Source: Halobaculum marinum (GTDB taxonomy: Archaea; Halobacteriota; Halobacteria; Halobacteriales; Haloferacaceae). From it: DNA of 64,000 bases. A program made the translations under genes and the position numbers. This document shows positions 1 through 64,000 of this stretch, in pieces; positions within the stretch are counted from its first letter, which is position 1; every line of letters begins with the position of its first letter. Below the pieces are notes generated by a model. The model made no database searches. It was not told where the DNA came from and saw only the letters and a list, made by a program, of their open reading frames with translations. The stretch spans positions 124,001 through 188,000 of the forward strand of contig NZ_CP119989.1 of NCBI RefSeq assembly GCF_029338555.1, read 5' to 3'.

Positions 1-141
1 ATCGGTGGCGGCCCGGTGACGACGCTCCTCTCGCGGCTGTACGACGAGCGGGTGGAACGGGCGTGCTACGCCGACGAGGCGGACGACGCGGAGGCGGGTG
101 CGGGTGCCGACGCAGTCGCCGACGACGAGTCGCCGGAATAG
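1..141 (+). CDS. C-terminal end of an unidentified protein (5' truncated)
   Basis: Frame 1 is open from the window edge to a TAG at 139-141, giving 46 residues that begin IGGGPVTTLL and finish in an Ala/Asp/Glu-rich haloarchaeal tail. The Gly-rich start suggests the end of a folded enzyme or nucleotide-binding domain, but too little remains to name it. The Rieske gene starts 35 bases downstream on the same strand, so the two could be co-transcribed. Confidence 0.55.
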   Translation: MGGGPVTTLLSRLYDERVERACYADEADDAEAGAGADAVADDESPE

Positions 142-176
142 GGAGGCATACAAGTCCGCCGGTCCTGCCGGCGGGT

Positions 177-602
177 ATGAACGAGGACGCGCGGGTCGCC
201 GACGCCGACGAGGTTCCCGAGGGTGGGACCTTGCTGTTCACCGTTCGCGACGACGAGGACGAACTCCGCGAGGCGTTCGTGAGTCGGCTGTCCGACGGCA
301 CGGTCGTCGCGTACCGCAACTACTGCCAGCACTGGACGGACGTGCGCCTCGACAAAGGCGACGGCGCTCGCGTCACGAACGGCGAGGTGTGGTGTCAGAA
401 ACACGGCGCGACGTTCCAACTCGACAGCGGCTACTGCGACTTCGGCCCCTGCGAGGGGTCGGTGATGGAGTCGGTCGACGTGACCGTAACCGACGGCGGG
501 GTGTACGTCGACGACGAGGACTACGTCTTCGAGCACCTCGGTCCCAGCGGCGTCGACACGGGCGACGGCGGCGACAGTCGCATCGACTTCACCGGGAACT
601 GA
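177..602 (+). CDS. Rieske [2Fe-2S] domain protein
   Basis: This 141-residue acidic protein carries a Rieske cluster site: Cys50-x-His52 and Cys73-x2-His76, the two-Cys/two-His ligands of a Rieske [2Fe-2S] centre. Two more Cys (87 and 92) follow. There is no signal peptide or membrane anchor, so it is a soluble ferredoxin-like Rieske protein rather than a bc1 subunit. The ATG at 177 is preferred because upstream codons read only Arg/Gly-rich shadow sequence, and translation from here gives a typical acidic N-terminus. The electron-transfer partner is not evident from the neighbours. Confidence 0.85.
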   Translation: MNEDARVADADEVPEGGTLLFTVRDDEDELREAFVSRLSDGTVVAYRNYCQHWTDVRLDKGDGARVTNGEVWCQKHGATFQLDSGYCDFGPCEGSVMESVDVTVTDGGVYVDDEDYVFEHLGPSGVDTGDGGDSRIDFTGN

Positions 603-608
603 GCGCGC

Positions 609-1058
609 TCACGCGCCGTCGGCGATGCTGTTGCCGGTCGACCCGAGGTCGGCGTCGAGCGCCGCGTCGACGGCGTCGACGACGGCCGTCACGTCGGCGT
701 CGGGGCTCAGCGAGCACAACAGGCCCTCCGCCCCGACGTACAGGCGGACGACGGTGAGGTAGTCCATCCCAGTCGCGACGTACTCGACGTCTTCGGCGAC
801 AGGAAACAGGTCGTCGACGAACAGACCGATCTCCGAGAAGTCGATCCCCGCGTACTCGTGGATGCGGTCGAAGTGGGACCGCATCGCCCCGTCGTCGCCG
901 TACATCGACCGCGTCGTCTCGTCGACGTACGCGAGGTCGTACGCGTCGCGCGTGAACACGGCGGCGACGTGAAGGTGTTCGTCGTCGTCCAGCGCCGCCT
1001 CGATCTCGTTGACCGCCGCGTCTACGTCGAACGAGACGACCGCCTCGCTGCCGGGCAT
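609..1058 (-). CDS. Conserved haloarchaeal protein of unknown function
   Basis: This encodes 149 residues, acidic, with alternating hydrophobic strands and helices and no membrane segment or metal motif. The segment around residues 60-90 (AGIDFSEIGLFVDDLFPVAE) resembles small haloarchaeal proteins of unknown function. It converges on the Rieske gene with 6 bases between the stops. The first ATG of the frame was taken as start; the next candidates would remove recognisable acidic sequence. I assign no function. Confidence 0.65.
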   Translation of the reverse strand: MPGSEAVVSFDVDAAVNEIEAALDDDEHLHVAAVFTRDAYDLAYVDETTRSMYGDDGAMRSHFDRIHEYAGIDFSEIGLFVDDLFPVAEDVEYVATGMDYLTVVRLYVGAEGLLCSLSPDADVTAVVDAVDAALDADLGSTGNSIADGA

Positions 1059-1227
1059 GCCCGGAGGTTCCTCCGCCGGGTGAAATATCCACCGCCGTCA
1101 GTTCGACCCCGTCGCACGACTGCGAACAGGCTAGCTGGGTGCGGAAGAACGAGTGCGGTGACGAGCACGGAGCCGAACCCGAGAGAGAGACGGGACGCTT
1201 GGAGTCGGTCGGTCGCTCGGCCAGAAG

Positions 1228-1302
1228 TAGCGGGAGGTAGATTTGAACTACCGATCTCCGGGTTATGAGCCCGGCGGAATCTCCTGGCTATCCCATCCCG
1301 CT
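1228..1302 (-). tRNA. initiator tRNA-Met (CAT)
   Basis: The reverse complement folds as a complete 75-nt cloverleaf: acceptor AGCGGGA/TCCCGCT with discriminator A, anticodon loop CTCATAA and T-loop TTCAAAT. The three G:C pairs on the anticodon stem next to the loop (GGG/CCC) and the A1:U72 pair at the acceptor end are the identity features of an archaeal initiator tRNA rather than elongator tRNA-Met. CCA is not encoded and no intron is seen. Confidence 0.93.
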
Positions 1303-1390
1303 ACTACATCGAAGTCGACCTGCACTTGTAAGGGTTGTGTTTCGAAGACCGCCGCCGTGTGCGACTTTCACGCACGACGGGCGCGGCTCG

Positions 1391-1840
1391 TCACTCCAAC
1401 ACGCGCCAGGTGAACACGCTCTCGGCGACGTAGTTGACGACCATCCCGGCGCCGATGCCGCCGGCCCGAGAGACGACGAACCAGAGGTCGATACCCGCGA
1501 CCGTCAGCGGCACCGCCACCCACCGGAACAGCACGGTGAACACGACCAACTGGACGGCGATGCCGCCCGCGCGGACGACGTTCGACCGGGCCAGTCGTCG
1601 CAGCGTCGCCCCGACCCCCGAGCCGCCTTCCCCGGCGAACGTCACGCGGTCGTTGAGCAGGAACATCACGACGACCGCCACCTCGATACCGATCAGCGCC
1701 GCGAGTTCGGGAAACACCCCGAGTTCGCGCAGCGCCGTCGACGTGGCGATGTCGAAGGCGAAGCCGACGACGCCGACCGAGAGGAACTGGCCAATACGCG
1801 TCCCGGACGCGAGCGCCTCCACGGCGCCGTCGTCGCTCAT
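1391..1840 (-). CDS. GtrA-like four-helix membrane protein
   Basis: This encodes 149 residues with four hydrophobic helices and the family features FLSVGVVGFAFDI near the N-terminus and a conserved NDRVTF segment after the second helix. GtrA-family proteins are thought to help move polyprenyl-linked sugars across the membrane or to assist glycosyltransferases. Its ATG overlaps the stop of the upstream GT2 gene by four bases (ATGA), so the two are translationally coupled. The pairing suggests one acts on a lipid-linked sugar made by the other. Confidence 0.85.
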   Translation of the reverse strand: MSDDGAVEALASGTRIGQFLSVGVVGFAFDIATSTALRELGVFPELAALIGIEVAVVVMFLLNDRVTFAGEGGSGVGATLRRLARSNVVRAGGIAVQLVVFTVLFRWVAVPLTVAGIDLWFVVSRAGGIGAGMVVNYVAESVFTWRVLE

Positions 1841-2676
1841 CGCGGGTCGCTCCCGGCGGCACTCCCGTCGGGGTCGCCGCCGTCGCCGCGCGTCCCGCCC
1901 CCACTGCGGTCGACCAGCGCGACGCCGTCTTCGCGGTCGAGCAGGCGGTGCAGGCGGTCGTTCCGGATGAGTCGTGCGCGGTGGCGCGCCACGAGCAGTC
2001 CCCGACCCATGTCCAGCGCGTCCGTCACGGGCGACACCGTCGAGCCGGGTTGGTCCTCCCACGTCACCGGCACCTCGGCGATGCGGTAGTCGAGCGCCGC
2101 CGCGACCGCGACGAGTTCGATGTCCCACGCGAACCCCGGTTCGTACAGGTGGTCGCGGGCGCCCGCCCACGCCTCAGCGGTCAGCGCCTTCGCACCGCAC
2201 TGGTAGTCGTACAGTTTCGCGTCGAGCAGGCGGCGCGCAATCCACGCGAAGCCGTCGCCGAGGAAGCGGCGGGCGAACGTCTGGTGGGAGCGCACGTCCG
2301 CCGCCGGGTGACGTCGCGAGCCGGCGGCCAGGTCGACTTCGCCGTCGACGACCGGGTCGATCACCGCCGCGACGGACTCGGCGGGCGTCGCGCCGTCGGC
2401 GTCGGCGAAGGCGTACACGTCGGTGGAGAGCGCCTCGAAGCCCGCGGTGATGGCCGCACCCTTCCCGCGTCGACGGCGGACGACGCGACAGTCGACGCCG
2501 TCCGGGAGGGCGAGGCCGGCCGGGTCGTCGGTCGCGTCCGCCGCGACGCCGGGTGCGTCGAGTTCGACTCGAAGCTCGTCCGGGTCCAGCGTCCGTTGGA
2601 GCGAGCGGAGGTACGTCCGGAGCCGACCCGGGTCCGGATGGTAGGCGGGGACGACGACCCCGACGGTCGGCTGCAT
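1837..2676 (-). CDS. Family 2 glycosyltransferase, dolichyl-phosphate sugar synthase type
   Basis: This 279-residue protein has a GT-A fold: VGVVVPAYHPDP at the start, RGKGAAITAGF (nucleotide/acceptor region) at about 70-80, the metal-binding FADADG at 90-95, and DYQCGAKALTAEAW in the acceptor half. These are typical of DPM1/GtrB-like enzymes that transfer a hexose from a nucleotide sugar to dolichyl phosphate. It lacks a C-terminal membrane domain; the coupled GtrA protein may supply that. The ATG at 2676 directly precedes the conserved N-terminus. The upstream region is shared with the divergent DUF2298 gene. Confidence 0.87.
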   Translation of the reverse strand: MQPTVGVVVPAYHPDPGRLRTYLRSLQRTLDPDELRVELDAPGVAADATDDPAGLALPDGVDCRVVRRRRGKGAAITAGFEALSTDVYAFADADGATPAESVAAVIDPVVDGEVDLAAGSRRHPAADVRSHQTFARRFLGDGFAWIARRLLDAKLYDYQCGAKALTAEAWAGARDHLYEPGFAWDIELVAVAAALDYRIAEVPVTWEDQPGSTVSPVTDALDMGRGLLVARHRARLIRNDRLHRLLDREDGVALVDRSGGGTRGDGGDPDGSAAGSDPR

Positions 2677-2811
2677 ACCCCCCGGTTCCGTGTGGCCGGG
2701 TAAAAGCGGTGCGAAACGGGCATCCGGCGACGTGCGGGTGCGAGGCGCCGCGACACCGCGTCGACGGAAGGAGGGAAAGGGACTTACCCCGGCGGCAACC
2801 CCGTGGGATCG

Positions 2812-5247
2812 ATGGAGTACGGTCTCGTCGTCCGCTGGCTGGTCGCGCTGCTCGCGCTCGGGGCCGTCGGCGTCCCGCTGGCCGCCCGCCTGTTCCCCCG
2901 CTCGGCGACGCGCGGTGTCGGCTTCGCGCTCCCCGTGTCCGCGCTGACGGTCGCCGTCGTCGCCTTCTGGGCTGGTCGCGTCACGTTCGGCCCGCTCGTG
3001 CTCGCGCTCGCCCTCCTCGTGCTCGTCGCGCTCGCGGCGCTGGCTCTCCTCGACCGCGACGCCCTCCGCGCCGGCGAAGTCGCCCTCGACGAGGACGCCG
3101 TCGCCGGGCTCCCCGACCGAACCGTCGCCGCCGAGACGGCGGCGGTGTTCGTCCTCGGGTTCTGTCTCGTCGTGCTGATCCGGGCGTTCGACCCCGGCGT
3201 CGACCCCAGCGCCGGCGAGAAGTTCCTCGACTACGGCATCCTCAAGTCGCTGCTGCGGGCGAGTGCGCTCCCGCCGGAGGACATGTGGTTCGCCGGCGAA
3301 CCCGTCCGCTACTACTACGGCGGCCACCTGCTCGCGGCGCTGTGGTCGATGCTGACCGCTACCCCGGCGCGCTTCGGCTACAACCTCGCGCTGGCAGGCG
3401 TGTTCGGGATGCTCGTCGCCGCCGTCTACGATCTGGCGGGGTCGGTCGCCGCCAGCCGTGATCGCTCGCGCCGCATCGCTGGCGCGCTCGCGGCGTTCCT
3501 CGTCGGCGTCGCGGCGAACCTCTACACCGCCGGCTGGGTGCTCCTCCGGACGCTCCCGCCGGGCCCGCGAGCAACGGTCGCCAGCCTGTTCGGCCTCGAC
3601 GCACAGGAGGTGGTCACCCGCGAGTTCTCCTACTGGACCGCCAGCCGCGTCATCCCGGGAACCATCAACGAGTTCCCGCTGTTCGCGTGGCTCAACGGCG
3701 ACCTCCACGCCCACATGACGATGACGCCGTTCCTCCTGCTGGGGGCGGCGCTCGCGTTCGCCCTCTACCGCACGCCCGAGACGGAAACGCGCCGCCGGCG
3801 ACTCCTCCTGTTCGGCGTGATCCCGGTCGTGGGCGGCTTCCAAGCGGTGCTCGACACGTGGAGTTTCCCGAGCGTGTTCGGCCTCGCGTGGCTCGCGGTC
3901 GCCGCCGCACCCGCCGCACCGCGGACCCTCTTGCCGGCGGCGCTGTCGGCCCGCGTGGACGCCCTCGTGGACGGCGTGTCCGACGCCGACACCGAGACGG
4001 CGACCGACGGTGGCGGGGGCGGGAGCGCCGGTGCCCGCCTGCTCGCCGACGAGGTGGCTCGCCCGGTCGTCGCCGCGGCGCTCGTCGCGGGCGCGGGCGT
4101 GCTCGCGGTGGTCGTCGCGTCGCCGTTCCTGCTGGGCGCGGTGACCGGCAGCGGGAGCGAACGGACGCTGGCGCTGCTCACCGTCGAGATGCGGTCGTCG
4201 CTTGGCAGGTTGGCGCTCGTCCACGGCGCGTTCCTCGCGACGTTCGTCGTCGGCCTGCTCGCGGCCGTCGGGCGGGAGCGACCGCTCGCCGTGCTGGCGG
4301 GCCTCGCGGCGCTGACGCTCGCAGGCCTCGTCGTCGGCGTGCCCGCGCTCGGACCGTTCGGCTTCCTGCTCCTCGCGGGGTGGGTCGCGCTGCGGACCGA
4401 CCGCGCGGGCTTCGAGACGGTGCTGATCGTCGGCGGGGCCGGACTGGTGTTGCTCGTCGAGGTGGTGTTCCTGAACGAGCAGGCCGGCCCGGGCCGGATG
4501 AACACCGTGTTCAAGACGTACGCGCAGGTGTGGCCGCTGTGGGCCGCCGCCGCCGGCGTCGTGCTCGCGGGGATGCTCCGCGTGGTGCCCCGCCCCGACG
4601 CATCCGTGCTGTGGCCGGGCGAGGGGACCCGCGACGTGCTGGCGTCGGTGTTCGTCGCCGGCCTGCTCGTCACGACGGGGATGTACGCCGCGTTCGCGCT
4701 CCCGGCGCACGTGAACGAGGGGTACCCCGAGGAGCCGACGCTGGACGCGACCGACTTCGTCGCGGTGTACCATCCGAGCGAGGAGCGTCCGATCGACTGG
4801 CTCGACGCCCGCGAGGGCCAGCCGACGCTGCTGTCGGCGCCCGCGACCGGCGTCTACCCCGGCGCCGACAACCGTTACGGACACTCGCCGACGATGTACC
4901 GCTGGGAGGCCAGCCCCGCGGCGAGTCTCACCGGGCTACCGACGGTCGCCGGCTGGCACCACGAAGTCGGCTACCGCGGGCCCGACGCCTACTTCGCCCG
5001 CGTCCGCGCCGTCGACGACGCCTACACCTCCGAGGCCGCCGCCGTCGAGGTGTTCCGCGAGCACGACGTGCAGTACGTGTGGGTCGGCCCCGCCGAGCGC
5101 ACGCGCTACCAGCAGTTCGGCATGATCGACTTCGGCGAGATCCCGGGGGTGGAGGAGGTCGAGGACGCCTCAACGCAGACGGTGACGGTGTACCGGGTGA
5201 CGGAGTCGGAGTTACCCGAAGCGGGTTCGCTCGACGCTAGCGCCTGA
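2812..5247 (+). CDS. DUF2298 (Chlor_Arch_YYY-type) polytopic membrane protein, possible GT-C glycosyltransferase
   Basis: This encodes 811 residues with about 15 or more hydrophobic helices. The diagnostic region lies at about 125-185: GEKFLDYGILKSLLRA, then PPEDMWFAGE and RYYYGGHLLAAL, the tyrosine run characteristic of DUF2298. A later GDLHAHMTMTPF motif and a conserved ARMNTVFKTY-like segment (PGRMNTVFKTY) also fit. The soluble C-terminal part (from about 640) may be a periplasm-facing domain. DUF2298 proteins are predicted GT-C-like transferases of unknown substrate. ATG 2812 is preferred; an in-frame GTG lies 9 bases upstream. It is divergent from the GT2/GtrA pair, suggesting a small envelope-glycan locus. 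Confidence 0.85.
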   Translation: MEYGLVVRWLVALLALGAVGVPLAARLFPRSATRGVGFALPVSALTVAVVAFWAGRVTFGPLVLALALLVLVALAALALLDRDALRAGEVALDEDAVAGLPDRTVAAETAAVFVLGFCLVVLIRAFDPGVDPSAGEKFLDYGILKSLLRASALPPEDMWFAGEPVRYYYGGHLLAALWSMLTATPARFGYNLALAGVFGMLVAAVYDLAGSVAASRDRSRRIAGALAAFLVGVAANLYTAGWVLLRTLPPGPRATVASLFGLDAQEVVTREFSYWTASRVIPGTINEFPLFAWLNGDLHAHMTMTPFLLLGAALAFALYRTPETETRRRRLLLFGVIPVVGGFQAVLDTWSFPSVFGLAWLAVAAAPAAPRTLLPAALSARVDALVDGVSDADTETATDGGGGGSAGARLLADEVARPVVAAALVAGAGVLAVVVASPFLLGAVTGSGSERTLALLTVEMRSSLGRLALVHGAFLATFVVGLLAAVGRERPLAVLAGLAALTLAGLVVGVPALGPFGFLLLAGWVALRTDRAGFETVLIVGGAGLVLLVEVVFLNEQAGPGRMNTVFKTYAQVWPLWAAAAGVVLAGMLRVVPRPDASVLWPGEGTRDVLASVFVAGLLVTTGMYAAFALPAHVNEGYPEEPTLDATDFVAVYHPSEERPIDWLDAREGQPTLLSAPATGVYPGADNRYGHSPTMYRWEASPAASLTGLPTVAGWHHEVGYRGPDAYFARVRAVDDAYTSEAAAVEVFREHDVQYVWVGPAERTRYQQFGMIDFGEIPGVEEVEDASTQTVTVYRVTESELPEAGSLDASA

Positions 5248-6118
5248 GCGCCGGCGTTCGCGGGGCAAGCGACCGGGCGCCGACGCCGACGACGAACCCG
5301 AACGTCCCGAGGAAGACCGCGAGCACGGCGGCCGTCACCGCCGCCAGGGCGACGTCGAACGTCGCCACCCCGCTCGCGGAGACGCTGTCGACGAAGCGCG
5401 CTCCCGCACCGCCGAACACCGGCGCGAAGACGACACCCCACGAGACGAACAGCCCCGCGTGCCGCGCTGCGGGGACCGCGGCCGCTCCGACCCACCCGGC
5501 AGCGACGAGTACGCCGACCCGCGGGTCGCCGGCCGCGGCCGCCAGCGGGTCGAACACCTCCGCGACCGTCAGCGCCCCCGTGACGGGGTGCCGGGGCACC
5601 CACACCGCGGCCGCGAGTGCGGCGTCGAACGCCGCGGCCGCGACGACGGCCCACCGCACCGCCGCACGACGGCTCCGCGGGAGGAGCACCCGACGGACGC
5701 GGGCGGACCCGGCCGCTTCGTCGAGGCCGTCACTCCGTCGCCGCAGGAACTCCCCGAGCGCGTAGCCGGGGAGGCCGACGCCCGTCGCAGTCGACGCGGC
5801 GGCGACGACCGGAACGACCACCCCGATACCGGTCGCCACCCCGCTCGGGACGGCGAGACACCACGCGACCGAGAACACGAGGCCGAACGCCAGCAGCCAA
5901 CTCCCGAGGACGCCGCCGGCGCGCCTGGCGTTCTCGGCCGCGAGTGCCGGGCCACCCAGGAGGGCGGTCGTCGCGAGAAACGGGACCGCAGAGTCGGCAC
6001 CGGCGGCCCAGGGCGTCTCCGCGGCGACGACCCCCACGGCGACGAGCGCGGTCGCCCCGGCGACGGCGACGAGTCGCATCCGGCGGTCGGCGCCGAGGAG
6101 GGCGTCGGCGGAGGACAC
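5237..6118 (-). CDS. Polytopic membrane protein of unknown function
   Basis: This 293-residue, Ala/Val-rich protein has roughly six to eight hydrophobic segments and a basic loop at about 120-150 (FLRRRSDGL, RRVLLPRSRRAA). No transporter or enzyme motif is recognisable. It converges on the DUF2298 gene with an 11-base overlap of the 3' ends. Function is not assigned. Confidence 0.7.
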   Translation of the reverse strand: MSSADALLGADRRMRLVAVAGATALVAVGVVAAETPWAAGADSAVPFLATTALLGGPALAAENARRAGGVLGSWLLAFGLVFSVAWCLAVPSGVATGIGVVVPVVAAASTATGVGLPGYALGEFLRRRSDGLDEAAGSARVRRVLLPRSRRAAVRWAVVAAAAFDAALAAAVWVPRHPVTGALTVAEVFDPLAAAAGDPRVGVLVAAGWVGAAAVPAARHAGLFVSWGVVFAPVFGGAGARFVDSVSASGVATFDVALAAVTAAVLAVFLGTFGFVVGVGARSLAPRTPALRR

Positions 6119-6237
6119 GTCGGATCACCGACGTGACCCGGCAAGTACTTTCGGTCGTCGAGCACCGCTCGCGTGGGCGAAGCCGCGGCGCTGGACGCGT
6201 GGAGAGCGGAGCGAACTAGTGCGGGGCGACTCGCGGC

Positions 6238-6504
6238 TTAGACCGTGAGGTCGCCGCCCTTCTTCACGATGTCGAGCGCCTCGGCGTCGATGGTGTCGAC
6301 GTCGAGCCAGTGGGGGACGTACTCCTTCTTCTCGAACGCGTCGCGCTCGTCGTCGGTGCCGATGGTGCACCACAACTGCGGCTCCTCGGGGCCGTGGTAC
6401 TCGCCTTGGCGCTGGACGGAGAAGACGCGCAGCTCCTGCCCGTCGTAGTTGATGACGCCGTCCTTGCGCAGGCCGGGGTCGCCGTGAACGATGAGCTTCT
6501 TCAT
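6238..6504 (-). CDS. HAH_0734-like small haloarchaeal protein
   Basis: This encodes 88 residues beginning MKKLIVHGDPGLRKDG, with EEPQLWCTIGTDDERDAFEKKEYVPHWL in the middle written here in two pieces: EEPQLWCTIG then FEKKEYVPHWLDVD. This matches from memory the small soluble HAH_0734 family restricted to haloarchaea; its function is unknown. The internal ATG at 6504 was chosen because the preceding 35 codons are Arg-rich and lie across the divergent promoter region. Confidence 0.8.
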   Translation of the reverse strand: MKKLIVHGDPGLRKDGVINYDGQELRVFSVQRQGEYHGPEEPQLWCTIGTDDERDAFEKKEYVPHWLDVDTIDAEALDIVKKGGDLTV

Positions 6505-6635
6505 ACGCCGGCGTTGGCGGGTTCGTACACTAAGGGTTTCGATGCCGTGCGTCTCACGGCGGCGGAGCCGCAAGCGGAGGCAAGTGGTCGCAGGTGTATA
6601 ACCGCTCACGAGTCGTCAATAGAGTGAGGTTACTA

Positions 6636-7076
6636 ATGTCTACAAAGCGCGTAGCGGCTGAAGACGACGTCCGAGCGGCATCCGACCGATTCTACGGTGC
6701 ACTGGAGGCGATGGCGAACGGCGACGCCAGTTCAATGGCGGACATCTGGTCCCACGAGGACGACGTGACGACCATGCACCCGATCGGGGGCCGCGAGGAG
6801 GGCTGGGAGGCCGTCAAAGCGTCGTGGGACGGCGTGGCGGCGGCGAGCACGGACGGCACGGTCACCCGGACGAACCAGGTCGTCCGAGTCGTCGGTGACG
6901 CCGCGTACGAACTGTGCGAGGAGTCGGCGTCGATGACCTTCGCGGGCGACCCGGTCGCTATCGAGAACCGCGCGACCAACGTCTACCGGAAAGAGGGCGA
7001 CGAGTGGAAAATCGTCCACCACCACGCCGACCACGACGCCGAGTTCGCCGAGCTGGTGGCGAACATGGGTGCGTGA
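6636..7076 (+). CDS. SnoaL/NTF2-like protein (DUF4440 type)
   Basis: This encodes 146 residues with the cone-shaped NTF2-like pattern: an N-terminal helix (RAASDRFYGALEAMANGD), a WSHEDDVTTMHP strand with the conserved HP, GWEAVKASWDGV, and a final NVYRKEGDEWKIVHHHAD strand pair. Family members bind or isomerise small hydrophobic substrates or have lost catalysis; the substrate here is unknown. The ATG at 6636 is the second Met of the frame and gives the usual start. It is divergent from the HAH_0734-like gene. Confidence 0.85.
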   Translation: MSTKRVAAEDDVRAASDRFYGALEAMANGDASSMADIWSHEDDVTTMHPIGGREEGWEAVKASWDGVAAASTDGTVTRTNQVVRVVGDAAYELCEESASMTFAGDPVAIENRATNVYRKEGDEWKIVHHHADHDAEFAELVANMGA

Positions 7077-7214
7077 TCGACCGACGACCGATCGACTGCA
7101 ACCCCCGGCAACCGGCTCGCATTTTCGAATAGGTACCCTCGGATCGAAGCCTATCCGCTGTCTCGCGGGTGAGTGTCGAGAAAACGCCGAGCCGGGGCCG
7201 TCGCGACAGCCCGG

Positions 7215-7997
7215 CTACCCGCCGAGGTACAGCCGCGACACCTCGGGGTTGTCCAAGAGCGCGTCGGCGTCGTCGGTGTACGCGACGCTCCCCTGGTCGA
7301 GCACGTAGCCCGTGTCCGAGATGGCCAGCCCCTTGCGGGCGTTCTGTTCGACCATCAAGATCGCCGTCCCGAGGTCGTTGACGGCCTGCACGTCGGCGAA
7401 CACCTCGTCGGCGGTGTTGGGCGCGAGCCCGGCCGACGGCTCGTCGATGAGGAGCACGTCCGGCTCCATCACGAGCGCCCGAGCGAACGCCAGCACTTGG
7501 CGCTGGCCGCCCGAGAGGGTGCGTGCCTTCGCCTCGCGCTTCTCGTCGAGGATCGGGAACCGGTCGTACAGTTCGGCGATCACCGGTTCGAGGTCGTCGT
7601 TGCGGGCGACGCCGCCCATCCGGAGGTTCTCCTCGATCGTGAGGCTCGCGAACACGTTGTCCGTCTGGGGGACGTAGCCGATCCCGATGCGGACGATCTC
7701 TTCTGGCGCCATCCCGCCGATGTCCTCGCCGCGGTAGCGGACGTGGCCCTCCCACGGAGAGAGCAGGCCGAACACCGTCTTGAGGACGGTGGACTTGCCC
7801 GCGCCGTTGGGGCCGACGAGACACGCGATCTCCTCCTGTTCGAGGGTCAACGAGAGGTCGTCGAGCACCTGCACGTCGCCGTAGCCGCTGTCGACGCCAT
7901 CGACCGAGAGGACGGGGGCGGTCGACTGCTCGGGCGGCGCAGACTCGGCTGCACCGCCGTCCGGGAGCACTCGCCGTTGGCTCCACTCGCGGCTCAT
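7215..7997 (-). CDS. livF: Branched-chain amino acid-type ABC transporter ATP-binding protein LivF
   Basis: This encodes 260 residues. Walker A is GPNGAGKST (about 63-71), the Q-loop is YVPQTDNVF, the signature is LSGGQRQVLAFARAL, and Walker B is VLLIDEPSAGL with a following H-loop region VEQNARKGL. The VPQTDNVF Q-loop and short length are typical of LivF. An N-terminal extension of about 30 residues is acidic and Pro-rich. Its ATG overlaps the livG stop by four bases. It is the last gene of the operon and should work as a heterodimer with LivG. Confidence 0.92.
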   Translation of the reverse strand: MSREWSQRRVLPDGGAAESAPPEQSTAPVLSVDGVDSGYGDVQVLDDLSLTLEQEEIACLVGPNGAGKSTVLKTVFGLLSPWEGHVRYRGEDIGGMAPEEIVRIGIGYVPQTDNVFASLTIEENLRMGGVARNDDLEPVIAELYDRFPILDEKREAKARTLSGGQRQVLAFARALVMEPDVLLIDEPSAGLAPNTADEVFADVQAVNDLGTAILMVEQNARKGLAISDTGYVLDQGSVAYTDDADALLDNPEVSRLYLGG

Positions 7998-8866
7998 TCG
8001 CCACCCCCGAGGTACGCGTCGATGACGCGGTTGTCCGCGCGGACCGCGTCGGGCGTCCCCTCCACGAGGACGCTGCCGCGGTCGAGGACGACGATCGGGT
8101 CGGCGAGGTTCATGATGAACTCCATGTCGTGTTCGATGATCAGGAACGTGACGCCCTGCTCGTTGAGCCGGGCGATCTGGTCGCGCAGTTTGTTCGCCAG
8201 CGTCGGGTTCACACCCGCCACCGGCTCGTCGAGCAGCAGCACCTCGGGCTCGGCGAGCATCGCCCGCGCGAGTTCGACCAGTTTCATCTGGCCGCCCGAG
8301 AGGTCGGTCGCCGCCTGCGTCGCGAGGTGCCCGATCTCGAACTCCTCGAGGATGCGCTGGGCGTCCTCCAGGTTCGCGCGTTCCTCCTCGTGCACCGTAC
8401 TGCCGTCGGTGAACAGCGAGACGAACGACTCGCCGGTCTGCGTCTGCGGGCCGACGAGCATCGCCTCGCGGACGGTCATCCCCTCCAGCTTCCGAGGGGT
8501 CTGGAACGTCCGGATCAGCCCGTGGTCGGCGATCTCGTGGGGCGTGTCGTCGGTCACGTCCACGCCGTTGACGCGGACGGAGCCCTCGTCCTCCTCGTAG
8601 AACCCCGAGATGAGGTTGAACAGGGTGGACTTGCCGGCGCCGTTCGGCCCGATGAGGCCGGTGATCGTACCGCGCTCCACCTCGAAGGAGGCGTCGTCGG
8701 TGGCGACCAGCCCGCCGAACGTCTTGACGAGGCCGTCGACCTCCAGCACGACGTTCTCCTTGTCGAGGTTCGCGCCCTCGTGGACGACGCCATCAGACTC
8801 GGTGTCGGCGGCGTCGCTCGCGTCGGACACGTCGTCGACCGGCGTGTCGGACTCGGCGTCGCTCAC
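7994..8866 (-). CDS. livG: Branched-chain amino acid-type ABC transporter ATP-binding protein LivG
   Basis: This encodes 290 residues with Walker A GPNGAGKST, a DLSGGQMKLVELARAM signature, Walker B VLLLDEPVAGVNP and the LivG-type IIEHDMEFIMNLAD H-loop. The DEPVAGVNP sequence and the FQTPRKLEGMTV Q-loop identify LivG rather than LivF. An acidic 35-residue leader precedes the domain. It overlaps both livF and livM by four bases (ATGA), showing tight translational coupling. Confidence 0.93.
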   Translation of the reverse strand: MSDAESDTPVDDVSDASDAADTESDGVVHEGANLDKENVVLEVDGLVKTFGGLVATDDASFEVERGTITGLIGPNGAGKSTLFNLISGFYEEDEGSVRVNGVDVTDDTPHEIADHGLIRTFQTPRKLEGMTVREAMLVGPQTQTGESFVSLFTDGSTVHEEERANLEDAQRILEEFEIGHLATQAATDLSGGQMKLVELARAMLAEPEVLLLDEPVAGVNPTLANKLRDQIARLNEQGVTFLIIEHDMEFIMNLADPIVVLDRGSVLVEGTPDAVRADNRVIDAYLGGGE

Positions 8867-10056
8867 GAGGCGTCACCTCCTTCGGTCGCGTGCGGGCGTT
8901 GCGCCTCCTCGGGGCCGGGCACGTCCGCCTCGTCGAGGGCGGACGGCCAGATCAGCTCCCGCTGTGGCGGCAACACGCCCTCGGGGCGGAAGCGCATCAC
9001 GAGGATGATGATCAGCCCGACCGCCAGCAGGCGGAGCGGGCCGATGTCGAACGCGATGAAGTCGATCCCGTTGAGGAAGCGCGTCCCCTCCCGGATGGCG
9101 ATGACGACGAAGCCGCCGAACATCGCCCCGCGGTTGGAGCCGCTCCCGCCGAGGATCACCGCGATCCACACGTAGAACGTGTTGATCGGCTCGAAGTCGC
9201 CGGGACTCACGAACAGGTTCAGGTGCGCGTAGAACACGCCCGCCAGCGCCATGATGACGCTGCCGAGCACGAACGACTGCATCTTGAACGCGTACGTGTT
9301 CTTGCCCAGCGCCTCCGCCAGGTCCTCGTCGCCGCGGATCGTCCGCAGCACCCGCCCCCACGGCGAGCGGTGGACCCGCCGCAACAGGAGGAAGGTGACC
9401 CCGACGAACACGAACACGAGGCCGACGTTGAGCAGCGCCTGGTAGAACGGCTGTTGCAGGACGATGGGGCTGCCCGGAACGATCTCAATCCGGAGCCCCG
9501 GCATCGCCTGCGGGAACGTCGACAGCAGCGGCCACCCCTCGAAGAAGCCGGGGATGCCGCGCAGGCCAGCGCTCCCGTTGGTGTACTCGCGCTCGTTGAG
9601 CACGATCAGCCGGACGACCTCCGCCAGCCCCAGCGAGGCGATGGCGAGGTAGTCCGCCCGCAGTCGCAGCGTCGGGATGCCGATGATCACCGCGAGGAGC
9701 GCCGCGAGTGCGAGGCCGACGAACAGCCCGAGCACCGGGCTGAGTCCCCCGGCGATGGGGGAGTTGTCCGCCGTCAAGATCGCGGTACCGTACGCGCCGA
9801 GACCGAAGAACGCGGCCACAGAGAAGTTGATCAGGCCGGTGTAGCCCCACTGGGCGTTCAGCCCGAACGACAGCAGGACGTACATCCCGACGAGGCCGAT
9901 CAGGTACAGCACGTACGTCGGGCCGAGGCCGCCGGTGACGAGGCCGATGCCCAGCGCCGCCAGCAGTGCGGCGACGAACGCGAGGACGCCCTGTTCGGCC
10001 CGGGTGAGGCCGGCGAGGAAGCCCTCCTCCGCGTCCGCCGCGGTGTCGGCGCTCAC
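8863..10056 (-). CDS. livM: Branched-chain amino acid-type ABC transporter permease LivM
   Basis: This 397-residue membrane protein has about ten hydrophobic helices. The stretch FGLNAQWGYTGLINFSVAAF is the LivM/LivH-type consensus around the second helix, and LRGDEDLAEALGKNTYAFK is the cytoplasmic coupling loop that contacts the ATPases. VILGGSGSNRGAMFG near the C-terminal third is also characteristic. It forms the pore with LivH. The acidic C-terminal tail (about 30 residues) is a haloarchaeal feature. Confidence 0.92.
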   Translation of the reverse strand: MSADTAADAEEGFLAGLTRAEQGVLAFVAALLAALGIGLVTGGLGPTYVLYLIGLVGMYVLLSFGLNAQWGYTGLINFSVAAFFGLGAYGTAILTADNSPIAGGLSPVLGLFVGLALAALLAVIIGIPTLRLRADYLAIASLGLAEVVRLIVLNEREYTNGSAGLRGIPGFFEGWPLLSTFPQAMPGLRIEIVPGSPIVLQQPFYQALLNVGLVFVFVGVTFLLLRRVHRSPWGRVLRTIRGDEDLAEALGKNTYAFKMQSFVLGSVIMALAGVFYAHLNLFVSPGDFEPINTFYVWIAVILGGSGSNRGAMFGGFVVIAIREGTRFLNGIDFIAFDIGPLRLLAVGLIIILVMRFRPEGVLPPQRELIWPSALDEADVPGPEEAQRPHATEGGDAS

Positions 10057-10973
10057 GTGCCGGCCCCCGTGCCGCCCGCGATGCCGTTCGGCCTGACGAG
10101 CAGCACCGCGACCATGATCACGAACGCGATGCCGTTCGCGTACTCGATGCCGATGGGGATCCCGATGTCAGTGAGGATCGGGGTCAGCTGGTTGATCATC
10201 CCGATGAGGAACCCGCCGAGCATGGCGCCGTAGACGGAGCCGATGCCGCCGAGGATCACCGCGGCGAACACGACCAGCAGGATGTTGAACCCCATCCGCG
10301 GGGAGATCTGGTTGTACAGGCCGAGGAACACGCCCCCGGCGCCGGCCAGTCCCGCGCCGATGACCCACGTCCACAGCGTGATGCGGTCGACGCGGATGCC
10401 GCTGACGCGCGCCAGCGACGGGTTGTCCGCGGTCGCGCGCATCTTCCGCCCGAGGTCGGTGTACTGCAACAGCGTGTGCAAGCCGGCGACGAGGATCGCT
10501 GCCGACCCGATGATCGCCACGTCGTGGAGCGTCATCCGGATCCCGAACGGGATCAGCGCCTCGATGGGGCGCAGCACCTGGATGCCGAACTCGGTGAAGT
10601 CGGAGCCGAACTGGAACTGGATGAGCGCGCGGTAGACGAACGCCACCCCGATACTCGTGATGAGCATCCCGATGGAGTCCACCTCCAGCGGCTCGTAGAT
10701 CACCTTCTCGGTGATCACCGCGACGAGCGCGGCGACCGCGATGCCGACGGCCAGCGCGAGGAAGAACCCGAGCGGAAGCCCGAGGAAGCGCGCGCCGAGG
10801 CCGCCGACGAACCCGAAGGTGACGAGCGCCGAGTACGCCCCGACGGTCATCGTGTCGCCGTGCGCGAAGTTGGCGAAGTCGGCGATGCTGTACACGAGCG
10901 ACAGGCCGATACTCGCCAGTACGATGATACTACTGAACACCAGCCCGTTCGCCAAATATTCGAGGACGGACAT
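10053..10973 (-). CDS. livH: Branched-chain amino acid-type ABC transporter permease LivH
   Basis: This encodes 306 residues, almost all membrane-embedded. Motifs include SIGLSLVYSIADFANFAHGD near the N-terminus (LivH consensus), RKMRATADNPSLARVSGI as the EAA-like coupling loop, and VILGGIGSVYGAMLGG. It overlaps livM by four bases and lies 6 bases after the binding-protein gene. It is the heterodimer partner of LivM. Confidence 0.93.
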   Translation of the reverse strand: MSVLEYLANGLVFSSIIVLASIGLSLVYSIADFANFAHGDTMTVGAYSALVTFGFVGGLGARFLGLPLGFFLALAVGIAVAALVAVITEKVIYEPLEVDSIGMLITSIGVAFVYRALIQFQFGSDFTEFGIQVLRPIEALIPFGIRMTLHDVAIIGSAAILVAGLHTLLQYTDLGRKMRATADNPSLARVSGIRVDRITLWTWVIGAGLAGAGGVFLGLYNQISPRMGFNILLVVFAAVILGGIGSVYGAMLGGFLIGMINQLTPILTDIGIPIGIEYANGIAFVIMVAVLLVRPNGIAGGTGAGT

Positions 10974-10979
10974 CCTCGC

Positions 10980-12296
10980 TCAGCCTTCGATCGTGCCCGT
11001 CTGGGTGTACTCGTGGTTCTCGACCGTCAGGATCTGCAGGAACCCGACCGGGTCGCCGTTCTCGTCGAAGTCGATGGGACCCGAGACGCCCTGGTAGTCG
11101 ATGTCCGAGGGCGTGCCGTCGTCGCCGAGCACGTTCATCGCCTCCTCGAAGGTGAACACCTCTTCACCCTCGGGACGGGTCACGTCGCGGACCGTCTCCT
11201 GCAGGGCGGCGCCGGTGAACTCGTCGGCGGTCGCGATGGACAGCGCCGCCGTGACGACGCAGTCGTACGCGAACGCCGACCACGAGGTCGGGGCCTCGCC
11301 GTACTCGCTCTCGAACTCGCTGGCGAAGTTCTGGTAGTTGTCCTGGTCGATGGCCGCCGAGGGCGTCACGATCTTCATGCCGTCGAGGCTCCCCTCCGGC
11401 GTGTTGCCGAGGACGTCCGGCCCCGCGACGGAGTCGGCGCCGTAGAACTGCGCCTCGTAGCCGTTGGAGTACGCCTCCTGGGCCATCGTCGTGAACTCGG
11501 GCTGGTAGGTGACGAACAGCCACGCGTCCGCGCCGGAGTTGGCCATCCCGGAGACGGTCGAAGAGTACGACGACTGCCCCTGGTCGTGGGGCTGGTCGTA
11601 CGCGATCTCACCGTCGAACGACTCGCGGAACGCCTCCGCGAGCCCCTGCCCGTAGTCGTTGTTCACCCACGCGAGCGCGACAGAGTCGTAGCCGTCCTCG
11701 CTGATGATGTCGGCCAGCCCCGACGACTGGGTCGAGCCCGTCGGCGACATGCGGAGTAGCCCGGGGAAGTTCGTCAGGTCCGGGCTGGTGGAGTTCTGGC
11801 TCAGCTGAACCACGTCGGTGCCTTGGATGACCGACTGATAGATGGCCAGCGAGACGCCCGACCCCACCGCGCCGATGACGAACGGGACGCCGTCCTGGTT
11901 GACGAGCTTCTGGGCCGCCGAGACGCCCGCCTGCGACTCGGACTGAGAGTCCTCGACGATGATCTCCAGGTCGCGCCCGCCGATGCCGACGTCGTTGACC
12001 GCCGCCAGCGCGAGGTCCTTCCCGCGTTCGTTGCGTTGCCCGAACGCCGACAGCGAGCCGGTGAGGGAGTTCACCATCCCGATGGTGTACGGCCCGGAAC
12101 TTCCGCCGCCGTTCCCGCCGTCGCTGTCGTCGCTCCCGCTGTCGCCGCCACCGCCGCCACCGGAGGCGTCGGTCTCCGTCTCCGTCGATTCGTTGTCGGT
12201 CGTGCTCACGCAGCCCGCAAGCCCCGCGAGCCCCGCGATTCCACCTGCCTTCAGCACGTCGCGCCGGTTCGGTCCGGTCTCGTCATTCGGTACCAT
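10980..12296 (-). CDS. ABC transporter substrate-binding lipoprotein, LivK type
   Basis: This 438-residue periplasmic-binding protein type I has a twin-arginine signal (RR at 11-12, RRDVLKAGGIAGLAGLAGC) ending in a lipobox Cys29, followed by an acidic/Gly-rich tether of about 45 residues. The mature domain starts YTIGMVNSLTGSLSAFG and includes VIGAVGSGVSLAI and WVNNDYGQGLAEAF, as in leucine/amide/urea-binding proteins. It is Tat-exported and lipid-anchored on the outer face of the membrane. The ligand may be branched-chain amino acids, amides or urea; sequence does not decide. ATG 12296 is chosen over one three codons upstream. First gene of the operon. Confidence 0.92.
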   Translation of the reverse strand: MVPNDETGPNRRDVLKAGGIAGLAGLAGCVSTTDNESTETETDASGGGGGGDSGSDDSDGGNGGGSSGPYTIGMVNSLTGSLSAFGQRNERGKDLALAAVNDVGIGGRDLEIIVEDSQSESQAGVSAAQKLVNQDGVPFVIGAVGSGVSLAIYQSVIQGTDVVQLSQNSTSPDLTNFPGLLRMSPTGSTQSSGLADIISEDGYDSVALAWVNNDYGQGLAEAFRESFDGEIAYDQPHDQGQSSYSSTVSGMANSGADAWLFVTYQPEFTTMAQEAYSNGYEAQFYGADSVAGPDVLGNTPEGSLDGMKIVTPSAAIDQDNYQNFASEFESEYGEAPTSWSAFAYDCVVTAALSIATADEFTGAALQETVRDVTRPEGEEVFTFEEAMNVLGDDGTPSDIDYQGVSGPIDFDENGDPVGFLQILTVENHEYTQTGTIEG

Positions 12297-12323
12297 GACT
12301 AACAATGTTACACGTGCACAAGC

Positions 12324-12333
12324 TTATGCCTAT
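12324..12333 (-). promoter_or_regulatory. Putative TATA box for the liv operon
   Basis: On the minus strand the sequence TAGGCATAAG sits about 28-37 bases before the substrate-binding protein ATG, the spacing for a haloarchaeal promoter with a very short or absent leader. The surrounding 170-base gap to proline dehydrogenase is AT-richer than the genes. Confidence 0.4.
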
Positions 12334-12406
12334 ACCCCGTCCCGACCATGGTCGGACTCCCCCCAGTGTCCCCCGGTAGCGGGCGCTCAGCCACCATTTT
12401 TTCACC

Positions 12407-12415
12407 TATATAGAA
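12407..12415 (+). promoter_or_regulatory. Putative TATA box for proline dehydrogenase
   Basis: TATATAGAA follows a T-run and is the strongest TATA-like element in this intergenic region. It lies about 55-60 bases before the ATG at 12470, which implies a leader of about 30 nt. A weaker element (ACTTAGGG, about 12438) would instead give a leaderless transcript. Confidence 0.4.
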
Positions 12416-12469
12416 TCGAATCGTTTGGTCGGGTCACGACTTAGGGGGGACCGATTCCGAGTTCGGGTC

Positions 12470-13297
12470 ATGATCCCGCCGATCGCGAACAACTTCGTCG
12501 CCGGGGAGACCCCCGAGTCGGCGATCGCTCACGTCGAGGAGTTGAACCGCCAAGGGGTGGGCGCCATCCTGAACCTCCTCGGCGAGCACTACCACGACCG
12601 CGCCGACGCCGACGAGGACGCCGACGCGTACGTCGCGCTCGTCGAGGAACTCGCGACGCGCGACCTCGACGCCTGCGTGTCGGTGAAGCCCTCGCAGATC
12701 GGCCTGGGCGTCTCCGACGAGGCGTTCGAAGAGAACCTCGCGCGCATCGTCGACGCCGCCGAGTGCTTCGTCTGGATCGACATGGAGGACCACGAGACGA
12801 CGGACGTGACGCTTGACGCGTTCGAACACCACGCCGTCGAGACGGACGGCGACGTGGGCCTGTGTGTGCAGGCGAACCTGAAGCGCACGCCCGACGACCT
12901 CGAACGGTTGGCGCCGCTCCCGGGGAAGATCCGACTGGTGAAAGGTGCCTACGACGAGCCGAAGTCGATCGCCCACAAGAAGAAGGCCCGCGTCGACGAG
13001 GCGTACCGCGACTGCCTGCGCTACATGTTCGAGGAGTTCGAGGGCGGCGTCGCCGTCGGCAGCCACGACCCCGCGATGATCGACCTCGCCGCCGACCTCC
13101 ACGAGGAGTTCGGCACCGACTACGAGGTGCAGATGCTGATGGGCGTACGCGAGGAGGCGCAGGTCGACCTCGCGGCGTCGGGCGTCGAGGTGAACCAGTA
13201 CGTGCCGTACGGCGCCAAGTGGTTCCAGTACTTCTACCGTCGCGTGCGCGAGCGCAAGGAGAACGCGCTGTTCGCGCTCCGGGCGGTGCTCAGCTAA
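12470..13297 (+). CDS. Proline dehydrogenase
   Basis: This 275-residue FAD-dependent (beta/alpha)8-barrel enzyme oxidises L-proline to 1-pyrroline-5-carboxylate. Visible conserved elements are VKPSQIGL, LVKGAYDEP, GSHDPAMI and VQMLMGVR, and the C-terminal GAKWFQYFYRRVRERKENA helix with the substrate-binding Arg pair. It is a stand-alone domain, not a PutA fusion. ATG 12470 follows 15 codons of Arg-rich shadow. An HTH regulator (minus strand) and an aldehyde dehydrogenase (plus) follow, making this a proline-degradation locus. Confidence 0.9.
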   Translation: MIPPIANNFVAGETPESAIAHVEELNRQGVGAILNLLGEHYHDRADADEDADAYVALVEELATRDLDACVSVKPSQIGLGVSDEAFEENLARIVDAAECFVWIDMEDHETTDVTLDAFEHHAVETDGDVGLCVQANLKRTPDDLERLAPLPGKIRLVKGAYDEPKSIAHKKKARVDEAYRDCLRYMFEEFEGGVAVGSHDPAMIDLAADLHEEFGTDYEVQMLMGVREEAQVDLAASGVEVNQYVPYGAKWFQYFYRRVRERKENALFALRAVLS

Positions 13298-13306
13298 GCG
13301 CCGTCG

Positions 13307-14020
13307 TTACGGGTCCAGTAGCTTCGACTCGGCCTTGCGCAGGTGCTCCAACAGCGTCGTCTTCGAGATGCCGACGCGGTCGGCCAACTCACGAGTCGAG
13401 CAGCCGCGGGGCCACTCGTAGTAGCCGGCGGCGCGCGCCTCCTCGAACACCTCCCGTTGCGTGGAGGTGAGCGTGTCGAGGCGCTGGTCGCGCTCGGAGC
13501 GCGCCGCCGAGCCGTCGGAAGCCGTGATCGAGACGATGGACACCTCAGCGCCCGAGTCCTCGCGCACGCGTTCGAGCGCCTCGTCGATCCCGGAGCGTTC
13601 GCCCGTGAAGCACAGTTGCCACTCCTCGCGACCGTCCTCGATGCGGACGGGCGCGCTGTGGACGAAGCCGTGGCGCAACAGCGTCGGACACACCATGTCG
13701 TCGGGGTCGTACTCCAAGAAGAACTCCCGGACGACGTTGCCCGGGGCGTCGCGGGCGCGGCCGAACCGCTCCTGCAGTTCCAGCACCTCGCCCGAGTGCT
13801 CGGACGCGCGAATCTCGTCGAGGAGGTCCTCGACCTCCGCGGTCGTCTCGCCGAACGCCGTGAACAGGCCGTTGACCGACTCGGGTGCGGTCATCGGCGT
13901 GTCGTAGATGGCGTGGGCCAACACCCCACCGCCCGTTCGCTCGGTCGCCTCGATCGCCCAGCAGTTCGGGTGCCACAGATCGAGCGTCAGCCGAGTCCCG
14001 GCGTTCAGCGCCTGGCTCAT
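13307..14020 (-). CDS. HTH-10 (bacterio-opsin activator-like) transcriptional regulator
   Basis: This 237-residue regulator has an N-terminal sensor-like domain (LTLDLWHPNCWAIEATE onward) and a C-terminal HTH-10 domain: LTSTQREVFEEARAAGYYEWPR, then CSTRELADRVGISKTTLLEH, the haloarchaeal Bat-type helix-turn-helix. It lies between proline dehydrogenase and the aldehyde dehydrogenase and shares a divergent promoter region with the latter, so it probably controls proline catabolism. An alternative ATG at 14029 adds three residues. Confidence 0.87.
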   Translation of the reverse strand: MSQALNAGTRLTLDLWHPNCWAIEATERTGGGVLAHAIYDTPMTAPESVNGLFTAFGETTAEVEDLLDEIRASEHSGEVLELQERFGRARDAPGNVVREFFLEYDPDDMVCPTLLRHGFVHSAPVRIEDGREEWQLCFTGERSGIDEALERVREDSGAEVSIVSITASDGSAARSERDQRLDTLTSTQREVFEEARAAGYYEWPRGCSTRELADRVGISKTTLLEHLRKAESKLLDP

Positions 14021-14148
14021 CGATCCCATCCTCTCGCCCACGACGTATATGTGAATAGGTATCAGCAGCATTCCGCAGCCAGCCACGGAAAAAAGAACCG
14101 ACCATGGACGGTCCGGGAATTAGGGGCGGTGGTGACGGAGGTAGATCC

Positions 14149-15669
14149 ATGTCCGACACGTATCAACACTACATCGACGGCGAGTGGACAGACGGGACGG
14201 GCGAGGAGACGTTCGTCAGCGAGAATCCGGCCAACGGCGACGAGTTGGGCGAGTTCCGTCGCGGCACCGAGGCAGACGTCGACCGCGCGGTCGCCGCCGC
14301 CGACGAGGCGTTCGAGGAGTGGAAGGAACTGTCTCACATCGACCGCGCAGAGTACCTCTGGGACATCTACCACGAACTGAAAGAGCGCCACCAGGAACTC
14401 GGCGAGGTCGTGACGATGGAGTGTGGCAAGGAGATCAGCGAGGGGAAGGCCGACGTGACCGAGGCGTGGCACATGGTCGAGTGGGCCGCTGGCGACGCCC
14501 GCCACCCGAAGGGCGACGTGATCCCCTCGGAGATTCCCAGCAAGGACGCCTACATGCGCCGGAAGCCGCGCGGCGTCGTCGGCTGCATCACGCCGTGGAA
14601 CTTCCCGGTCGCCATCCCGTTCTGGCACATGGCCGTCGCGCTCGTCGAGGGGAACACGGTCGTGTTCAAGCCCGCCGAGCAGACGCCGTGGTGCGCGCAG
14701 ATCCTCGCGGAGATGTTCGAGGACGCGGGCGTCCCGGACGGCGTGTTCAACATGGTCCAGGGCTTCGGCGACGCCGGCAACGCCATCGTCGAGGACGACC
14801 GCGTCGACACCGTCCTGTTCACCGGGTCGGCGGAGGTCGGTCACAAGATCGCGAGCAAGGTCGGCGGCGAGCCGGGCAAGCTGGCGGCGTGTGAGATGGG
14901 CGGCAAGAACAACATCATCGTCACCGAGAACGCCGACCTCGACACGGCGGTCCACTCCGCGACGATGTCCTCGTTCAAGACGACCGGCCAGCGCTGTGTC
15001 TCCTCCGAGCGCATCGTCGTCCACGAGGACGTGTACGACGAGTTCAAGGAGCGCTTCGTCGCCAACGCCCAGAACGTCGCCGTCGGCGACCCGCTCGACG
15101 AGAACACGTTCATGGGCCCGCTCATCGAGGAGGAGCACAAAGAGAAGGTGTCGCAGTACAACCAACTCGCGAAAGACGAGGGCGTGAACGTGCTCGTCGA
15201 CCGCGAGGAACTCGACGACGACGAGATCCCCGACGGCCACGAGGACGGCCACTGGGTCGGACCGTTCGTGTACGAGGCCGACCCCCACGAGGACCTCCGC
15301 TGCACCCACGAAGAGGTGTTCGGCCCGCACGTCGCCCTCCTCAAGTACAGTGGTGACATCGAGGACGCCGTCGACATCCACAACGACACCGACTACGGCC
15401 TCGCCGGCGCGATCATCTCGGAGGACTACCGCCAGATCAACTACTTCCGCGACAACGCCGAGATCGGCCTCGCGTACGGCAACCTCCCGTGCATCGGCGC
15501 GGAGGTCCACCTCCCGTTCGGCGGCGTGAAGAAGTCCGGCAACGGCTACCCCTCGGCCCGCGAGGTCATCGAGGCCGTCACCGAGCGCACCGCCTGGACC
15601 CTGAACAACTCGAAGGACATCGAGATGGCGCAGGGCCTCTCGGCGGACATCAAGACGAAAGAGGACTGA
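14149..15669 (+). CDS. Aldehyde dehydrogenase family protein, probable 1-pyrroline-5-carboxylate dehydrogenase
   Basis: This 506-residue ALDH-fold enzyme has the catalytic Cys283 (GQRCVSSERI) and general base Glu249 (ACEMGGKNN). The NAD(P)-binding segment is TPWNFPVAIPFW at 148-159 and the FTGSAEVGHKIA turn follows. The family oxidises aldehydes to acids; next to proline dehydrogenase the likeliest substrate is glutamate semialdehyde (P5C), giving glutamate. Other substrates are possible because subfamily cannot be fixed by eye. ATG 14149 is preceded by 15 shadow codons. It ends about 100 bases before the OB-fold gene on the other strand. Confidence 0.88.
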   Translation: MSDTYQHYIDGEWTDGTGEETFVSENPANGDELGEFRRGTEADVDRAVAAADEAFEEWKELSHIDRAEYLWDIYHELKERHQELGEVVTMECGKEISEGKADVTEAWHMVEWAAGDARHPKGDVIPSEIPSKDAYMRRKPRGVVGCITPWNFPVAIPFWHMAVALVEGNTVVFKPAEQTPWCAQILAEMFEDAGVPDGVFNMVQGFGDAGNAIVEDDRVDTVLFTGSAEVGHKIASKVGGEPGKLAACEMGGKNNIIVTENADLDTAVHSATMSSFKTTGQRCVSSERIVVHEDVYDEFKERFVANAQNVAVGDPLDENTFMGPLIEEEHKEKVSQYNQLAKDEGVNVLVDREELDDDEIPDGHEDGHWVGPFVYEADPHEDLRCTHEEVFGPHVALLKYSGDIEDAVDIHNDTDYGLAGAIISEDYRQINYFRDNAEIGLAYGNLPCIGAEVHLPFGGVKKSGNGYPSAREVIEAVTERTAWTLNNSKDIEMAQGLSADIKTKED

Positions 15670-15767
15670 GCGGCCACCGAGACCGCGACGCCGCGGTCGG
15701 CCGTTCTCACACCACCTGCGGATTCTCTCTGCTCGTTCTCAGCCGACCGCCACGGACAGGAGCGACC

Positions 15768-16199
15768 TCACCGCGGCTCGAACACGTGGATCGGCCAGTC
15801 GCGCTCGTAGTCGAGTGCGACCTCCCGTTCTGCGGCCGTCGGCTCGCGCACCGCCAGTTCGACCGGGTCGCCGATCGACACGTCGTCGTAGTCGGCGTCG
15901 ACGCGACCGAGGAGGCGACCGCCGTCCGCGAGTTCCACGACGGCGATCGTGTACGGCGCGTCGGCGGCGAACGCCGGCGGCGGCGTGTGGACCGCCGTGT
16001 ACGAGAAGACCGCTCCCACGGGCGACTGCGGTTCGACGTCGACGTCGCGACTGCCACAGGCGTAGCAGGCAGGCCGCGGCGGCAACAGCACCTGCCCGCA
16101 GTCTGCACAGACGCCGCCCAAGAGGTCGCCGTCCGCGAGGGCGTCGAAGAAGCCCGGGAGCGTCCGCGGGTCAGACGCGTCGAGGGACTCGTCGGTCAT
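15768..16199 (-). CDS. Zn-ribbon/OB-fold (DUF35) acyl-CoA-binding protein
   Basis: This encodes 143 residues: an N-terminal helix, a rubredoxin-like zinc ribbon (Cys31-x2-Cys34, Cys45-x2-Cys48) and a C-terminal OB-fold (FSYTAVHTPPPAFAADAPYTI). In archaea such proteins bridge acetoacetyl-CoA thiolase to HMG-CoA synthase and channel the CoA intermediate. It overlaps the thiolase stop by four bases, so the two are coupled and most likely form a complex. No HMG-CoA synthase gene is nearby. Confidence 0.9.
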   Translation of the reverse strand: MTDESLDASDPRTLPGFFDALADGDLLGGVCADCGQVLLPPRPACYACGSRDVDVEPQSPVGAVFSYTAVHTPPPAFAADAPYTIAVVELADGGRLLGRVDADYDDVSIGDPVELAVREPTAAEREVALDYERDWPIHVFEPR

Positions 16200-17368
16200 C
16201 GTGCCGCCTCCGCCGTCGTGAGCACGTGGCCGACGGTGACGGCGTCGCCGACGCCACCCTCGTTGAGCAGCAGGGCCGTCTCGGCCCCCTCGACCGCGCG
16301 GTCGCCCGCGGCGCCCGTGAGCTGTTCGTACGCTTCAAGCGCCTGCAAGAGGCCGGTCGCGCCGATGGGGTGCCCGCGCGCCTTGAGGCCGCCACTGGGA
16401 CTCAACTGCACGTCCGTCCAGCCGTCCGCCCGCTTCTCGGGCGGCAGATAGCTCTGGTAGCCCTTCCCCTTCGGCGCGAAGCCGACCGCCTCCGACAGCA
16501 GCGCCTCGCAGACGGTGAACGCGTCGTGCACCTCCGCGATGTCGACGGCTGCGGCGTCGATTCCGGCCTCCTCGTAGGCCGTCTCGGCGGCGACGCGGGC
16601 GCCCTCGATGTCGGTCAGGTTCCGCTCGGCGACCGCGATGTTGTTCGCCGCGGCGCCGCTGCCGGCGACGCGCACCTGCGGGCGGTCGAGGTCGGCCGCC
16701 AGTTCCGGGGTCGTCACGAGCACGGCGGCGGCGCCGTCGCCGACGGGCGCACAGTCGTACAGTTTCAGCGGCGGGGCGACCGGATTGGACTCCAAGACGG
16801 TGTCTACGTCGATCTCTTTCGGGAACTGCGCGCGGGGGTTGCGAGCGGCGTTGGCGTGGTTCTTTACTGCGATCTCTGCGAGGTCGCGCTCGGTGGCGTC
16901 CGTCTCGTGGAGGTACCGTTGGGCCAACAGCGCGTACTGGCTGGGGGCGGTGACGCCCGAACGCTGCTCGATAGCGCGGTCGAACGCCGCCGACAGCGCG
17001 TCCGTCGCGCCGCTGGTCCCCCCGGAGGTCATCTTCTCGACGCCGCAGGCGAGCACGGCCTCGTGTTCGCCGTTGCGGACGTCCTTGACCGCGTGACGCA
17101 ACGCGAGCGCGCCCGCGGCGGCACACCCCTCGACTCGCTCGGCCGGGACGTTCCGGAGGCCGGCCCACTCGGCCAGCAGCGTCCCCTGCATGATCTGGTG
17201 TTCGTACGTCTCCGACTGGTTGCCGACGTACACCGCCTCGACGAGGTCGGCGGGGTCGGGCAGTCCGTCGAACGCCTCCGCGAGCGCGACCGAGAACAGG
17301 TCGCGGCCCGGGAGGTCCGTCCGGCCGAGCGACGAGGCGCCGACCGACGCGATCACTGGGTCTGGCAT
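16196..17368 (-). CDS. Thiolase family protein (SCP2-thiolase/acetyl-CoA acetyltransferase type)
   Basis: This 390-residue thiolase-fold protein has the nucleophilic Cys82 in VEGCAAAGALAL and the active-site His in GLKARGHPIGATG near residue 320. The usual second Cys near the C-terminus is absent (LLNEGGVGDAVTVGH), as in archaeal SCP2-type thiolases that depend on a DUF35 partner. Expected role is reversible condensation or cleavage of acyl-CoA. Co-translated with the downstream zinc-ribbon OB-fold gene. Whether it acts in mevalonate synthesis or fatty acid breakdown is undecided. Confidence 0.88.
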   Translation of the reverse strand: MPDPVIASVGASSLGRTDLPGRDLFSVALAEAFDGLPDPADLVEAVYVGNQSETYEHQIMQGTLLAEWAGLRNVPAERVEGCAAAGALALRHAVKDVRNGEHEAVLACGVEKMTSGGTSGATDALSAAFDRAIEQRSGVTAPSQYALLAQRYLHETDATERDLAEIAVKNHANAARNPRAQFPKEIDVDTVLESNPVAPPLKLYDCAPVGDGAAAVLVTTPELAADLDRPQVRVAGSGAAANNIAVAERNLTDIEGARVAAETAYEEAGIDAAAVDIAEVHDAFTVCEALLSEAVGFAPKGKGYQSYLPPEKRADGWTDVQLSPSGGLKARGHPIGATGLLQALEAYEQLTGAAGDRAVEGAETALLLNEGGVGDAVTVGHVLTTAEAAR

Positions 17369-17535
17369 ACGTACCAGTCGGGTTCTCGACGGTCCGTGTT
17401 ATCTATTCGCATTAGTCGGCATCCGAACAAGTGGGGGAGACGAACGTCTCGCGCTGGTGCGGTCCCCGCCCGCGAGCGGTCGTCGGCCTCGCGCGCTCCG
17501 CGGCACTTATTCGCCGCGCCGCCGGACGCCCGCGT

Positions 17536-18384
17536 ATGCCGACTATCGCCGAGAAGCGCGTGTTCACGACGCCCGACGACGTGGTCCGGGCGCTTGTCGC
17601 CTCCTCGATGGGAGTGGTGAGCGTCTCCGTCTCCGGCGACATCGTCGGGGAGTTCGGGATCGACCACCGGTGTGACGCCCGCGACGTGGCCGCCCGCGGT
17701 GACGCCGTCGCCGTCGCCACCGACGAAGACGTGCTCGTGGGCGACTTCGCGCCGACGGGGCACGGTCCCGCCGTCGCCGTGAGCGTCGCCGGCGACGGCG
17801 TGCTGGCGGCGGCGCCGGACGGCACCGTCTCGCTGCTCGTGGGCGACGTCGACCCGGACACCGACGGCGCGTCCCCCGACGGCGACGCCTGGGTCGAGGT
17901 CGGGGCTGTCGACGAACCGCGGCGGATGGATGGCCGCCTCGTCGCCGCCGGCGACGGCGTCCACCGCCTCCACGACGGCGAGTTGGAGTACGCCGGCCTC
18001 GACGACGCTCGCGACGTGAGCGACCGGGGCGTCCCGCTGGCGGTCACCGCCGAGACGCTGTACACGCTCGGCAACGGCTGGATGGCGGACCTGTCGGGCG
18101 ACGCGAGCGAGGGTGACGACGGCTTCCGCTGTGTCGTCGCCGACGACGCGGGCGAGCGCGCGGTCGCCGCGACCGACGGCGCGGTGTACGAACGCGCCGA
18201 CGCGACGGCGACCGAGTGGACCGAGCACTCGGAGGCGGGCGTCGTCGACGCGGCGTTTGCGGGCCGTCACCTCGTCGCGATCACCGAGGCAGGCGAGGCC
18301 CGCGTGCACGCCGACGGCGGGTGGCGCGGGCGGATGCTCGGCCTCCCCGACGTGCGGGCGGTCGCGGTGCCGGGCGGCGGGTGA
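17536..18384 (+). CDS. HVO_0234-family beta-propeller-like protein
   Basis: This encodes 282 residues starting MPTIAEKRVFTTPDD. Repeated short strands separated by Asp/Gly turns (VAVATDEDVLVGD, GVLAAAPDGTVSLL, RLVAAGDGVHRL, AVAATDGAVYE, HLVAITEAGEARV) give a WD-like beta-propeller pattern. It resembles the haloarchaeal HVO_0234 family; the function is unknown. The ATG at 17536 follows Arg-rich shadow codons. It is divergent from the thiolase and about 110 bases upstream of prs on the same strand. Confidence 0.78.
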   Translation: MPTIAEKRVFTTPDDVVRALVASSMGVVSVSVSGDIVGEFGIDHRCDARDVAARGDAVAVATDEDVLVGDFAPTGHGPAVAVSVAGDGVLAAAPDGTVSLLVGDVDPDTDGASPDGDAWVEVGAVDEPRRMDGRLVAAGDGVHRLHDGELEYAGLDDARDVSDRGVPLAVTAETLYTLGNGWMADLSGDASEGDDGFRCVVADDAGERAVAATDGAVYERADATATEWTEHSEAGVVDAAFAGRHLVAITEAGEARVHADGGWRGRMLGLPDVRAVAVPGGG

Positions 18385-18492
18385 GCGCCGCCGCACGGTG
18401 ACACGGCGCATCCCTCCTGTGGCGTCTGCGACGCCGCCACACGCGTCGCCCGAGTAGGAACGCGTTTGTATCCAGCCCCGGGAACGAGGAGT

Positions 18493-19344
18493 ATGATCGT
18501 TCCCGGGTCCGCCTCGCAGGCGCTGGCGGCCGCCCTCGCCGACGAGACCGGCCGGTCGCTCGCGACGCCGGAGTACCACTGGTTCCCCGACGGCGAGGAG
18601 TGCGCCGCCGTCCCCGACTTCGACGGCGACGAAGCCGTCGTCGTCGCGACCACCGACTCCAACGACGCGCTGGTCGAGTTGCTCCAACTCCAAGACGCCG
18701 TCCGTGAGGCCGGCGCCGAGCAGGTGACGACCGTGCTCCCGTACATGGGGTACGCGCGACAGGATCGGGCGTTCGAACCCGGCCAACCCGTCTCCGCGCG
18801 GGCAGTCGCCCGAGCGGTGTCCACCGGCACCGACCGCGTCGTGCTCGTGACGCCCCACGAGGCCGACGTGGCCGACTTCTTCGACGTGCCCGTCGACGTG
18901 CTCGAGGGCGCGCCGCTGCTCGCCTCGGCGCTCCCGACCGACCTGACCGAACCGCTGTTCCTCGGCCCCGACGCCTCCGCGGAGTCGCTGGCGGTCGCCG
19001 TCCGCGACGCCTACGGGACGGGCGAGACGGACTTCTTCGAGAAGGAGCGCGACTACGACACCGGCGAGGTGTCGGTGACGCCGAGCGACGCGAGCGTCGC
19101 CGGGCGCGACGTGGTCGTCGTCGACGACATTATCGCCACCGGGTCGACGATGAGCGAGGCCGTCGCCGCGCTCCACGAGCGCGACTGCGCCGACGTGTAC
19201 ACCGCCTGCGTCCACGGGATGCTCGCGGCCAACGCCCGGACGAAACTCGCGGCGGCGGGCGTCAAGCGTGTGATCGCGAGCGACACCATCGAGCGCGCCG
19301 CCAGCGACGTGTCGGTGGCGCCGCTCGTCGCCGACGCACTGTAA
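18493..19344 (+). CDS. prs: Ribose-phosphate diphosphokinase (PRPP synthase)
   Basis: This 283-residue enzyme transfers diphosphate from ATP to ribose 5-phosphate to make PRPP for nucleotide, His and Trp synthesis. Seen: the short archaeal N-terminus (MIVPGSASQALAAALA), HWFPDGEE, LPYMGYARQDRAF (ATP/flexible-loop Arg), and the PRPP-binding VVVVDDIIATGSTM, a near-perfect phosphoribosyltransferase signature. The ATG at 18493 gives the conserved start. Likely a single-gene transcript. Confidence 0.95.
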   Translation: MIVPGSASQALAAALADETGRSLATPEYHWFPDGEECAAVPDFDGDEAVVVATTDSNDALVELLQLQDAVREAGAEQVTTVLPYMGYARQDRAFEPGQPVSARAVARAVSTGTDRVVLVTPHEADVADFFDVPVDVLEGAPLLASALPTDLTEPLFLGPDASAESLAVAVRDAYGTGETDFFEKERDYDTGEVSVTPSDASVAGRDVVVVDDIIATGSTMSEAVAALHERDCADVYTACVHGMLAANARTKLAAAGVKRVIASDTIERAASDVSVAPLVADAL

Positions 19345-19372
19345 CCACAAGAACGACCGTCCGGTTCCGGAC

Positions 19373-19615
19373 TTACCGCCCGTCGATCAACCGCCGCGTC
19401 CGCGGGAGGAACTGCTTGTAGCCGACGAGGTACAGCCCCCAGAACAGCGCGAGCAGCCCGATCACGCCGTCAACGGCCGCCGTCTCCGGCGCCGTCTGGA
19501 TCGCCACGGCGGCGGCTCGCTCGAAGTGTACGCCGATGCCGGTCAGCGCGACCGACGCGAACGCGACGAAGGCGTACTCGGCGGCGGCCCACGCGGCGTC
19601 GAACAGTCCTGCCAT
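19373..19615 (-). CDS. Small two-helix membrane protein
   Basis: This encodes 80 residues from MAGLFDAAWAAAEYAFV with two hydrophobic helices (about 14-34 and 46-64) and a basic C-terminus (YKQFLPRTRRLIDGR). The Met 14 codons upstream is possible but gives an Arg-rich unlikely start. No family is recognised. It converges on prs. Confidence 0.6.
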   Translation of the reverse strand: MAGLFDAAWAAAEYAFVAFASVALTGIGVHFERAAAVAIQTAPETAAVDGVIGLLALFWGLYLVGYKQFLPRTRRLIDGR

Positions 19616-19763
19616 GCCCTGACGACGGCGAGCACCGATTGAAACCCTTTCGGTCATCCGACCGTCGCCGCTGAAGGCGCGGGAGACGCTGGAACGCCGG
19701 AGATGTCGAACGGGCTCCCAACCGGCGGCCAGGAGCGACGCTACCGGCAGCTAGGAACCGGCG

Positions 19764-19774
19764 ATAGGGTAAAC
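19764..19774 (+). promoter_or_regulatory. Putative TATA box for the HPr/Enzyme I operon
   Basis: ATAGGGTAAAC is centred about 28 bases before the HPr ATG at 19798, the spacing for a leaderless transcript. Confidence 0.45.
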
Positions 19775-19797
19775 CGGCGGCCGTCGTATTGTCACAC

Positions 19798-20163
19798 ATG
19801 GAACGTATCGTCACGGTCGTCCCGGAGGCGGGCCTCCACGCCCGTCCGGCGTCGGTGTTCGTCCGGACCGCCAACGGGTTCGAGGCGACCGTCGAGATCG
19901 GGCGGGCGGACGCCGAGGAGACGGTCGACGCGCGGAGCATGCTGTCGGTGACGGCGCTGGGGGTCGAACACGGCGACGAGGTGCGACTCGTCGCCGAGGG
20001 CGACGACGCCGAGGCGGCGCTCGACGCCCTCGAAGCCGTCCTCTCGACGCCCGAGGAGAGGGAAGCTGACGCCGACGACGGGGGGACACCGCCGGGCGAC
20101 AGTGGGACACCGGCGGACGACGACGACGCGGGGACCGATCCGCCGGGCGGTGAGCCGTCGTGA
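19798..20163 (+). CDS. ptsH: Phosphocarrier protein HPr
   Basis: This encodes 121 residues, the first 85 being an HPr domain: phosphorylatable His14 in AGLHARPAS, and a regulatory-Ser-like position in ARSMLSV (about residue 47). A 35-residue Asp/Gly/Pro tail follows, unusual for HPr but consistent with a haloarchaeal acidic extension. It takes phosphate from Enzyme I and passes it to DhaM encoded just beyond. The ATG at 19798 is used; a TTG lies 9 bases upstream. The stop overlaps the GTG of ptsI. Confidence 0.92.
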   Translation: MERIVTVVPEAGLHARPASVFVRTANGFEATVEIGRADAEETVDARSMLSVTALGVEHGDEVRLVAEGDDAEAALDALEAVLSTPEEREADADDGGTPPGDSGTPADDDDAGTDPPGGEPS

Positions 20164-21860
20164 ACGACGAACTCGGCGGAACGAGCGCGACGCCGTTCTC
20201 GGGCGTCGGCACGGCGGTGTGGTACGACGCCACGGTCGACCTCCCCGACGCGCCCGACCCCGACGAGGTCGACCCGGCGACCGAGCGCGAGCGGGTCGCG
20301 GACGCCTCCGAGCGGGCACGCGAACAGCTCCACGCCGAGCGCGACCGCGCCCTCGAGCGGGTCGGCGAAGCGGAGGCTGGGATCTTCGAGGCCCACGAGG
20401 GGTTCCTCGACGACCCCCGGATCGCCGACTGGGTCGACGAATCGATCGACGGGGGGCGTCCGGCACCCCACGCCGTCGACGAGGCGTACGAGCGGGCCGC
20501 CGCGGAGTTGGAGGCCGCGGGCGGCCGGACGGCCGAGCGGGCCGACGACCTGCGCGACCTGCGCGACCGACTGGTTCGGATCCTGCTCGACGCTCCCGCG
20601 GCCCGCCTCGACGACCTGCCCGAGGGAGCGGTCCTGCTCGCCGAGCGACTCTCGCCGAGCGACACCGCCGGCCTCGACCCGGACGCGGTCGCGGGGTTGG
20701 CGACGGTGACGGGCGGGGCGACCTCCCACGCGGCGATCGTGGCGCGATCGCTCGGGATCCCCGCCGTCGTCGGGGTGGGCGAGCCGCTCCGGTCGATCGA
20801 AGCCGGGACGACGGTCGCGGTCGACGGGGCGTCTGGCACGGTGATCGCGGAGCCGGACACGGAGACGCGCGAGCGCCTCGCCGGCGGGGACGAGGTCGCC
20901 GTCGTCGACCGACCCGTCGCGACCGCCGACGGCCGACACGTCGAGGTGGTCGCCAACGTCGGCGGCGCCGCGGACGTCGACCGCGCCGTCGAGCGCGGGA
21001 GCGACGGCGTCGGGCTGTTCCGCAGCGAGTTCCTGTTCCAGAATCGCGAGGAGCCACCCGACGAGGACGAGCAGTACGAGGCGTACCGCGAGGCCGCGTC
21101 GGCGTTCCCCGACGGGCGCGTCGTCGTCCGGACGCTCGACGTGGGCGGTGACAAGCCGCTCCCGTACCTCGACGCCCCCGAGGAGACGGACCCGTTCCTC
21201 GGGGTCCGCGGGATCAGGCGCTCGCTGGGGCCCGACGCCGCCCTGTTCGACACCCAACTGCGGGCGCTGTGTCGGGCGGCTGCCGACGCGGACGGCGACC
21301 TCGCGGTCATGTTCCCGATGGTCGCGACCGTCGAGGAGTTGGAGACGGCGCTCGACCGACTCCACGCGGTCGCCGAGGACCTGACGGACGAGGGTGTCGA
21401 GCACGCCGTCCCCGAGACGGGCGTGATGATCGAGACGCCGAGCGCCGCGACCCTCGCCGGCGAGTTGGGTCAGCGCGTGTCGTTCCTCAGCATCGGCACG
21501 AACGACCTGACGCAGTACGTGATGGCTGCCTCGCGTGAGAACGCCGCCGTCGCAGAGCTGAACCACCCCACCCATCCCGGCGTCCTCCGGTCGGTCGAGC
21601 GCACCGTCACCGCCGGTCACGACGCCGGCGCGCGAGTGGCGATGTGCGGTGAGGCGGCCGGCGACCCGCGGCTCGCGCCGCTGTTGGTCGGCCTCGGGAT
21701 CGACGAGTTCAGCGTGAGTCCGCCGACGGTGCCGCGCGTAAAGACGCGGATCGAGTCGGTCGACGCGGCCACCGCCGAGCGACTGGCCGAGCGTGCACTG
21801 GCCGCCGAGACGCGCGGTGCGGTCGAGCGACTCCTTGACGGCGACGGCGACGAGGAGTGA
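20160..21860 (+). CDS. ptsI: Phosphoenolpyruvate-protein phosphotransferase (PTS Enzyme I)
   Basis: This 566-residue Enzyme I has the phosphohistidine His190 in GGATSHAAIVARS, then the PEP-binding barrel with GVGLFRSEFLFQ, TLDVGGDKPLPYL, GVMIETPSA, FLSIGTNDLTQYVMA and MCGEAAGDPRLAPLL. All catalytic elements are intact. It starts with GTG at 20160 overlapping the ptsH stop (GTGA). It starts the phosphate relay PEP > EI > HPr > DhaM. No sugar-specific EII component is in this window, so the dhaKLM operon converging from the other strand is the obvious client. Confidence 0.94.
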   Translation: MNDELGGTSATPFSGVGTAVWYDATVDLPDAPDPDEVDPATERERVADASERAREQLHAERDRALERVGEAEAGIFEAHEGFLDDPRIADWVDESIDGGRPAPHAVDEAYERAAAELEAAGGRTAERADDLRDLRDRLVRILLDAPAARLDDLPEGAVLLAERLSPSDTAGLDPDAVAGLATVTGGATSHAAIVARSLGIPAVVGVGEPLRSIEAGTTVAVDGASGTVIAEPDTETRERLAGGDEVAVVDRPVATADGRHVEVVANVGGAADVDRAVERGSDGVGLFRSEFLFQNREEPPDEDEQYEAYREAASAFPDGRVVVRTLDVGGDKPLPYLDAPEETDPFLGVRGIRRSLGPDAALFDTQLRALCRAAADADGDLAVMFPMVATVEELETALDRLHAVAEDLTDEGVEHAVPETGVMIETPSAATLAGELGQRVSFLSIGTNDLTQYVMAASRENAAVAELNHPTHPGVLRSVERTVTAGHDAGARVAMCGEAAGDPRLAPLLVGLGIDEFSVSPPTVPRVKTRIESVDAATAERLAERALAAETRGAVERLLDGDGDEE

Positions 21861-21879
21861 GCCGACGGCGGCGGGCGAG

Positions 21880-22260
21880 TTAGCGCTTCGAGGTCCCGCC
21901 GGCCCGCTCGGCGGCCTCGCGGACGGAGTCGAGCGTGGCTGAGGGGCTCGTCGCGGCGACGGTCGCCTCCACGGCGCCCTCCAGCACGGGGGCGTCGGCG
22001 ATGACCACGGTCTTGTCACTCATCTCGATGGCGAGTTCGGCGTTCATCACGGCGCTTCCCAGGTCGACGAGGACGACGACCTCGTCGGCGTCGAGCGCCG
22101 CGAGCGCGTCGGCGATGGCGGTCGCGTCGGTGCCGATGCCGCCGTCGGGGTCGCCGCCGACGGCGGCGATCGGCGCCGCCTCCGAGCCCATCTCGGCGGC
22201 GATCTCGCGGATTCCCTCGGCGGCCTTCGCGCTGTGGGAGACGACGAGTAGGCCGACCAT
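21880..22260 (-). CDS. dhaM: Dihydroxyacetone kinase phosphoryl donor subunit DhaM (EIIA-Man-like)
   Basis: This 126-residue EIIA-Man-fold protein has the phosphoacceptor His9 in MVGLLVVSHSAKAAEG and a VVVLVDLGSAVMNAELAIE core. Bacterial DhaM can be fused to HPr and EI-like domains; here those are separate genes just across the convergent junction. DhaM~P rephosphorylates ADP bound tightly to DhaL. Last gene of the operon, starting one base before the dhaL stop codon ends the upstream frame. Confidence 0.92.
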   Translation of the reverse strand: MVGLLVVSHSAKAAEGIREIAAEMGSEAAPIAAVGGDPDGGIGTDATAIADALAALDADEVVVLVDLGSAVMNAELAIEMSDKTVVIADAPVLEGAVEATVAATSPSATLDSVREAAERAGGTSKR

Positions 22261-22974
22261 CTACGACTCCCCCTCGTCGGGCGTCGTCGGCGCGGTCGCG
22301 TCCACGTCGGTCGGCACCTCGGCGTCGAGGCTGTCGGCGGCGGCCGCCAGCAGTTCCTCGGCGACGCACAGCGTGCTCGTCGCGCCCGGGTCCGGGTGGC
22401 CGACCGACCGCCAGCCGAGGTAGGAGGCGCGGCCCTTCTCGGCGCGGATGGGGACGGTGAACGCGACCCCCCGGCGGCAGGCGTCGACGGCCTTCGCCAG
22501 CGCCGTCAGCGGGTCGAGTCCGTCCTCCTCGATCGACTTCTTGTACGTGTGGACCGCCGGGACGAGCGCGTCGACCATCGTCTTCTGCCCGACGCGGGCG
22601 TCGCCGCGGTCGCGGACGCTGTCGAGGTACGTCTCGGCAAATGCGACGGTCGACTCAGCGGTGATTCCGTCGTCGAGCGTCCCGGCCGCACGCATGAACC
22701 CGCCACCGTACAGCGGGCCGGCGGCGCCGCCGACCTCCGAGATGAGCGCGGTCCCGACGGTCTGGACGACCTCCTCGGGCGTCGGGTCGTCGAGCGCCTC
22801 GACCCGCTCGACGGCCGCCCGGAACCCGCGGTCCAGGTTCGCGCCGTGGTCGGCGTCGCCGATGGCCGAGTCGAGGTCGGTGAGGTGGGCGCGCTCGTCG
22901 GCGATCCGGTCGGCGACGCGGGCGACCGCGGCGACGACGGCGGCGCCGTGGTCGGTGTCGGCTGTCATACCCAT
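22261..22974 (-). CDS. dhaL: Dihydroxyacetone kinase ADP-binding subunit DhaL
   Basis: This encodes 237 residues. The Mg/ADP site is seen in LTDLDSAIGDADHGANLDRGF, the DhaL Asp cluster, with GGAAGPLYGGGFMRA and PVRAEKGRASYLGWRSVGHPDPGA (read here as RAEKGRASYLG and GHPDPGATS) lining the cofactor pocket. DhaL holds ADP as a cofactor and passes phosphate to dihydroxyacetone bound on DhaK. An ATG two codons downstream (22968) is equally plausible. It sits 55 bases after dhaK. Confidence 0.93.
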   Translation of the reverse strand: MGMTADTDHGAAVVAAVARVADRIADERAHLTDLDSAIGDADHGANLDRGFRAAVERVEALDDPTPEEVVQTVGTALISEVGGAAGPLYGGGFMRAAGTLDDGITAESTVAFAETYLDSVRDRGDARVGQKTMVDALVPAVHTYKKSIEEDGLDPLTALAKAVDACRRGVAFTVPIRAEKGRASYLGWRSVGHPDPGATSTLCVAEELLAAAADSLDAEVPTDVDATAPTTPDEGES

Positions 22975-22989
22975 CGTTCGTGTTGCGTG

Positions 22990-22998
22990 ATTGTCAAT
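22990..22998. promoter_or_regulatory. ATTG-T-CAAT inverted repeat before dhaL
   Basis: A nine-base perfect inverted repeat lies in the short gap between dhaK and dhaL. A sister element, ATTGCAAT, stands upstream of dhaK. The shared half-site ATTG/CAAT could be a regulator's operator, but so short a match can arise by chance. Confidence 0.25.
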
Positions 22999-23029
22999 GT
23001 GGTCGCGGATCGTCGCGATGCGTGGCGGG

Positions 23030-24022
23030 TCACACCGTCAGCGCCGGGGTGTGGGCCGGCCGCCCGAGCAACTCGCGCAGTTCGTCGTCCAGGTCCAACA
23101 CGGTGATCGAACAGCCGCGCATGTCGAGGGAGGTCATGTAGTCGCCGACCATCGCCTCCGCGACGTCGAGCCCCTCCTCGTCCAGCAGTTCCGACAGGCG
23201 GCGCTGGACGATGTACAGCTCCGAGAGGGGCGTCCCGCCCATCCCGTTGACCACCGTCGCGACCTCCCCGGACGGTTCGAGGTCGTCGAGTACCGCCGCC
23301 GTGAGCCGGTCGGCCACCTCGTCGGCCGAGAGCATCCCCGTGCGCTCGACGCCGGGTTCGCCGTGGATCCCGATGCCGAGTTCGAGTTCGTCCTCGCCCA
23401 GGTCGAACGTCGGCTCCCCCTTCGCCGGCGTCACACAGGAGGTGAGCGCCGTCCCCATCGTCGCGACGTTCTCGATGGTCTTCTCGGCGACGCGCTTCAC
23501 CTCGTCCAGGTCGGCGCCCTCGGCCGCCTTCGCGCCGGCGCACTTGTGGACGAGGATCGTGCCGCAGACGCCGCGGCGCCCGGAGGTGTACGTCGAGTCC
23601 TCGACGGCGACGTCGTCGTTCACGACGACCTGTTCGACGGCGACGTCCCCCTGGATCTCGGCCATCTCGGCGGCGGTGTCGAAGTTCATCACGTCGCCCT
23701 CGTAGTTCTTCACGACGCACAACACCCCCTCGCCGCCGTCGCACGCCCGCACCATCTCCGCGAGTTCGTCACCGGTCGGCGAGGTGAACACCTCGCCAGC
23801 GGCGGCGCCGTCGAGCATCCCCTCGCCGAGATACCCCGCGTGTGTCGGCTCGTGGCCGCTGCCGCCCCCGCTGACGACGCCGACGGTCCCCTCCACCGGC
23901 GCGTCCGACCGCACGAGTACCTTCGTCTCTGGCAGGCGTCGCACCGCGTCGGGGTGGGCGGCGACCATCCCGTCGAGCATCTCGTCGACGTAGTCGTCGG
24001 CGTCGTTGATCAGCTTCTTCAT
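23030..24022 (-). CDS. dhaK: Dihydroxyacetone kinase substrate-binding subunit DhaK
   Basis: This 330-residue protein binds dihydroxyacetone as a hemiaminal through His220 in ELGIGIHGEPG. Other conserved parts are the GGGSGHEPTHAGY loop (His57), KNYEGDVMNFD with the catalytic-region Asp, and NGMGGTPLSELYI. It is PTS-type: no fused ATP-binding DhaL domain. First gene of dhaKLM. The product, DHA phosphate, enters glycolysis; dihydroxyacetone is abundant in hypersaline water as an overflow product of glycerol metabolism (known ecology). Confidence 0.95.
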   Translation of the reverse strand: MKKLINDADDYVDEMLDGMVAAHPDAVRRLPETKVLVRSDAPVEGTVGVVSGGGSGHEPTHAGYLGEGMLDGAAAGEVFTSPTGDELAEMVRACDGGEGVLCVVKNYEGDVMNFDTAAEMAEIQGDVAVEQVVVNDDVAVEDSTYTSGRRGVCGTILVHKCAGAKAAEGADLDEVKRVAEKTIENVATMGTALTSCVTPAKGEPTFDLGEDELELGIGIHGEPGVERTGMLSADEVADRLTAAVLDDLEPSGEVATVVNGMGGTPLSELYIVQRRLSELLDEEGLDVAEAMVGDYMTSLDMRGCSITVLDLDDELRELLGRPAHTPALTV

Positions 24023-24068
24023 GTGGTGTGTCGACGTGTGTCGTCCGCAGACAAAAACGGTGGTCGCG

Positions 24069-24076
24069 ATTGCAAT
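24069..24076. promoter_or_regulatory. ATTGCAAT palindrome upstream of dhaK
   Basis: An eight-base perfect palindrome lies 47 bases before the dhaK ATG, next to a T-run (minus strand CGTTTTTGTC, about 24048-24057) that may serve as the promoter element. See the related ATTGTCAAT before dhaL. Confidence 0.25.
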
Positions 24077-24125
24077 GGCGCGGCGTTGTGGCCCCCAGTG
24101 AGTCAGTCGCGCTGCGCCCGGCGGG

Positions 24126-24731
24126 TCAGCCGCTCCGGGGCTCGGTGTCGGCCGTCGGCGCGGGCTCGACGCCCGCCGTCCGCCGGGTCTCGTAGCCGGC
24201 GGCGATCAGCGCGACGCCGGTGGTGAGGAAGTGGACGCCCACGAGGAGGCCCACGGCCCACGCGGCGGTGCTCGGGAAGCCGACCCACAGCAGGCCGGCC
24301 AGCACGAGCGACAGCGCGCCACTGACGACGAACCAACTCCAGCGCGCCGCCGGGCGCAAGCGGAGGCCCATCGCGATCTCGACGACGCCGGAGACGGCGA
24401 TGTAGGCGACCAGCAGCAGCGTCAGCGCCACCAGCCCGACGAGCGGGTTCGCCAGGAGCATCACGCCGGCGATGACGTACACCGCCGCGAGCAGCCCCTG
24501 CCAGATCGTCGCGCGCCAGGTCCGGACGCGCAGCGCCTGGACGAGCGCGGCGACCCCGCCGGCGAGGACGACCGCGCCCAGCAGGTACGAGAGGCCGATC
24601 CCGGTCACGAAGGGGGCGAGGATCGCCACGGCCCCCAGTAGCGAGAAGACGATCCCGACGCCGAGGAGGTACCGCCAGTTGCGGAGCGCCTCGGCCGATG
24701 CGGTCGATAGCGACGACGTACGTGAACTCAT
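24126..24731 (-). CDS. HdeD-family (DUF308) membrane protein
   Basis: This encodes 201 residues with six hydrophobic helices in three pairs, matching the DUF308/HdeD pattern: NWRYLLGVGIVFSLLGAVAI, then VVLAGGVAALVQALR, WQGLLAAVYVIAGVMLL, LVAYIAVSGVVEIAMGLRLR and WSWFVVSGALSLVLAGLL. HdeD is linked to acid resistance in enteric bacteria; the archaeal role is unknown. The start is ATG 24731; everything upstream in the frame is antisense to the HIT gene. Confidence 0.85.
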   Translation of the reverse strand: MSSRTSSLSTASAEALRNWRYLLGVGIVFSLLGAVAILAPFVTGIGLSYLLGAVVLAGGVAALVQALRVRTWRATIWQGLLAAVYVIAGVMLLANPLVGLVALTLLLVAYIAVSGVVEIAMGLRLRPAARWSWFVVSGALSLVLAGLLWVGFPSTAAWAVGLLVGVHFLTTGVALIAAGYETRRTAGVEPAPTADTEPRSG

Positions 24732-24927
24732 AGTGTCTCGTGAGAAGAACGTCGGGTCAGAGCGTAACCGTACGTACTCGACACGGCCCGGTACGGCCAC
24801 GAAACTGGTTCGATGCTCCCGTCCGCCCGCGTCGCGGGGCGAAGGGGCAGCAAGCGCGGCGCCCCGCCGCGAGCGCGGCATCCGGACGCCCCGCAGTTTG
24901 AAGCGACCGGGCGACGGATCGGCTCGT

Positions 24928-25350
24928 ATGAGCGACGACTGCATCTTCTGCTCCATCGTCGCCGGGGACATCCCCGGTCGCATCGTAGCCGAGACCGACG
25001 ACGCGCTCGCGTTCCTCGACGCGAACCCGATGGCCCGTGGGCACACGCTCGTCATCCCGAAGGGCCACCACCAACGCGTCGCCGACTTGAGTTCCGAGGA
25101 GTCGCGCGCCGTGTTCGACCTCGTCCACGACCTGGCCCCCCGGATCGAGCACGCCGTCGGCGCCGACGCCCACACCATCGGCGTCAACGACGGCCCCGAC
25201 GCCGGGCAGGAGGTACCCCACGCGCACGTCCACATCATCCCGCGCTTCGAGGGCGACGGCGGCGGCCCGATCCACGTCGCCGCGGGCGAGCGTCCCGACG
25301 TGAGCGACGAGGAGTTGGACGACATCGCCGCCGGCATCAGCGAGGACTGA
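24928..25350 (+). CDS. HIT-family nucleotide-binding hydrolase
   Basis: This 140-residue HIT protein has a zinc Cys5-x2-Cys8 pair (DDCIFCSIVAGDIP), NPMARGHTLVIPKGHH, and the histidine triad HAHVHIIPR with His98, His100 and His102, the middle one of which forms the nucleotidyl intermediate. The family cleaves AMP-linked substrates (Hint-type). The ATG at 24928 lies about 28 bases after a TATA-like AGTTTGAAG, so the transcript is probably leaderless. Confidence 0.93.
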   Translation: MSDDCIFCSIVAGDIPGRIVAETDDALAFLDANPMARGHTLVIPKGHHQRVADLSSEESRAVFDLVHDLAPRIEHAVGADAHTIGVNDGPDAGQEVPHAHVHIIPRFEGDGGGPIHVAAGERPDVSDEELDDIAAGISED

Positions 25351-25379
25351 CCGAGCGGTCCCGTCGTCCGACCGGCCAC

Positions 25380-25814
25380 TCACGCCGGCGACCGACTCCG
25401 CCACGCCGCGGCGGCGACGACGACCGTGAGACACAGCACGGCCAGTAGCGCGAGCAGCCACGCGAACGCGAGATAGCCCACGGGCGAGGGCGCGTACGGT
25501 CCGATGATGTCGCCCGGCGGTTCGATCGCCCACGGGCCCAAGTGGATCGCACCCAGTAGCCCCAGTCCGCCGGCGGCGACCGCGAACCAGTACCGGGCAC
25601 CCGCTCGACCCCGGAGTGTCAACAGCAGGCCAGTCGCGATGACCGGGTAGACGCCGAGGCTGAACGTGAAGGCGTTCACCGCCGGCGTCACCGGCCAGCC
25701 CACGTGGTTCCCGCGAATCAGGTGGTCGACGTGGTGGCCGATGCTCAAGAGCGTGGCGAGGCCGACGAGCGCGAGCAGTCGGGCGTCGACGGCTGGTTCG
25801 CGGGGGCGATCCAT
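25380..25814 (-). CDS. Small polytopic membrane protein of unknown function
   Basis: This encodes 144 residues with four hydrophobic helices (about 10-25, 42-65, 75-90 and 110-138). The first loop carries GHHVDHLIRGNHVGWP, a His-rich segment that could hold a metal or haem, and IHLGPWAIEPPG follows the third helix. No family was recognised. It converges on the HIT gene. Confidence 0.65.
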   Translation of the reverse strand: MDRPREPAVDARLLALVGLATLLSIGHHVDHLIRGNHVGWPVTPAVNAFTFSLGVYPVIATGLLLTLRGRAGARYWFAVAAGGLGLLGAIHLGPWAIEPPGDIIGPYAPSPVGYLAFAWLLALLAVLCLTVVVAAAAWRSRSPA

Positions 25815-25944
25815 AGTGACGGGCGTTCGGGGCCACAGTTAGCGTTTTTGTGTGGCCATGTGCGACGGGGTCTCGCCGATCCTCGACGGTGGTTTCTCTC
25901 CCCCACCCACGAAATTATTTCCTGCAGGAGGATACAGTCGACCT

Positions 25945-26721
25945 GTGAGCGAGATCACATCCATCGCGTTCGTCGGCGCCGTCGGCGGCGCCGGAACGAC
26001 GAGGACCGCCGTCGAGTGTGCTGCCGCGCTCGCCCGCGGCGGGCGCGACGTGGCCGTGCTCGACGCCGCGTACGCGACGCAGGGGCTGAGCGAACACGTC
26101 GACGGCCGGATCGACCCGGATGTCACGTCGCTGTGTCTCGACCCCGACCGCCCGCTGACCGACGGCCTGTACGACCTCGACCTCGACGCGGCGACCGAGG
26201 GTCGGGTGGCGCTCGCGCCGGCGCGCGCGCCGTTCGAGCGCGTCGCTCGTGCGAAGGCAGTCGACCCGGCGCGGGAACTGGAGCATCGCGTCGCCGAGGC
26301 GGGCGAGCAGTTCGACCACGTGATCGTCGACACGCCGCCGATCGCCGCCAACCAGGCCGTCGCCGCCGTCCACGCCGTCGACCGAGTGGCGCTCGTCCGG
26401 CCCGACACGCCGCACGGCGCCGACGGGGTGCGACGTCAACTCGACGCGCTCCGGGACGTGGAGGCACCCGACGGGAATCCCGTGGTCGTCGCCGTCGGCG
26501 AGCGTGAGGGTGCGGGCGAGGCCCCGGACGTGACCGTGCCGCGCGGCCCGCCGTCGGTCGCCGCCGCACCGGCGTGTCTCGGTCGCGACGAGGTCGCCGC
26601 GGGCACGGTCGCCGCCGCCGAGTCGCTGTTCGGCGTCGACCTCGGCGTCGAGTTCGAGACGACGGGCGTCGTCGACCGGATCAGCGCCGGCGTCGAGCGC
26701 GTCCGGGGCGACGACGACTGA
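25945..26721 (+). CDS. ParA/MinD-like protein with a degenerate P-loop
   Basis: This 258-residue protein follows the ParA/MinD fold: an N-terminal VGAVGGAGTTRTAVECAAAL, then RDVAVLDAAYATQG (switch I-like), VIVDTPPIAANQ (Walker B/switch II-like) and VALVRPDTP. Both P-loop lysines of the deviant Walker A (KGGxGKT) are missing, replaced to read GGAGTTRT, so ordinary ATP binding and hydrolysis are doubtful. GTG 25945 is chosen because it begins right before the first strand; upstream ATGs lie in an AT-rich promoter-like region. A gene on the other strand converges 36 bases beyond. Confidence 0.8.
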   Translation: MSEITSIAFVGAVGGAGTTRTAVECAAALARGGRDVAVLDAAYATQGLSEHVDGRIDPDVTSLCLDPDRPLTDGLYDLDLDAATEGRVALAPARAPFERVARAKAVDPARELEHRVAEAGEQFDHVIVDTPPIAANQAVAAVHAVDRVALVRPDTPHGADGVRRQLDALRDVEAPDGNPVVVAVGEREGAGEAPDVTVPRGPPSVAAAPACLGRDEVAAGTVAAAESLFGVDLGVEFETTGVVDRISAGVERVRGDDD

Positions 26722-26757
26722 CGCCGAGCGAGACGGAGTCGGGAGCCGCCGGCACCG

Positions 26758-27273
26758 TCAACGGAGGTCCGCGACGGAACTCATCGTGTCGTCCAGCGAG
26801 TCGCGTTTCGCCACGCTAGCGTTGGTTCCCTCAGCGAGCGCGCCGCGCGCCGCGTCTGCGAGTTCGGGGATCGGATCGTGCGACTCGACGTAGCCGGCGA
26901 GCGCGAACTCCGCCTCGCCACAGCCTGCGAGTTCGAGCGCGTCCGCCCGCGAGAGCTCCCCCGCAAGCCAGTCGCGAACGATCCGACGAGCCGTCGGCGC
27001 GAGCGGGGAGATCCCCTGGATGCCACACCGGTGGAGTACCTTCGCGGCGGTCATCGGGGCGACGTTCGCCTCACGGGCGCTCTCGCCCACGGAGACGCCG
27101 CGGGCGTGGTGCCGGAGGACGACCGCCGCCGCCTCCGGGGTGCACGCCAACGCGTCGGCGTGGGCGGCGAGGCGCGTGGCGAGGTCGCCGTCGGTGTCGT
27201 CGACCGCCGCGACCCCGCGCCGCTCCTGGCTCGTGGTCACCTCGATCCCCGCGGCGATGTCCGAGAGCGTCAT
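26758..27273 (-). CDS. Haloarchaeal HTH-like protein of unknown function
   Basis: This encodes 171 residues. The segment at about 45-90 (EAAAVVLRHHARGVSVGESA, then REANVAPMTAAKVLHRCGIQ) looks like a helix-turn-helix of the resolvase/sigma type, and RRIVRDWLAGELSRADALEL follows. No membrane or metal motif. It stands between the ParA-like gene (convergent) and tfb (divergent). A DNA-binding role is inferred only from the helix pattern. Confidence 0.68.
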   Translation of the reverse strand: MTLSDIAAGIEVTTSQERRGVAAVDDTDGDLATRLAAHADALACTPEAAAVVLRHHARGVSVGESAREANVAPMTAAKVLHRCGIQGISPLAPTARRIVRDWLAGELSRADALELAGCGEAEFALAGYVESHDPIPELADAARGALAEGTNASVAKRDSLDDTMSSVADLR

Positions 27274-27296
27274 AGGCGCACTCGGTCCTCACCCCA

Positions 27297-27304
27297 CATA
27301 AATT
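27297..27304 (-). promoter_or_regulatory. TATA box of the HTH-like gene
   Basis: Minus-strand AATTTATG is centred about 27 bases before the ATG at 27273, giving a leaderless transcript. Confidence 0.5.
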
Positions 27305-27406
27305 CACTCCGAATAGTTGCTGTTACAACTCTGGAATCAGGTGCAACGTGCCGATTATCGGTACGTTCGAGGGCCGTTCGGCCGGTCGGCGGGTGTCGAT
27401 TCCCCC

Positions 27407-27418
27407 ACACATAAGTAT
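27407..27418 (+). promoter_or_regulatory. TATA box of tfb
   Basis: CACATAAGTATG is centred about 28 bases upstream of the ATG at 27442, in an otherwise GC-rich region, fitting a leaderless promoter. Confidence 0.5.
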
Positions 27419-27441
27419 GGGTTCGGGACCGAGCTTCGAGT

Positions 27442-28302
27442 ATGGCGACGAGCACGACAGCGTGCCCGGAGTGCGACGGGAGAGTGCGGACGAACGACGA
27501 CGAGTCGGTGTGCAGCGACTGCGGCCTCGTGGTCGGCGAAGACCGCATCGACCGCGGGCCGGAGTGGCGCAGTTTCGCGGACGACGACACCGACCCACGC
27601 CGAACGGGCGCGCCGCTCACCCGGTCGCGCCACGACCGCGGCCTCTCGACGGAGATCGGTCACACCCGCGTGAAGGGGCGCAAGCGCCGCCAGTGGGCGC
27701 GGATGCGGCGACAGCACACCAGAGCGCGGATCTCCTCGAAGCGCGACCGGAACAAGGTGTACGGCTTCACCGAGATCCGACGGCTGGTGTCGGCGACCGG
27801 CCTCCCAGACTCGCTGCGGGATCAGGCGTGCACCCTGTTCGAGTCGGCACAGGACGCCGACCTGCTCCGCGGGCGATCGATCGAGGGGTTCGCCGCCGCC
27901 GCCGTGTACGTCGCCTGTCGCGTCGGGGGCGTCTCCCGGACCCGCGCGGAACTGGTCGCTGACGCGAAGGCCGACGGCGACGAACTCGACGCCGCCTTCG
28001 ACGCGATGAACCGCGAGTTGGGTCTTCCGGTCGGGCCGATCGACCCCGTCGAGTACCTCCCCCGGTTCGCCACCGAACTCGGCCTCGACACCGACGTGGA
28101 GCGCGCCGCCCGCGAGTACCTCGACGAGGCCGCCGACCTCGGCCTCACGAACGGGCGCAACCCGAGCGGGGTCGCCGCGGCCTGCCTGTACGCCGCCGCG
28201 CGCGACGCCGGCGTGGAGTGTACGCAGGCGGCTGCCGCCGACGTCGCCGACGTGACGCCCGTGACGCTGCGCTCCTCGTACGTCGAACTGCGCGAGGACT
28301 GA
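27442..28302 (+). CDS. tfb: Transcription initiation factor IIB (TFB)
   Basis: This 286-residue TFB has a zinc ribbon (Cys8-x2-Cys11, Cys24-x2-Cys27), a linker with the B-reader/finger-like GPEWRSFADDD and TGAPLTRSRHDRGLSTEIG, then two cyclin-like repeats (about 105-190 and 200-285) that bind TBP-DNA. It recruits RNA polymerase to TATA promoters. Haloarchaea carry several TFB paralogues with distinct regulons; this one is on the short side because the region between ribbon and core is compact. It converges on the MinD gene. Confidence 0.93.
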   Translation: MATSTTACPECDGRVRTNDDESVCSDCGLVVGEDRIDRGPEWRSFADDDTDPRRTGAPLTRSRHDRGLSTEIGHTRVKGRKRRQWARMRRQHTRARISSKRDRNKVYGFTEIRRLVSATGLPDSLRDQACTLFESAQDADLLRGRSIEGFAAAAVYVACRVGGVSRTRAELVADAKADGDELDAAFDAMNRELGLPVGPIDPVEYLPRFATELGLDTDVERAAREYLDEAADLGLTNGRNPSGVAAACLYAAARDAGVECTQAAAADVADVTPVTLRSSYVELRED

Positions 28303-28328
28303 GCCGGGAGTCGAGTCGGCCCCTCGAA

Positions 28329-28994
28329 CTACGACGGGCGGTCGCACCGCCGAACGGCGTCGGCGAGTGTCTCGACCGCCCGTGCGGCGGCCGTGTCGGG
28401 GGCGACCTGCGTCACCGGTTCCTCGTGGGCGATCGAACTGCCGAGCCGCGGGGCCGCGGGTACCGCCGTCGCCGGCGCCCCGAGCGCGCGCCCGACCGCT
28501 CGCGTCGGCGGGTCCTCGACAGCGCGGTTGAGCGCGACCGCCGCGAGCCCGCAGTCGAGTTCACGGGCCAACTCGCGGGCGGCCATCGCGTCGGCGAGCG
28601 CCCACCGCGTCGGCGACGCGACGAGCAGGCAGGCGTCCGCGACCGCCAGCGGCGCGCCGGCGTCGAGACGGAGGCCGGCGGGCGAGTCGACGACGACGTG
28701 GTCGTACCCGGGGACTGTGACGGCGTCGCGGAGGCGGCGGATGTCCGCGAGGCGAGCGCCCGCGAGCGTCCGCCCGCACGGGAGCACGTCGACCGGGCCA
28801 GGTCGGAGCGCCTCCCGTGGAGCCGCACGACCCGCGAGCACGTCGTGGAGGTCGGGTCCGCGCTCGCGTTCTCCCGGCAGATCCGCCATCGAGAGGTCGG
28901 CGTCGACGACGAGCGCGTCGAGCGCGGCGCCGACGTTGTACGCGAGCGTCGACTTGCCGACGCCGCCCTTCCCGCCGGCGACGGCGAAGATCAC
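28329..28994 (-). CDS. MinD/ParA-family ATPase
   Basis: This 221-residue ATPase has an intact deviant Walker A (GKGGVGKST, residues 8-16), switch I VDADLSMADLPG, and Walker B/switch II DHVVVDSPAGLR. It lacks an obvious C-terminal amphipathic membrane-targeting helix (it ends ETLADAVRRCDRPS). It is the last gene of a tightly overlapped cluster (ATGA with the preceding gene) of haloarchaea-only proteins, resembling the locus of one of the several Haloferax MinD paralogues. It probably positions or regulates some cellular structure, but the cargo is unknown. Confidence 0.9.
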   Translation of the reverse strand: MIFAVAGGKGGVGKSTLAYNVGAALDALVVDADLSMADLPGERERGPDLHDVLAGRAAPREALRPGPVDVLPCGRTLAGARLADIRRLRDAVTVPGYDHVVVDSPAGLRLDAGAPLAVADACLLVASPTRWALADAMAARELARELDCGLAAVALNRAVEDPPTRAVGRALGAPATAVPAAPRLGSSIAHEEPVTQVAPDTAAARAVETLADAVRRCDRPS

Positions 28995-29776
28995 GCCAAC
29001 CGCTCCAGTGCCGCGACCGGCACCGACACCCCCTCTGCGCGCTGGGCCAGCGCCGCCGCGCGGTCGGCCACCCGCGACAGCGTCTCGGCATCCGCCGCCA
29101 CCAACGCGTCCAAGCCGCTCGGGTCGACTCCGTCCGCGAGGACGCCCGTTGCGTCCGCCACGGACCCCTCGGCGAGCGTCTCGGCGCGTCCGATCCGTCG
29201 GTCTGCGGCGTCGAGTGCCCGACGGACACCCGGCGGCACGGCCGCTTCATCGTCGTAATCGGGCCGTTCGGTGCGCTCGGTGCGCGCCTCGCACTCGGCG
29301 GCGTCCGTCTCGCGAGCGCCCGCCTCCGTCGCCTCGGTCGCTGCTGGCGCAGTCGAGGACGGCGCTGAGTCTGCGGCCCGCGACCGCGCTACGGGGACGA
29401 CGGCGTCGGCGGGCGGTCGCGCGTCCGGGAGGTCGGCGCGGGCGGCGTCCAGCGGGTCGGCGGCGTCGTCGTCCGGGTCGGAGACGGCGACCAGTTCCGC
29501 TGGGTCGTCGGTCGCAGCCACGGTCGAGTCGGTCCCATCCGCGAGGTCGACCGCGTAGCCGAGTGCGCGCGCGCCGTCGGCGTCGACCACGCCGGTGTAC
29601 CCGTCGTCGCTCCACCCCGGTTCCGGTCGACCGTGTCGCCGCGGCGGGAGCAGTCGCCCGTCGAGGCGGTTCGCGACCTGGACGCGTCGCGCCACCGGTT
29701 CGGTGTTGCGGAGGCGGAGTCGAACGAGCGCGACGCCCGCCGTGGCGGTCACCGTCGCGTCGAGCGTGACTGGCAT
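28991..29776 (-). CDS. Haloarchaeal protein of unknown function in the MinD operon
   Basis: This encodes 261 residues. The N-terminal 60 (MPVTLDATVTATAGVALVRL, then LRLRNTEPVARRVQVANRL) form a beta-sandwich-like domain. A long low-complexity acidic linker follows, and a helical C-terminal part (from about 190) has RRALDAADRRIGRAETLAEG and a Leu/Ala-rich coiled-coil-like end. It overlaps minD by four bases, so it is translated with it and is a candidate partner or adaptor. Met 29776 is preferred over one five codons upstream. No known family is claimed. Confidence 0.72.
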   Translation of the reverse strand: MPVTLDATVTATAGVALVRLRLRNTEPVARRVQVANRLDGRLLPPRRHGRPEPGWSDDGYTGVVDADGARALGYAVDLADGTDSTVAATDDPAELVAVSDPDDDAADPLDAARADLPDARPPADAVVPVARSRAADSAPSSTAPAATEATEAGARETDAAECEARTERTERPDYDDEAAVPPGVRRALDAADRRIGRAETLAEGSVADATGVLADGVDPSGLDALVAADAETLSRVADRAAALAQRAEGVSVPVAALERLA

Positions 29777-29841
29777 GCGGCGAGTGGTCACCTAATCGGC
29801 GATAAACGTCCGCCGAGTGTCGACGCCCAGACGGTCGGCGC

Positions 29842-30699
29842 TCAGGGGGCCGACACCAGCACCACCGGGGCCCGGAGTCGGTCCCGGACCGTCGCGGCGG
29901 CCTCGTCGTCGAACAGCGGAGCCGAGACGACAACAGGGTCGTCGCGACGGGCGAGTCGGACGGCAGCGGCGTGGCCGGCGACGGGGTCGCCGTCGAACGC
30001 GGTCGGGTCGTCGCCCACGTGGTCGGTCGCTGGTGCGTCCGCCGCGACCGCGTCGAAGGCGGTCCAGAACTCGTCCCACAGCTCGCGAGCGAGAGCGGCA
30101 CGCGCCTCCCGGCGGCGGTTCGCCAGCGCGTCGCGGCGGGACCGCTCGCGCTCGCTCGCGTCCCGGGCGCGCCTCGCGCGCTCGGTCGCCCGCGAGAGCG
30201 CCTGCCGGGCCGCGACTCGCTCCGTCTCCGCCTCCGTTAGCGCCCGCGTCGCCGCCTCGAACGCCGACTCCACCTCCGCCAACGACTCCGCCTCTCCGGC
30301 CGACGTGCCCGGTTCCGCGTCACCGCCGCGTCGCTCCCGGAGTCGACCGCGGAGCGTGGCCACCCGCTCGCGGAGGCGGGCCACGTCGCTGCCGGCTTCG
30401 GCAGCACGTCGCCGGGCCGTCGCGAGGTCGACCGCCGGATCTGACGAGTCAGGTGGTTCGGTGGTCGCGAGGGCGGCTCGGAGTCGTTCGATCTCGGCGT
30501 CGTTCGGGTGGTCGTGCCCCCGTTCGCGTGCGGCAGCCGCGAGCGCCACCGACAGCGCGGGCGGGGTCGCAGAGACGGTCGCCAGCGGGTCGTCCGCGGC
30601 GAGGTCGAGCGTCTCGCGTACCGCCGTCGCGTCGGCGTCGACCCCGCGGAGGTCGACGGCGTCGCCGTGGTGGACCTCCCCGCCGATCCGGATCCTCAC
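29842..30699 (-). CDS. Coiled-coil haloarchaeal protein of unknown function in the MinD operon
   Basis: This 285-residue protein starts at a GTG (30699) that overlaps the stop of the upstream gene as GTGA. It has a short N-terminal strand domain (VRIRIGGEVHHGDAVDL), then a long Arg/Glu/Ala coiled coil at about 70-200 (LRERVATLRGRLRERRGG, ALTEAETERVAARQALSRA), and a C-terminal alpha/beta domain with DDPVVVSAPLFDDEAAA and a final VRDRLRAPVVLVSAP. The coiled coil could dimerise or bridge the MinD ATPase to a target; this is inference from context. Confidence 0.72.
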   Translation of the reverse strand: MRIRIGGEVHHGDAVDLRGVDADATAVRETLDLAADDPLATVSATPPALSVALAAAARERGHDHPNDAEIERLRAALATTEPPDSSDPAVDLATARRRAAEAGSDVARLRERVATLRGRLRERRGGDAEPGTSAGEAESLAEVESAFEAATRALTEAETERVAARQALSRATERARRARDASERERSRRDALANRRREARAALARELWDEFWTAFDAVAADAPATDHVGDDPTAFDGDPVAGHAAAVRLARRDDPVVVSAPLFDDEAAATVRDRLRAPVVLVSAP

Positions 30700-31034
30700 A
30701 GCTCCGCGTCGCGCATGGCGTCCGGGTCTGGGTGGTCCGCGCCGACCGCGAACTTGGCGTACGGCGTCGAGCGCGTCTCCCGGTCTTCGTAGGCGACCGC
30801 GGCCTCTCGAACCGCTGGACGGACGGCGGCGAACTCGTTGAACGGCTCGGTCCGCTCGACGCGCACGTCGGCGCCGTGTTTCGCCCGCAGGCGGCACGCG
30901 AGGAACGCGCCCAACTCCGTCTCCTCGAACAGCGCGGCCCGCCCGAACCGTCGGACGACGGTGTCGTCGTGGCTGCGACAGACGTTGCGGAGCGTCGTCC
31001 GCGCCCCGCGCGAGTACGTCGCGACGAACAACAT
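30696..31034 (-). CDS. Small conserved haloarchaeal protein, first gene of the MinD operon
   Basis: This 112-residue soluble protein begins MLFVATYSRGARTTLRNVCR and has a DDTVVRRFGRAALFEETE segment and a basic/acidic alternating middle. There is one Cys and no metal cluster. Its stop overlaps the GTG of the coiled-coil gene. A good TATA box lies about 26 bases upstream, so this is probably the promoter-proximal gene of the four-gene operon. Function unknown. Confidence 0.75.
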   Translation of the reverse strand: MLFVATYSRGARTTLRNVCRSHDDTVVRRFGRAALFEETELGAFLACRLRAKHGADVRVERTEPFNEFAAVRPAVREAAVAYEDRETRSTPYAKFAVGADHPDPDAMRDAEL

Positions 31035-31054
31035 AGTTCCGAAGTAGCGTGTCT

Positions 31055-31064
31055 GAATATAATT
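31055..31064 (-). promoter_or_regulatory. TATA box of the MinD operon
   Basis: Minus-strand AATTATATTC is centred about 26 bases before the ATG at 31034, indicating a leaderless operon promoter. It is the most AT-rich spot in this kilobase. Confidence 0.55.
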
Positions 31065-31094
31065 GTGGCGGACGTGCGGGAGACGGTCGACGTC

Positions 31095-31124
31095 GGTCCG
31101 ATCCGGTCCGATCCGGTCCGATCA
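31095..31124. repeat. 10-bp tandem repeat, three copies
   Basis: GGTCCGATCC occurs twice in a row and is followed by a third copy with one change (GGTCCGATCA). It lies in the 116-base gap between the MinD-operon promoter and the 3' end of the small gene downstream of mcm. Possibly a regulator site array or simple slippage product. Confidence 0.8.
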
Positions 31125-31150
31125 GGGCTTCCGGGGTGCGGTCGGCGTCG

Positions 31151-31432
31151 CTACAGCGGTTCGACGCGCACCTCGTCGGGCGCGGCCGCCTCATCCTCGG
31201 CGAGCGCGACCGCTCGTTCGCGTGCCGCCGCTGAGTCGCCCGCGACGACGACGCGGCCTTCGCCGGGGCCGTCGACGACCTGGTACGCGCGGCGGTCGTC
31301 CGCCTCGAACTCGGTGGCGTACGTCCGGAGGACGGTCGCGACCCGTCGCTCGGTGTCGGCGAGGTCGGCGTCGCCGTCCTCGAACGCGCGGATGGCGTCC
31401 TCGACGTTCCGGAGTGCGGAGATGCGGTCCAT
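31151..31432 (-). CDS. Small haloarchaeal protein downstream of mcm
   Basis: This encodes 93 residues: an N-terminal helical half (MDRISALRNVEDAIRAFEDG, ADTERRVATVLRTYATEFE) and a C-terminal alpha/beta half (GEGRVVVAGDSAAARERAVALAE). It starts 3 bases after the mcm stop codon, so the two are co-transcribed. The function is unknown, but tight linkage to mcm suggests a replication-related role; this is inference. Confidence 0.72.
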   Translation of the reverse strand: MDRISALRNVEDAIRAFEDGDADLADTERRVATVLRTYATEFEADDRRAYQVVDGPGEGRVVVAGDSAAARERAVALAEDEAAAPDEVRVEPL

Positions 31433-31435
31433 CGG

Positions 31436-34400
31436 TTACGTCGTGCGGACGTAGCCGGACTGGGGCTCGTAGATCTCGCCGCGCGTCCGGAGTTTCTCCA
31501 GTTCCTTCTCGGCCTTGGCGGGGTCCATGTTCGCCTCGTCGGCGCGTTCGAGGATGGTGTCGACCGGCGCGCCGGGTTCGTCCTCGTACTCCTGGGCGAT
31601 GGTCTGGATGAGCTCTTTGATCCCCTTGATCCGGTCGCGCTGGGTCTTGCTGCGACCAGTCTCGACGACGTCGGCGTCGAACTCCCCCGTCTCGGGGTCG
31701 ACGCCGATGTCCTGCAGGCACGAGCGAACGATGTCGATGACGCGGGTGGCGTCCTCCTCTTCGACGGTGTCCGAGAGGCGGACGCGCGCGCTCGCCTCCG
31801 AGAGGCGGACGAGCGCCTCCAGTTTCCGGGCGGTGACCGGGACGGGCGCGTCCTCGTCGGCCCCCTTCGAGCGGAGGTCGACGTAGAACTCGCGGATGGC
31901 CGCCCGTGCCTCGTCGGTCATCGTCGGGAAGCAGTTGCGCTTCGCGTAGGCGATGTACTTGCGGAGGAGTTCGGCGTCGATGACGGGCGCGACCTCCTGG
32001 GTGACGTTCTCCACCTCCTCTTGGGTGAAGTTGGAGGTGGCCATGCGCTCTCGCTGGGTGTTCAACTCGCCCGCGTAGTTCGTGGTCAGGATGTGGTCGG
32101 CCAGTTTCGCGTCGTGCTCCGGGTCGGGGCTGTCGGTGACGGTGAAGATGAGGTCGAACCGCGAGATGAGCGCGGGTTCGAGGTCGATCTGCTCGCCGAT
32201 CGGTTCGTACTGGTCGAAGCGACCGTACTTCGGGTTCGCCGCGCCGAGGAGCGAACACCGCGACTTGAGGGTCGCGTTGATGCCGGCCTTCGAGACGCTG
32301 ATCTTCTGCTGCTCCAGCGCCTCGTGCATCGCCGAGCGGTCCTCCGAGCGCATCTTGTCGAGCTCGTCGACCGCCGCGATCCCTTTGTCCGCGAGGACGA
32401 GCGCGCCGGCCTCCAGCGTCCACTGCTGGCCGTCGCCGAAGTCGTCGCGGACGGCCGCCGCGGTGAGCCCTGCGCTGGAGGAACCCTTCCCGGAGGTGTA
32501 GACGGAGCGCGGGGCGATGTTCTGGATGTACGACAGCATCTGCGAGTTGTGCGAGATGAGTCCATCCGAGACGTAGCTGTGCGTCCCTTCGACTTCGAGG
32601 TCGTACACCCACTCCTCAGCGGGTTCGACGTGTTCGATGGACTCGATCCGCTCCCAGCCCACGTTGCCGTCGACGAGCGATCGGAGTTCGGCGACCCGGT
32701 CGGCGACTGACAGACCACCGTCGGCCACCGCACCTGTATCGACTGGTTCGCGTTCTGCGAGCGTTTCCTCGAACGCGGAGACGACCGCCGAAAGACTGTC
32801 TCTACTCGGATTTCGGTCGCCGCGGTCGTAGTGTTGGTACGTCGGCCGCGGCAGGCCACACTCAGCCTGCGTGAGTCCGAGCGACTCACGGAGGTCGCGG
32901 AGTTCCTCGCCCGCGGGAATTACATCAGTATTCGTATTCCCGAGAACGTCAGCGAACTCGGCACACGCATGGGATTTCCGCTCCGTGACGAAGCCGACCC
33001 GTTCGACGTACCGAGCGAAGTCGTCGCCGCTAATGCGGAGGCGATAGCTCCCGTTGTGTCGCGGGTGAAGTTGCGACTGGATCCCCGACGACAGCAGGAG
33101 CGTTCGCACGTCGTCGAGGAGGTCCTGACTCATCGACGCGACCGTTATCTCGCGCTCGTTGGCTGAAACGTGGCCTTCGCCCTCGACGAAAGCACGGAGG
33201 AACGCGCGGCCCGTCGTGTCGCTCGCGGCCATGATCGGTTCGGGGACACGCTGGTTTGCCGATCCTTCGATCATCGAGGCGGAGAGGCTCGTGAGGAAAC
33301 TCACCAACTCGCCGGAGCCACAGACGACCTCGCGTGCGGTCTTTCCGTCGTGTGGAGACCGCTCGAAGTGGTTCACCCCGAGACGGTCGAGCGCGTCGAC
33401 CACATCGTCCAAGACCTCACGGTCGTTGTTGGTGACCGAGACGTAGCCTGTCGAGTCATCACGCTGTTCGACGTAGCCCTCGGCGACGACGTACCCGACG
33501 AGTCGCGCGAGCCACGGCGTCCACTCGTCGGGCACGTCGAGTCGAATCGCGTTGTTCGACTTCGAACGCCGGAACGCGACATCGAGCGTGTCGTCGCCCC
33601 GAGTCGGGAGCGAACGCGGTGCTGCGACGAACCCACCCTCGGAGAGTTCGTCGGCTCGAATCGCCGTCGTCGAACCGTTTTCGCGGACGAACAGCGGATG
33701 CGACGGCGTGACCTCGAGTTCTCGACCGCTGTTCGTTCGGATCCGGAGCATCTGCTCGGGTGCCTCCCGCTTCCAGACCTTCGTCGCCTGTCGCGGCTCG
33801 AGTTCCCCGTCCGGCCCCAGCGACGGGACTGCGAAGTCGGCCTCGTCCCAGACGCCGTCGTCTATCGGCTTAGGGTCGTCGAGAGTCGAGTCGACGAGTT
33901 CGCGGATGGGCACGTCACGCCCGTCCGCGAGGGTGACCCGCGTGTCGCCGGCGACGCATTTCCCGGTCCCGGGGTCACCGATGAGGAGCATGTGGAGGTC
34001 GCCGCGGATGCGCGACCCGTCGGGGAGGTGCTTCGTCACGCCCGAGAACAACTGGAGGATCATCGAGAGCTTCTCCTGGTCGTAGCCGTAGATGGACGGC
34101 GCGACGGAGGCGACCATCTCCTCGTAGATGTTCTCGTGAGTGGACAGCTCGAGGATCTCCTGTTTGTCCTCGTCGGTGATGTCCATGTCCTCGAACTCCT
34201 CGTCCTCGATGACCACGGAGACGCCCTCCATGTACGGGTCGAACACGGTCGTCTTCTCCTGGCCGGAGGTGACCTGCTCCATCTCCAGTCGCCCGACGAC
34301 GGTGACGTGGTCCCCCGGCGTCACCCGACCGCAGACGTCGTCTTCGAGGTTCACGTCGATGCTCTGTGGCGTCTCGCCGCCGCGCAGTCCCTCGGGCGAC

Positions 34401-34963
34401 TCCTGCACCCGAAGCTGCTGGGAGTCGATGAACTTCGACTCGTTGTTGTTGACACGGAACGGCCCCTGTCGCTCGCAGCCCTGGCACTCGTGGGGCTCTT
34501 GGAACCCCGAGTCGTTCTGCGGGATGTACGTCATCGTCCCGCAGCGCTGGCACTCGAAGGCGGCTTCGACGATCTTCGGGCGCACGTCCGTCGCCTTGCG
34601 GACGATCCCCTGCACCGCCACCATCGACCCGATGTGGTCGTCGCTGACGCGGATGCCGCGGATGTCGAGCGTGCTCTCGCGCGGGAGGTCGCGCAGGCGG
34701 ACGTGTGCCTGTCCGAGCGAGATGTCGACCGGCAGGTCGTACGTCCGGAGGGCCTCCTCGGCGACCTCCTGCATCTCGCCCGGGCGGTTGAGGTAGCGCT
34801 CGGCGATGTCGGGGTCGTACGTGTAGAGGTCGTTGTAGTCGACGTAGAGAGAGCGCTGTTCCTTCGGATAGTTCTGCGCGAGGCGGGCGATGTCGTCGCT
34901 GTAGTAGGTCCGATAGAAACTGAGGAACTCGTCGACGTCCTGTCCCTCGGCGGCCTGACTCAT
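31436..34963 (-). CDS. mcm: MCM replicative DNA helicase, intein-containing
   Basis: This 1175-residue precursor yields a 704-residue MCM after removal of a 471-residue intein. The N-terminal domain has a zinc site (Cys138, Cys141, Cys160, Cys163) and OB-fold; the AAA+ core has Walker A GDPGTGK (329-335), interrupted by the intein, then S-QMLSYIQN, Walker B VLADKGIAAVDELDKM, sensor 1 region CSLLGAANPKYG and arginine finger SRFDLIF. A winged-helix-like end (from about 1110) contains TILERADEANMDPAKAEKEL. It forms the hexameric 3'-5' replicative helicase. Excision is essential because the insertion separates the ATP-binding Lys from the following Ser. Confidence 0.96.
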   Translation of the reverse strand: MSQAAEGQDVDEFLSFYRTYYSDDIARLAQNYPKEQRSLYVDYNDLYTYDPDIAERYLNRPGEMQEVAEEALRTYDLPVDISLGQAHVRLRDLPRESTLDIRGIRVSDDHIGSMVAVQGIVRKATDVRPKIVEAAFECQRCGTMTYIPQNDSGFQEPHECQGCERQGPFRVNNNESKFIDSQQLRVQESPEGLRGGETPQSIDVNLEDDVCGRVTPGDHVTVVGRLEMEQVTSGQEKTTVFDPYMEGVSVVIEDEEFEDMDITDEDKQEILELSTHENIYEEMVASVAPSIYGYDQEKLSMILQLFSGVTKHLPDGSRIRGDLHMLLIGDPGTGKCVAGDTRVTLADGRDVPIRELVDSTLDDPKPIDDGVWDEADFAVPSLGPDGELEPRQATKVWKREAPEQMLRIRTNSGRELEVTPSHPLFVRENGSTTAIRADELSEGGFVAAPRSLPTRGDDTLDVAFRRSKSNNAIRLDVPDEWTPWLARLVGYVVAEGYVEQRDDSTGYVSVTNNDREVLDDVVDALDRLGVNHFERSPHDGKTAREVVCGSGELVSFLTSLSASMIEGSANQRVPEPIMAASDTTGRAFLRAFVEGEGHVSANEREITVASMSQDLLDDVRTLLLSSGIQSQLHPRHNGSYRLRISGDDFARYVERVGFVTERKSHACAEFADVLGNTNTDVIPAGEELRDLRESLGLTQAECGLPRPTYQHYDRGDRNPSRDSLSAVVSAFEETLAEREPVDTGAVADGGLSVADRVAELRSLVDGNVGWERIESIEHVEPAEEWVYDLEVEGTHSYVSDGLISHNSQMLSYIQNIAPRSVYTSGKGSSSAGLTAAAVRDDFGDGQQWTLEAGALVLADKGIAAVDELDKMRSEDRSAMHEALEQQKISVSKAGINATLKSRCSLLGAANPKYGRFDQYEPIGEQIDLEPALISRFDLIFTVTDSPDPEHDAKLADHILTTNYAGELNTQRERMATSNFTQEEVENVTQEVAPVIDAELLRKYIAYAKRNCFPTMTDEARAAIREFYVDLRSKGADEDAPVPVTARKLEALVRLSEASARVRLSDTVEEEDATRVIDIVRSCLQDIGVDPETGEFDADVVETGRSKTQRDRIKGIKELIQTIAQEYEDEPGAPVDTILERADEANMDPAKAEKELEKLRTRGEIYEPQSGYVRTT
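32546..33958 (-). mobile_element. Intein with LAGLIDADG homing endonuclease inside mcm
   Basis: Residues 336-806 of the precursor are an intein. It begins Cys336 (CVAGDTRVTLADG, block A), has block B ELEVTPSHPLFV, two LAGLIDADG-type helices (LARLVGYVVAEGY and RAFLRAFVEGEGH) and ends YDLEVEGTHSYVSDG... LISHN with the terminal His-Asn before Ser807. All splicing residues are present, so it should be active. Between the endonuclease and the C-terminal block lies an XRE-like helix-turn-helix (LRESLGLTQAECGL, YDRGDRNPSRDSL). Base composition is visibly less GC-rich than the flanking MCM codons, consistent with acquisition. Confidence 0.95.
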
Positions 34964-34985
34964 TAGGAACTGGTAGTCACCTCAT

Positions 34986-34995
34986 CGGGTAAGAA
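34986..34995 (-). promoter_or_regulatory. Possible TATA element for mcm
   Basis: Minus-strand TTCTTACCCG sits about 25-32 bases before the mcm ATG. It is a weak match and the only AT-containing stretch at that distance. Confidence 0.3.
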
Positions 34996-35054
34996 CTGTC
35001 GCCTCCGAGTGGAAGTGGTCGCGAGCGTACGTGCGAGCGAGCGACGAGTGTGGC

Positions 35055-35795
35055 CTACGCCGCCGCGAGGCCCGCCACGTGCCGGCGTCGTGCCTCGCGG
35101 GTGGCGACGGCGAGGAGGACACCCCCGACGAGCGCCAGCAGGCCGGCTTCAGTGATCGGCGACACGCTGCCGACGACCCCCCACCCCGCAGCGACGCCGA
35201 CGACGAACCCCGCCTGCACGACGAGCACCGTGGCGAGGGCGTACCGTCTGCCGGCGGTGGCGTACAGCGCACCGACGGCCGCCGTCTCGGCGGCGGCGTG
35301 CCCGGCGACGACGAGCGCGCCCGCTAGCCCGAGCGCCGCGTCGGCGGCGTAGACGGTGGCGAGGACGACCCCCTCGAGGCCACGGTGGAGCGTCACGGCC
35401 CCCAGCGCGGCGTCCGCACAGGCACCGCAGTCCGTGACCCCCGCACCGCGGGCGAGGAAGACGGCGCTGACGCCGACCGAGAGGCCGACGACGGTCGCTG
35501 CCGCCGCCCGGGTGACGGCGAGCGCAAGCGCCGCCGCGCCGAGTGCGAACACGAGAGCCGGGAGTCCCGCCCGTCCCGAGACTCTCGCCAGCCTCGTCGA
35601 CCACGAACGGCGACCGGACGCGACCAAGGCGACCCCGCCGCCGAGCAGACTGACGAGGACGACGCCAGCGACGACGAGTGGGAAGGAGAGGCCTGTCGCG
35701 ACGGCGCTCGCGCCGTGTGCGGACGCCGGCGTCGACAGGAGCGCTACCCCGAGCACGGCGGCGGCCGCACGGCGGGCGGTCGACGTCACCTCCAC
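35055..35795 (-). CDS. ZIP-like polytopic membrane protein
   Basis: This 246-residue protein has an N-terminal signal-like helix ending ASAHGASA, then about seven hydrophobic helices. Helices four and five carry LHRGLEGVVLATVYA and VVAGHAAAETAAVGALY, which resemble the metal-ligand motifs (HNxxEG and HExxE-like) of ZIP transporters, plus a Cys pair in VTDCGACADAALG. It is probably a metal transporter relative, though the ligands are diverged. Its start overlaps the ferredoxin stop by 10 bases, making it the third gene of the SBP56 operon. Confidence 0.68.
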   Translation of the reverse strand: MEVTSTARRAAAAVLGVALLSTPASAHGASAVATGLSFPLVVAGVVLVSLLGGGVALVASGRRSWSTRLARVSGRAGLPALVFALGAAALALAVTRAAAATVVGLSVGVSAVFLARGAGVTDCGACADAALGAVTLHRGLEGVVLATVYAADAALGLAGALVVAGHAAAETAAVGALYATAGRRYALATVLVVQAGFVVGVAAGWGVVGSVSPITEAGLLALVGGVLLAVATREARRRHVAGLAAA

Positions 35796-36103
35796 GGGTT
35801 CGGCACGAGGTCGGCCTGGACCGCCGCGCCGACCTCGATCCGGCAGTCAGAACGCGGTTCGGCCACACAGAGTAGGACGTACCCGTCCAGTCTGTGCCGG
35901 GGTTTCAGCCCCCGCGGACGGTCGACGTGGACGAGGTCACCCTCCAGCAGGCGCCCGGTGCAGGTGGCGCAGGCGCCGTACAGACAGCCGTAGGGGACGC
36001 CGAGACCCGCACGCTCGGTCGCGTCGATCACCGTCTCGGCGTCCCGGACCTCGACGGTCGCGGACCGACCGTCGCGCCACTCCAGGGTGACCGCGTGGGG
36101 CAT
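35786..36103 (-). CDS. Plant-type [2Fe-2S] ferredoxin
   Basis: This encodes 105 residues with the cluster ligands Cys-x4-Cys-x2-Cys in PYGCLYGACATCTG and the fourth Cys in GYVLLCVAEP. The N-terminal strand pair VTLEWRDGRSATVEV and the ERAGLGVPYG loop are standard. It lacks the long insertion of the typical halophilic ferredoxin, so it is a dedicated minor ferredoxin. It starts 6 bases after the SBP56 stop; the operon position suggests it accepts electrons linked to that protein, which is inference. Confidence 0.9.
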   Translation of the reverse strand: MPHAVTLEWRDGRSATVEVRDAETVIDATERAGLGVPYGCLYGACATCTGRLLEGDLVHVDRPRGLKPRHRLDGYVLLCVAEPRSDCRIEVGAAVQADLVPNPWR

Positions 36104-36109
36104 CGATGG

Positions 36110-37513
36110 CTACTGCCAGACGTCGCTGGTGCAGTCGCCGCCGGGCCAACGGATCTCGTGGGCACGGGCCGGGCCGCCGGGGGCGTCGCCGAAGTCGACG
36201 ACGAACTCCTCGTCGAGTTCCATCCGTCCCTCTTCGGGGTAAACATCCGCCTTCAGCATCAGCGACCCCTCCTCGCCCATCTCCGGGTAGAACTGGTTGT
36301 CCCAGGTGGAGAACAGGGAGGTGGTCCAGTAGAGGCGGCGACCGTCGCGCGACAGTTGGAGCATCTGCGGGGCGCCTCGGATGTCGTGACCGCCGACGGT
36401 CTGTCGGTCGCCGAAGTTGCCGCCGGCCCACACCTGGTCCACCAGTCGGGGGTTGCCCGTGTCGCTCACGTCGTACATCCGCACGTCGCCGTGGAGCCAG
36501 TTGGAGAAGAACAGGTACTGGTCGTCCAGCGAGAGCAGGAGGTCGGTGACGAGGCCGGGGACCGGCATGTCCCAGTCGGGGTGCTCGCGGTCTTCGATCT
36601 CGATGACCGTCTCCCAGTCCCAGTGCCCGTCGGCGTCCTCCCAGAAGCGGAGGATGTTCGAGGAGAGCGCCGCGCCGACGTACCCCTCCGTCTCCTCGGG
36701 GTTGTGGGGCATCCGGACCTCCAGCGGGATCAGGCCCTCCTCGCCGAAGGTGAGCGTGTCGCGGTGTTCCTTCGTCTCCCAGTCCCAGATGTGGATGCTG
36801 TCGCCGTACTTGCCGGCCTCGACGTCCTCCAGGTCGAAGCCCGGGTAGTACGTCTCGGGAGCGGCCCACTCGCTGGAGATCATCACCCCGTGGCGGGGCT
36901 GGTACCAGTAGTCGTAGTTCATCTCCATGGCGCCGCGGTCGGCCTCCCAGTGGCCGTCGATGGAGAAGTCGTCCTGGTCGAGTTGGAGGAAGCCGCCGGG
37001 GAGTTCGCCGTCGGCGTTCCCGAGCATGCTGATGACGATCTTGCCCTCGGGCACGCAGTGGACCGTGTGCGGTGCCGAGAGGTCGTACTCGAACACCTCC
37101 TCGGGTTCGATCACGTGCTCGATCTCCGGGTTCCGTGGGTCGGCGGCGTCGAGGATGTGGATCCGCGAGGAGCGTTGCCCGGGGACGATCAGGTGGTCCC
37201 TGGTCAGCCCCTCGGCGTGACACGAGGACGAACAGGTGTTCCAGCCGAAGTGGTGGAGTTCGTCGCCCTTGTTCGGCATCTCGACGGTGTCGATCAACTC
37301 CGCGTACGTGTCGGAGGTCGGGTCGACGTCGACGACGCCGACGAAGTCCGGGCCGTCCACGTCCATCCCGACGCGCAGCGACATGACGAAGGCAGTCTTC
37401 TCGCGTTCGGATTCGGTACGCATCGCCGCAGGCGTCGGATAGCCGGGGCCCGATACCTCTTCGTGCTCGTGGCCGTGTGCGTCGGTCGATTGGTCGTGGT
37501 CGTCCGTACTCAT
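36110..37513 (-). CDS. SBP56-family selenium-binding protein / methanethiol oxidase homologue
   Basis: This 467-residue seven-bladed-propeller protein carries the family's Cys-rich GWNTCSSSCHAEG near residue 95, IVPGQRSSRIHILDAADPRN, APHTVHCVPEGKIVISMLG, the metal-region EWAAPETYYPG, and MPHNPEETEGYVG. Bacterial members oxidise methanethiol to H2S, formaldehyde and peroxide with Cu and Ca. The His-rich N-terminal leader (DDHDQSTDAHGHEHEE) may bind metal. ATG 37513 gives the conserved start; a TATA box sits about 25 bases before it. First gene of an operon with ferredoxin and a ZIP-like transporter. Confidence 0.92.
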   Translation of the reverse strand: MSTDDHDQSTDAHGHEHEEVSGPGYPTPAAMRTESEREKTAFVMSLRVGMDVDGPDFVGVVDVDPTSDTYAELIDTVEMPNKGDELHHFGWNTCSSSCHAEGLTRDHLIVPGQRSSRIHILDAADPRNPEIEHVIEPEEVFEYDLSAPHTVHCVPEGKIVISMLGNADGELPGGFLQLDQDDFSIDGHWEADRGAMEMNYDYWYQPRHGVMISSEWAAPETYYPGFDLEDVEAGKYGDSIHIWDWETKEHRDTLTFGEEGLIPLEVRMPHNPEETEGYVGAALSSNILRFWEDADGHWDWETVIEIEDREHPDWDMPVPGLVTDLLLSLDDQYLFFSNWLHGDVRMYDVSDTGNPRLVDQVWAGGNFGDRQTVGGHDIRGAPQMLQLSRDGRRLYWTTSLFSTWDNQFYPEMGEEGSLMLKADVYPEEGRMELDEEFVVDFGDAPGGPARAHEIRWPGGDCTSDVWQ

Positions 37514-37532
37514 GGATACATTGACACGTTTA

Positions 37533-37541
37533 GATTTATCA
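37533..37541 (-). promoter_or_regulatory. TATA box of the SBP56 operon
   Basis: Minus-strand TGATAAATC is centred about 25 bases before the ATG at 37513, supporting a leaderless transcript. Confidence 0.5.
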
Positions 37542-37625
37542 CCAATAACTGTGTAGGTTGGTTTGCCTCGATTACGAGAGGGTGTGGGGCGTATCACGTC
37601 GTTAACCGGGAATGAGAACCGAGAG

Positions 37626-38441
37626 TTATTCCAGATCATCCGGCCAACGGGCGTCGAATTCGTACTCCTCGGCCCAGTTGATATCTCGGTTCCACTGCTC
37701 AGGTGCTGCAACTCGGAGTGAGATCGCCGTGTTGTACTCGTCTCGACGGACGAGATGGAGCGTATCGAGTTCCGTCGAGTACACGAGTACGAGATCGATC
37801 GCGTCCGGACCTGCGACCGCACACTTCGGATCGAATCGAATTCTTCCCCCATTTATCGTACCATGCTCGACTGCTGTCCTGTATCTGGTACCGTCGTCTG
37901 CTTCGAGGAGCAACTGATACGTCTCTCGTGTGACTGGCTTGTGAATCGTGATTCCTCGTTCCTCGAGCATGTCGACAACCGTCGAGACATCGTCCGACGA
38001 ACCGGTAGTTTCGTCCGGCGGCCAATTCCGATCGAATTCGTACACGTCCGCCCAGTTGATGTTCCTGTGACGTTGCGACGGTTCCGCAGTTCTGAGGAAC
38101 ATATTCGAGCCGACTTCCTCCTCCGGAACGAGGTACATCGATCCGAGTTCGTGACAGTATACGGCGAAGAAGTCTACGTCGCCGTCGTACGATTTGTACG
38201 TGTTTCCACTCGCGTTCGTATGCTGTGAAACCCCACGGAAGTTGATTCCGTCGTCGCGGTAGGAGCCAGTTTTCACCTGTAGTGTCCAGAATTTCTGGTT
38301 CGCCTCAACGACGAGGTCGTACCGCTCGTTGTCACCGATGGGTTTCGAGACGGATATGCCACGCCGCTTCAACTCCGCGACGACAACGACTTCCGTGTAA
38401 TCCCCCTTCCGATGGCTCGGCATCTCATCCAACGAGTCCAT
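37626..38441 (-). CDS. PD-(D/E)XK endonuclease-like protein with a duplicated, decayed second domain
   Basis: This 271-residue protein has an N-terminal domain of the PD-(D/E)XK group I intron endonuclease type: Glu17, Asp42 in ERYDLVVE and Gln55-x-Lys57 in WTLQVKTGSY. The second half repeats the fold (both copies end in a NINWA...YEFD...WP block) but the Asp and Lys positions are replaced (QLLLE, TAVEHGT), so it should be catalytically dead. It is less GC-rich than all neighbours and sits at the 3' side of tRNA-Pro. No repeat of the tRNA 3' end was found beyond it. Probable transferred gene. Confidence 0.8.
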   Translation of the reverse strand: MDSLDEMPSHRKGDYTEVVVVAELKRRGISVSKPIGDNERYDLVVEANQKFWTLQVKTGSYRDDGINFRGVSQHTNASGNTYKSYDGDVDFFAVYCHELGSMYLVPEEEVGSNMFLRTAEPSQRHRNINWADVYEFDRNWPPDETTGSSDDVSTVVDMLEERGITIHKPVTRETYQLLLEADDGTRYRTAVEHGTINGGRIRFDPKCAVAGPDAIDLVLVYSTELDTLHLVRRDEYNTAISLRVAAPEQWNRDINWAEEYEFDARWPDDLE

Positions 38442-38461
38442 AGGCTCGTTGGGGCGCTAAC

Positions 38462-38470
38462 GTATTTGAA
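38462..38470 (-). promoter_or_regulatory. TATA box of the endonuclease-like gene
   Basis: Minus-strand TCAAATACG is about 25 bases before the ATG at 38441, the usual leaderless spacing. Confidence 0.4.
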
Positions 38471-38494
38471 CTCTCGTCGGGCGTGAAAACTGAG

Positions 38495-38565
38495 TGGGAC
38501 CGCCCGGATTCGAACCGGGGTCACTGGCACCCAAGGCCAGGAGTATACCACTAACCCACGGTCCC
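38495..38565 (-). tRNA. tRNA-Pro (TGG)
   Basis: The reverse complement folds into a full 71-nt cloverleaf: acceptor GGGACCG/CGGTCCC, discriminator A, anticodon stem CTGGC/GCCAG with loop CTTGGGT (anticodon TGG, proline), and T-loop TTCGAAT. CCA is not encoded and no intron is visible. The 3' end faces the PD-(D/E)XK gene. Confidence 0.94.
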
Positions 38566-38628
38566 GCGACTACGAATCACCCCTGGCCGAACTAAACCGT
38601 TCCGTTCGCGCCCGCGGCGCGAGACACC

Positions 38629-40500
38629 CTACATCCCCAGGCCGAACACGATGGGGATGCCGAGCGTCGTCACGACCGCAAACACCGCCTGCAGCGGCGC
38701 GCCGACGCGCACGTAGTCGGTGAAGCGGTAGCCGCCCGGGCCGTACACGAACAGGTTCGTCTGGTAGCCGACGGGCGTCATGAACGCCGTCGACGCCGCG
38801 AACGTCACCGCCATCGCGAACGCCAGCGGGTTCGCCCCGAGCGTCGCTGCCACCTGGAGCGCGACCGGGATCATGAGCACGACGCTGGCGTTGTTGGAGA
38901 TGACGTTCGTGAGCAGCGCCGTCACGACGTAGAACGCCCCGAGCAGCGCCAACGGCGGGAGCACGACCGACCCCGCGACGACGGCGTTTGCGAGGAGTTC
39001 TGCGGCGCCGGAGGTCTGCATCGCGATGCCCAGTGGGATGACGCCCGCGAGCAGGAAGATCACGTCCCACTCGACGGCGTCGTACACCTCGCCGGGCTTG
39101 AGACAGCCCGTCACCACCATCGCGAGCGAACCCGCGAGCGCCGACACGACGATGGGGACGAGGTCGGCGGCGGCGAGGCCGATGGCGAGCGCGACGATGG
39201 CGACGGCGACGCCCGTCTTCGAGCGCCGGTAGTCGTGGCGTTCGATCTCTTGGGCGAGGATGAAGTTGCGGTTGGCGTCGAGGCGCTCGATGGACCCCTC
39301 GCTGGCCTGCACCAGCAGCGTGTCCCCCACCTTCAGCGGGATGCGGTCCATCCGCTGGCGGACGAGTTCGCCGCCGCGGCGCAAGGCGAGCACGGTCGCG
39401 TCGTAGCGCTGGCGGAAACTGGCGGAGGCGAGCGACTCGCCGACCAGCGACGAGCCGGGGGCGACGACGACCTCGACGAGGTTCTGGCCGGCGTCGGCGA
39501 CCTCCAACTCGGCCTCGTCGACGACCTCCGGGATCAGGTCCAGCGCCTCCACGTCGAGCAGTTCCACCAGCGTCGCGCGGTCGGTCCGGACCGCAAACAG
39601 GTCGCCCGCCTTGATCTCCTTTTGCCCGAGCGGCTCGAGGAACACCTGATCGCCGCGCACGAGTTGGACGATGTCCACGTCGAACTCCGTCTCGACGAGC
39701 GCCGACTCGACGCGTTGGCCCACCAGCGGGGAGTCCTCGCGGACGACGACCTCGGTGAGGTAGTCGGCCATCTCGAACTCCTCGGTGAGGTCGACGCGAG
39801 GCTTGATCCGGGCCGGCGTGAGCCAGCGACCGATGGTCAGCAGATAGATGGACCCGACGACCAGCAGCGCCGCGCCCAGCGGGAGGAACTCGAACATCCG
39901 GAACTGGCGGGCGACGTCGGCGGGCGCGAGCGTCGCGTACAAGTCCGACGCCAGGATGTTCGTCGAGGTGCCGATAAGCGTGAGCGTCCCGCCGAACATC
40001 GACGCGTAGCTCAGCGGGAGCAGCAGTTTGGAGGGCGAGGTCTGACTCCGTTCGGCGAGGTCCGTCACCATCGGGAGGAGGATGGCGACCGCCGCGGTGT
40101 TGTTGATCAGCCCGGAGATGGGGCCGACGACGCCGATCGTCGCGGCGAGTTGCTTCGTCTCGTCGCCGCGGGTGATGCTGGCGATGAACGCGCCGAGGCG
40201 CTGGACGATCCCGGTCATCCGGACGCCCTCCGACAGCACGAACATCGCGAGGACCGTCAGGGTCGCGGGATTCGCGAACCCAGACAGCCCCTGCTCGACG
40301 GTGACCAACTCGAACGGCGCCGCGAGCAGGCCGACCTCTGCGAGCGCCGTCGAGAGGGGGCCGGCGAGCAGCAGCGTCACGAGCACGCCGATGGCCGTGA
40401 TGTCGACCGGGAACGGTTCGGTGACGAACAGCACGAGGGCCGCGAGGATCACGACGAAGACGAACAGGATCTCCGGCGTGAGGACCTCGGGCACGAGCAC
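38629..40500 (-). CDS. SLC13-family permease with two TrkA-C (RCK_C) domains
   Basis: This ~623-residue transporter has an N-terminal membrane half (helices from VPEVLTPEILFVFVV to about residue 200, with NNTAAVAILLP and IGTSTNIL motifs), a central pair of TrkA-C domains (about 240-425), and a C-terminal membrane half with NVISNNASVVLMIP and TPVGYQTNLFVYGPGGY. The paired inverted N-N-T/N-N-A and T-x-x-N motifs are the substrate/sodium sites of the divalent anion/Na symporter class. Substrate is unknown; sulfate or dicarboxylates are typical. The start is uncertain: GTG 40500 fits a weak upstream element; GTG 40494 and ATG 40635 are alternatives. Confidence 0.88.
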   Translation of the reverse strand: MLVPEVLTPEILFVFVVILAALVLFVTEPFPVDITAIGVLVTLLLAGPLSTALAEVGLLAAPFELVTVEQGLSGFANPATLTVLAMFVLSEGVRMTGIVQRLGAFIASITRGDETKQLAATIGVVGPISGLINNTAAVAILLPMVTDLAERSQTSPSKLLLPLSYASMFGGTLTLIGTSTNILASDLYATLAPADVARQFRMFEFLPLGAALLVVGSIYLLTIGRWLTPARIKPRVDLTEEFEMADYLTEVVVREDSPLVGQRVESALVETEFDVDIVQLVRGDQVFLEPLGQKEIKAGDLFAVRTDRATLVELLDVEALDLIPEVVDEAELEVADAGQNLVEVVVAPGSSLVGESLASASFRQRYDATVLALRRGGELVRQRMDRIPLKVGDTLLVQASEGSIERLDANRNFILAQEIERHDYRRSKTGVAVAIVALAIGLAAADLVPIVVSALAGSLAMVVTGCLKPGEVYDAVEWDVIFLLAGVIPLGIAMQTSGAAELLANAVVAGSVVLPPLALLGAFYVVTALLTNVISNNASVVLMIPVALQVAATLGANPLAFAMAVTFAASTAFMTPVGYQTNLFVYGPGGYRFTDYVRVGAPLQAVFAVVTTLGIPIVFGLGM

Positions 40501-40614
40501 GGGCGAACCGACGCCCGGCGGCCGGAAAAAGGGTACGGGACCGTTGGCGGCGTCGGCGTTCGATCCGACCGATCTCGTCACCCGCGTTCGCTCACCGACG
40601 GAACTGTCCGGCAG

Positions 40615-40621
40615 GTTATAC
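40615..40621 (+). promoter_or_regulatory. TATA box of the DUF5789-like gene
   Basis: GTTATAC lies about 25-30 bases before the ATG at 40645, fitting a leaderless transcript. Confidence 0.4.
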
Positions 40622-40644
40622 GGCCAGAGGACCAATCATTAGGG

Positions 40645-41244
40645 ATGGCAGACGACAAGCAGGGACGCGACAAGCAGGCTCACGACTCGGAGAAGCGGCG
40701 ACGAGCACGCGAGATCGCGATCGAACTGGAGCGTGGAGACGAGCCGGAACCGCCGGTCGAGCAAAGCGACGTCGAAGCGCTCGTGGCGGACCTGGCGTCG
40801 GTCGCGTTCCCGGCGACGGGGGCGGACATCGTGGCGGCCGTCGGCGACCGTGAGATCGGCGGAGTCGAAGAGACCTACACCGTCGAAGAGCTGATCCCGG
40901 AGTCCGACCACGAGACGTTCGACTCGCCGACAGCGGTCGGCGTGCACGTCCGGCGGCCGACGGTCGCCTCGGCGATGAAGCGGATCGTCGAGGCCGTCGA
41001 CACGCTCCCGAACGCGAGACTCGACGGGTCACAGCGCGAGGGGTACGAGCGGACGCTCCGAGAGCTGGCGGCGATCGACGCCGTCGACGAGGACGAGGGG
41101 ATCCCGGTGGTCACCGACTGGATCGTCGAGCAGATCCACGAGAAGCGCGCCCTCCCGGGGTCGCGGTCGGTCCGCAGGGAGGCGGCGTCGTTCTGCCGGG
41201 CCAACGGGTACGAGGTCCGCAACGACGAGTGGCTCGGGGTCTGA
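40645..41244 (+). CDS. DUF5789-like haloarchaeal protein
   Basis: This 199-residue acidic protein starts MADDKQGRDKQAHDSEKRRR, has VADLASVAFPATGADIVAAV and ends FCRANGYEVRNDEWLGV. The start and end look like the haloarchaeal DUF5789 family from memory; function unknown. The ATG at 40645 is strongly supported by the conserved opening and the promoter spacing. It is divergent from the SLC13 permease. Confidence 0.78.
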   Translation: MADDKQGRDKQAHDSEKRRRAREIAIELERGDEPEPPVEQSDVEALVADLASVAFPATGADIVAAVGDREIGGVEETYTVEELIPESDHETFDSPTAVGVHVRRPTVASAMKRIVEAVDTLPNARLDGSQREGYERTLRELAAIDAVDEDEGIPVVTDWIVEQIHEKRALPGSRSVRREAASFCRANGYEVRNDEWLGV

Positions 41245-41313
41245 GCGGCCGCACCCCCGCCGTGGTGCGTCGTCGCCGTCCCCGACCGGCCGCCGACGTC
41301 GGTCTCGCCGGAG

Positions 41314-41730
41314 CTACTCTCGCCCGAGGTACGCGTCGAGTTCGCGCTCGATGATGTCCGTGACGCGCTCGGCGTACGTCCACAGCGCCGCGTTGATCCG
41401 CTCTTCGGTGGCGTCGTCGAGGTCGTCGACGCCCCGGAGCACCGAGTCCCTCGTCACCTGCGGGTGGTAGACGCAGACGACGCCCAGCGAGTCGGTCGCG
41501 TCGCCGGCGACGTCGGCGTGCACGCCGTACTGGTCGGTCCCCCAGACGCCGTCGCCGCCGTGGCGCTCCAACAGGGAGTCGACCGCGTCGAGCAGCCGGA
41601 GTTCCTCCGTCGAGAGGATCGGGTCGGTCCCCTCGAACAGTTCGGTGTACGCCTCGCTGCGGGCGCTGGTGGTCCACTCGTCGAGCTGGGAACGAACCTC
41701 GTGTACGAGTTGCCGGTCTGTTTCGTCCAT
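41314..41730 (-). CDS. Haloarchaeal protein of unknown function
   Basis: This encodes 138 residues: a helical N-terminus (DETDRQLVHEVRSQLDEWT), a central strand region with GVHADVAGDATDSLGVVCVY, and a C-terminal helix (INAALWTYAERVTDIIEREL). No motif identifies it. It lies between the DUF5789-like gene (convergent) and the helicase gene (same strand, 84 bases upstream). Confidence 0.65.
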   Translation of the reverse strand: MDETDRQLVHEVRSQLDEWTTSARSEAYTELFEGTDPILSTEELRLLDAVDSLLERHGGDGVWGTDQYGVHADVAGDATDSLGVVCVYHPQVTRDSVLRGVDDLDDATEERINAALWTYAERVTDIIERELDAYLGRE

Positions 41731-41814
41731 CCCCTACGTAGTCCCCCAGTGACAATTAACGTGGTGCCGACCTGCGCGGTCGGCGGTGCGTCCGACACCG
41801 GTCGCGTGACCCGC

Positions 41815-43851
41815 CTACAATTCCTCCTCGGCCAACTCCATGTCCGCGACGATGTCGTACGGGTGGTGGTCCTTGCGGATCCCGTCGAGGATGCGGAACG
41901 CGTCGTCGGGCGCGAGGAAGTGGCGACACACCGCCCGCCCGAGCGGCGTCGGCGACAGGCCGTCGATGAACTCCCACTCCAGCAGTTTCCCGACGGCGTG
42001 GGTCGTCGGCACCTCGCCGATCATCCGGTCGTTGAGCTTCTTGGCGCCCTTGCCCGCGACGACGACGTTCGCGAGCGTCTCCTCGGCCGCCGAGGAGGTG
42101 TCGTACACCGTCGTCACGTCCTCCATCTCCCCCTTCAGCAGCTTGAACGCCGTCTCGTCTTCGGTCCCCTCCATCGAGGAGTGGTAGCTGGCGTCCGGCT
42201 CGACGAGGACGTACACCTTCCCCTCGTCGTGGTAGTCGGGGCGGCCCGCCCGCCCGAGCATCTGCTCGAACTCCTGGACGGAGAGCCACTCGATGCCCAT
42301 CGCGAGCGTGTCGAAGATCACCTGCGAGGCGGGGAAGTCGACACCCGCGGCGAGCGCGGCGGTCGTGACGACCGCGGCCAGGTCCTGATTCCCGAATTTG
42401 CGCTCGACGGTCTTGCGGCGCTTGTAGTCGAGCCCCGCGTGGTACGGCGCGGAGTCGTACTCCAGTTTCCGGGATATCTCGTGACACCGGCGGCGGGAGT
42501 TGGTGAAGATGATCGTCTGCCCGCGGTACCCCTTCGAGGACTTGGTGTCGAACTCGCGGCGGACGAGTTTCTTCTCGATGTCGACCTTCTCGCGGCCCGT
42601 CGCGAAGGTGACGTGGCGCTCGATGGGGACGGGGCGCTCCTCGAACTCGATGAGCGTCGCGCGCAGGCGTTCGGCGAGGAACTCGGGGTTGCCGACGGTC
42701 GCCGAGAGGTACACCCACTGGGCCGAGGAGCCGCGGTTCTCGGAGTAGTGCTTGAGCCGCGAGATCATCCCGTCCAGGCGGTGGCCCCGCCCCTCCTCTT
42801 TGAGGGTGTGGACCTCGTCGATGACGACGGTGCCGATGTCGCCCATGTCCTTGCCCGTGCGCAGGGCGTGGTCGATGCCCTCGTAGGTGCCGACGATGAT
42901 GTCGGCGTTCGGGTCGAAGCGGTTGCCGTCGTCGTTGATGCGGGAGGCGCCGACGCGGATGGTCACGTCGAGCACGTCGCCGTAGCGCTCCTCGAAGTCC
43001 TCGTGCTTCTGGTTGGCGAGCGCGACCAGCGGGACGAGGAACAGCATCTTCCCCTTCCCGTTGAGCGCGTTGTTGACGCCAGCGAGTTCGCCGACGAGCG
43101 TCTTCCCCGTCGCCGTCGCGCTCACGACGAGTTGGTCGTCGCCGTCGAAGAGGCCGTTCTGGACCGAGAGGCTCTGCACCGGGAGCAGTTCGTCGAAGCG
43201 GCCCTCCACGCGCTCCTGGAGGCCGGGGTGGAGGTTCAGCGAGTCGGTGGGGACGGGGTCGATCTCGTCGGTCGTCGCGGAGATCGTGTCGAACTTCGTG
43301 AGGTCGGGGTCGAGGTTCCCCTGGAGGAGGTTCGTGATGCGCTCTAAGTCCTGCACCTCGAACAGCAGGTCCTCCAGCCGTTCTTGGGCGTTGCCGGTGA
43401 ACTGGCCCTTGTAGGACAGTTCGCGGTCCAACTCTCGTTTGGCGCAGTCGGGGCAGATCCAGTCGCGGTCGGCCTTCACGGCGGTGTCGCTCGTGACCGG
43501 CGAGTAGCGCCCGGCGTTGGCGCAGTACCGGCAGGTGCGCACCTGCTTGGCGTCGAGTTGGTACGCCGACAGCATCGACTGGAGGCGTTCGCGAGCGCTC
43601 GACCGGGTCTGTTCGGAGATGCGGATGCGGCGGGCCGAGCGCGCCAACTCGACGAACTGGTCGGGCTGGCGCGGCTCCTCGCCCCCCTTCTGCTTCACGC
43701 GGAAGCGGCGCGGGCGGGGGCCGGCGTCCGTCTCTTTCAGTTCGAGGACGCCCTGGAGCACGCGCTTGCCGTCGCGCTCGACGACGACGGTGAAGTCCTC
43801 GTCGCGCTCGTGGAGGAACAGCGTCTCGACCTGCGGGAGTTGTTCGGACAC
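41815..43851 (-). CDS. Ski2-like superfamily 2 helicase with N-terminal zinc ribbon
   Basis: This 678-residue helicase has an N-terminal region (about 1-145) containing a Cys4-like knuckle (CRYCANAG and ICPDC), followed by a DExH core: motif I SATATGKTLVGEL, motif II VVIDEVHTLKEEGRG, motif III YLSATVGNP, motif IV/V with YHAGLDYKRRKTVER and TTAALAAGVDFPA, and motif VI QMLGRAGRPDYHD. The core resembles Hel308/Ski2 enzymes but lacks their C-terminal ratchet and HLH domains. Motif I has SATATGKT rather than the canonical GAGKT/GSGKT. Likely a DNA or RNA remodelling helicase. Confidence 0.9.
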   Translation of the reverse strand: MSEQLPQVETLFLHERDEDFTVVVERDGKRVLQGVLELKETDAGPRPRRFRVKQKGGEEPRQPDQFVELARSARRIRISEQTRSSARERLQSMLSAYQLDAKQVRTCRYCANAGRYSPVTSDTAVKADRDWICPDCAKRELDRELSYKGQFTGNAQERLEDLLFEVQDLERITNLLQGNLDPDLTKFDTISATTDEIDPVPTDSLNLHPGLQERVEGRFDELLPVQSLSVQNGLFDGDDQLVVSATATGKTLVGELAGVNNALNGKGKMLFLVPLVALANQKHEDFEERYGDVLDVTIRVGASRINDDGNRFDPNADIIVGTYEGIDHALRTGKDMGDIGTVVIDEVHTLKEEGRGHRLDGMISRLKHYSENRGSSAQWVYLSATVGNPEFLAERLRATLIEFEERPVPIERHVTFATGREKVDIEKKLVRREFDTKSSKGYRGQTIIFTNSRRRCHEISRKLEYDSAPYHAGLDYKRRKTVERKFGNQDLAAVVTTAALAAGVDFPASQVIFDTLAMGIEWLSVQEFEQMLGRAGRPDYHDEGKVYVLVEPDASYHSSMEGTEDETAFKLLKGEMEDVTTVYDTSSAAEETLANVVVAGKGAKKLNDRMIGEVPTTHAVGKLLEWEFIDGLSPTPLGRAVCRHFLAPDDAFRILDGIRKDHHPYDIVADMELAEEEL

Positions 43852-44254
43852 GGTGATCGGTTGGGGCGAGGTACGTGGATGCGGTATTTCAGGGATTCGG
43901 CTTCAATACGGCTGGGTGGGAGGTGGTCGAGTTCGGTCGAGTCGTCGGGTCGGTCGAGAACGTCGGGTCGGAGCGGAGGACGATCGCGAACGCCCCTCCC
44001 GGGCTCGCGGCCTGCGACTCGCTGCGCTCCTCGCGCTCGCTCCGCTCGCGCTGCGGTGCTTGCGTCGTCTCGGCTCGCGACCCCGGGAGCCCCGTTCAGT
44101 CCCGCCCACGACACCGCACAGCGGCCTCACCCTCCCCAGCCGACTCACTCGTCACTCGCTGCGCTCGTTCCTCGTTCGCCCCTCGCGCGCGTCCGCCGCG
44201 GACAGCGCCGCGGCGGCACGCGCCGACCGCAGACTCAGCCGTCGTCGTCTCGGG
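43852..44254. other. 403-base intergenic region without a convincing gene
   Basis: Open frames here are Arg/Ser-rich shadows. The stretch at about 44000-44220 is built from imperfect repeats of CTCGCTGCGCTC/CGCTCGCTCCGCTCG-type units, a composition common in haloarchaeal intergenic DNA and able to form hairpins. It may hold the helicase promoter near 43870-43900 (GTATTTCAGG) and the terminator of the next gene. Confidence 0.5.
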
Positions 44255-44554
44255 TCACCACGTCTGGATCCGGCCTTCGCGCACGTCCTCGGCACACCCC
44301 TCGCAGTCGGGGTGTCCGGCCTCGAAACACGCCGGTTCGCCGTCGCGGTTGACGGCGACGTGGCGCTTCTCGGCGTGGCGACGGCAGACGATGCGCGCAC
44401 GGTCGTCCGCGTCAGTCGGGAGGTCGAACTCCGCGGCGCGGTTGTCGCCCCAGTCGCGCCCGTCGCGGTAGGCCCGCTTGCTCCGTGCGTACTCACGGCC
44501 CGCCTTGCGGGCCTGCTGGTGGAGGACGCGACGCAGTTTGTCGCCCAGTCCCAT
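44255..44554 (-). CDS. Small haloarchaeal protein with Cys/His pairs
   Basis: This encodes 99 residues starting MGLGDKLRRVLHQQARKAGRE. A basic helical N-terminus is followed by DLPTDADDRARIVCRRHAEKR and ACFEAGHPDCEGCAEDVREG. The Cys/His set (CRRHAEKRH, CFEAGHPDCEGC) may bind zinc. It resembles a small haloarchaea-only DUF family. The second ATG of the frame is taken as start. Confidence 0.72.
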   Translation of the reverse strand: MGLGDKLRRVLHQQARKAGREYARSKRAYRDGRDWGDNRAAEFDLPTDADDRARIVCRRHAEKRHVAVNRDGEPACFEAGHPDCEGCAEDVREGRIQTW

Positions 44555-44696
44555 GTCCGACCCTGCGGGCGCACCCACTATCAGTCCGTTGCCGGCGCCC
44601 GCGTCGGGTCACCCCTCGGCGACGCCGAGCCCCGCGTCCGACGCACGCACGACGGACGGGCGCTGTCCGGCGATTTCACTTCCGGTGGGTCACGGA

Positions 44697-44708
44697 ATAC
44701 TAAATAGG
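44697..44708 (+). promoter_or_regulatory. TATA box of the rpa operon
   Basis: AATACTAAATAG lies about 60 bases before the rpa1 ATG, implying a leader of about 35 nt. A GGAGG at 44752-44756, 10 bases before the ATG, is a good Shine-Dalgarno sequence, which is rare among these mostly leaderless genes. Confidence 0.5.
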
Positions 44709-44766
44709 ATTCGGCACCAACCATCCTACGCCTCCCACTGAACACATACCCGGAGGCAGGAGAACC

Positions 44767-45705
44767 ATGGCAGACCTGCAAACCCACGCGGACGAGATAC
44801 ACGAGCAGTTTTCAGACCATCTGGACCTCACCGTCGACGAGATCGAGGAGCGCCTCGCCTCGCTGGTGAACGAGTACAGCGTCCCCGTCGACGAGGCGCG
44901 GCGCAGCGTCGTCAACTCCTACCTCGACGAGGCAGGGCTGGAGCGCGACGAACTCGGCTCCGGCGGCGCCGAACAGGTGCTCGTCGGCGACATCGACCAG
45001 GACGAGCAGTGGGTCGACCTTCGCGTGAAGGTGGCCGACCTCTGGGACCCCAACCACGAGTCGATCGCCCAGGTCGGCCTGCTCGGCGACGAGTCCGGGA
45101 CGATCAAGTTCGTCTCGTTCTCGACGAGCGAACTGGAGGAACTGGAGGAGGGCACCAGCTACGCCCTCTCGAACGTCGTCACCGACGAGTACCAGGGCAA
45201 CTTCTCGGTGAAGCTCAACCGGACGACGACCATCACCGAACTCGACGAGGAGGTCGAGGTCGGCGACGACTCCGACGAGGTCGAGGGCGCCCTCGTCGAC
45301 ATCCAGTCCGGGTCGGGCCTCATCAAGCGCTGCCCGGAGGAGGACTGTACCCGCGTCCTCCAGAACGGCCGCTGTAACGAGCACGGCCAGGTCGACGGCG
45401 AGTTCGACCTCCGCATCAAGGCCGTCCTCGACGACGGCGACGCCGTCCAGGAGGTCATCTTCAACGAGGAGGCGACCGCCCAGTTGACCGGCATCGGCCT
45501 CGACGAGGCCAAGCAGATGGCCCAGGACGCCCTCGACACGACCGTCGTGGGCGAGGAGATGGCCGACATGATCGTCGGGCGCTACTACCGCGTGCGCGGC
45601 CCGACGTTCGGCCGCTACGTGCTCGCCGACGAGTTCGAGGAACTGTCCGGCACCGACGAGACGGTCGATGCTGAATCGCTGCTGATCCGCGCGAGGTCCC
45701 TGTAA
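44767..45705 (+). CDS. rpa1: Replication factor A (RPA) single-stranded DNA-binding protein
   Basis: This 312-residue protein has an N-terminal helical region (to about 60), OB-folds (about 70-165 and 170-280) and a zinc motif Cys-x4-Cys...Cys-x2-His in RCPEEDCTRVLQNGRCNEHG. It binds and protects single-stranded DNA in replication and repair. The stop overlaps the ATG of the next gene by one base (TAATG), so the two are translated together, matching the known haloarchaeal rpa-rpap operon. Confidence 0.93.
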   Translation: MADLQTHADEIHEQFSDHLDLTVDEIEERLASLVNEYSVPVDEARRSVVNSYLDEAGLERDELGSGGAEQVLVGDIDQDEQWVDLRVKVADLWDPNHESIAQVGLLGDESGTIKFVSFSTSELEELEEGTSYALSNVVTDEYQGNFSVKLNRTTTITELDEEVEVGDDSDEVEGALVDIQSGSGLIKRCPEEDCTRVLQNGRCNEHGQVDGEFDLRIKAVLDDGDAVQEVIFNEEATAQLTGIGLDEAKQMAQDALDTTVVGEEMADMIVGRYYRVRGPTFGRYVLADEFEELSGTDETVDAESLLIRARSL

Positions 45706-46304
45706 TGAGCCAGAACACCCTCACCCGAGAGGTCGCACGACGCGTCTTCGCGTCCGAGTACAACGACGCCAGCTACACCTTCAAGGAGTCCGACGACGAC
45801 CGGGCGCCGCTGTACCTGCTGCTCCCGACCGGCGAGCGCGCGAACCGCGTGTTCATCGTCGGCACCCTCACCGAGAAGGAGGACGTCGGCGAGGACAGCG
45901 AGTACTGGCGCGGGCGCATCGTCGACCCGACGGGGACGTTCTTCACGTACGCCGGGCAGTACCAGCCCGAAGCCGCGAGTGCACTCCGCGAGTTGGAGCC
46001 ACCCGCCTACGTCGCCGTGGTGGGCAAGCCCCGGACGTACGAGACGGACGACGGCAACGTGAACGTCTCCGTCCGACCGGAGTCGATCACGACCGTCGAC
46101 GCGTCGACGCGCGACCGCTGGGTCGCCGAGACCGCCGCGCGCACGCTCGACCGCATCGAGGCGTTCGACGACGAGGGCAACGAGTACGCGCGGATGGCCC
46201 GCGAGCAGTACGACCTGCCCGTCGAGGAGTACCGCGACGCCGCCGTCGCTGCGCTGCGCTCGCTCGACGACAGCGACGAACTCGAAGAAGAGCCGACCGC
46301 GTAG
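45705..46304 (+). CDS. rpap1: RPA-associated protein (RPAP)
   Basis: This 199-residue OB-fold (COG3390-type) protein starts MSQNTLTREVARRVFASEYN and includes the strand-rich LPTGERANRVFIVGTLTEKED, SEYWRGRIVDPTGTFFTYAG and VAVVGKPRTYETDDGNVNVS. It associates with its cognate RPA in haloarchaea. The third gene of the Haloferax operon (a phosphoesterase) is absent here. C-terminus is acidic. Confidence 0.93.
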   Translation: MSQNTLTREVARRVFASEYNDASYTFKESDDDRAPLYLLLPTGERANRVFIVGTLTEKEDVGEDSEYWRGRIVDPTGTFFTYAGQYQPEAASALRELEPPAYVAVVGKPRTYETDDGNVNVSVRPESITTVDASTRDRWVAETAARTLDRIEAFDDEGNEYARMAREQYDLPVEEYRDAAVAALRSLDDSDELEEEPTA

Positions 46305-46328
46305 GCGACGCACCGACCGAACGCGTTC

Positions 46329-46368
46329 CCTACTTCCCCCTCTTTCCCCACTTTCCCCTCTTTCCCCA
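46329..46368. repeat. Polypyrimidine tandem repeat after rpap1
   Basis: The sequence runs as alternating CTTTCCCCA and CTTTCCCCT nine-base units (about four copies, first one imperfect). It lies just beyond the rpap1 stop. A pyrimidine-rich transcript end of this kind could serve as an archaeal terminator; alternatively it is simple slippage. Confidence 0.7.
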
Positions 46369-46467
46369 CGTTCGCCACGTTCTGCGCCGGGAGACGACCC
46401 CGCCGAGTATCACCCGTGCGAGTGTCTGACGAACGATTAAGTGGACCCGTGGGCGATTAGACGCCAA

Positions 46468-46875
46468 ATGGGCAGCAAGAACAAGACGGTCTCCTTCCGC
46501 GTCAACGAGGACGCCTTCGAGGCGCTGCGGGAGATCGCCGACGAGCGGGACCTGTCGCTGTCGGCGGTGTTCCGCGACTACGTGGACACCCTCGTCGCCC
46601 ACGACGGGCAAGTCGAGGTCGTCCCCGAGCACCGGGTGGAAGAGACCGACGGCGACGGGGAGTCGTTCCCGCCGACGGTCGAAGTGCCCAAGAGCTTCGT
46701 CCGCGAGCACGAACGCCTCGAACTGGAGGCCGAACACCTCCGCGAGCAGCTAGACGAGTACAAAGCGTTCGTCACGTTCCTCCAGGACCAACTGGAGGAG
46801 TCTGACGACGCCGAGGAGGTCGTCTTCTTGGAGGAGTTGGACGGCGGCGACGACGAACCGTACCAACTCGGGTAG
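46468..46875 (+). CDS. Ribbon-helix-helix (CopG-like) DNA-binding protein
   Basis: This 135-residue protein opens with an RHH domain (KTVSFRVNEDAFEALREIAD, then LSLSAVFRDYVDTLV). The middle is an acidic linker and the C-terminus a coiled coil (EHERLELEAEHLREQLDEYKAF). It is probably a dimeric DNA-binding regulator. The ATG at 46468 gives the strand start; an upstream Met adds nine unlikely residues. It faces the HalOD1 gene (convergent). Confidence 0.82.
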   Translation: MGSKNKTVSFRVNEDAFEALREIADERDLSLSAVFRDYVDTLVAHDGQVEVVPEHRVEETDGDGESFPPTVEVPKSFVREHERLELEAEHLREQLDEYKAFVTFLQDQLEESDDAEEVVFLEELDGGDDEPYQLG

Positions 46876-46885
46876 CCGCGGCGGC

Positions 46886-47173
46886 TCACTCCGCCGGTTC
46901 GACCGTGACGCTCGCGGGTGAATCGCCGTCCACCGTCACCGTGTAGCCGGAGAACTCGAAGGTCACCGTCACCGCGGTCGTCTCAGCCGCGACCAGCGAG
47001 TCGAGCGCGTCGCCGTCGACGGCGTCGTACAGTCGGGCCTCCAACTCTGCAGGAGAGACTCCTTCGGCGGTCGCAACTCGGTCGACCACACGCTCGCTCA
47101 CGGGACGGGGGCCGTCGGTTCGGGAGGGACGCATCCGTTCGATCACAGAGTCGTCAATACACTGGGCAGACAT
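46886..47173 (-). CDS. HalOD1 output domain protein
   Basis: This 95-residue protein is one HalOD1 domain: SERVVDRVATAEGVSPAELE, ARLYDAVDGDALDSLVA and VTVTFEFSGYTVTVDGD, the haloarchaeal output domain often linked to two-component sensing. An upstream Met at 47179 would add two residues. It stands alone with no receiver domain, and its function is unknown. Confidence 0.85.
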   Translation of the reverse strand: MSAQCIDDSVIERMRPSRTDGPRPVSERVVDRVATAEGVSPAELEARLYDAVDGDALDSLVAAETTAVTVTFEFSGYTVTVDGDSPASVTVEPAE

Positions 47174-47248
47174 GAACACCGCGCGTCGCGAACTCCGATC
47201 AACTCCGATTAACGCGATTTTGGGGCGGAACGGCCCGGTAGGCCGCGG

Positions 47249-47704
47249 TTATCGCGCCAGTGCGTCCCGCGCCTGGCTCGCTCGCTCGCGTGCCTCCTCG
47301 TCGCCCTCGACCGCCGCGAGCGACTCGGTCGCCTCCAGCGTCCGGACGGCGTTATCGAGGAACGAGAGCACGTCGCCGGGGTAGGCGTACAGCATGTAGT
47401 CGTCGCCCATCACGTCCACGATGGCGTCCGGGCCGAGCCCCTGCGCCCGCAGTTCCAGCAGGTAGCGGACGAACTTCCGCTCGGGGTGGCCGCAGTAGGG
47501 TGCGTCGTCACAGCCGCAGTCGAGGAAGTCCTCGGCGAACTCCAGCACGCGGTCGCGGGTCGCCTCGTCGAGGTCGGCGAGCCCGTCGCCCGAGAACACG
47601 AGATCCAGCGTCGCCCCCTTGAACGCGCCCTTCGGGATGTTGGCGTCGAGTTGGGAGGCGATCTGCCGGTGGTTCTTCAGGTAGATCTTGTCCGTGATGG
47701 CCAC
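47249..47704 (-). CDS. Conserved haloarchaeal protein with Cys cluster
   Basis: This 151-residue protein starts MAITDKIYLKNHRQIASQLD and has IPKGAFKGATLDLVFSGDGL, a Cys/His patch FLDCGCDDAPYCGHPERKF (Cys-x-Cys...Cys-x-His), and VMGDDYMLYAYPGDVLSFLD. The patch may bind zinc or an Fe-S cluster. I recognise it as a haloarchaeal conserved family but cannot give a verified name. Nothing in context fixes the role. Confidence 0.7.
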   Translation of the reverse strand: MAITDKIYLKNHRQIASQLDANIPKGAFKGATLDLVFSGDGLADLDEATRDRVLEFAEDFLDCGCDDAPYCGHPERKFVRYLLELRAQGLGPDAIVDVMGDDYMLYAYPGDVLSFLDNAVRTLEATESLAAVEGDEEARERASQARDALAR

Positions 47705-47873
47705 AGCTTGACCCTCTGTAGCGGATCGGAGGGCAAAAGCACCGCGGTCGGTCGCGACACCGCGCCGCCGACGCGACGCGAGCGGCGAACGCCGACGTGC
47801 GTGGGCCTCTCACGCACTGTGGCCGGCGGAGTCGTAACGTATTTCAGTCGCACCGGGCTACTGTCGTCTGCGT

Positions 47874-47947
47874 GTCCGGGTTGGGGTAGTGGACTATCCT
47901 TCAGCCTTGTGGAGGCTGAGACGCGGGTTCAATTCTCGCACCTGGAC
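47874..47947 (+). tRNA. tRNA-His (GTG)
   Basis: A 74-nt cloverleaf: acceptor TCCGGGT/ACCTGGA, anticodon stem CAGCC/GGCTG with loop TTGTGGA (anticodon GTG), and T-arm GCGGG-TTCAATT-CTCGC. The extra 5' G (position -1, base 47874) is encoded and can pair with the C73 discriminator at 47947, the identity element of archaeal tRNA-His. CCA is not encoded. Confidence 0.92.
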
Positions 47948-48031
47948 CTTCTCCGACGACCGCGTCGCCAGCCGTCGCCGTGTACTTGTCGCATCGGTAG
48001 CTTTTGGTCACAGTCGCCCATAGGCGTGTCA

Positions 48032-48805
48032 ATGCCCAGTTGGGGGAGCACGCCACCGTTGCGGGTGCTCCACGCGGAAGACGACGACGCGTACGCCGAC
48101 CTGACGGCCGCCGTGCTCGAACGCGAGGAGTGGGTGGCGTCCGTGACGCGAACCCCCGACGCCCAAGCCGCCCTCACCGAGTTGGAGCGCGACGACTACG
48201 ACTGTCTCCTGAGCGACCTCGAGATGCCGGGGATGTCGGGACTGGAGTTGTACGAGCGAGTCCGAGAGACCGACCCGTCCATCCCGTTCGTCCTGTTCAC
48301 CGGGCGGCGCTCGGCCGCCGCGCGCTCGACGGCGCCGCCGGCGTACACGAAAGGCGGCACCGACGCGCTCAGGACGCTCGCGGGTGGGCTCCACCGACTG
48401 TGTGCCGCCGCCCACTCCCCCCTCAGTGACGAGGTCTCCGGGCGTCGCTGGACGGTCGAGCGACCGGACGCCATGTTCTACCGCTGTCGGTGGGCGGCCG
48501 GGTGGCCCGCCGAGGTCGTCGGCCCCGGCGCGACCGTGCTCCTGGGGTACGACCCGGAGGACCTCGAAGGCGGCGAGTTGACGTACGCCGACGACATCGT
48601 CCACCCCGACGACAGAGCGTGGACCCACGACGCAATGGAGGCGTCGCTGGTCTCGGGCGAGCCCTTCGAGTTCACCTACCGGGTGCGGCGCGCCGACGGC
48701 GAGGTCATCCGTGTGTGGGAGCGCGGGCGCGGCGTCCCCGACGGCGACGAGACCGACTGGGGGACCGTCGTCGAGGGGTTCGTGCTCCCGCTGAGCGACG
48801 AGTGA
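48032..48805 (+). CDS. Response regulator receiver-PAS protein
   Basis: This 257-residue protein has an N-terminal receiver domain (acidic pocket AEDDDAY, phosphoacceptor Asp62 in SDLEMPGMSG, Thr in LFTGRR, Lys in YTKGG) and a C-terminal PAS-like domain from about 140 (GYDPEDLEGGELTYADDI, then FEFTYRVRRADGEVIRVWERG). No output DNA-binding domain or kinase domain is present. It probably modulates a histidine kinase or regulator encoded elsewhere. The start is the ATG at 48032; upstream frame overlaps the tRNA. Confidence 0.88.
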   Translation: MPSWGSTPPLRVLHAEDDDAYADLTAAVLEREEWVASVTRTPDAQAALTELERDDYDCLLSDLEMPGMSGLELYERVRETDPSIPFVLFTGRRSAAARSTAPPAYTKGGTDALRTLAGGLHRLCAAAHSPLSDEVSGRRWTVERPDAMFYRCRWAAGWPAEVVGPGATVLLGYDPEDLEGGELTYADDIVHPDDRAWTHDAMEASLVSGEPFEFTYRVRRADGEVIRVWERGRGVPDGDETDWGTVVEGFVLPLSDE

Positions 48806-48886
48806 GTCGAGCAGACGAGAGAATCAGGGGAGGTGACGGGGGACGGCCTTCTAGGTACAGCCGTCGCACGCCGACCCGCGAACCGC

Positions 48887-50074
48887 TCAGACGCTACGTC
48901 CGCCCACGTCCGGGAGCACGCCAGCGTCGCCGCCGAGTCCGATCGACTCCCGGCCACCGCGCTGGATGATGTTGAACGCCGTCATGAGGTCGCTGCGCGA
49001 GATGAGCCCGACCAACTCGCCGTCGGCGTCGACGACGACGAGGCGACCGACCCCGCGCTGTTGCATCGTCTCCAGCGCGACGAGCGCGTCAGCCTCGGGC
49101 GTGACACTGGCGATGTCGGTCACCATCACGTCGGAGACGGTGTAGGCGTCGCGTTCGACCTCGCGGACGGCCTGTGCGTCTTCCAGCGTCACCATCCCGA
49201 CGAGCGTCCCGTTCTTGACGACCGGGTAGCCGGTGTGGCGCTCGCGGAACATCCGCTCCATCAACTGGGCGACGCTCGCCCGGGGTTCGACGGTGTTCAG
49301 GTGCGCGCGCGGCGTCATGATGTCGCCGACGGTGACACCCTGGAACGCCGCCCGCATCGTCGTCTGCTGTGACTCGCTGGAGGCGGCGATGTAGATGAAG
49401 AAGGCGAGGCCGACCGTGAGCCAGTTGCCGCCGAACAGGCCGAACAGCCCCAGCAGGAACGCGAACACCTTCCCAACCTCGGCGGCGATCTGGGTCGCGC
49501 GAGCGTGCGGCCGATTGCGAGCCAGCAGCGCCCGCAGGACGCGCCCGCCGTCCATCGGGAACCCCGGAAGGAGGTTGAACGCGGCCAGCACGAGGTTCAT
49601 CAGCGCGAGGTAGCCCACGACGAACGCGACGGTCGCGGGCAGGCTGACGGTGACGAGCACGACGTAGGCGATTACCCCGAGCGCGACGGAGACGGCCGGC
49701 CCCATGATGGCGACCGTGAACTCCTGTTTCCAGTCCTCGGGCATCTCCTCGAACTGGGCGACGCCGCCGAACAGCCACAGCGTGATCGCGTTGATCCGGT
49801 AGCCGTAGTGCATCGCGGTGAGCGAGTGGCCGAACTCGTGGAGCAACACCGAGACGAACAGTCCGACGGCGGCGGCGGTTCCCAACACCCACGGGAGGAC
49901 GCCGCCGGTGAGCGCGTCGCTCGCGATGGCGACGCCGAAGGTGTCGGTGACGAGACCGGAGAACTCCCCCACCTGGCTCCCGATGAGATAGGCGAACAGC
50001 GGAAGCACCAGAAGGAACGTCCAGTTTAGCTGGATCGGGATCCCCGCGACCCGCCCGACACGGATTCCTCGCAT
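48887..50074 (-). CDS. Site-2 protease family (M50) metalloprotease with CBS domains
   Basis: This 395-residue membrane protease has the zinc site HEFGH (His79-Glu80-His83) and the third ligand Asp175 in NLLPGFPMDGG. Six or so helices surround it, and two CBS domains (about 248-305 and 310-365) lie at the C-terminus: VGDIMTPRAHLNTVEP and VSDVMVTDIASVTPEA. M50 proteases cleave membrane-bound substrates within the bilayer; CBS domains probably sense adenine nucleotides. Common in haloarchaea. Single gene, divergent from the cupin gene. Confidence 0.92.
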   Translation of the reverse strand: MRGIRVGRVAGIPIQLNWTFLLVLPLFAYLIGSQVGEFSGLVTDTFGVAIASDALTGGVLPWVLGTAAAVGLFVSVLLHEFGHSLTAMHYGYRINAITLWLFGGVAQFEEMPEDWKQEFTVAIMGPAVSVALGVIAYVVLVTVSLPATVAFVVGYLALMNLVLAAFNLLPGFPMDGGRVLRALLARNRPHARATQIAAEVGKVFAFLLGLFGLFGGNWLTVGLAFFIYIAASSESQQTTMRAAFQGVTVGDIMTPRAHLNTVEPRASVAQLMERMFRERHTGYPVVKNGTLVGMVTLEDAQAVREVERDAYTVSDVMVTDIASVTPEADALVALETMQQRGVGRLVVVDADGELVGLISRSDLMTAFNIIQRGGRESIGLGGDAGVLPDVGGRSV

Positions 50075-50147
50075 GGTCGGGGGTAGTTCCCGACGAGGTA
50101 TAAACCCGGGCGACGGGACTTATACGCAGCCGGGCGAACTCCCACCC

Positions 50148-50555
50148 ATGAGCGACACCGAGTCACCGACGGCGGACGGACCGGCACCGATCGTGAAGCG
50201 CGGCGGCGACGTCGCCGCCGAGACGGTCGACGCCGGCGAAGGGATGTCGAAGGCGGTCCTGCTCGACGAGTCCGACGGCGCCCCTCACTTCGCGATGCGC
50301 CGGTTCGAGTTGGCGCCGGGCGCGACGGTCCCGACCCACACGAACGAGGTCGAACACGAGCAGTACGTGCTCGCCGGCGAGTACACGGTCGGAATCGACG
50401 GCGAGGAACACGTGGTGAGCGCCGGCGACGCGCTCCTCATCCCGGCGGGCGTCCCGCACTGGTACCGCAACGACGGCGACGAGGCCGGCGCGTTCGTCTG
50501 CGTCGTGCCGAACGGCGACGACACGATCGAACTCGTCGACGGCGACGACGAGTGA
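50148..50555 (+). CDS. Cupin domain protein
   Basis: This 135-residue single-domain cupin has the metal-binding pattern PTHTNEVEHEQYVLAGE (motif 1) and PAGVPHWYRNDGDEAG (motif 2). The typical His/His/Glu/His ligand set is present. It may be a small metal-dependent dioxygenase, isomerase or sensor; the substrate is unknown. The ATG at 50148 follows the conserved cupin leader. Confidence 0.85.
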   Translation: MSDTESPTADGPAPIVKRGGDVAAETVDAGEGMSKAVLLDESDGAPHFAMRRFELAPGATVPTHTNEVEHEQYVLAGEYTVGIDGEEHVVSAGDALLIPAGVPHWYRNDGDEAGAFVCVVPNGDDTIELVDGDDE

Positions 50556-50616
50556 CCCAGTCGACGGTGGGCACTGCCCCGTCGGGCTTTTGCCCCGTCG
50601 GAGCGACCCGCCGGCA

Positions 50617-51654
50617 ATGACCCGCCCAGTCGTCGCGGTCGTCCTCGCCGGCGGCACCGGATCGCGGCTGTACCCCGCCTCGCGGAGCCACCGCCCCAAG
50701 CAGTTCCTCGCGCTCGGCGACGGCGACGACAGCCTCCTCGCGCGCACCGTCGCCCGAACGGGGTTCGCGGACGCGACGCTCGTCGCCACTCGCCCCGAGT
50801 TCGCCGAGGAAGTGCCCGACCACGCCCCTGACGCCGAGGTCGTCGTCGAACCGGCGGGGAAAGACACCGGCCCAGCGATTCTCTACGCGACCCACCGGGC
50901 CCGCGAGGCGGTCGACGGCGACCCCGTGGTCGTCGTCCTCCCCGCCGACCACCACGTGCCAGACGACGCCGCCTTCGAGGCGACGATGGCGCGGGGCGCC
51001 CGGGTCGCCGCCGCGACCGACCGCCTCGTCACCTTCGGCGTCGACCCGACGCGCCCCGCGACCGGGTACGGGTACATCGAACCCGGCGACGGGCGGACGA
51101 GCGACGACGGCGACGCCTTCCACGAGTTGGCCGGCTTCCACGAGAAGCCAGACGCCGACACTGCGGCGAACTACGTCGACGCGGGCTACCGCTGGAACGC
51201 GGGCATCTTCGCGTGGACGCCCGAGGCGCTGTTTCGCGAGGCCAGAGACACCCCACTGGGCCCGCTCGTCGACGAACTCGACGGCAACGACCCCGACCCG
51301 GCCGCCGGCTTCGACGCCGTCGACCCCGTCAGCGTCGACTACGCGGTGATGGAGCGCGCCGAGCGCGCGGCGGTCGTCCCCGCGGACTTCGCGTGGGACG
51401 ACCTGGGCGCGTGGGACGCGCTGGACCGAGTGCTCGACACCGACGCCGCGGGGAACGTCGTCGCCGGCGACGCGCTGGCGGTCGACGCCGCCGACAACGT
51501 CGTGGCGGGCGACGGCGACACCCACGTCTCGCTGGTGGGCGTCGACGGCCTGTGCGTCGTCGCCTACGACGACCGCGTGCTCGTCGTCCCGAAGGCGGCC
51601 GCCCAACGGGTGCGCGACGCGGTGGCCGAACTGAAAGAACGCGACGAGTTCTGA
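50617..51654 (+). CDS. Mannose-1-phosphate guanylyltransferase-type nucleotidyltransferase
   Basis: This 345-residue enzyme has the pyrophosphorylase signature VVLAGGTGSRLYPASRSHRP-K-QFL, EPAGKDTGPAILYA, VLPADHHV and GYRWNAGIFAWTPEAL. It makes GDP-mannose (or a related NDP-sugar) from a sugar 1-phosphate and GTP, supplying glycosylation. It lacks the fused mannose-6-phosphate isomerase domain of bacterial ManC. ATG 50617 gives the conserved start. It lies 61 bases after the cupin gene on the same strand. Confidence 0.9.
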   Translation: MTRPVVAVVLAGGTGSRLYPASRSHRPKQFLALGDGDDSLLARTVARTGFADATLVATRPEFAEEVPDHAPDAEVVVEPAGKDTGPAILYATHRAREAVDGDPVVVVLPADHHVPDDAAFEATMARGARVAAATDRLVTFGVDPTRPATGYGYIEPGDGRTSDDGDAFHELAGFHEKPDADTAANYVDAGYRWNAGIFAWTPEALFREARDTPLGPLVDELDGNDPDPAAGFDAVDPVSVDYAVMERAERAAVVPADFAWDDLGAWDALDRVLDTDAAGNVVAGDALAVDAADNVVAGDGDTHVSLVGVDGLCVVAYDDRVLVVPKAAAQRVRDAVAELKERDEF

Positions 51655-51666
51655 GGGGCTGGCTGT

Positions 51667-52449
51667 CTACGAGCGCAAGGTCCCGCCGTCGACGGGGAGC
51701 GCGGTGCCGGTGACGAACGACGCGCGCTCGGAGGCGAGGAACGCGACCACGTCACCCAACTCCCGCGGGTCGCCGATGCGGTCCAGCGGGATGTCGTCGG
51801 CCCAGTCCGCGAGTCCCTCATCGTAGCTGTCGACCTCGCCGCGGTCGATGGCGTCCTCGATCAGTTCCTCGATCCGCGCCGTCTCGTGAGCCCCCGGGAG
51901 CACCGCGTTCGCGCGAACGTCCGGCGCCCACTCCCGCGATATCGTCTTCACGAGGCCGATCACCGTCCGGCGGACGGCGTTCGAGAGCACGAGGCCGTCG
52001 ATAGCCTCGCGGACTGAGGTCGAGGTGATGCACGTCACGGTGCCGGCGTTGCTCTCCGTGAGGTGGGGGCGCGCCTCGCGGAGCGTCCAGACGGCGCTCA
52101 TCACGAGCGTGTCGAACGCGCCGCGCCACTGGTCGTCGGTCGTCTCGTCGAACGTGCCCGGCGGGACGCCCCCCGCGCTGGTGACGACGTGGTCGAGACC
52201 GCCGAACTCCGCGACGGTCGCCTCGACGAGCGCAGCCACGTCCTCGCGGTCGGTCACGTCCGCTTCGACGGTGAGGACGGCACCGGGGGCGTCCGCGAGG
52301 GCTTCCTCGGCCTCGTCGAGGCGTGCCGGGGTTCGGCCGCACACCACGACGTTCGCGCCCTCGGTCGCCAGCGACGCCGCCGCCGCGAAGCCGAGGCCGC
52401 TCGAACTCGCCGTCACCAGCGCCGTCTCGTCGTCGAGTCGCAGGTCCAT
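51667..52449 (-). CDS. Short-chain dehydrogenase/reductase with unusual active site
   Basis: This 260-residue Rossmann protein has the cofactor motif TASSSGLGFAAAASLA (TGxxxGxG type), VVCGRTP and TSAGGVPP (NAG-like). The usual YxxxK catalytic pair is replaced in VLSNAVRRTVIGLVKT: position Tyr is Ser/Leu and the Lys aligns with Arg. This LSNxxR variant occurs in an SDR branch, and activity may depend on alternative residues or be lost. Convergent with the guanylyltransferase, 12 bases apart. Confidence 0.85.
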   Translation of the reverse strand: MDLRLDDETALVTASSSGLGFAAAASLATEGANVVVCGRTPARLDEAEEALADAPGAVLTVEADVTDREDVAALVEATVAEFGGLDHVVTSAGGVPPGTFDETTDDQWRGAFDTLVMSAVWTLREARPHLTESNAGTVTCITSTSVREAIDGLVLSNAVRRTVIGLVKTISREWAPDVRANAVLPGAHETARIEELIEDAIDRGEVDSYDEGLADWADDIPLDRIGDPRELGDVVAFLASERASFVTGTALPVDGGTLRS

Positions 52450-52515
52450 ACCGGCGACTCCGTCGGCGAGCACAAAAAGCCGCCACCACCGGAACGCGCT
52501 GCGGGGACCGTGAGG

Positions 52516-52995
52516 CTACTCCGAGCGACGGACCCGGACGGTGCCCGCGCTGGTGATGCCGACGAAGATGGGGGCGACGACCTCGCGGCCCTGCACGGCG
52601 TCGCCCGCGTGGTCGCTCACGAGTTTCATCAGGTCAGGGGCGGTGTGGTTCACCTTCACCTCGGCGTCGTCGCAGGCGTCGTAGACGCGGTCCGGCACGT
52701 CGTAGAGGTCGGTGCCAGCTTCGATCTCGATCCGGACCGGCGCCGACAGCGCCTCGGCGAACGCGACCGTCTCGCGGGCCTTCTCGACGTTGTCGCGTGC
52801 CGACGACTCGACGCTCGACACGTTCGCGCGGGAGGTGCCCAACAACTCGGCGATGTCCGCCTGCCTCACGTTGCGCTCGCGCAGCGCCAACACCTCGGCC
52901 TGCCGACGGGTGAGCACGCTGCGCTCGGCGTCGAAGCCGGCACGGTCGAGCAACTCGGCGACGTCGACCGCGTCGAGACTCCCCTCGTCTGCCAT
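52516..52995 (-). CDS. Tfx-family DNA-binding protein
   Basis: This 159-residue regulator has an N-terminal HTH (ERSVLTRRQAEVLALRERN then VRQADIAELLGTSRANVSSV) and a C-terminal Tfx domain (PVRIEIEAGTDLYDVPDRVY). The archetype is the methanogen Tfx; haloarchaeal paralogues are common with unknown targets. Start is ATG 52995; the upstream open frame is Arg-rich and antisense to the neighbour. Confidence 0.9.
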   Translation of the reverse strand: MADEGSLDAVDVAELLDRAGFDAERSVLTRRQAEVLALRERNVRQADIAELLGTSRANVSSVESSARDNVEKARETVAFAEALSAPVRIEIEAGTDLYDVPDRVYDACDDAEVKVNHTAPDLMKLVSDHAGDAVQGREVVAPIFVGITSAGTVRVRRSE

Positions 52996-53068
52996 ACCCG
53001 ACCTGTGACCCGGGCGCACAAAAAGCATAGTACGGACTGTCCAGCCGCGGCCCCGGGACGGGGTCGTC

Positions 53069-53524
53069 CTACGATCCCCAGAAGTTGTCGCGCGAACCGA
53101 GTCGCTCGCGGCGCGACTGCGGCTCCTCCTGGGTGTCGTCGGTCGCGTCCACGTCGGCTTCTGCGTCGCCCTCACCCTCCGCGTCCTCGTCGGGCAGGCG
53201 CTCGACGATGTGCTTGGCCTTCGCGTGGTTCTGCTTCACCCGGTCGATCCGGACGATGGCGCGGGCGGGCGGGAGCAGGCCGTCGACCATCACGATGAAG
53301 CCGTCCTCCGTCCGGCCGACGCCGGCGCCGCTCTCGTGGATGTCGTCGACCTCGACGACGACCTCTTCGCCGGGCTTCACGGGCTGCTGCTTCAGGTCCG
53401 AGATCGGCATGTTGTACTCGTTACACCACTCGGCGCCGCCGCGGTCGCCGTAGTGTTGACATCCCATCCCCGCGATCCGTTCGGAGAATCGGGGGCAGTC
53501 ATCAGCGAGTGGACAGTCCGCCAT
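53069..53524 (-). CDS. TRAM domain protein with N-terminal Cys cluster
   Basis: This 151-residue protein has four Cys in the first 35 residues (DCPLADDCPRFSER, GMGCQHYG, AEWCNEY), suggesting zinc or Fe-S binding, then a TRAM (OB-like RNA-binding) domain: PVKPGEEVVVEVDDIHESGA, GVGRTEDGFIVMVDG and IVRIDRVKQNHAKAKHIVE. An acidic tail follows. TRAM proteins in archaea act as RNA chaperones. The Cys segment is an addition compared with the minimal TRAM protein. Confidence 0.88.
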   Translation of the reverse strand: MADCPLADDCPRFSERIAGMGCQHYGDRGGAEWCNEYNMPISDLKQQPVKPGEEVVVEVDDIHESGAGVGRTEDGFIVMVDGLLPPARAIVRIDRVKQNHAKAKHIVERLPDEDAEGEGDAEADVDATDDTQEEPQSRRERLGSRDNFWGS

Positions 53525-53655
53525 GGCGGAGGCTACCTCCGGCACCGCCTAAACGCTTCCGTCTGGGGGTATCCCACACGCCGTGGCCCGAACCACCCGA
53601 CTGCGAGGGAGTCGCCCCGACTCGGCGAGGGGGTTTTGGTCGGCGCCCACGTACG

Positions 53656-54348
53656 ATGGCCGTGAACCGCCGCGCCCCGGAACTGGCCCTCGTCTCCGGC
53701 TTCCTGCTGGCGCTGCCGATTGCGGCGTTCGTCCTGTGGGCGATGGGTGACGTGACGGGGGCGCTGCTCGCCGGCGTCGGACTCCTCTACCCGTTCGGGC
53801 TGTACGCGGTGTACCACGACGACGATCCGACGACGGTGCTGCCGACCCGTGTCGTCGCCGGAGTCGGGACGGTCGCCGGCCTCGTGCTACTCGCTGACGC
53901 GCTCGCGACGGCCGACGGGCAAGTCGCGACGGCGGCGCTGCGCGGGACGTTCCTCGGACTTCTCGTGGCCGCCCCGACGTGGGCGTACGCCGTCGTGTAC
54001 ACGCCCGCACGACGGCTCCCAGAGGGGCGCATCCTCCTCCTCGCGGGCGGCGTCGCCGGCGCGGCGCTGCTGCTCGCCGGATTGCTCGTCGGTACGGCGT
54101 TCGGGGCCGCCTCGGCGCTGTTGCTGTGGGTGCTCGGTGCGCTCGCGGCCCGCGCTGCCGGCTTCTACGCGCCCGAGGACACTCGATTGATCGCCGTCGG
54201 TGTCGGCGTCGTCGCAGGCGTCGCCGTCCTGTTCGCGGCGCTCCTGGCTGGCGCGGTGTCGGCGGCGGCGATGCTGTCGGCGGTGGCGCTCGCGCTCGCG
54301 CCCGCCGTCTACTACGGGCTGACGGTGGAGACGGCGTCGTTCGAGTAG
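53656..54348 (+). CDS. Polytopic membrane protein of unknown function
   Basis: This 230-residue Ala/Leu/Val-rich protein has about seven hydrophobic helices with no conserved catalytic or ligand residues visible. The ATG at 53656 was chosen because it precedes the first helix (LALVSGFLLALPIAAFVLWA). It is divergent from the TRAM gene and followed by a 72-bp tandem repeat. Confidence 0.7.
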   Translation: MAVNRRAPELALVSGFLLALPIAAFVLWAMGDVTGALLAGVGLLYPFGLYAVYHDDDPTTVLPTRVVAGVGTVAGLVLLADALATADGQVATAALRGTFLGLLVAAPTWAYAVVYTPARRLPEGRILLLAGGVAGAALLLAGLLVGTAFGAASALLLWVLGALAARAAGFYAPEDTRLIAVGVGVVAGVAVLFAALLAGAVSAAAMLSAVALALAPAVYYGLTVETASFE

Positions 54349-54691
54349 TGCGAGGCCGAGCGAAGCGAGGCCTCGCCCATCGGCGGCGAGGTCATCGGGC
54401 CGAGCCGCCCACGGAGGCACCCCATGGCCGAGCGAAGCGAGGCCTCAACCATCGGCGGCGAGGTCCCCGGGCCGAGCCGCCCACGGATGCACCTCAGGGC
54501 CGAGCGGAGCGAGGCCTCGACACAACGACGACCAACGCCGCCGCTACCGACCAGTGTGGCTGACAGGTGACCCCGCTCGCGGCGTCGTAACGCGCCGTCG
54601 GGCCACACACCCGCTGCCCGGCGCGCCGTCGGACTCAGCGCATCGAGGCAGGTGGTCCCGTCTTTATACAAGAACGTTCGCCGCCGACCAC
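54349..54691. other. 343-base intergenic region with repeats and a lone TATA-like element
   Basis: Beyond the tandem repeat lies GC-rich DNA without a gene. A TTTATAC sequence near 54662-54668 reads as TATA-like on either strand; read leftward it would start an RNA across the repeats about 27 bases downstream. This is not enough to call an RNA gene. Confidence 0.4.
54354..54520. repeat. 72-bp tandem repeat, about 2.3 copies
   Basis: Copies start at 54354, 54426 and 54498; each begins GGCCGAGCGAAGCGAGGCCTC (third copy has GAGCGGAG) and includes CATCGGCGGCGAGGTC and GGGCCGAGCCGCCCACGGA. The third copy is truncated after about 23 bases. Each contains GGCC...GGCC inverted arms able to form hairpins. 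On the minus strand the unit is 24 codons long, but no credible start precedes it. Confidence 0.9.
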
Positions 54692-55162
54692 TCAGAGGAA
54701 CTCCGCCACGTCGGAGTACCACATGTCGTGCTCGTCGACGCGGTCGACGCGCTCGGCGATGTCGACGGCGAGCGCGTGCCAACAGCGCTCGTCGGGGTCG
54801 GAGGTGTCGAGGTTGTACGTCGCGTCCTGACAGTCACAGCCGCCGCCCTCGACGAGGTGTTCGGTGCGGTAGCCGACGACGACGGTGAAGTCGCGGTACC
54901 CCTTCACGCGCCCCTCCGCGACGGCCTCGATGGCCCGGCGGCCACGGTCGCCGTGGGTGTCGATGATCTCGCGGACGACCTGTGGGCGGAGTTCGCCGAC
55001 GGCGGCGAGGGCGGCGCGCCAGTCGTCCGCCGCGAAGGCGGCGAGCGCCTCGGCGTCGAGGTCGGCATCGGCGTCCGCGGTGGCGTCGTCGGTCCCATCG
55101 GCGTCGCCGGCGCCGTCGCTTCCGGGAGCCCGCGTCTGGTCCTCGCCGTCGCCCTGCGTCAC
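54692..55162 (-). CDS. SWIM-type zinc-finger protein
   Basis: This 156-residue protein has an acidic N-terminus, a helical middle ([20 protein letters not shown]) and a C-terminal SWIM zinc finger: Cys-x-Cys in [12 protein letters not shown] and Cys-x-His in [19 protein letters not shown] fingers bind DNA or proteins. It stands divergent from trm1. Whether it acts with any neighbour is unknown. Confidence 0.85.
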
Positions 55163-55283
55163 GTCGCTGTCGTTGGCGTGGCCGTGGCAAAACGCTTCGG
55201 ACAGGCGCGGTCGCTGTGAGGGCGGGGGCGCTCAGCGCGGCGATCCACCGGCGTTAAACGCGCGGGCGGCGCACGTCGAGCAA

Positions 55284-56399
55284 ATGGAGGTCACGGAGGG
55301 CGGCGTCACCGTCGAAGTCGAGGACGCGCGCGACGGCGCCAGCGAGGGACGCGCCGACGAGGTGTTCTACAACCCGAAGATGGAGTTGAACCGCGACGTG
55401 ACCGTCGCCGTCCTCCGGGCGTACGCCGAGCGCGAACCGCGCGCGGAGACGTACCTCGACGCGATGGCCGCCTCGGGCGTCCGCGCGACCCGAGCGGCCG
55501 CCGAGGGGTACGACGTCACCGCCGCCGACGTCGACGAGGACGCCGTCGCGCTCGCCGAGCGGAACCTCGCGGACTACGGTGGAGAGGCCGTCCAGCGCGA
55601 CGCCAACGCCCTGCTCCACGAGGGCTTCTACGACGTCGTCGACGTCGACCCGTACGGCTCGCCGATGCCGTTCGTCGACGCGGCGGTCGCGGGGACGCGC
55701 AACCTCCTGTGTGTCACCGCGACCGACACCGCGCCGCTGTGTGGTGCCCACTTCGAGTCGGGTGTCCGCCGCTACGACACGGTCCCGCGCAACACCGAGT
55801 ACCACCCCGAGATGGGCCTGCGCGTCCTGATCGGCGCGCTCGTGCGCCGCGCCGCCTGCCGCGACAAGGCCGCCGTCCCGATCTGTTCGCACGTCTCGCG
55901 CCACTACGCCCGGACGTACCTCGAACTGGAGGCGAACGCGACGGAGGCGAACGCCGCGCTGGAGCAGTTGGGGTTCGTCCACCACTGCCAGGACTGTCTC
56001 GAACGCGCCCACGAGTTCGGTCGCCTCCCCGACGTGCCCGACGAGTGCCCCGACTGCGGGTCGCGCCGCGTCGTCACCGCCGGTCCGATCTGGCTCGGTC
56101 CGGTCGCCGACGCCGACTTCACCCGGCGAGTCGCCGACGAGGTGACCGACGACATGGGCGAGGCGAAGCGGGCCCGGTCGATGCTGGAGACGGTCGCCGA
56201 CGAGTTGGACACGCCCACCCACTACGACCAGCACCGCCTGTACAAGCAGTGGAGTCGTCCTGCCATCGGGATGGACGAGTTCGTCGCCGCCTTGCGCGAG
56301 GCCGGCTTCGACGCCGCCCGCGCTCACTACTCCGGCACCGCGTTCAAGACGGACGCGACCGTCGCCGAGATGCGCGACGTGACCGCCGACCTCGGCTGA
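55284..56399 (+). CDS. trm1: tRNA (guanine26-N2)-dimethyltransferase Trm1
   Basis: This 371-residue SAM-dependent enzyme has [16 protein letters not shown], motif [14 protein letters not shown], the acceptor-side [12 protein letters not shown] motif and zinc-binding Cys pairs ([13 protein letters not shown] and [10 protein letters not shown]). It modifies G26 between the D and anticodon stems of tRNA. The C-terminal domain (from about 270) is complete. Start ATG 55284 precedes the conserved N-terminal strand. Confidence 0.94.
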
Positions 56400-56463
56400 C
56401 CGCGCTCCCGTCACGGGGAAACCCACCCGTGCGCTTTTCTCTCGCTCGCGAGAACAGTCGGTC

Positions 56464-57366
56464 GTGGGTCCCGAACAGACCGCAGAGGGCGGCGCCGTCA
56501 CGCGAGCCGTCGCGGCAGCGCGCGCGGTCGCGAGCCTGACCAGCGACCGGAACGTGACGTTCCTCGCCGCCAGCGTCGCGTACTACGCGTTCGTCTCGCT
56601 GTTGCCGGCGGCCGCGCTCGCGCTCGTCGTCGCCGTGTGGGTCGGCGGCGACGAGCTCGCGGCGACGGTCGTCGCGGCGAGCGCCGGCGTCCTGACCGAG
56701 ACCGGCCAGCAGTTGTTGATCGACGCGCTCTCCGGATCTGGCGCGGGGTCGGTGACGCTCATCAGCCTGCCGCTGACGCTGTGGGGCGCGCTGAAGGTGC
56801 TCCGCGGCCTCGACATCGCGTTCACGCAGGTGTACGGCGGGATGAAGACGGAGGGGCTCGCCAACCAACTGCGCGACGCGCTCGTCGTCACCGGGAGCGT
56901 CGGCGGCAGCTTCCTCGCGATGGTCGTGCTCGGCAGCGTCGTCGCCGCGGTGGACATCGGCCCGGTTGGGAGAGTCGTCGGCCTCCTCACGCTGCCCGCA
57001 CTGCTCACGATCGCGTTCCTCCCGATGTACTACGTGTTCCCCGGCGTGGAGATGACGATCCGTGAGGCGATTCCGGGCGCCGTGTTCGCGGGCGTCGGCT
57101 GGTCGGTGCTTCAGGGCGTCTTTCAGGCGTACGTCGAGTTCCAGACCGCACGCGGCGGCGGTCAGGCGGCGCTGTACGGGACGCTCGGCGCCGTCCTCCT
57201 GCTCGTGTCGTTCCTCTACTTCGGGGCGACGCTCGTGTTGGTGGGGGCGGTGCTCAACGCTGTCTTGGCCGGCGACGACCGCCACGACGGCGACGCGACC
57301 GCCGGATCCGGCGGGGGCGGCGTGGCAGACCGGCAAGGTAAAGGGACGGACGCGCGTGCGAAGTGA
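56464..57366 (+). CDS. YihY/BrkB-family membrane protein
   Basis: This 300-residue protein has six hydrophobic helices, with family landmarks NVTFLAASVAYYAFVSLLPA at the N-terminus and IREAIPGAVFAGVGWSVLQ before the fifth helix, then YGTLGAVLLLVSFLYFGA. Function is unknown; formerly annotated as RNase BN. Start GTG 56464 fits. It ends 3 bases before the next gene, forming a three-gene cluster with that and the PAP2 gene. Confidence 0.87.
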   Translation: MGPEQTAEGGAVTRAVAAARAVASLTSDRNVTFLAASVAYYAFVSLLPAAALALVVAVWVGGDELAATVVAASAGVLTETGQQLLIDALSGSGAGSVTLISLPLTLWGALKVLRGLDIAFTQVYGGMKTEGLANQLRDALVVTGSVGGSFLAMVVLGSVVAAVDIGPVGRVVGLLTLPALLTIAFLPMYYVFPGVEMTIREAIPGAVFAGVGWSVLQGVFQAYVEFQTARGGGQAALYGTLGAVLLLVSFLYFGATLVLVGAVLNAVLAGDDRHDGDATAGSGGGGVADRQGKGTDARAK

Positions 57367-57369
57367 CGA

Positions 57370-57789
57370 ATGAGCGGCGACACCGCGGACGCCGGGGCGG
57401 ACGCCGGGGGCGACGAGGCCGACGGCCGGCCGGCGCCCGACATCGAGGAGTTGGAGGGACGCGTCGCCGAACTCCGGGCCGACCTCGACGCCATCGACGA
57501 CCGGACGGTGAAGAAGCCGGCGCTGGAGGCCGAACTGAAACGGTACGTCCGTCGCCGGATGCGGCGCGGCCACGCCCGTGGGTGGGGGCCGTATCTCGTG
57601 CTCCTGTACGGCACCGTGATGACCCTCGGGGCGTTCTACTTCCTCGACGGGTGGTTCGCCATCGGCGCGATGATCGTGTTGTTCCTGTCGACGCTGGGGC
57701 TGTACACCCTGTTCGTCCTCGTCGGCGTCGGCCTGAACGTCGTCGAGGTGCCCGGGCGAGCCATCGACGCCGTCCGGGACCGGCGCTGA
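57370..57789 (+). CDS. Small coiled-coil membrane protein
   Basis: This encodes 139 residues: an acidic N-terminus, a short coiled coil (IEELEGRVAELRADLDAID), a basic stretch (KRYVRRRMRRGHARGWG) and two hydrophobic helices (about 76-98 and 100-125). No known family. It sits in a probable operon between YihY and PAP2 genes with gaps of 3 and 9 bases. Confidence 0.7.
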   Translation: MSGDTADAGADAGGDEADGRPAPDIEELEGRVAELRADLDAIDDRTVKKPALEAELKRYVRRRMRRGHARGWGPYLVLLYGTVMTLGAFYFLDGWFAIGAMIVLFLSTLGLYTLFVLVGVGLNVVEVPGRAIDAVRDRR

Positions 57790-57798
57790 GGTGACCCG

Positions 57799-58848
57799 AT
57801 GTCCGACCACGGGCTGATCACCGGGTCCACACTCCCGCTGCCGGAGTGGCTCGTCGCCGTCGCCGCGGTCCTCACCCAACTCGGCGACGCGTGGTTCCTC
57901 TACCTGGGGCTGGGGCTCCTCTACTGGCTCGGCGACCGCCGGCTGGCGGCCAACCCCCGCCGCGTCGGCGCGACGCTCATCGCCGTCGGCCTCGGCGCGC
58001 TCGCGATCACAGTCGGCCTCAAGAGCCTGTTCGCGTTCGGCCGCCCGCCGGGCGCCGGGGAGGCGGTCGCCCCGCTGTGGCTCCCCGCAGTCGCCGCCGA
58101 CGCCTACGCGAGCGCCGCCACCGGCGACGGCTTCTCGTTCCCCTCCGGCCACGCAATCGGGGCGACGATGGTGTACGGCGGCCTCGCCACCTTCCTCGAC
58201 GTGTGGGACCGCCGCACCCGCCTGCGCGTCGCGAGCGTCGTTATCGGCGTCGTCGCGCTCACCCGGGTCGTGCTCGGCGTCCACTACGTCGTCGACGTGG
58301 TCGTCGGCGTCGCCGTCGGTGTCGGCGGCCTGCACCTGTTCCAGCGCGTCGCCCGCTCGGGCTTCCGTCCCCACCCCGACCGGGCGTTCTTCCTCGCCGC
58401 GGGCCTCGGATTGGTCGCGACCGCGGTCGCCGCCGTCGGCGGCCACGGCGCGGAGGTGCTGGAGGGGAGTATCGCGCTCGGCGGCGGCCTCGGCGGCTAC
58501 CTCGTCTGGCGACTGCGCGGCACCGAGACCGCCCCCGTCGGGCGCCTCGACACCGTCGTCGGCCTCGGTGTGATCGCCGTGGTGTTCGGCTCCGCCTACG
58601 GCGTCGCCTCGCTGGGCCTGCCGTACGTGTTCGGCGTCGTCCCCGACACCACGCCGTTTCGCCTGCTTGCGGTGCTCCCGCTGTCATTCGTCGGCGTCGC
58701 GGTCATCGTCGCGTGGCCGACGCTCGTGAGCAAGGTGCGCGAGACGCGGACGCGCGAGGAGGCGGCGTCGGAGGCGGAGGCGGTCGCCGACCTCATCACC
58801 GAGGCCGAGTCGGTCGGTGTGGACGACGAGGACGAGGACGCGGCGTAA
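57799..58848 (+). CDS. PAP2-superfamily phosphatase
   Basis: This 349-residue membrane enzyme has the three phosphatase motifs: KSLFAFGRPPG (KxxxxxxRP), FPSGHAIG (PSGH) and TRVVLGVHYVVDVVVG (SRxxxxxHxxxD type, with Thr in place of Ser). It dephosphorylates lipid or polyprenyl phosphates, so it may recycle a lipid carrier. A C-terminal membrane half (from about 200) and an acidic tail are additional. Last gene of a three-gene cluster. Confidence 0.9.
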   Translation: MSDHGLITGSTLPLPEWLVAVAAVLTQLGDAWFLYLGLGLLYWLGDRRLAANPRRVGATLIAVGLGALAITVGLKSLFAFGRPPGAGEAVAPLWLPAVAADAYASAATGDGFSFPSGHAIGATMVYGGLATFLDVWDRRTRLRVASVVIGVVALTRVVLGVHYVVDVVVGVAVGVGGLHLFQRVARSGFRPHPDRAFFLAAGLGLVATAVAAVGGHGAEVLEGSIALGGGLGGYLVWRLRGTETAPVGRLDTVVGLGVIAVVFGSAYGVASLGLPYVFGVVPDTTPFRLLAVLPLSFVGVAVIVAWPTLVSKVRETRTREEAASEAEAVADLITEAESVGVDDEDEDAA

Positions 58849-58984
58849 CCGACTTCCTCACCCGCCGCGGTTGCGTGGCGGCTCGGCGCTCAGCGGGCGC
58901 GGCAGGTCTGTATGCCACGACGGCGGGGCGGCCGCTGTCGAAGGCGGCGCGCGAAAGAAGGTGCGGGACGGAGTGGGGCGACGC

Positions 58985-60364
58985 TCAGAACGTCTCGAGG
59001 TACTGGTCGAGCTCCCACTGGGAGACGTCGATCCGGTACTCGTCGTACTCGGTCTTCTTCGCCTCGATGAACTTCTCGGCGACGTGGTCGCCGAGTGCCT
59101 CCTTCACGAGCTCGTCTTCCTCGAGTTCGGCGATTGCCTCGCCGAGGTTCGACGGCAGCGTCTCGATGCCGTACTCCTCGCGCTTGGCCTCGTCGAACTC
59201 GTAGATGTTCTCGCGGACCGGGTCGTCACAGTCCAGTTCCTTCTCGATGCCGTCGAGACCGGCGTGGATGAGCGCCGCGAACGCGAGGTACGGGTTACAC
59301 GACGGGTCGGGGAAGCGCGCCTCGATGCGCGAGGCCGCCGGCACGCGCGCGGCCGGCTTGCGGATGAGCGCCGAGCGGTTGCGGTCGGACCACGCGACGT
59401 ACACGGGTGCCTCGTAGCCGGGGACGAGCCGCTTGTAGGAGTTCACGGTCGGGTTCGTCACGGCCGCGATAGCGGGCGCGTGCTCGAGGATCCCGGCGGT
59501 GAACTGCTTGGCCTCCTCGCTGAGGTTGAACTCGTCGTCGTCGTCGTGGAACGCGTTCTCGCCGTCCTCGGTGAACAGCGAGATGTGGGTGTGCATGCCC
59601 GACCCGTTGATGCGCGGGATCGGCTTGGGCATGAACGTCGCGTGGAGGTCGTGCTGGGCGGCGATGGCGCGCACGACCGTGCGGAAGGTCCCGACGTTGT
59701 CGGCGGTCGTGAGGGCGTCGTCGTACTCGAAGTTGATCTCGTGTTGGCCCTCGGCGACCTCGTGGTGGGACGCCTCGATCTCGAAGCCCATGTCCTCGAG
59801 GCCATAGATGATGTCACGACGGACGTCCGACGCGAGGTCCTTCGGCGCGAGGTCGAAGTAGCCACCGGCGTCGTTCGTCTTCGTCGTCGCGCGGCCCTCC
59901 TCGTCGTGCTCGAACAGGAAGAACTCCGGTTCGGGGGCGGCGTTGACCTCGAAGCCCATGTCGCTGGCGCGCTCCAGCGCGGACTTCAGGACGCCGCGGG
60001 GGTCGCCCTCGAACGGCTCGCCCGTCGAGGTGTCGATCACGTCGCAGATGAGGCGAGCGGCGCCGCCTTCCTGTCCCTCGCGGGTCCGCCACGGGAGCAC
60101 GGCGAACGTCTCGGGGTCCGGCTTGAGCCGCATGTCGGACTCCTGGATGCGAACGAAGCCGTCGATGGAGGAGCCGTCGAAGTAGATGCCCTCGGTGAAC
60201 GCCTTCTCGGCCTGCGTCGCCGGGACTGAGACGTTCTTGACCGTCCCGAGGATGTCGGTGAACTGGAGCCGGAGGAAGTCGATCCCCTTGTCTTCAATCT
60301 CGTCGAGGACGTTCTGTTCCACCGCGCTCAGCCCGCCGTCGGGTTTGGTGTTTCCGTCCGTCAT
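58985..60364 (-). CDS. glnA: Glutamine synthetase
   Basis: This 459-residue type I glutamine synthetase condenses glutamate and ammonia with ATP. Seen: the N-terminal beta-grasp [19 protein letters not shown], the Asp-loop region [10 protein letters not shown], the metal-site [28 protein letters not shown], the glutamate-binding [12 protein letters not shown], and the C-terminal [10 protein letters not shown] arginine loop. Adenylylation-site context is not the bacterial one. It shares a divergent promoter with an Lrp regulator, which probably controls it. Confidence 0.96.
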
Positions 60365-60394
60365 GTTGTGGACGTTCGACTACACACACTCCGG

Positions 60395-60402
60395 GTATAT
60401 AG
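60395..60402 (-). promoter_or_regulatory. TATA box of glnA
   Basis: Minus-strand CTATATAC lies about 31-38 bases before the glnA ATG, giving a very short leader. It is the best TATA match in this region. Confidence 0.55.
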
Positions 60403-60460
60403 ACGTTGACGGTAAGTGCAATTTCCCCTCATGGGTCGGCGGACTGGACATCCGTCAAAT

Positions 60461-60468
60461 TCTAAACC
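60461..60468 (+). promoter_or_regulatory. TATA box of lrp
   Basis: TCTAAACC is centred about 27 bases before the lrp ATG at 60491, giving a leaderless transcript. The gap between the glnA and lrp promoters (about 60 bases) could hold an Lrp operator. Confidence 0.4.
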
Positions 60469-60490
60469 CCGGGGGACGTGGTCGAGTGTA

Positions 60491-60949
60491 ATGACGTACG
60501 AAAATCTCGATGCCAGGCTCGTCAACGCGCTGCTCGGAAACGGTCGCGCCAGCCTCCGCTCGCTGGGCGAGGATCTCGACGTGTCGGTGACGACCGTCTC
60601 GAACCACCTCCGCGACCTCGAAGACGAGGGCGTCATCGAAGGGTACACACCGCGGGTGAACTACGACCGACTCGGCTACGACGTGACCGCCATCGTCCAA
60701 CTCAAGGTCGAGGGGAGCGCGCTGCCGGACATCGTCGACCGACTCCGCGAACAACAGCAGATGACCTCCGTCTACGAGGTCACCGGCGACTACGACGTCA
60801 TCGCGATCGGCAAGTTCCACGACACCGACGAGATGAACGAGGGGATCAAGGGGCTGCTCGCCGACCAGGACATCCGCGAGACGAACACCTCGGTCGTGCT
60901 CAACACCGTCGTCGAGAACGGGCAGTTCGAACTGGACGTCGAGGAGTGA
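60491..60949 (+). CDS. lrp: Lrp/AsnC-family transcriptional regulator
   Basis: This 152-residue protein has an N-terminal winged helix ([20 protein letters not shown], then [19 protein letters not shown]) and a C-terminal RAM effector domain ([36 protein letters not shown]). It usually binds amino acids and forms dimers to octamers. Divergent from glnA, so autoregulation and control of nitrogen assimilation are likely. ATG 60491 fits both the domain start and promoter spacing. Confidence 0.93.
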
Positions 60950-60997
60950 CTGCGTCGCGTCGGTAGGGAGTGAGTCGGGCGAGGACTGTCCGCCGAG

Positions 60998-61150
60998 TCA
61001 GACCATGAACTCGGTGACGTCGTCCATGTCCGTCCGACAGAACGGACAACGGTACCGGGTCGAGAAGCCGCCGGACTGGGCCGTCGTCTTCGCCTCAAGT
61101 TCGTGCATTCCGATGTGACGGCCGCAGTCGGGACAGTTCACCTTGGGCAC
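60998..61150 (-). CDS. Small two-CxxC zinc-ribbon protein
   Basis: This 50-residue protein is VPKVNCPDCGRHIGMHELEA followed by a second knuckle in YRCPFCRTDMDDV; the two Cys-x2-Cys pairs form a zinc ribbon. The start is the GTG at 61150: a TATA box sits 25 bases upstream, so the longer frame (from 61189) begins before the promoter. Members of this size are common in haloarchaea and mostly uncharacterised. Confidence 0.8.
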   Translation of the reverse strand: MPKVNCPDCGRHIGMHELEAKTTAQSGGFSTRYRCPFCRTDMDDVTEFMV

Positions 61151-61511
61151 GTGTGAGAGCCACGACCACACAGGCTTAAATCCTAACACCGGGGTGTGGA
61201 GAGAAAGATATTAGTGCATGCACTTCCGTGAAGATTTGCGATCCGATGGCTTCGAGGTCCCTACACGTCGGTATCGGCAGTGAGTGAGACTGTTCCACAC
61301 AGTAACGGTCGGGTGGTGCTTCGAGCGATCCCCAGGGTTTCGACTGGAGAGTCGGGTCGGAGAACGGGCCGTTGTTGGCGCCGCGGGCGTCGCGGCGGGT
61401 TCCCGAGGGGTCGTTAGATCGCCTCAGTACGTTCGGTTCAGGCCTCGTGGTCGTCGTGGGCGGCTCGGCCCTCCGGACCTCGCCGCCGTACTGTCGAGGC
61501 GCTCACTCCGT
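61151..61511. other. 361-base intergenic region with a 12-bp palindrome
   Basis: No gene is seen. A perfect 12-base palindrome, AGTGCATGCACT, is at 61213-61224, directly after a TATA-like AAGATATTA (61205-61213). The rest is GC-rich with no repeat or open frame of interest. Confidence 0.5.
61174..61181 (-). promoter_or_regulatory. TATA box of the small zinc-ribbon gene
   Basis: Minus-strand GGATTTAAG is centred about 27 bases before the GTG at 61150, fixing that start as leaderless. Confidence 0.55.
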
Positions 61512-62597
61512 TCACGCCTCGCGGTCCTCGAACACGAACGTCCCATCCTCCTGCACGACCTCGCCGTCCAGTTCGATCACGGAGTCCTCGCTCATGTCGA
61601 CGATCATGTCGACGTGCTCGGCGGACTCGTTGACCTCGTTACCCTCGCCGACCGTCTCGGGATAGGCGGCGCCGACGGCCATGTGGACCGTGTCGCCCAT
61701 CTTCTCGTCGAACAGCATGTTGTAGGTGAACTGGTCGATGGCGCGGTTCATCCCGATCCCGAGTTCGCCGAGGTAGCGGGCGTTCTCGTCGGTGTTGAAC
61801 ACGCCTTCGAGCACGTCCTCGTTGCGCTCGGCGGAGAACTCCTCGACGCGACCGTCCTCGAACGTGAGACGGACGCCCTCGATCTCGCGGCCCTGCCGGT
61901 ACAGCGGCATGTCGAAGTAGACGGTGCCGTTCACGCTGTCTTTCACCGGCGCGGTGAACACCTCGCCACCGGGGAGGTTCGCCTTCCCGTCGTCGTTGAG
62001 CGCGGAGTTGCCCGCGATGGACATCGTGAGGTCAGTCTCCTCGCCCGACTTGATGCGGACCTCGTCGGCCACGTTCAGGCGGTCGACCATCTCCTGCTGG
62101 AACTCCGCCTGCGCCTCCCAGTCGAGGCTGACGGCGTCGTACACGAAGTTCTCGTACTCCTCGGTGCTCATCCCGGCCAACTGGGCGCGGCCCTCGGTCG
62201 GGAACTGGGTGAGACACCACGTCTTCGAGAGGCGTTCCTGCTGGACGGGGCGGGTGGCGCGGTTGTAGGCGGCGGTCGTCTCGGGGTCGACGTCGACCTT
62301 CTCGGAGACGTTGCCGCCGCCGCGGGCGATGACGAACGCGTCCGTCTCCTCGAACAGCGCGAGTTTGTGCTCGGGGAGTTCGAAGTCCTCCTCGCGGGCG
62401 CGCAGGTACGCGCGGTCGGCGCGCGTCGAGTTGTTCAGGTAGACGGGGTTGGCGCCGATGTCGCCGGCGTACTCGTGGAGGGCGACCGCGAGGTCCTCTG
62501 CCTCGGCGGGGAGGTGGATGACGAGGTTGTCGCCCGCCTCCAACTCGATGGAGTGCTCGACGATGGTCTCGGCGTGCTCGCGGATGCGTGGGTCCAT
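61512..62597 (-). CDS. M29-family aminopeptidase
   Basis: This 361-residue metallo-aminopeptidase of the thermophilic/AmpS type has an N-terminal Rossmann-like half (AETIVEHSIELEAGDNLVIH) and a C-terminal metal half with GGEVFTAPVKDSVNGTVYFD, VFNTDENARYLGELGIGMN, and GDTVHMAVGAAYPETVG, carrying the Glu/His/Asp metal ligands of the family. It removes N-terminal residues from peptides. Monocistronic by context. Start ATG 62597. Confidence 0.9.
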   Translation of the reverse strand: MDPRIREHAETIVEHSIELEAGDNLVIHLPAEAEDLAVALHEYAGDIGANPVYLNNSTRADRAYLRAREEDFELPEHKLALFEETDAFVIARGGGNVSEKVDVDPETTAAYNRATRPVQQERLSKTWCLTQFPTEGRAQLAGMSTEEYENFVYDAVSLDWEAQAEFQQEMVDRLNVADEVRIKSGEETDLTMSIAGNSALNDDGKANLPGGEVFTAPVKDSVNGTVYFDMPLYRQGREIEGVRLTFEDGRVEEFSAERNEDVLEGVFNTDENARYLGELGIGMNRAIDQFTYNMLFDEKMGDTVHMAVGAAYPETVGEGNEVNESAEHVDMIVDMSEDSVIELDGEVVQEDGTFVFEDREA

Positions 62598-62651
62598 GTG
62601 CGGCGCTTGCGGCGCGGGCGAGTAGGGGTTTCGGTCGCGACCGGTCGGGCG

Positions 62652-62939
62652 CTACGGCCCGCCGTAGCCCTGCTCGGTCGCCCACTCGCGGAGGCTGGCG
62701 TACACGTCCTCGCGGTCCTCGCGGTCACCCGACGCGAGCACGGTGTATCGCTCGGCCTCGCGGTCCTCGACGACCGCGAACGACTTCGTCTCGGTCGTGA
62801 TCAGCATCGCCGGCACCACTTCGGTGCCCGACCGCTTCGCGATCACCTCGTGGTGCGCCTCGACGATCCGCTCGGACTCGGTGAGGCCGCGCACCTGCGC
62901 CGCCGCCATCGGGTACGGGAGGGCGTCGATCAGCGCCAC
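62652..62939 (-). CDS. Small haloarchaeal protein downstream of alaS
   Basis: This 95-residue protein starts with GTG 62939 (VALIDALPYPMAAAQVRGLT), four bases after the alaS stop codon, so it is co-transcribed with alaS. SERIVEAHHEVIAKRSGTEVV and LITTETKSFAVVEDREAERYT give a small alpha/beta fold. No motif is recognised. Upstream frame codons are antisense/alaS and not used. Confidence 0.68.
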   Translation of the reverse strand: MALIDALPYPMAAAQVRGLTESERIVEAHHEVIAKRSGTEVVPAMLITTETKSFAVVEDREAERYTVLASGDREDREDVYASLREWATEQGYGGP

Positions 62940-62943
62940 CGCC

Positions 62944-64000
62944 CTACGCCTCCAGTTTCTGTCGGAGGACGTCCGGCGCCGCCTCGAGCGCCTCGTCGAG
63001 CGCGTCCACGTCGGGGCCGCCGCCCTGCGCGAAGTCCGGCGGGCCGCCACCGCCACCGCCGACGCGACCCGCGAGGTCGCCGACGACCTCGCCGGCGTTG
63101 ATGCCGACGCCGTCGGGGACGCCGACGACGAAGGTGGCCGCGCCACCCTCGCCACTCCCGAGCACGGCGATGCGACCGTCCTCGACGTGGGCGTTGGCGG
63201 TCGCGCGGAGTTCGTCGCTGTCGGCGTCCATCCGTTGGACGACAGCGACGGCGTCGCCGATTTCGACCTCCTCGCCACCCGCGGCGGCGCGCAGTTCCGC
63301 CAACTCTTCCTTCAGGCGGTCGATGGTCTTGCCGCGCTGCTTCCACTCGGTGAAGAAGCGCTCGGCGGTCTCGGGCACCTCCTGGGCGTCGACCGACAGC
63401 ACGTCCGCGGCGTCGTACAGCGCGTCCTCGGTGCGGTGGGTGGCGTCGATTGCCGCCTCGCCCGCCGCGAACACGAGGCGCTCCACGCCGTCCTGGACAG
63501 GCTCGGCCTTCAGGAGCTTGATCGTCCCGATGTCGCCCGTCCGAGCGACGTGGGTGCCACCGCACGCCTGCACGTCGTCGCCGACGCGGATGAGGCGAAT
63601 CTGCTCGCCCGGCGGGATGCCGCCCTGGTACAGGTCGAAGCCGTGTTCGGACTCCGCCTCGTGGCGGTCGGGCCACTCCTGTTTCACCGGGAGGTTCCGG
63701 CGGACGAGGTCGTTGGCGACGCGCTCGATCTCTTTCACCTGCTCGCGGCTCACGCGGTCGTAGTGGGCCACGTCGAGGCGCGACGACTGGAGCCCCTTCT
63801 GGGCGCCCGCCTGTCGGATGTGGTCGCCGAGCACCTGCCGGGCCGCGTAGCCGACGATGTGGGTCGCCGTGTGGTGGCGCATCAGGCGGCGCCGGCGCTC
63901 GGCGTCGACCTGCCCACGGACGAACTCGCCCTTGCCGGGGTCTTCGTCGGTGTGGTGGAGCACCACGTCGCCCGAGAGCTGGACGTCCTCGACCTCGACG
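62944..64000 (-). CDS. alaS: Alanyl-tRNA synthetase, C-terminal part (5' end beyond window)
   Basis: The frame is open from the window edge with no start, so only the C-terminal part is present. It contains the editing/zinc domain with [13 protein letters not shown] and [12 protein letters not shown] (HxxxH...CxxxH ligands), [16 protein letters not shown] and a C-terminal Gly-rich DHHA1-like domain ([20 protein letters not shown]). This is AlaRS of archaeal type. The editing domain removes Ser or Gly mischarged onto tRNA-Ala. A small gene follows 4 bases after the stop. Confidence 0.94.

Follow-up and report, generated by a model that had tools for sequence, protein, structure and literature searches.

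Two gene pairs beside mcm in Halobaculum marinum, with DUF7857 as the candidate partner of the MinD1 ATPase

Background

Haloarchaeal MinD paralogues organise the motility machinery and the CetZ cytoskeleton. A MinD-type ATPase encoded close to mcm in Halobaculum marinum raises the question of which protein it works with, and whether the uncharacterised genes read before it belong to the same unit. An initial annotation of the window analysed here (64,000 nucleotides of contig NZ_CP119989.1, positions 124,001 to 188,000) described one four-gene operon ending in the ATPase, with a coiled-coil protein or its neighbour as candidate partner.

In H. volcanii, mcm is HVO_0220 (PMC3972481) and MinD1 is HVO_0225 (PMC11588486, PMC11621097). 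Exactly four tags lie between them, fitting DUF7854 to DUF7857, and profile scores place DUF7855, DUF7856 and DUF7857 in that genome. It is thus well founded, from tag spacing and family matches, to treat the window ATPase as the orthologue of H. volcanii MinD1, likewise an archaeal MinD at the mcm locus. Work cited in PMC11588486 is summarised there as finding division and growth unaffected after deletion of all four minD genes, and the motility defect of the quadruple deletion equals that of the minD2/minD4 deletion (PMC11621097); a function of MinD1 must therefore be looked for elsewhere. According to PMC11621097, MinD1 is undescribed and no clear MinE-like partners of these ATPases have been identified, and the papers we found describe no individual function or partner for MinD1. 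None in the literature searched names DUF7855-DUF7857 or HVO_0222-0224.

Layout of the locus

The four minus-strand genes were recovered at roughly the positions first reported, with mcm close by, as had been noted, and DUF7854 intervening. The features are:

31436-34963, minus strand: mcm
31151-31432, minus strand: DUF7854, between mcm and DUF7855
31055-31062, minus strand: TTATATTC, the TATA-like box before DUF7855-DUF7856, its A/T block conserved across loci
30696-31034, minus strand: DUF7855, 112 aa, opening the DUF7855-DUF7856 pair (PF25253, 1.6e-57)
29842-30699, minus strand: DUF7856, 285 aa, GTG start, predicted alpha/beta head and coiled-coil hairpin (PF25254, 2.5e-50)
29801-29806, minus strand: TATA-like box TTTATC of the DUF7857-MinD1 pair, 25-30 bp before ATG 29776
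28991-29776, minus strand: DUF7857, 261 aa from ATG 29776, proposed MinD1 partner or adaptor (PF25256, 1.4e-30)
28329-28994, minus strand: MinD1 ATPase, 221 aa, GTG start (minD_arch, 1.2e-33)
27442-28302: TFB gene, convergent, beyond MinD1

Pfam names the families in the order of the locus, DUF7854 to DUF7858, all without assigned function. The window proteins are clear members of DUF7855, DUF7856 and DUF7857 (for the last, 106.8 bits against a gathering score of 27); to these functionless entries the present analysis adds the pairing, the promoters and the domain split. As a separate observation, mcm contains an intein with LAGLIDADG domains within its P-loop region.

Junctions and promoters

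Two GTGA stop/start overlaps are present in the window, joining DUF7855 to DUF7856 (30696-30699) and DUF7857 to MinD1 (28991-28994). The first persists in 47 of 49 loci and the second in 57 of 58, far more than chance would give. The initial annotation had reported ATGA/GTGA overlaps in the run; these two stand, but DUF7856 and DUF7857 do not overlap in the window or in any of the 42 loci measured, where the gap ranges from 16 to 378 bp. ATG 29776 is a better start for DUF7857 than GTG 29791, and with it the gap in the window is about 65 bp and contains a second TATA-like box. Across 42 loci with DUF7856 upstream, an A/T block occupies -30 to -26 relative to the DUF7857 ATG (positions -30 to -27 are 86-100% A/T, the surroundings mostly 20-40%). 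A TATA-like match precedes DUF7857 in 50 of 61 loci, and none of the 61 shows one in the control interval. A block at -29 to -26 is likewise conserved before DUF7855 across 51 loci, while DUF7856 and MinD1 carry no upstream A/T block of this kind in the same cross-locus comparison.

Judged by sequence, the locus thus appears to consist of two bicistronic units, each with an internal overlap and its own leaderless-type TATA box, and read-through from the DUF7855 promoter into DUF7857-MinD1 is possible. Because of the second conserved box and the non-overlapping middle junction, the earlier description of a single TATA box serving a four-gene operon fails. One genome (G036), outside the 42-locus gap count and without MinD1, joins DUF7856 and DUF7857 in one continuous reading frame of 527 residues (L056:7353-8936, minus strand), with the TATA-like box kept.

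Two other elements were seen near these promoters. About three tandem 10-bp copies of a GGTCCGATCC-like unit occupy 31097-31125, in the DUF7854-DUF7855 gap, a short way before the TATA-like box of DUF7855. In many genomes (e.g., loci L089 and L095) a GCGGC(C)A element, possibly a regulatory site, lies between the TATA-like box and the DUF7857 ATG; it is not found at the equivalent place in the window.

Co-occurrence across haloarchaeal genomes

An even set of 116 haloarchaeal genomes was scored for DUF7855, DUF7856, DUF7857 and MinD1. DUF7857 adjoins MinD1 in all 81 genomes that have the ATPase; each of the 82 MinD1 matches of at least 112 bits lies next to DUF7857, and the weaker paralogue matches listed never do. 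The four genes run together in 63 of these 81 genomes, namely 62 with the cluster and one that has the cluster plus a second DUF7857-MinD1 pair. Another 15 carry DUF7857-MinD1 without DUF7855/DUF7856, and three have the two pairs at different loci. DUF7856 occurs without MinD1 in seven genomes, four of them (one genus) with DUF7855-DUF7856-DUF7857 and three with DUF7855-DUF7856 only; two further genomes have DUF7855 alone. DUF7855 is present in 73 of 73 genomes with DUF7856. Phi values, from counts that treat genomes as independent though they are related, are 0.92 for DUF7857/MinD1, 0.96 for DUF7855/DUF7856 and 0.58 for DUF7856/MinD1. Joint loss of DUF7857-MinD1 has likely happened more than once, since the pair is missing in members (e.g., G018 and G100) of genera that otherwise have it.

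Co-occurrence therefore gives good support to the idea that an uncharacterised protein from a neighbouring gene is the partner of the MinD-type ATPase. Constant adjacency, together with persistence of the pair where DUF7855/DUF7856 are absent, makes DUF7857 the best partner candidate. The earlier choice of the coiled-coil protein or its neighbour is thus upheld for the neighbour, and the coiled-coil DUF7856 becomes the weaker candidate, because MinD1 and DUF7856 occur without each other or apart in the genomes listed above. The initial annotation had also named two grounds for abandoning its reading, lack of co-conservation and separate transcription. The synteny search found co-conservation broken between the two modules and preserved within each, and separate transcription is indicated at the level of promoter sequence between DUF7856 and DUF7857.

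A single four-gene operon was rejected on the second promoter together with the modular synteny. The fuller version of that reading, in which the four genes form one machine with DUF7856 as the direct MinD partner, draws on their contiguity in most MinD1 genomes, on the DUF7856-DUF7857 fusion and on possible read-through; we consider it improbable in view of the conserved promoter before DUF7857, the genomes in which MinD1 and DUF7856 are separated or lack one another, and a MinD1-DUF7856 mirror-tree partial correlation near zero.

Mirror-tree partial correlations for MinD1-DUF7857 (0.32-0.57) are not clearly above those of MinD1 with the neighbouring TFB (0.33) and DUF7858 (0.38). This counts against the pairing, as does DUF7857 without MinD1 in the one genus of four genomes; coevolution, being near the neighbour background, was not used as support. 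These near-background values are what would be expected if the genes stay together through inertia of a conserved haloarchaeal mcm locus, with no functional link, and mcm, DUF7854, TFB and DUF7858 are conserved neighbours in the same way. However, at L052-L054 and most of L037-L051 the overlapping DUF7857-MinD1 pair persists at a distance from mcm, and G018 and G100 keep DUF7855-DUF7856 while lacking the pair, which makes mere inertia very unlikely.

The MinD1 ATPase

The last gene had been described as an intact MinD/ParA ATPase, and its deviant Walker A motif, GGKGGVGKST, is indeed intact. Among 28 MinD1 orthologues K9, G10, G11, G13 and T16 are invariant and K14 is kept in >90%, in agreement with KGGxGK[ST]; D31/D33, D103, P105, G107 and N156 are also invariant, so the switch and Walker B aspartates are in place. 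Conserved ParA/MinD residues of this kind are needed for ATP-dependent dimerisation, and conservation in these orthologues indicates that MinD1 retains them. In one genus (G001, G007; L034, L035, L104) K14 is replaced by T (GGVGTST), with DUF7857 retained.

The best matches among solved structures are the archaeal MinD proteins 1hyq, 1g3q and 1ion, yet the score against minD_arch (TIGR01969), 116.3 bits, falls below the curated cut-off of 201.75. MinD1 therefore represents a divergent subgroup, which we term MinD-type. No C-terminal amphipathic membrane-targeting helix is present among 58 orthologues, whose last 12 residues average 0.1 F/W and 2.5 hydrophobics. Given the retained dimerisation residues and the absence of such a tail, MinD1 probably runs through its ATPase cycle in soluble form and would be coupled to DUF7857.

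FleN and FlhG are soluble nucleotide-switch regulators in bacteria, and MinD1-DUF7857 might similarly regulate transcription or assembly rather than position anything. The missing membrane-targeting tail, a weak similarity of MinD1 to FleN/FlhG structures and the frequent proximity of the convergent TFB gene and the HTH-like DUF7858 are consistent with such a role, but the nearest structures are archaeal MinD and not FleN, and the TFB neighbour is absent where the DUF7857-MinD1 pair sits elsewhere. We regard a switch of this type as rather unlikely.

The MinD1 tree resolves two well-supported clades, one of 42 (the mcm-type cluster and three relocated copies) and one of 16, the latter corresponding to DUF7857-MinD1 pairs without local DUF7855/DUF7856. 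One genome (G058) has a copy from each, and no plasmid-borne MinD1 copies were found. A ParA/MinD-type protein lies near the pair in 11 of the 16 loci of the smaller clade. In the two scanned among those 11, beside the pairs, a MinD domain is fused to a KaiC-like DUF7125 domain (L041:6639-7913, plus strand; L038:8771-10057, minus strand). In the genome of the window itself, MinD and DUF7125 are encoded by two genes lying next to each other (L110). Within the window, the ParA/MinD-like product of 25852-26721 (plus strand) has another residue in place of the P-loop lysine (GxxGGAGTTR-type), as do 29 of 29 of the strongest family members, itself included; it looks like a conserved pseudo-ATPase.

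DUF7857, DUF7856 and DUF7855

The predicted DUF7857 structure (mean pLDDT 83.0, the sandwich mostly 94-98) bears out the sandwich and a helical part in the earlier beta-sandwich/coiled-coil description: an Ig-like beta-sandwich (~residues 1-100) leads through a disordered linker into a helical bundle at the C terminus (residues 182-260). V18, P45, W55 and G73 never vary, P44, R46 and G49 hardly do, and the Ig-like domain carries a near-invariant WPPRxxGxPxxGW loop. A profile of the C-terminal bundle detects it in 41 of 46 loci that carry DUF7856 and in none of the 16 that lack it, a correlation that may rest on very few events, perhaps one or two, because the 16 loci form one MinD1 clade. The genus without MinD1 keeps both domains, bundle included.

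Fold comparison of DUF7857, chiefly of the part outside the bundle, gave Ig-like or adaptin-mu-like matches only (Z up to 7.5), a type so widespread that it is no sign of kinship. No DUF7857 scored over the cut-off outside the haloarchaea in the phylum sample, and a weak match in G170 (E 2.7e-4, one internal stop) was disregarded. A related-locus search with the single window protein returned one named relative, Halobaculum litoreum.

For DUF7856, the model (mean pLDDT 94.5, pTM 0.81) agrees with the coiled-coil protein first described, predicting a small alpha/beta head that bears a coiled-coil hairpin (helices 88-125 and 134-206). The first Foldseek matches were SMC and Rad50 heads (E 4e-3, TM ~0.25). 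A degenerate SMC/Rad50 head was rejected at that E value, the re-aligned rows spanning the coiled coil only; the conserved DUF7856 columns hold no P-loop, where an SMC/Rad50-type ATPase would have a Walker A in its N-terminal lobe and an ABC signature. The modelled likeness is suggestive of a shared topology only.

Proposed mechanism and comparison with known systems

We propose two modules, in which a soluble MinD1 is bound by a DUF7857 adaptor that tethers DUF7856/DUF7855 where its bundle is present, and we give this reading an even chance of being correct. MinD1 would dimerise with ATP, and the Ig-like domain of DUF7857 would bind it, the WPPRxxGxPxxGW loop being the best candidate contact. 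DUF7857 would then either set the nucleotide cycle of MinD1 or couple MinD1 to cargo, and its bundle may tether DUF7856 and hence DUF7855, the candidate cargo or effector. The distribution of the bundle fits such an adaptor, with the sandwich serving MinD1 and the bundle DUF7856/DUF7855, and the in-frame DUF7856-DUF7857 fusion also speaks for it. It should be noted that gene pairing, overlaps, the conservation of promoter positions, co-occurrence, the correlation of the bundle with DUF7856 and the predicted folds are what the analysis shows, and that binding, ATPase control and a positioned cargo are what we infer from them.

Bacterial MinD-MinE and ParA-ParB likewise place a deviant Walker A ATPase beside a companion gene, although bacterial MinD has the membrane-targeting tail that MinD1 lacks. 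Neither MinE nor ParB was found among the DUF7857 fold matches, which alone do not decide kinship. A closer parallel is MinD2-HVO_0596, also a MinD ATPase and a synteny-conserved companion of unassigned function in one transcription unit (PMC11588486); there the companion lies downstream, whereas DUF7857 lies upstream of MinD1 with a 4-bp overlap. HVO_0596, encoded with MinD2 in conserved synteny and with a contact predicted by AlphaFold 3, has no deletion phenotype (PMC11588486), a precedent that calls for caution in reading DUF7857 synteny as function.

Significance

The families were already named; their modular structure and the assignment of DUF7857 as partner appear to be new relative to the literature searched. 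It is a long shot that MinD1, DUF7857 and DUF7856/DUF7855 make up a haloarchaea-specific modular positioning or segregation system, parts of which can be split off or lost; were that so, the mcm neighbour would hint at the replisome or chromosome as a possible target. For experiments, the two modules are best handled separately, since a deletion or tag applied to "the operon" as a whole would confound them. A near-obligate companion with a conserved overlap and its own promoter yields a short, testable partner list, DUF7857 first and DUF7856/DUF7855 second, and with DUF7857 archaeal cell biologists gain a concrete partner candidate for MinD1.
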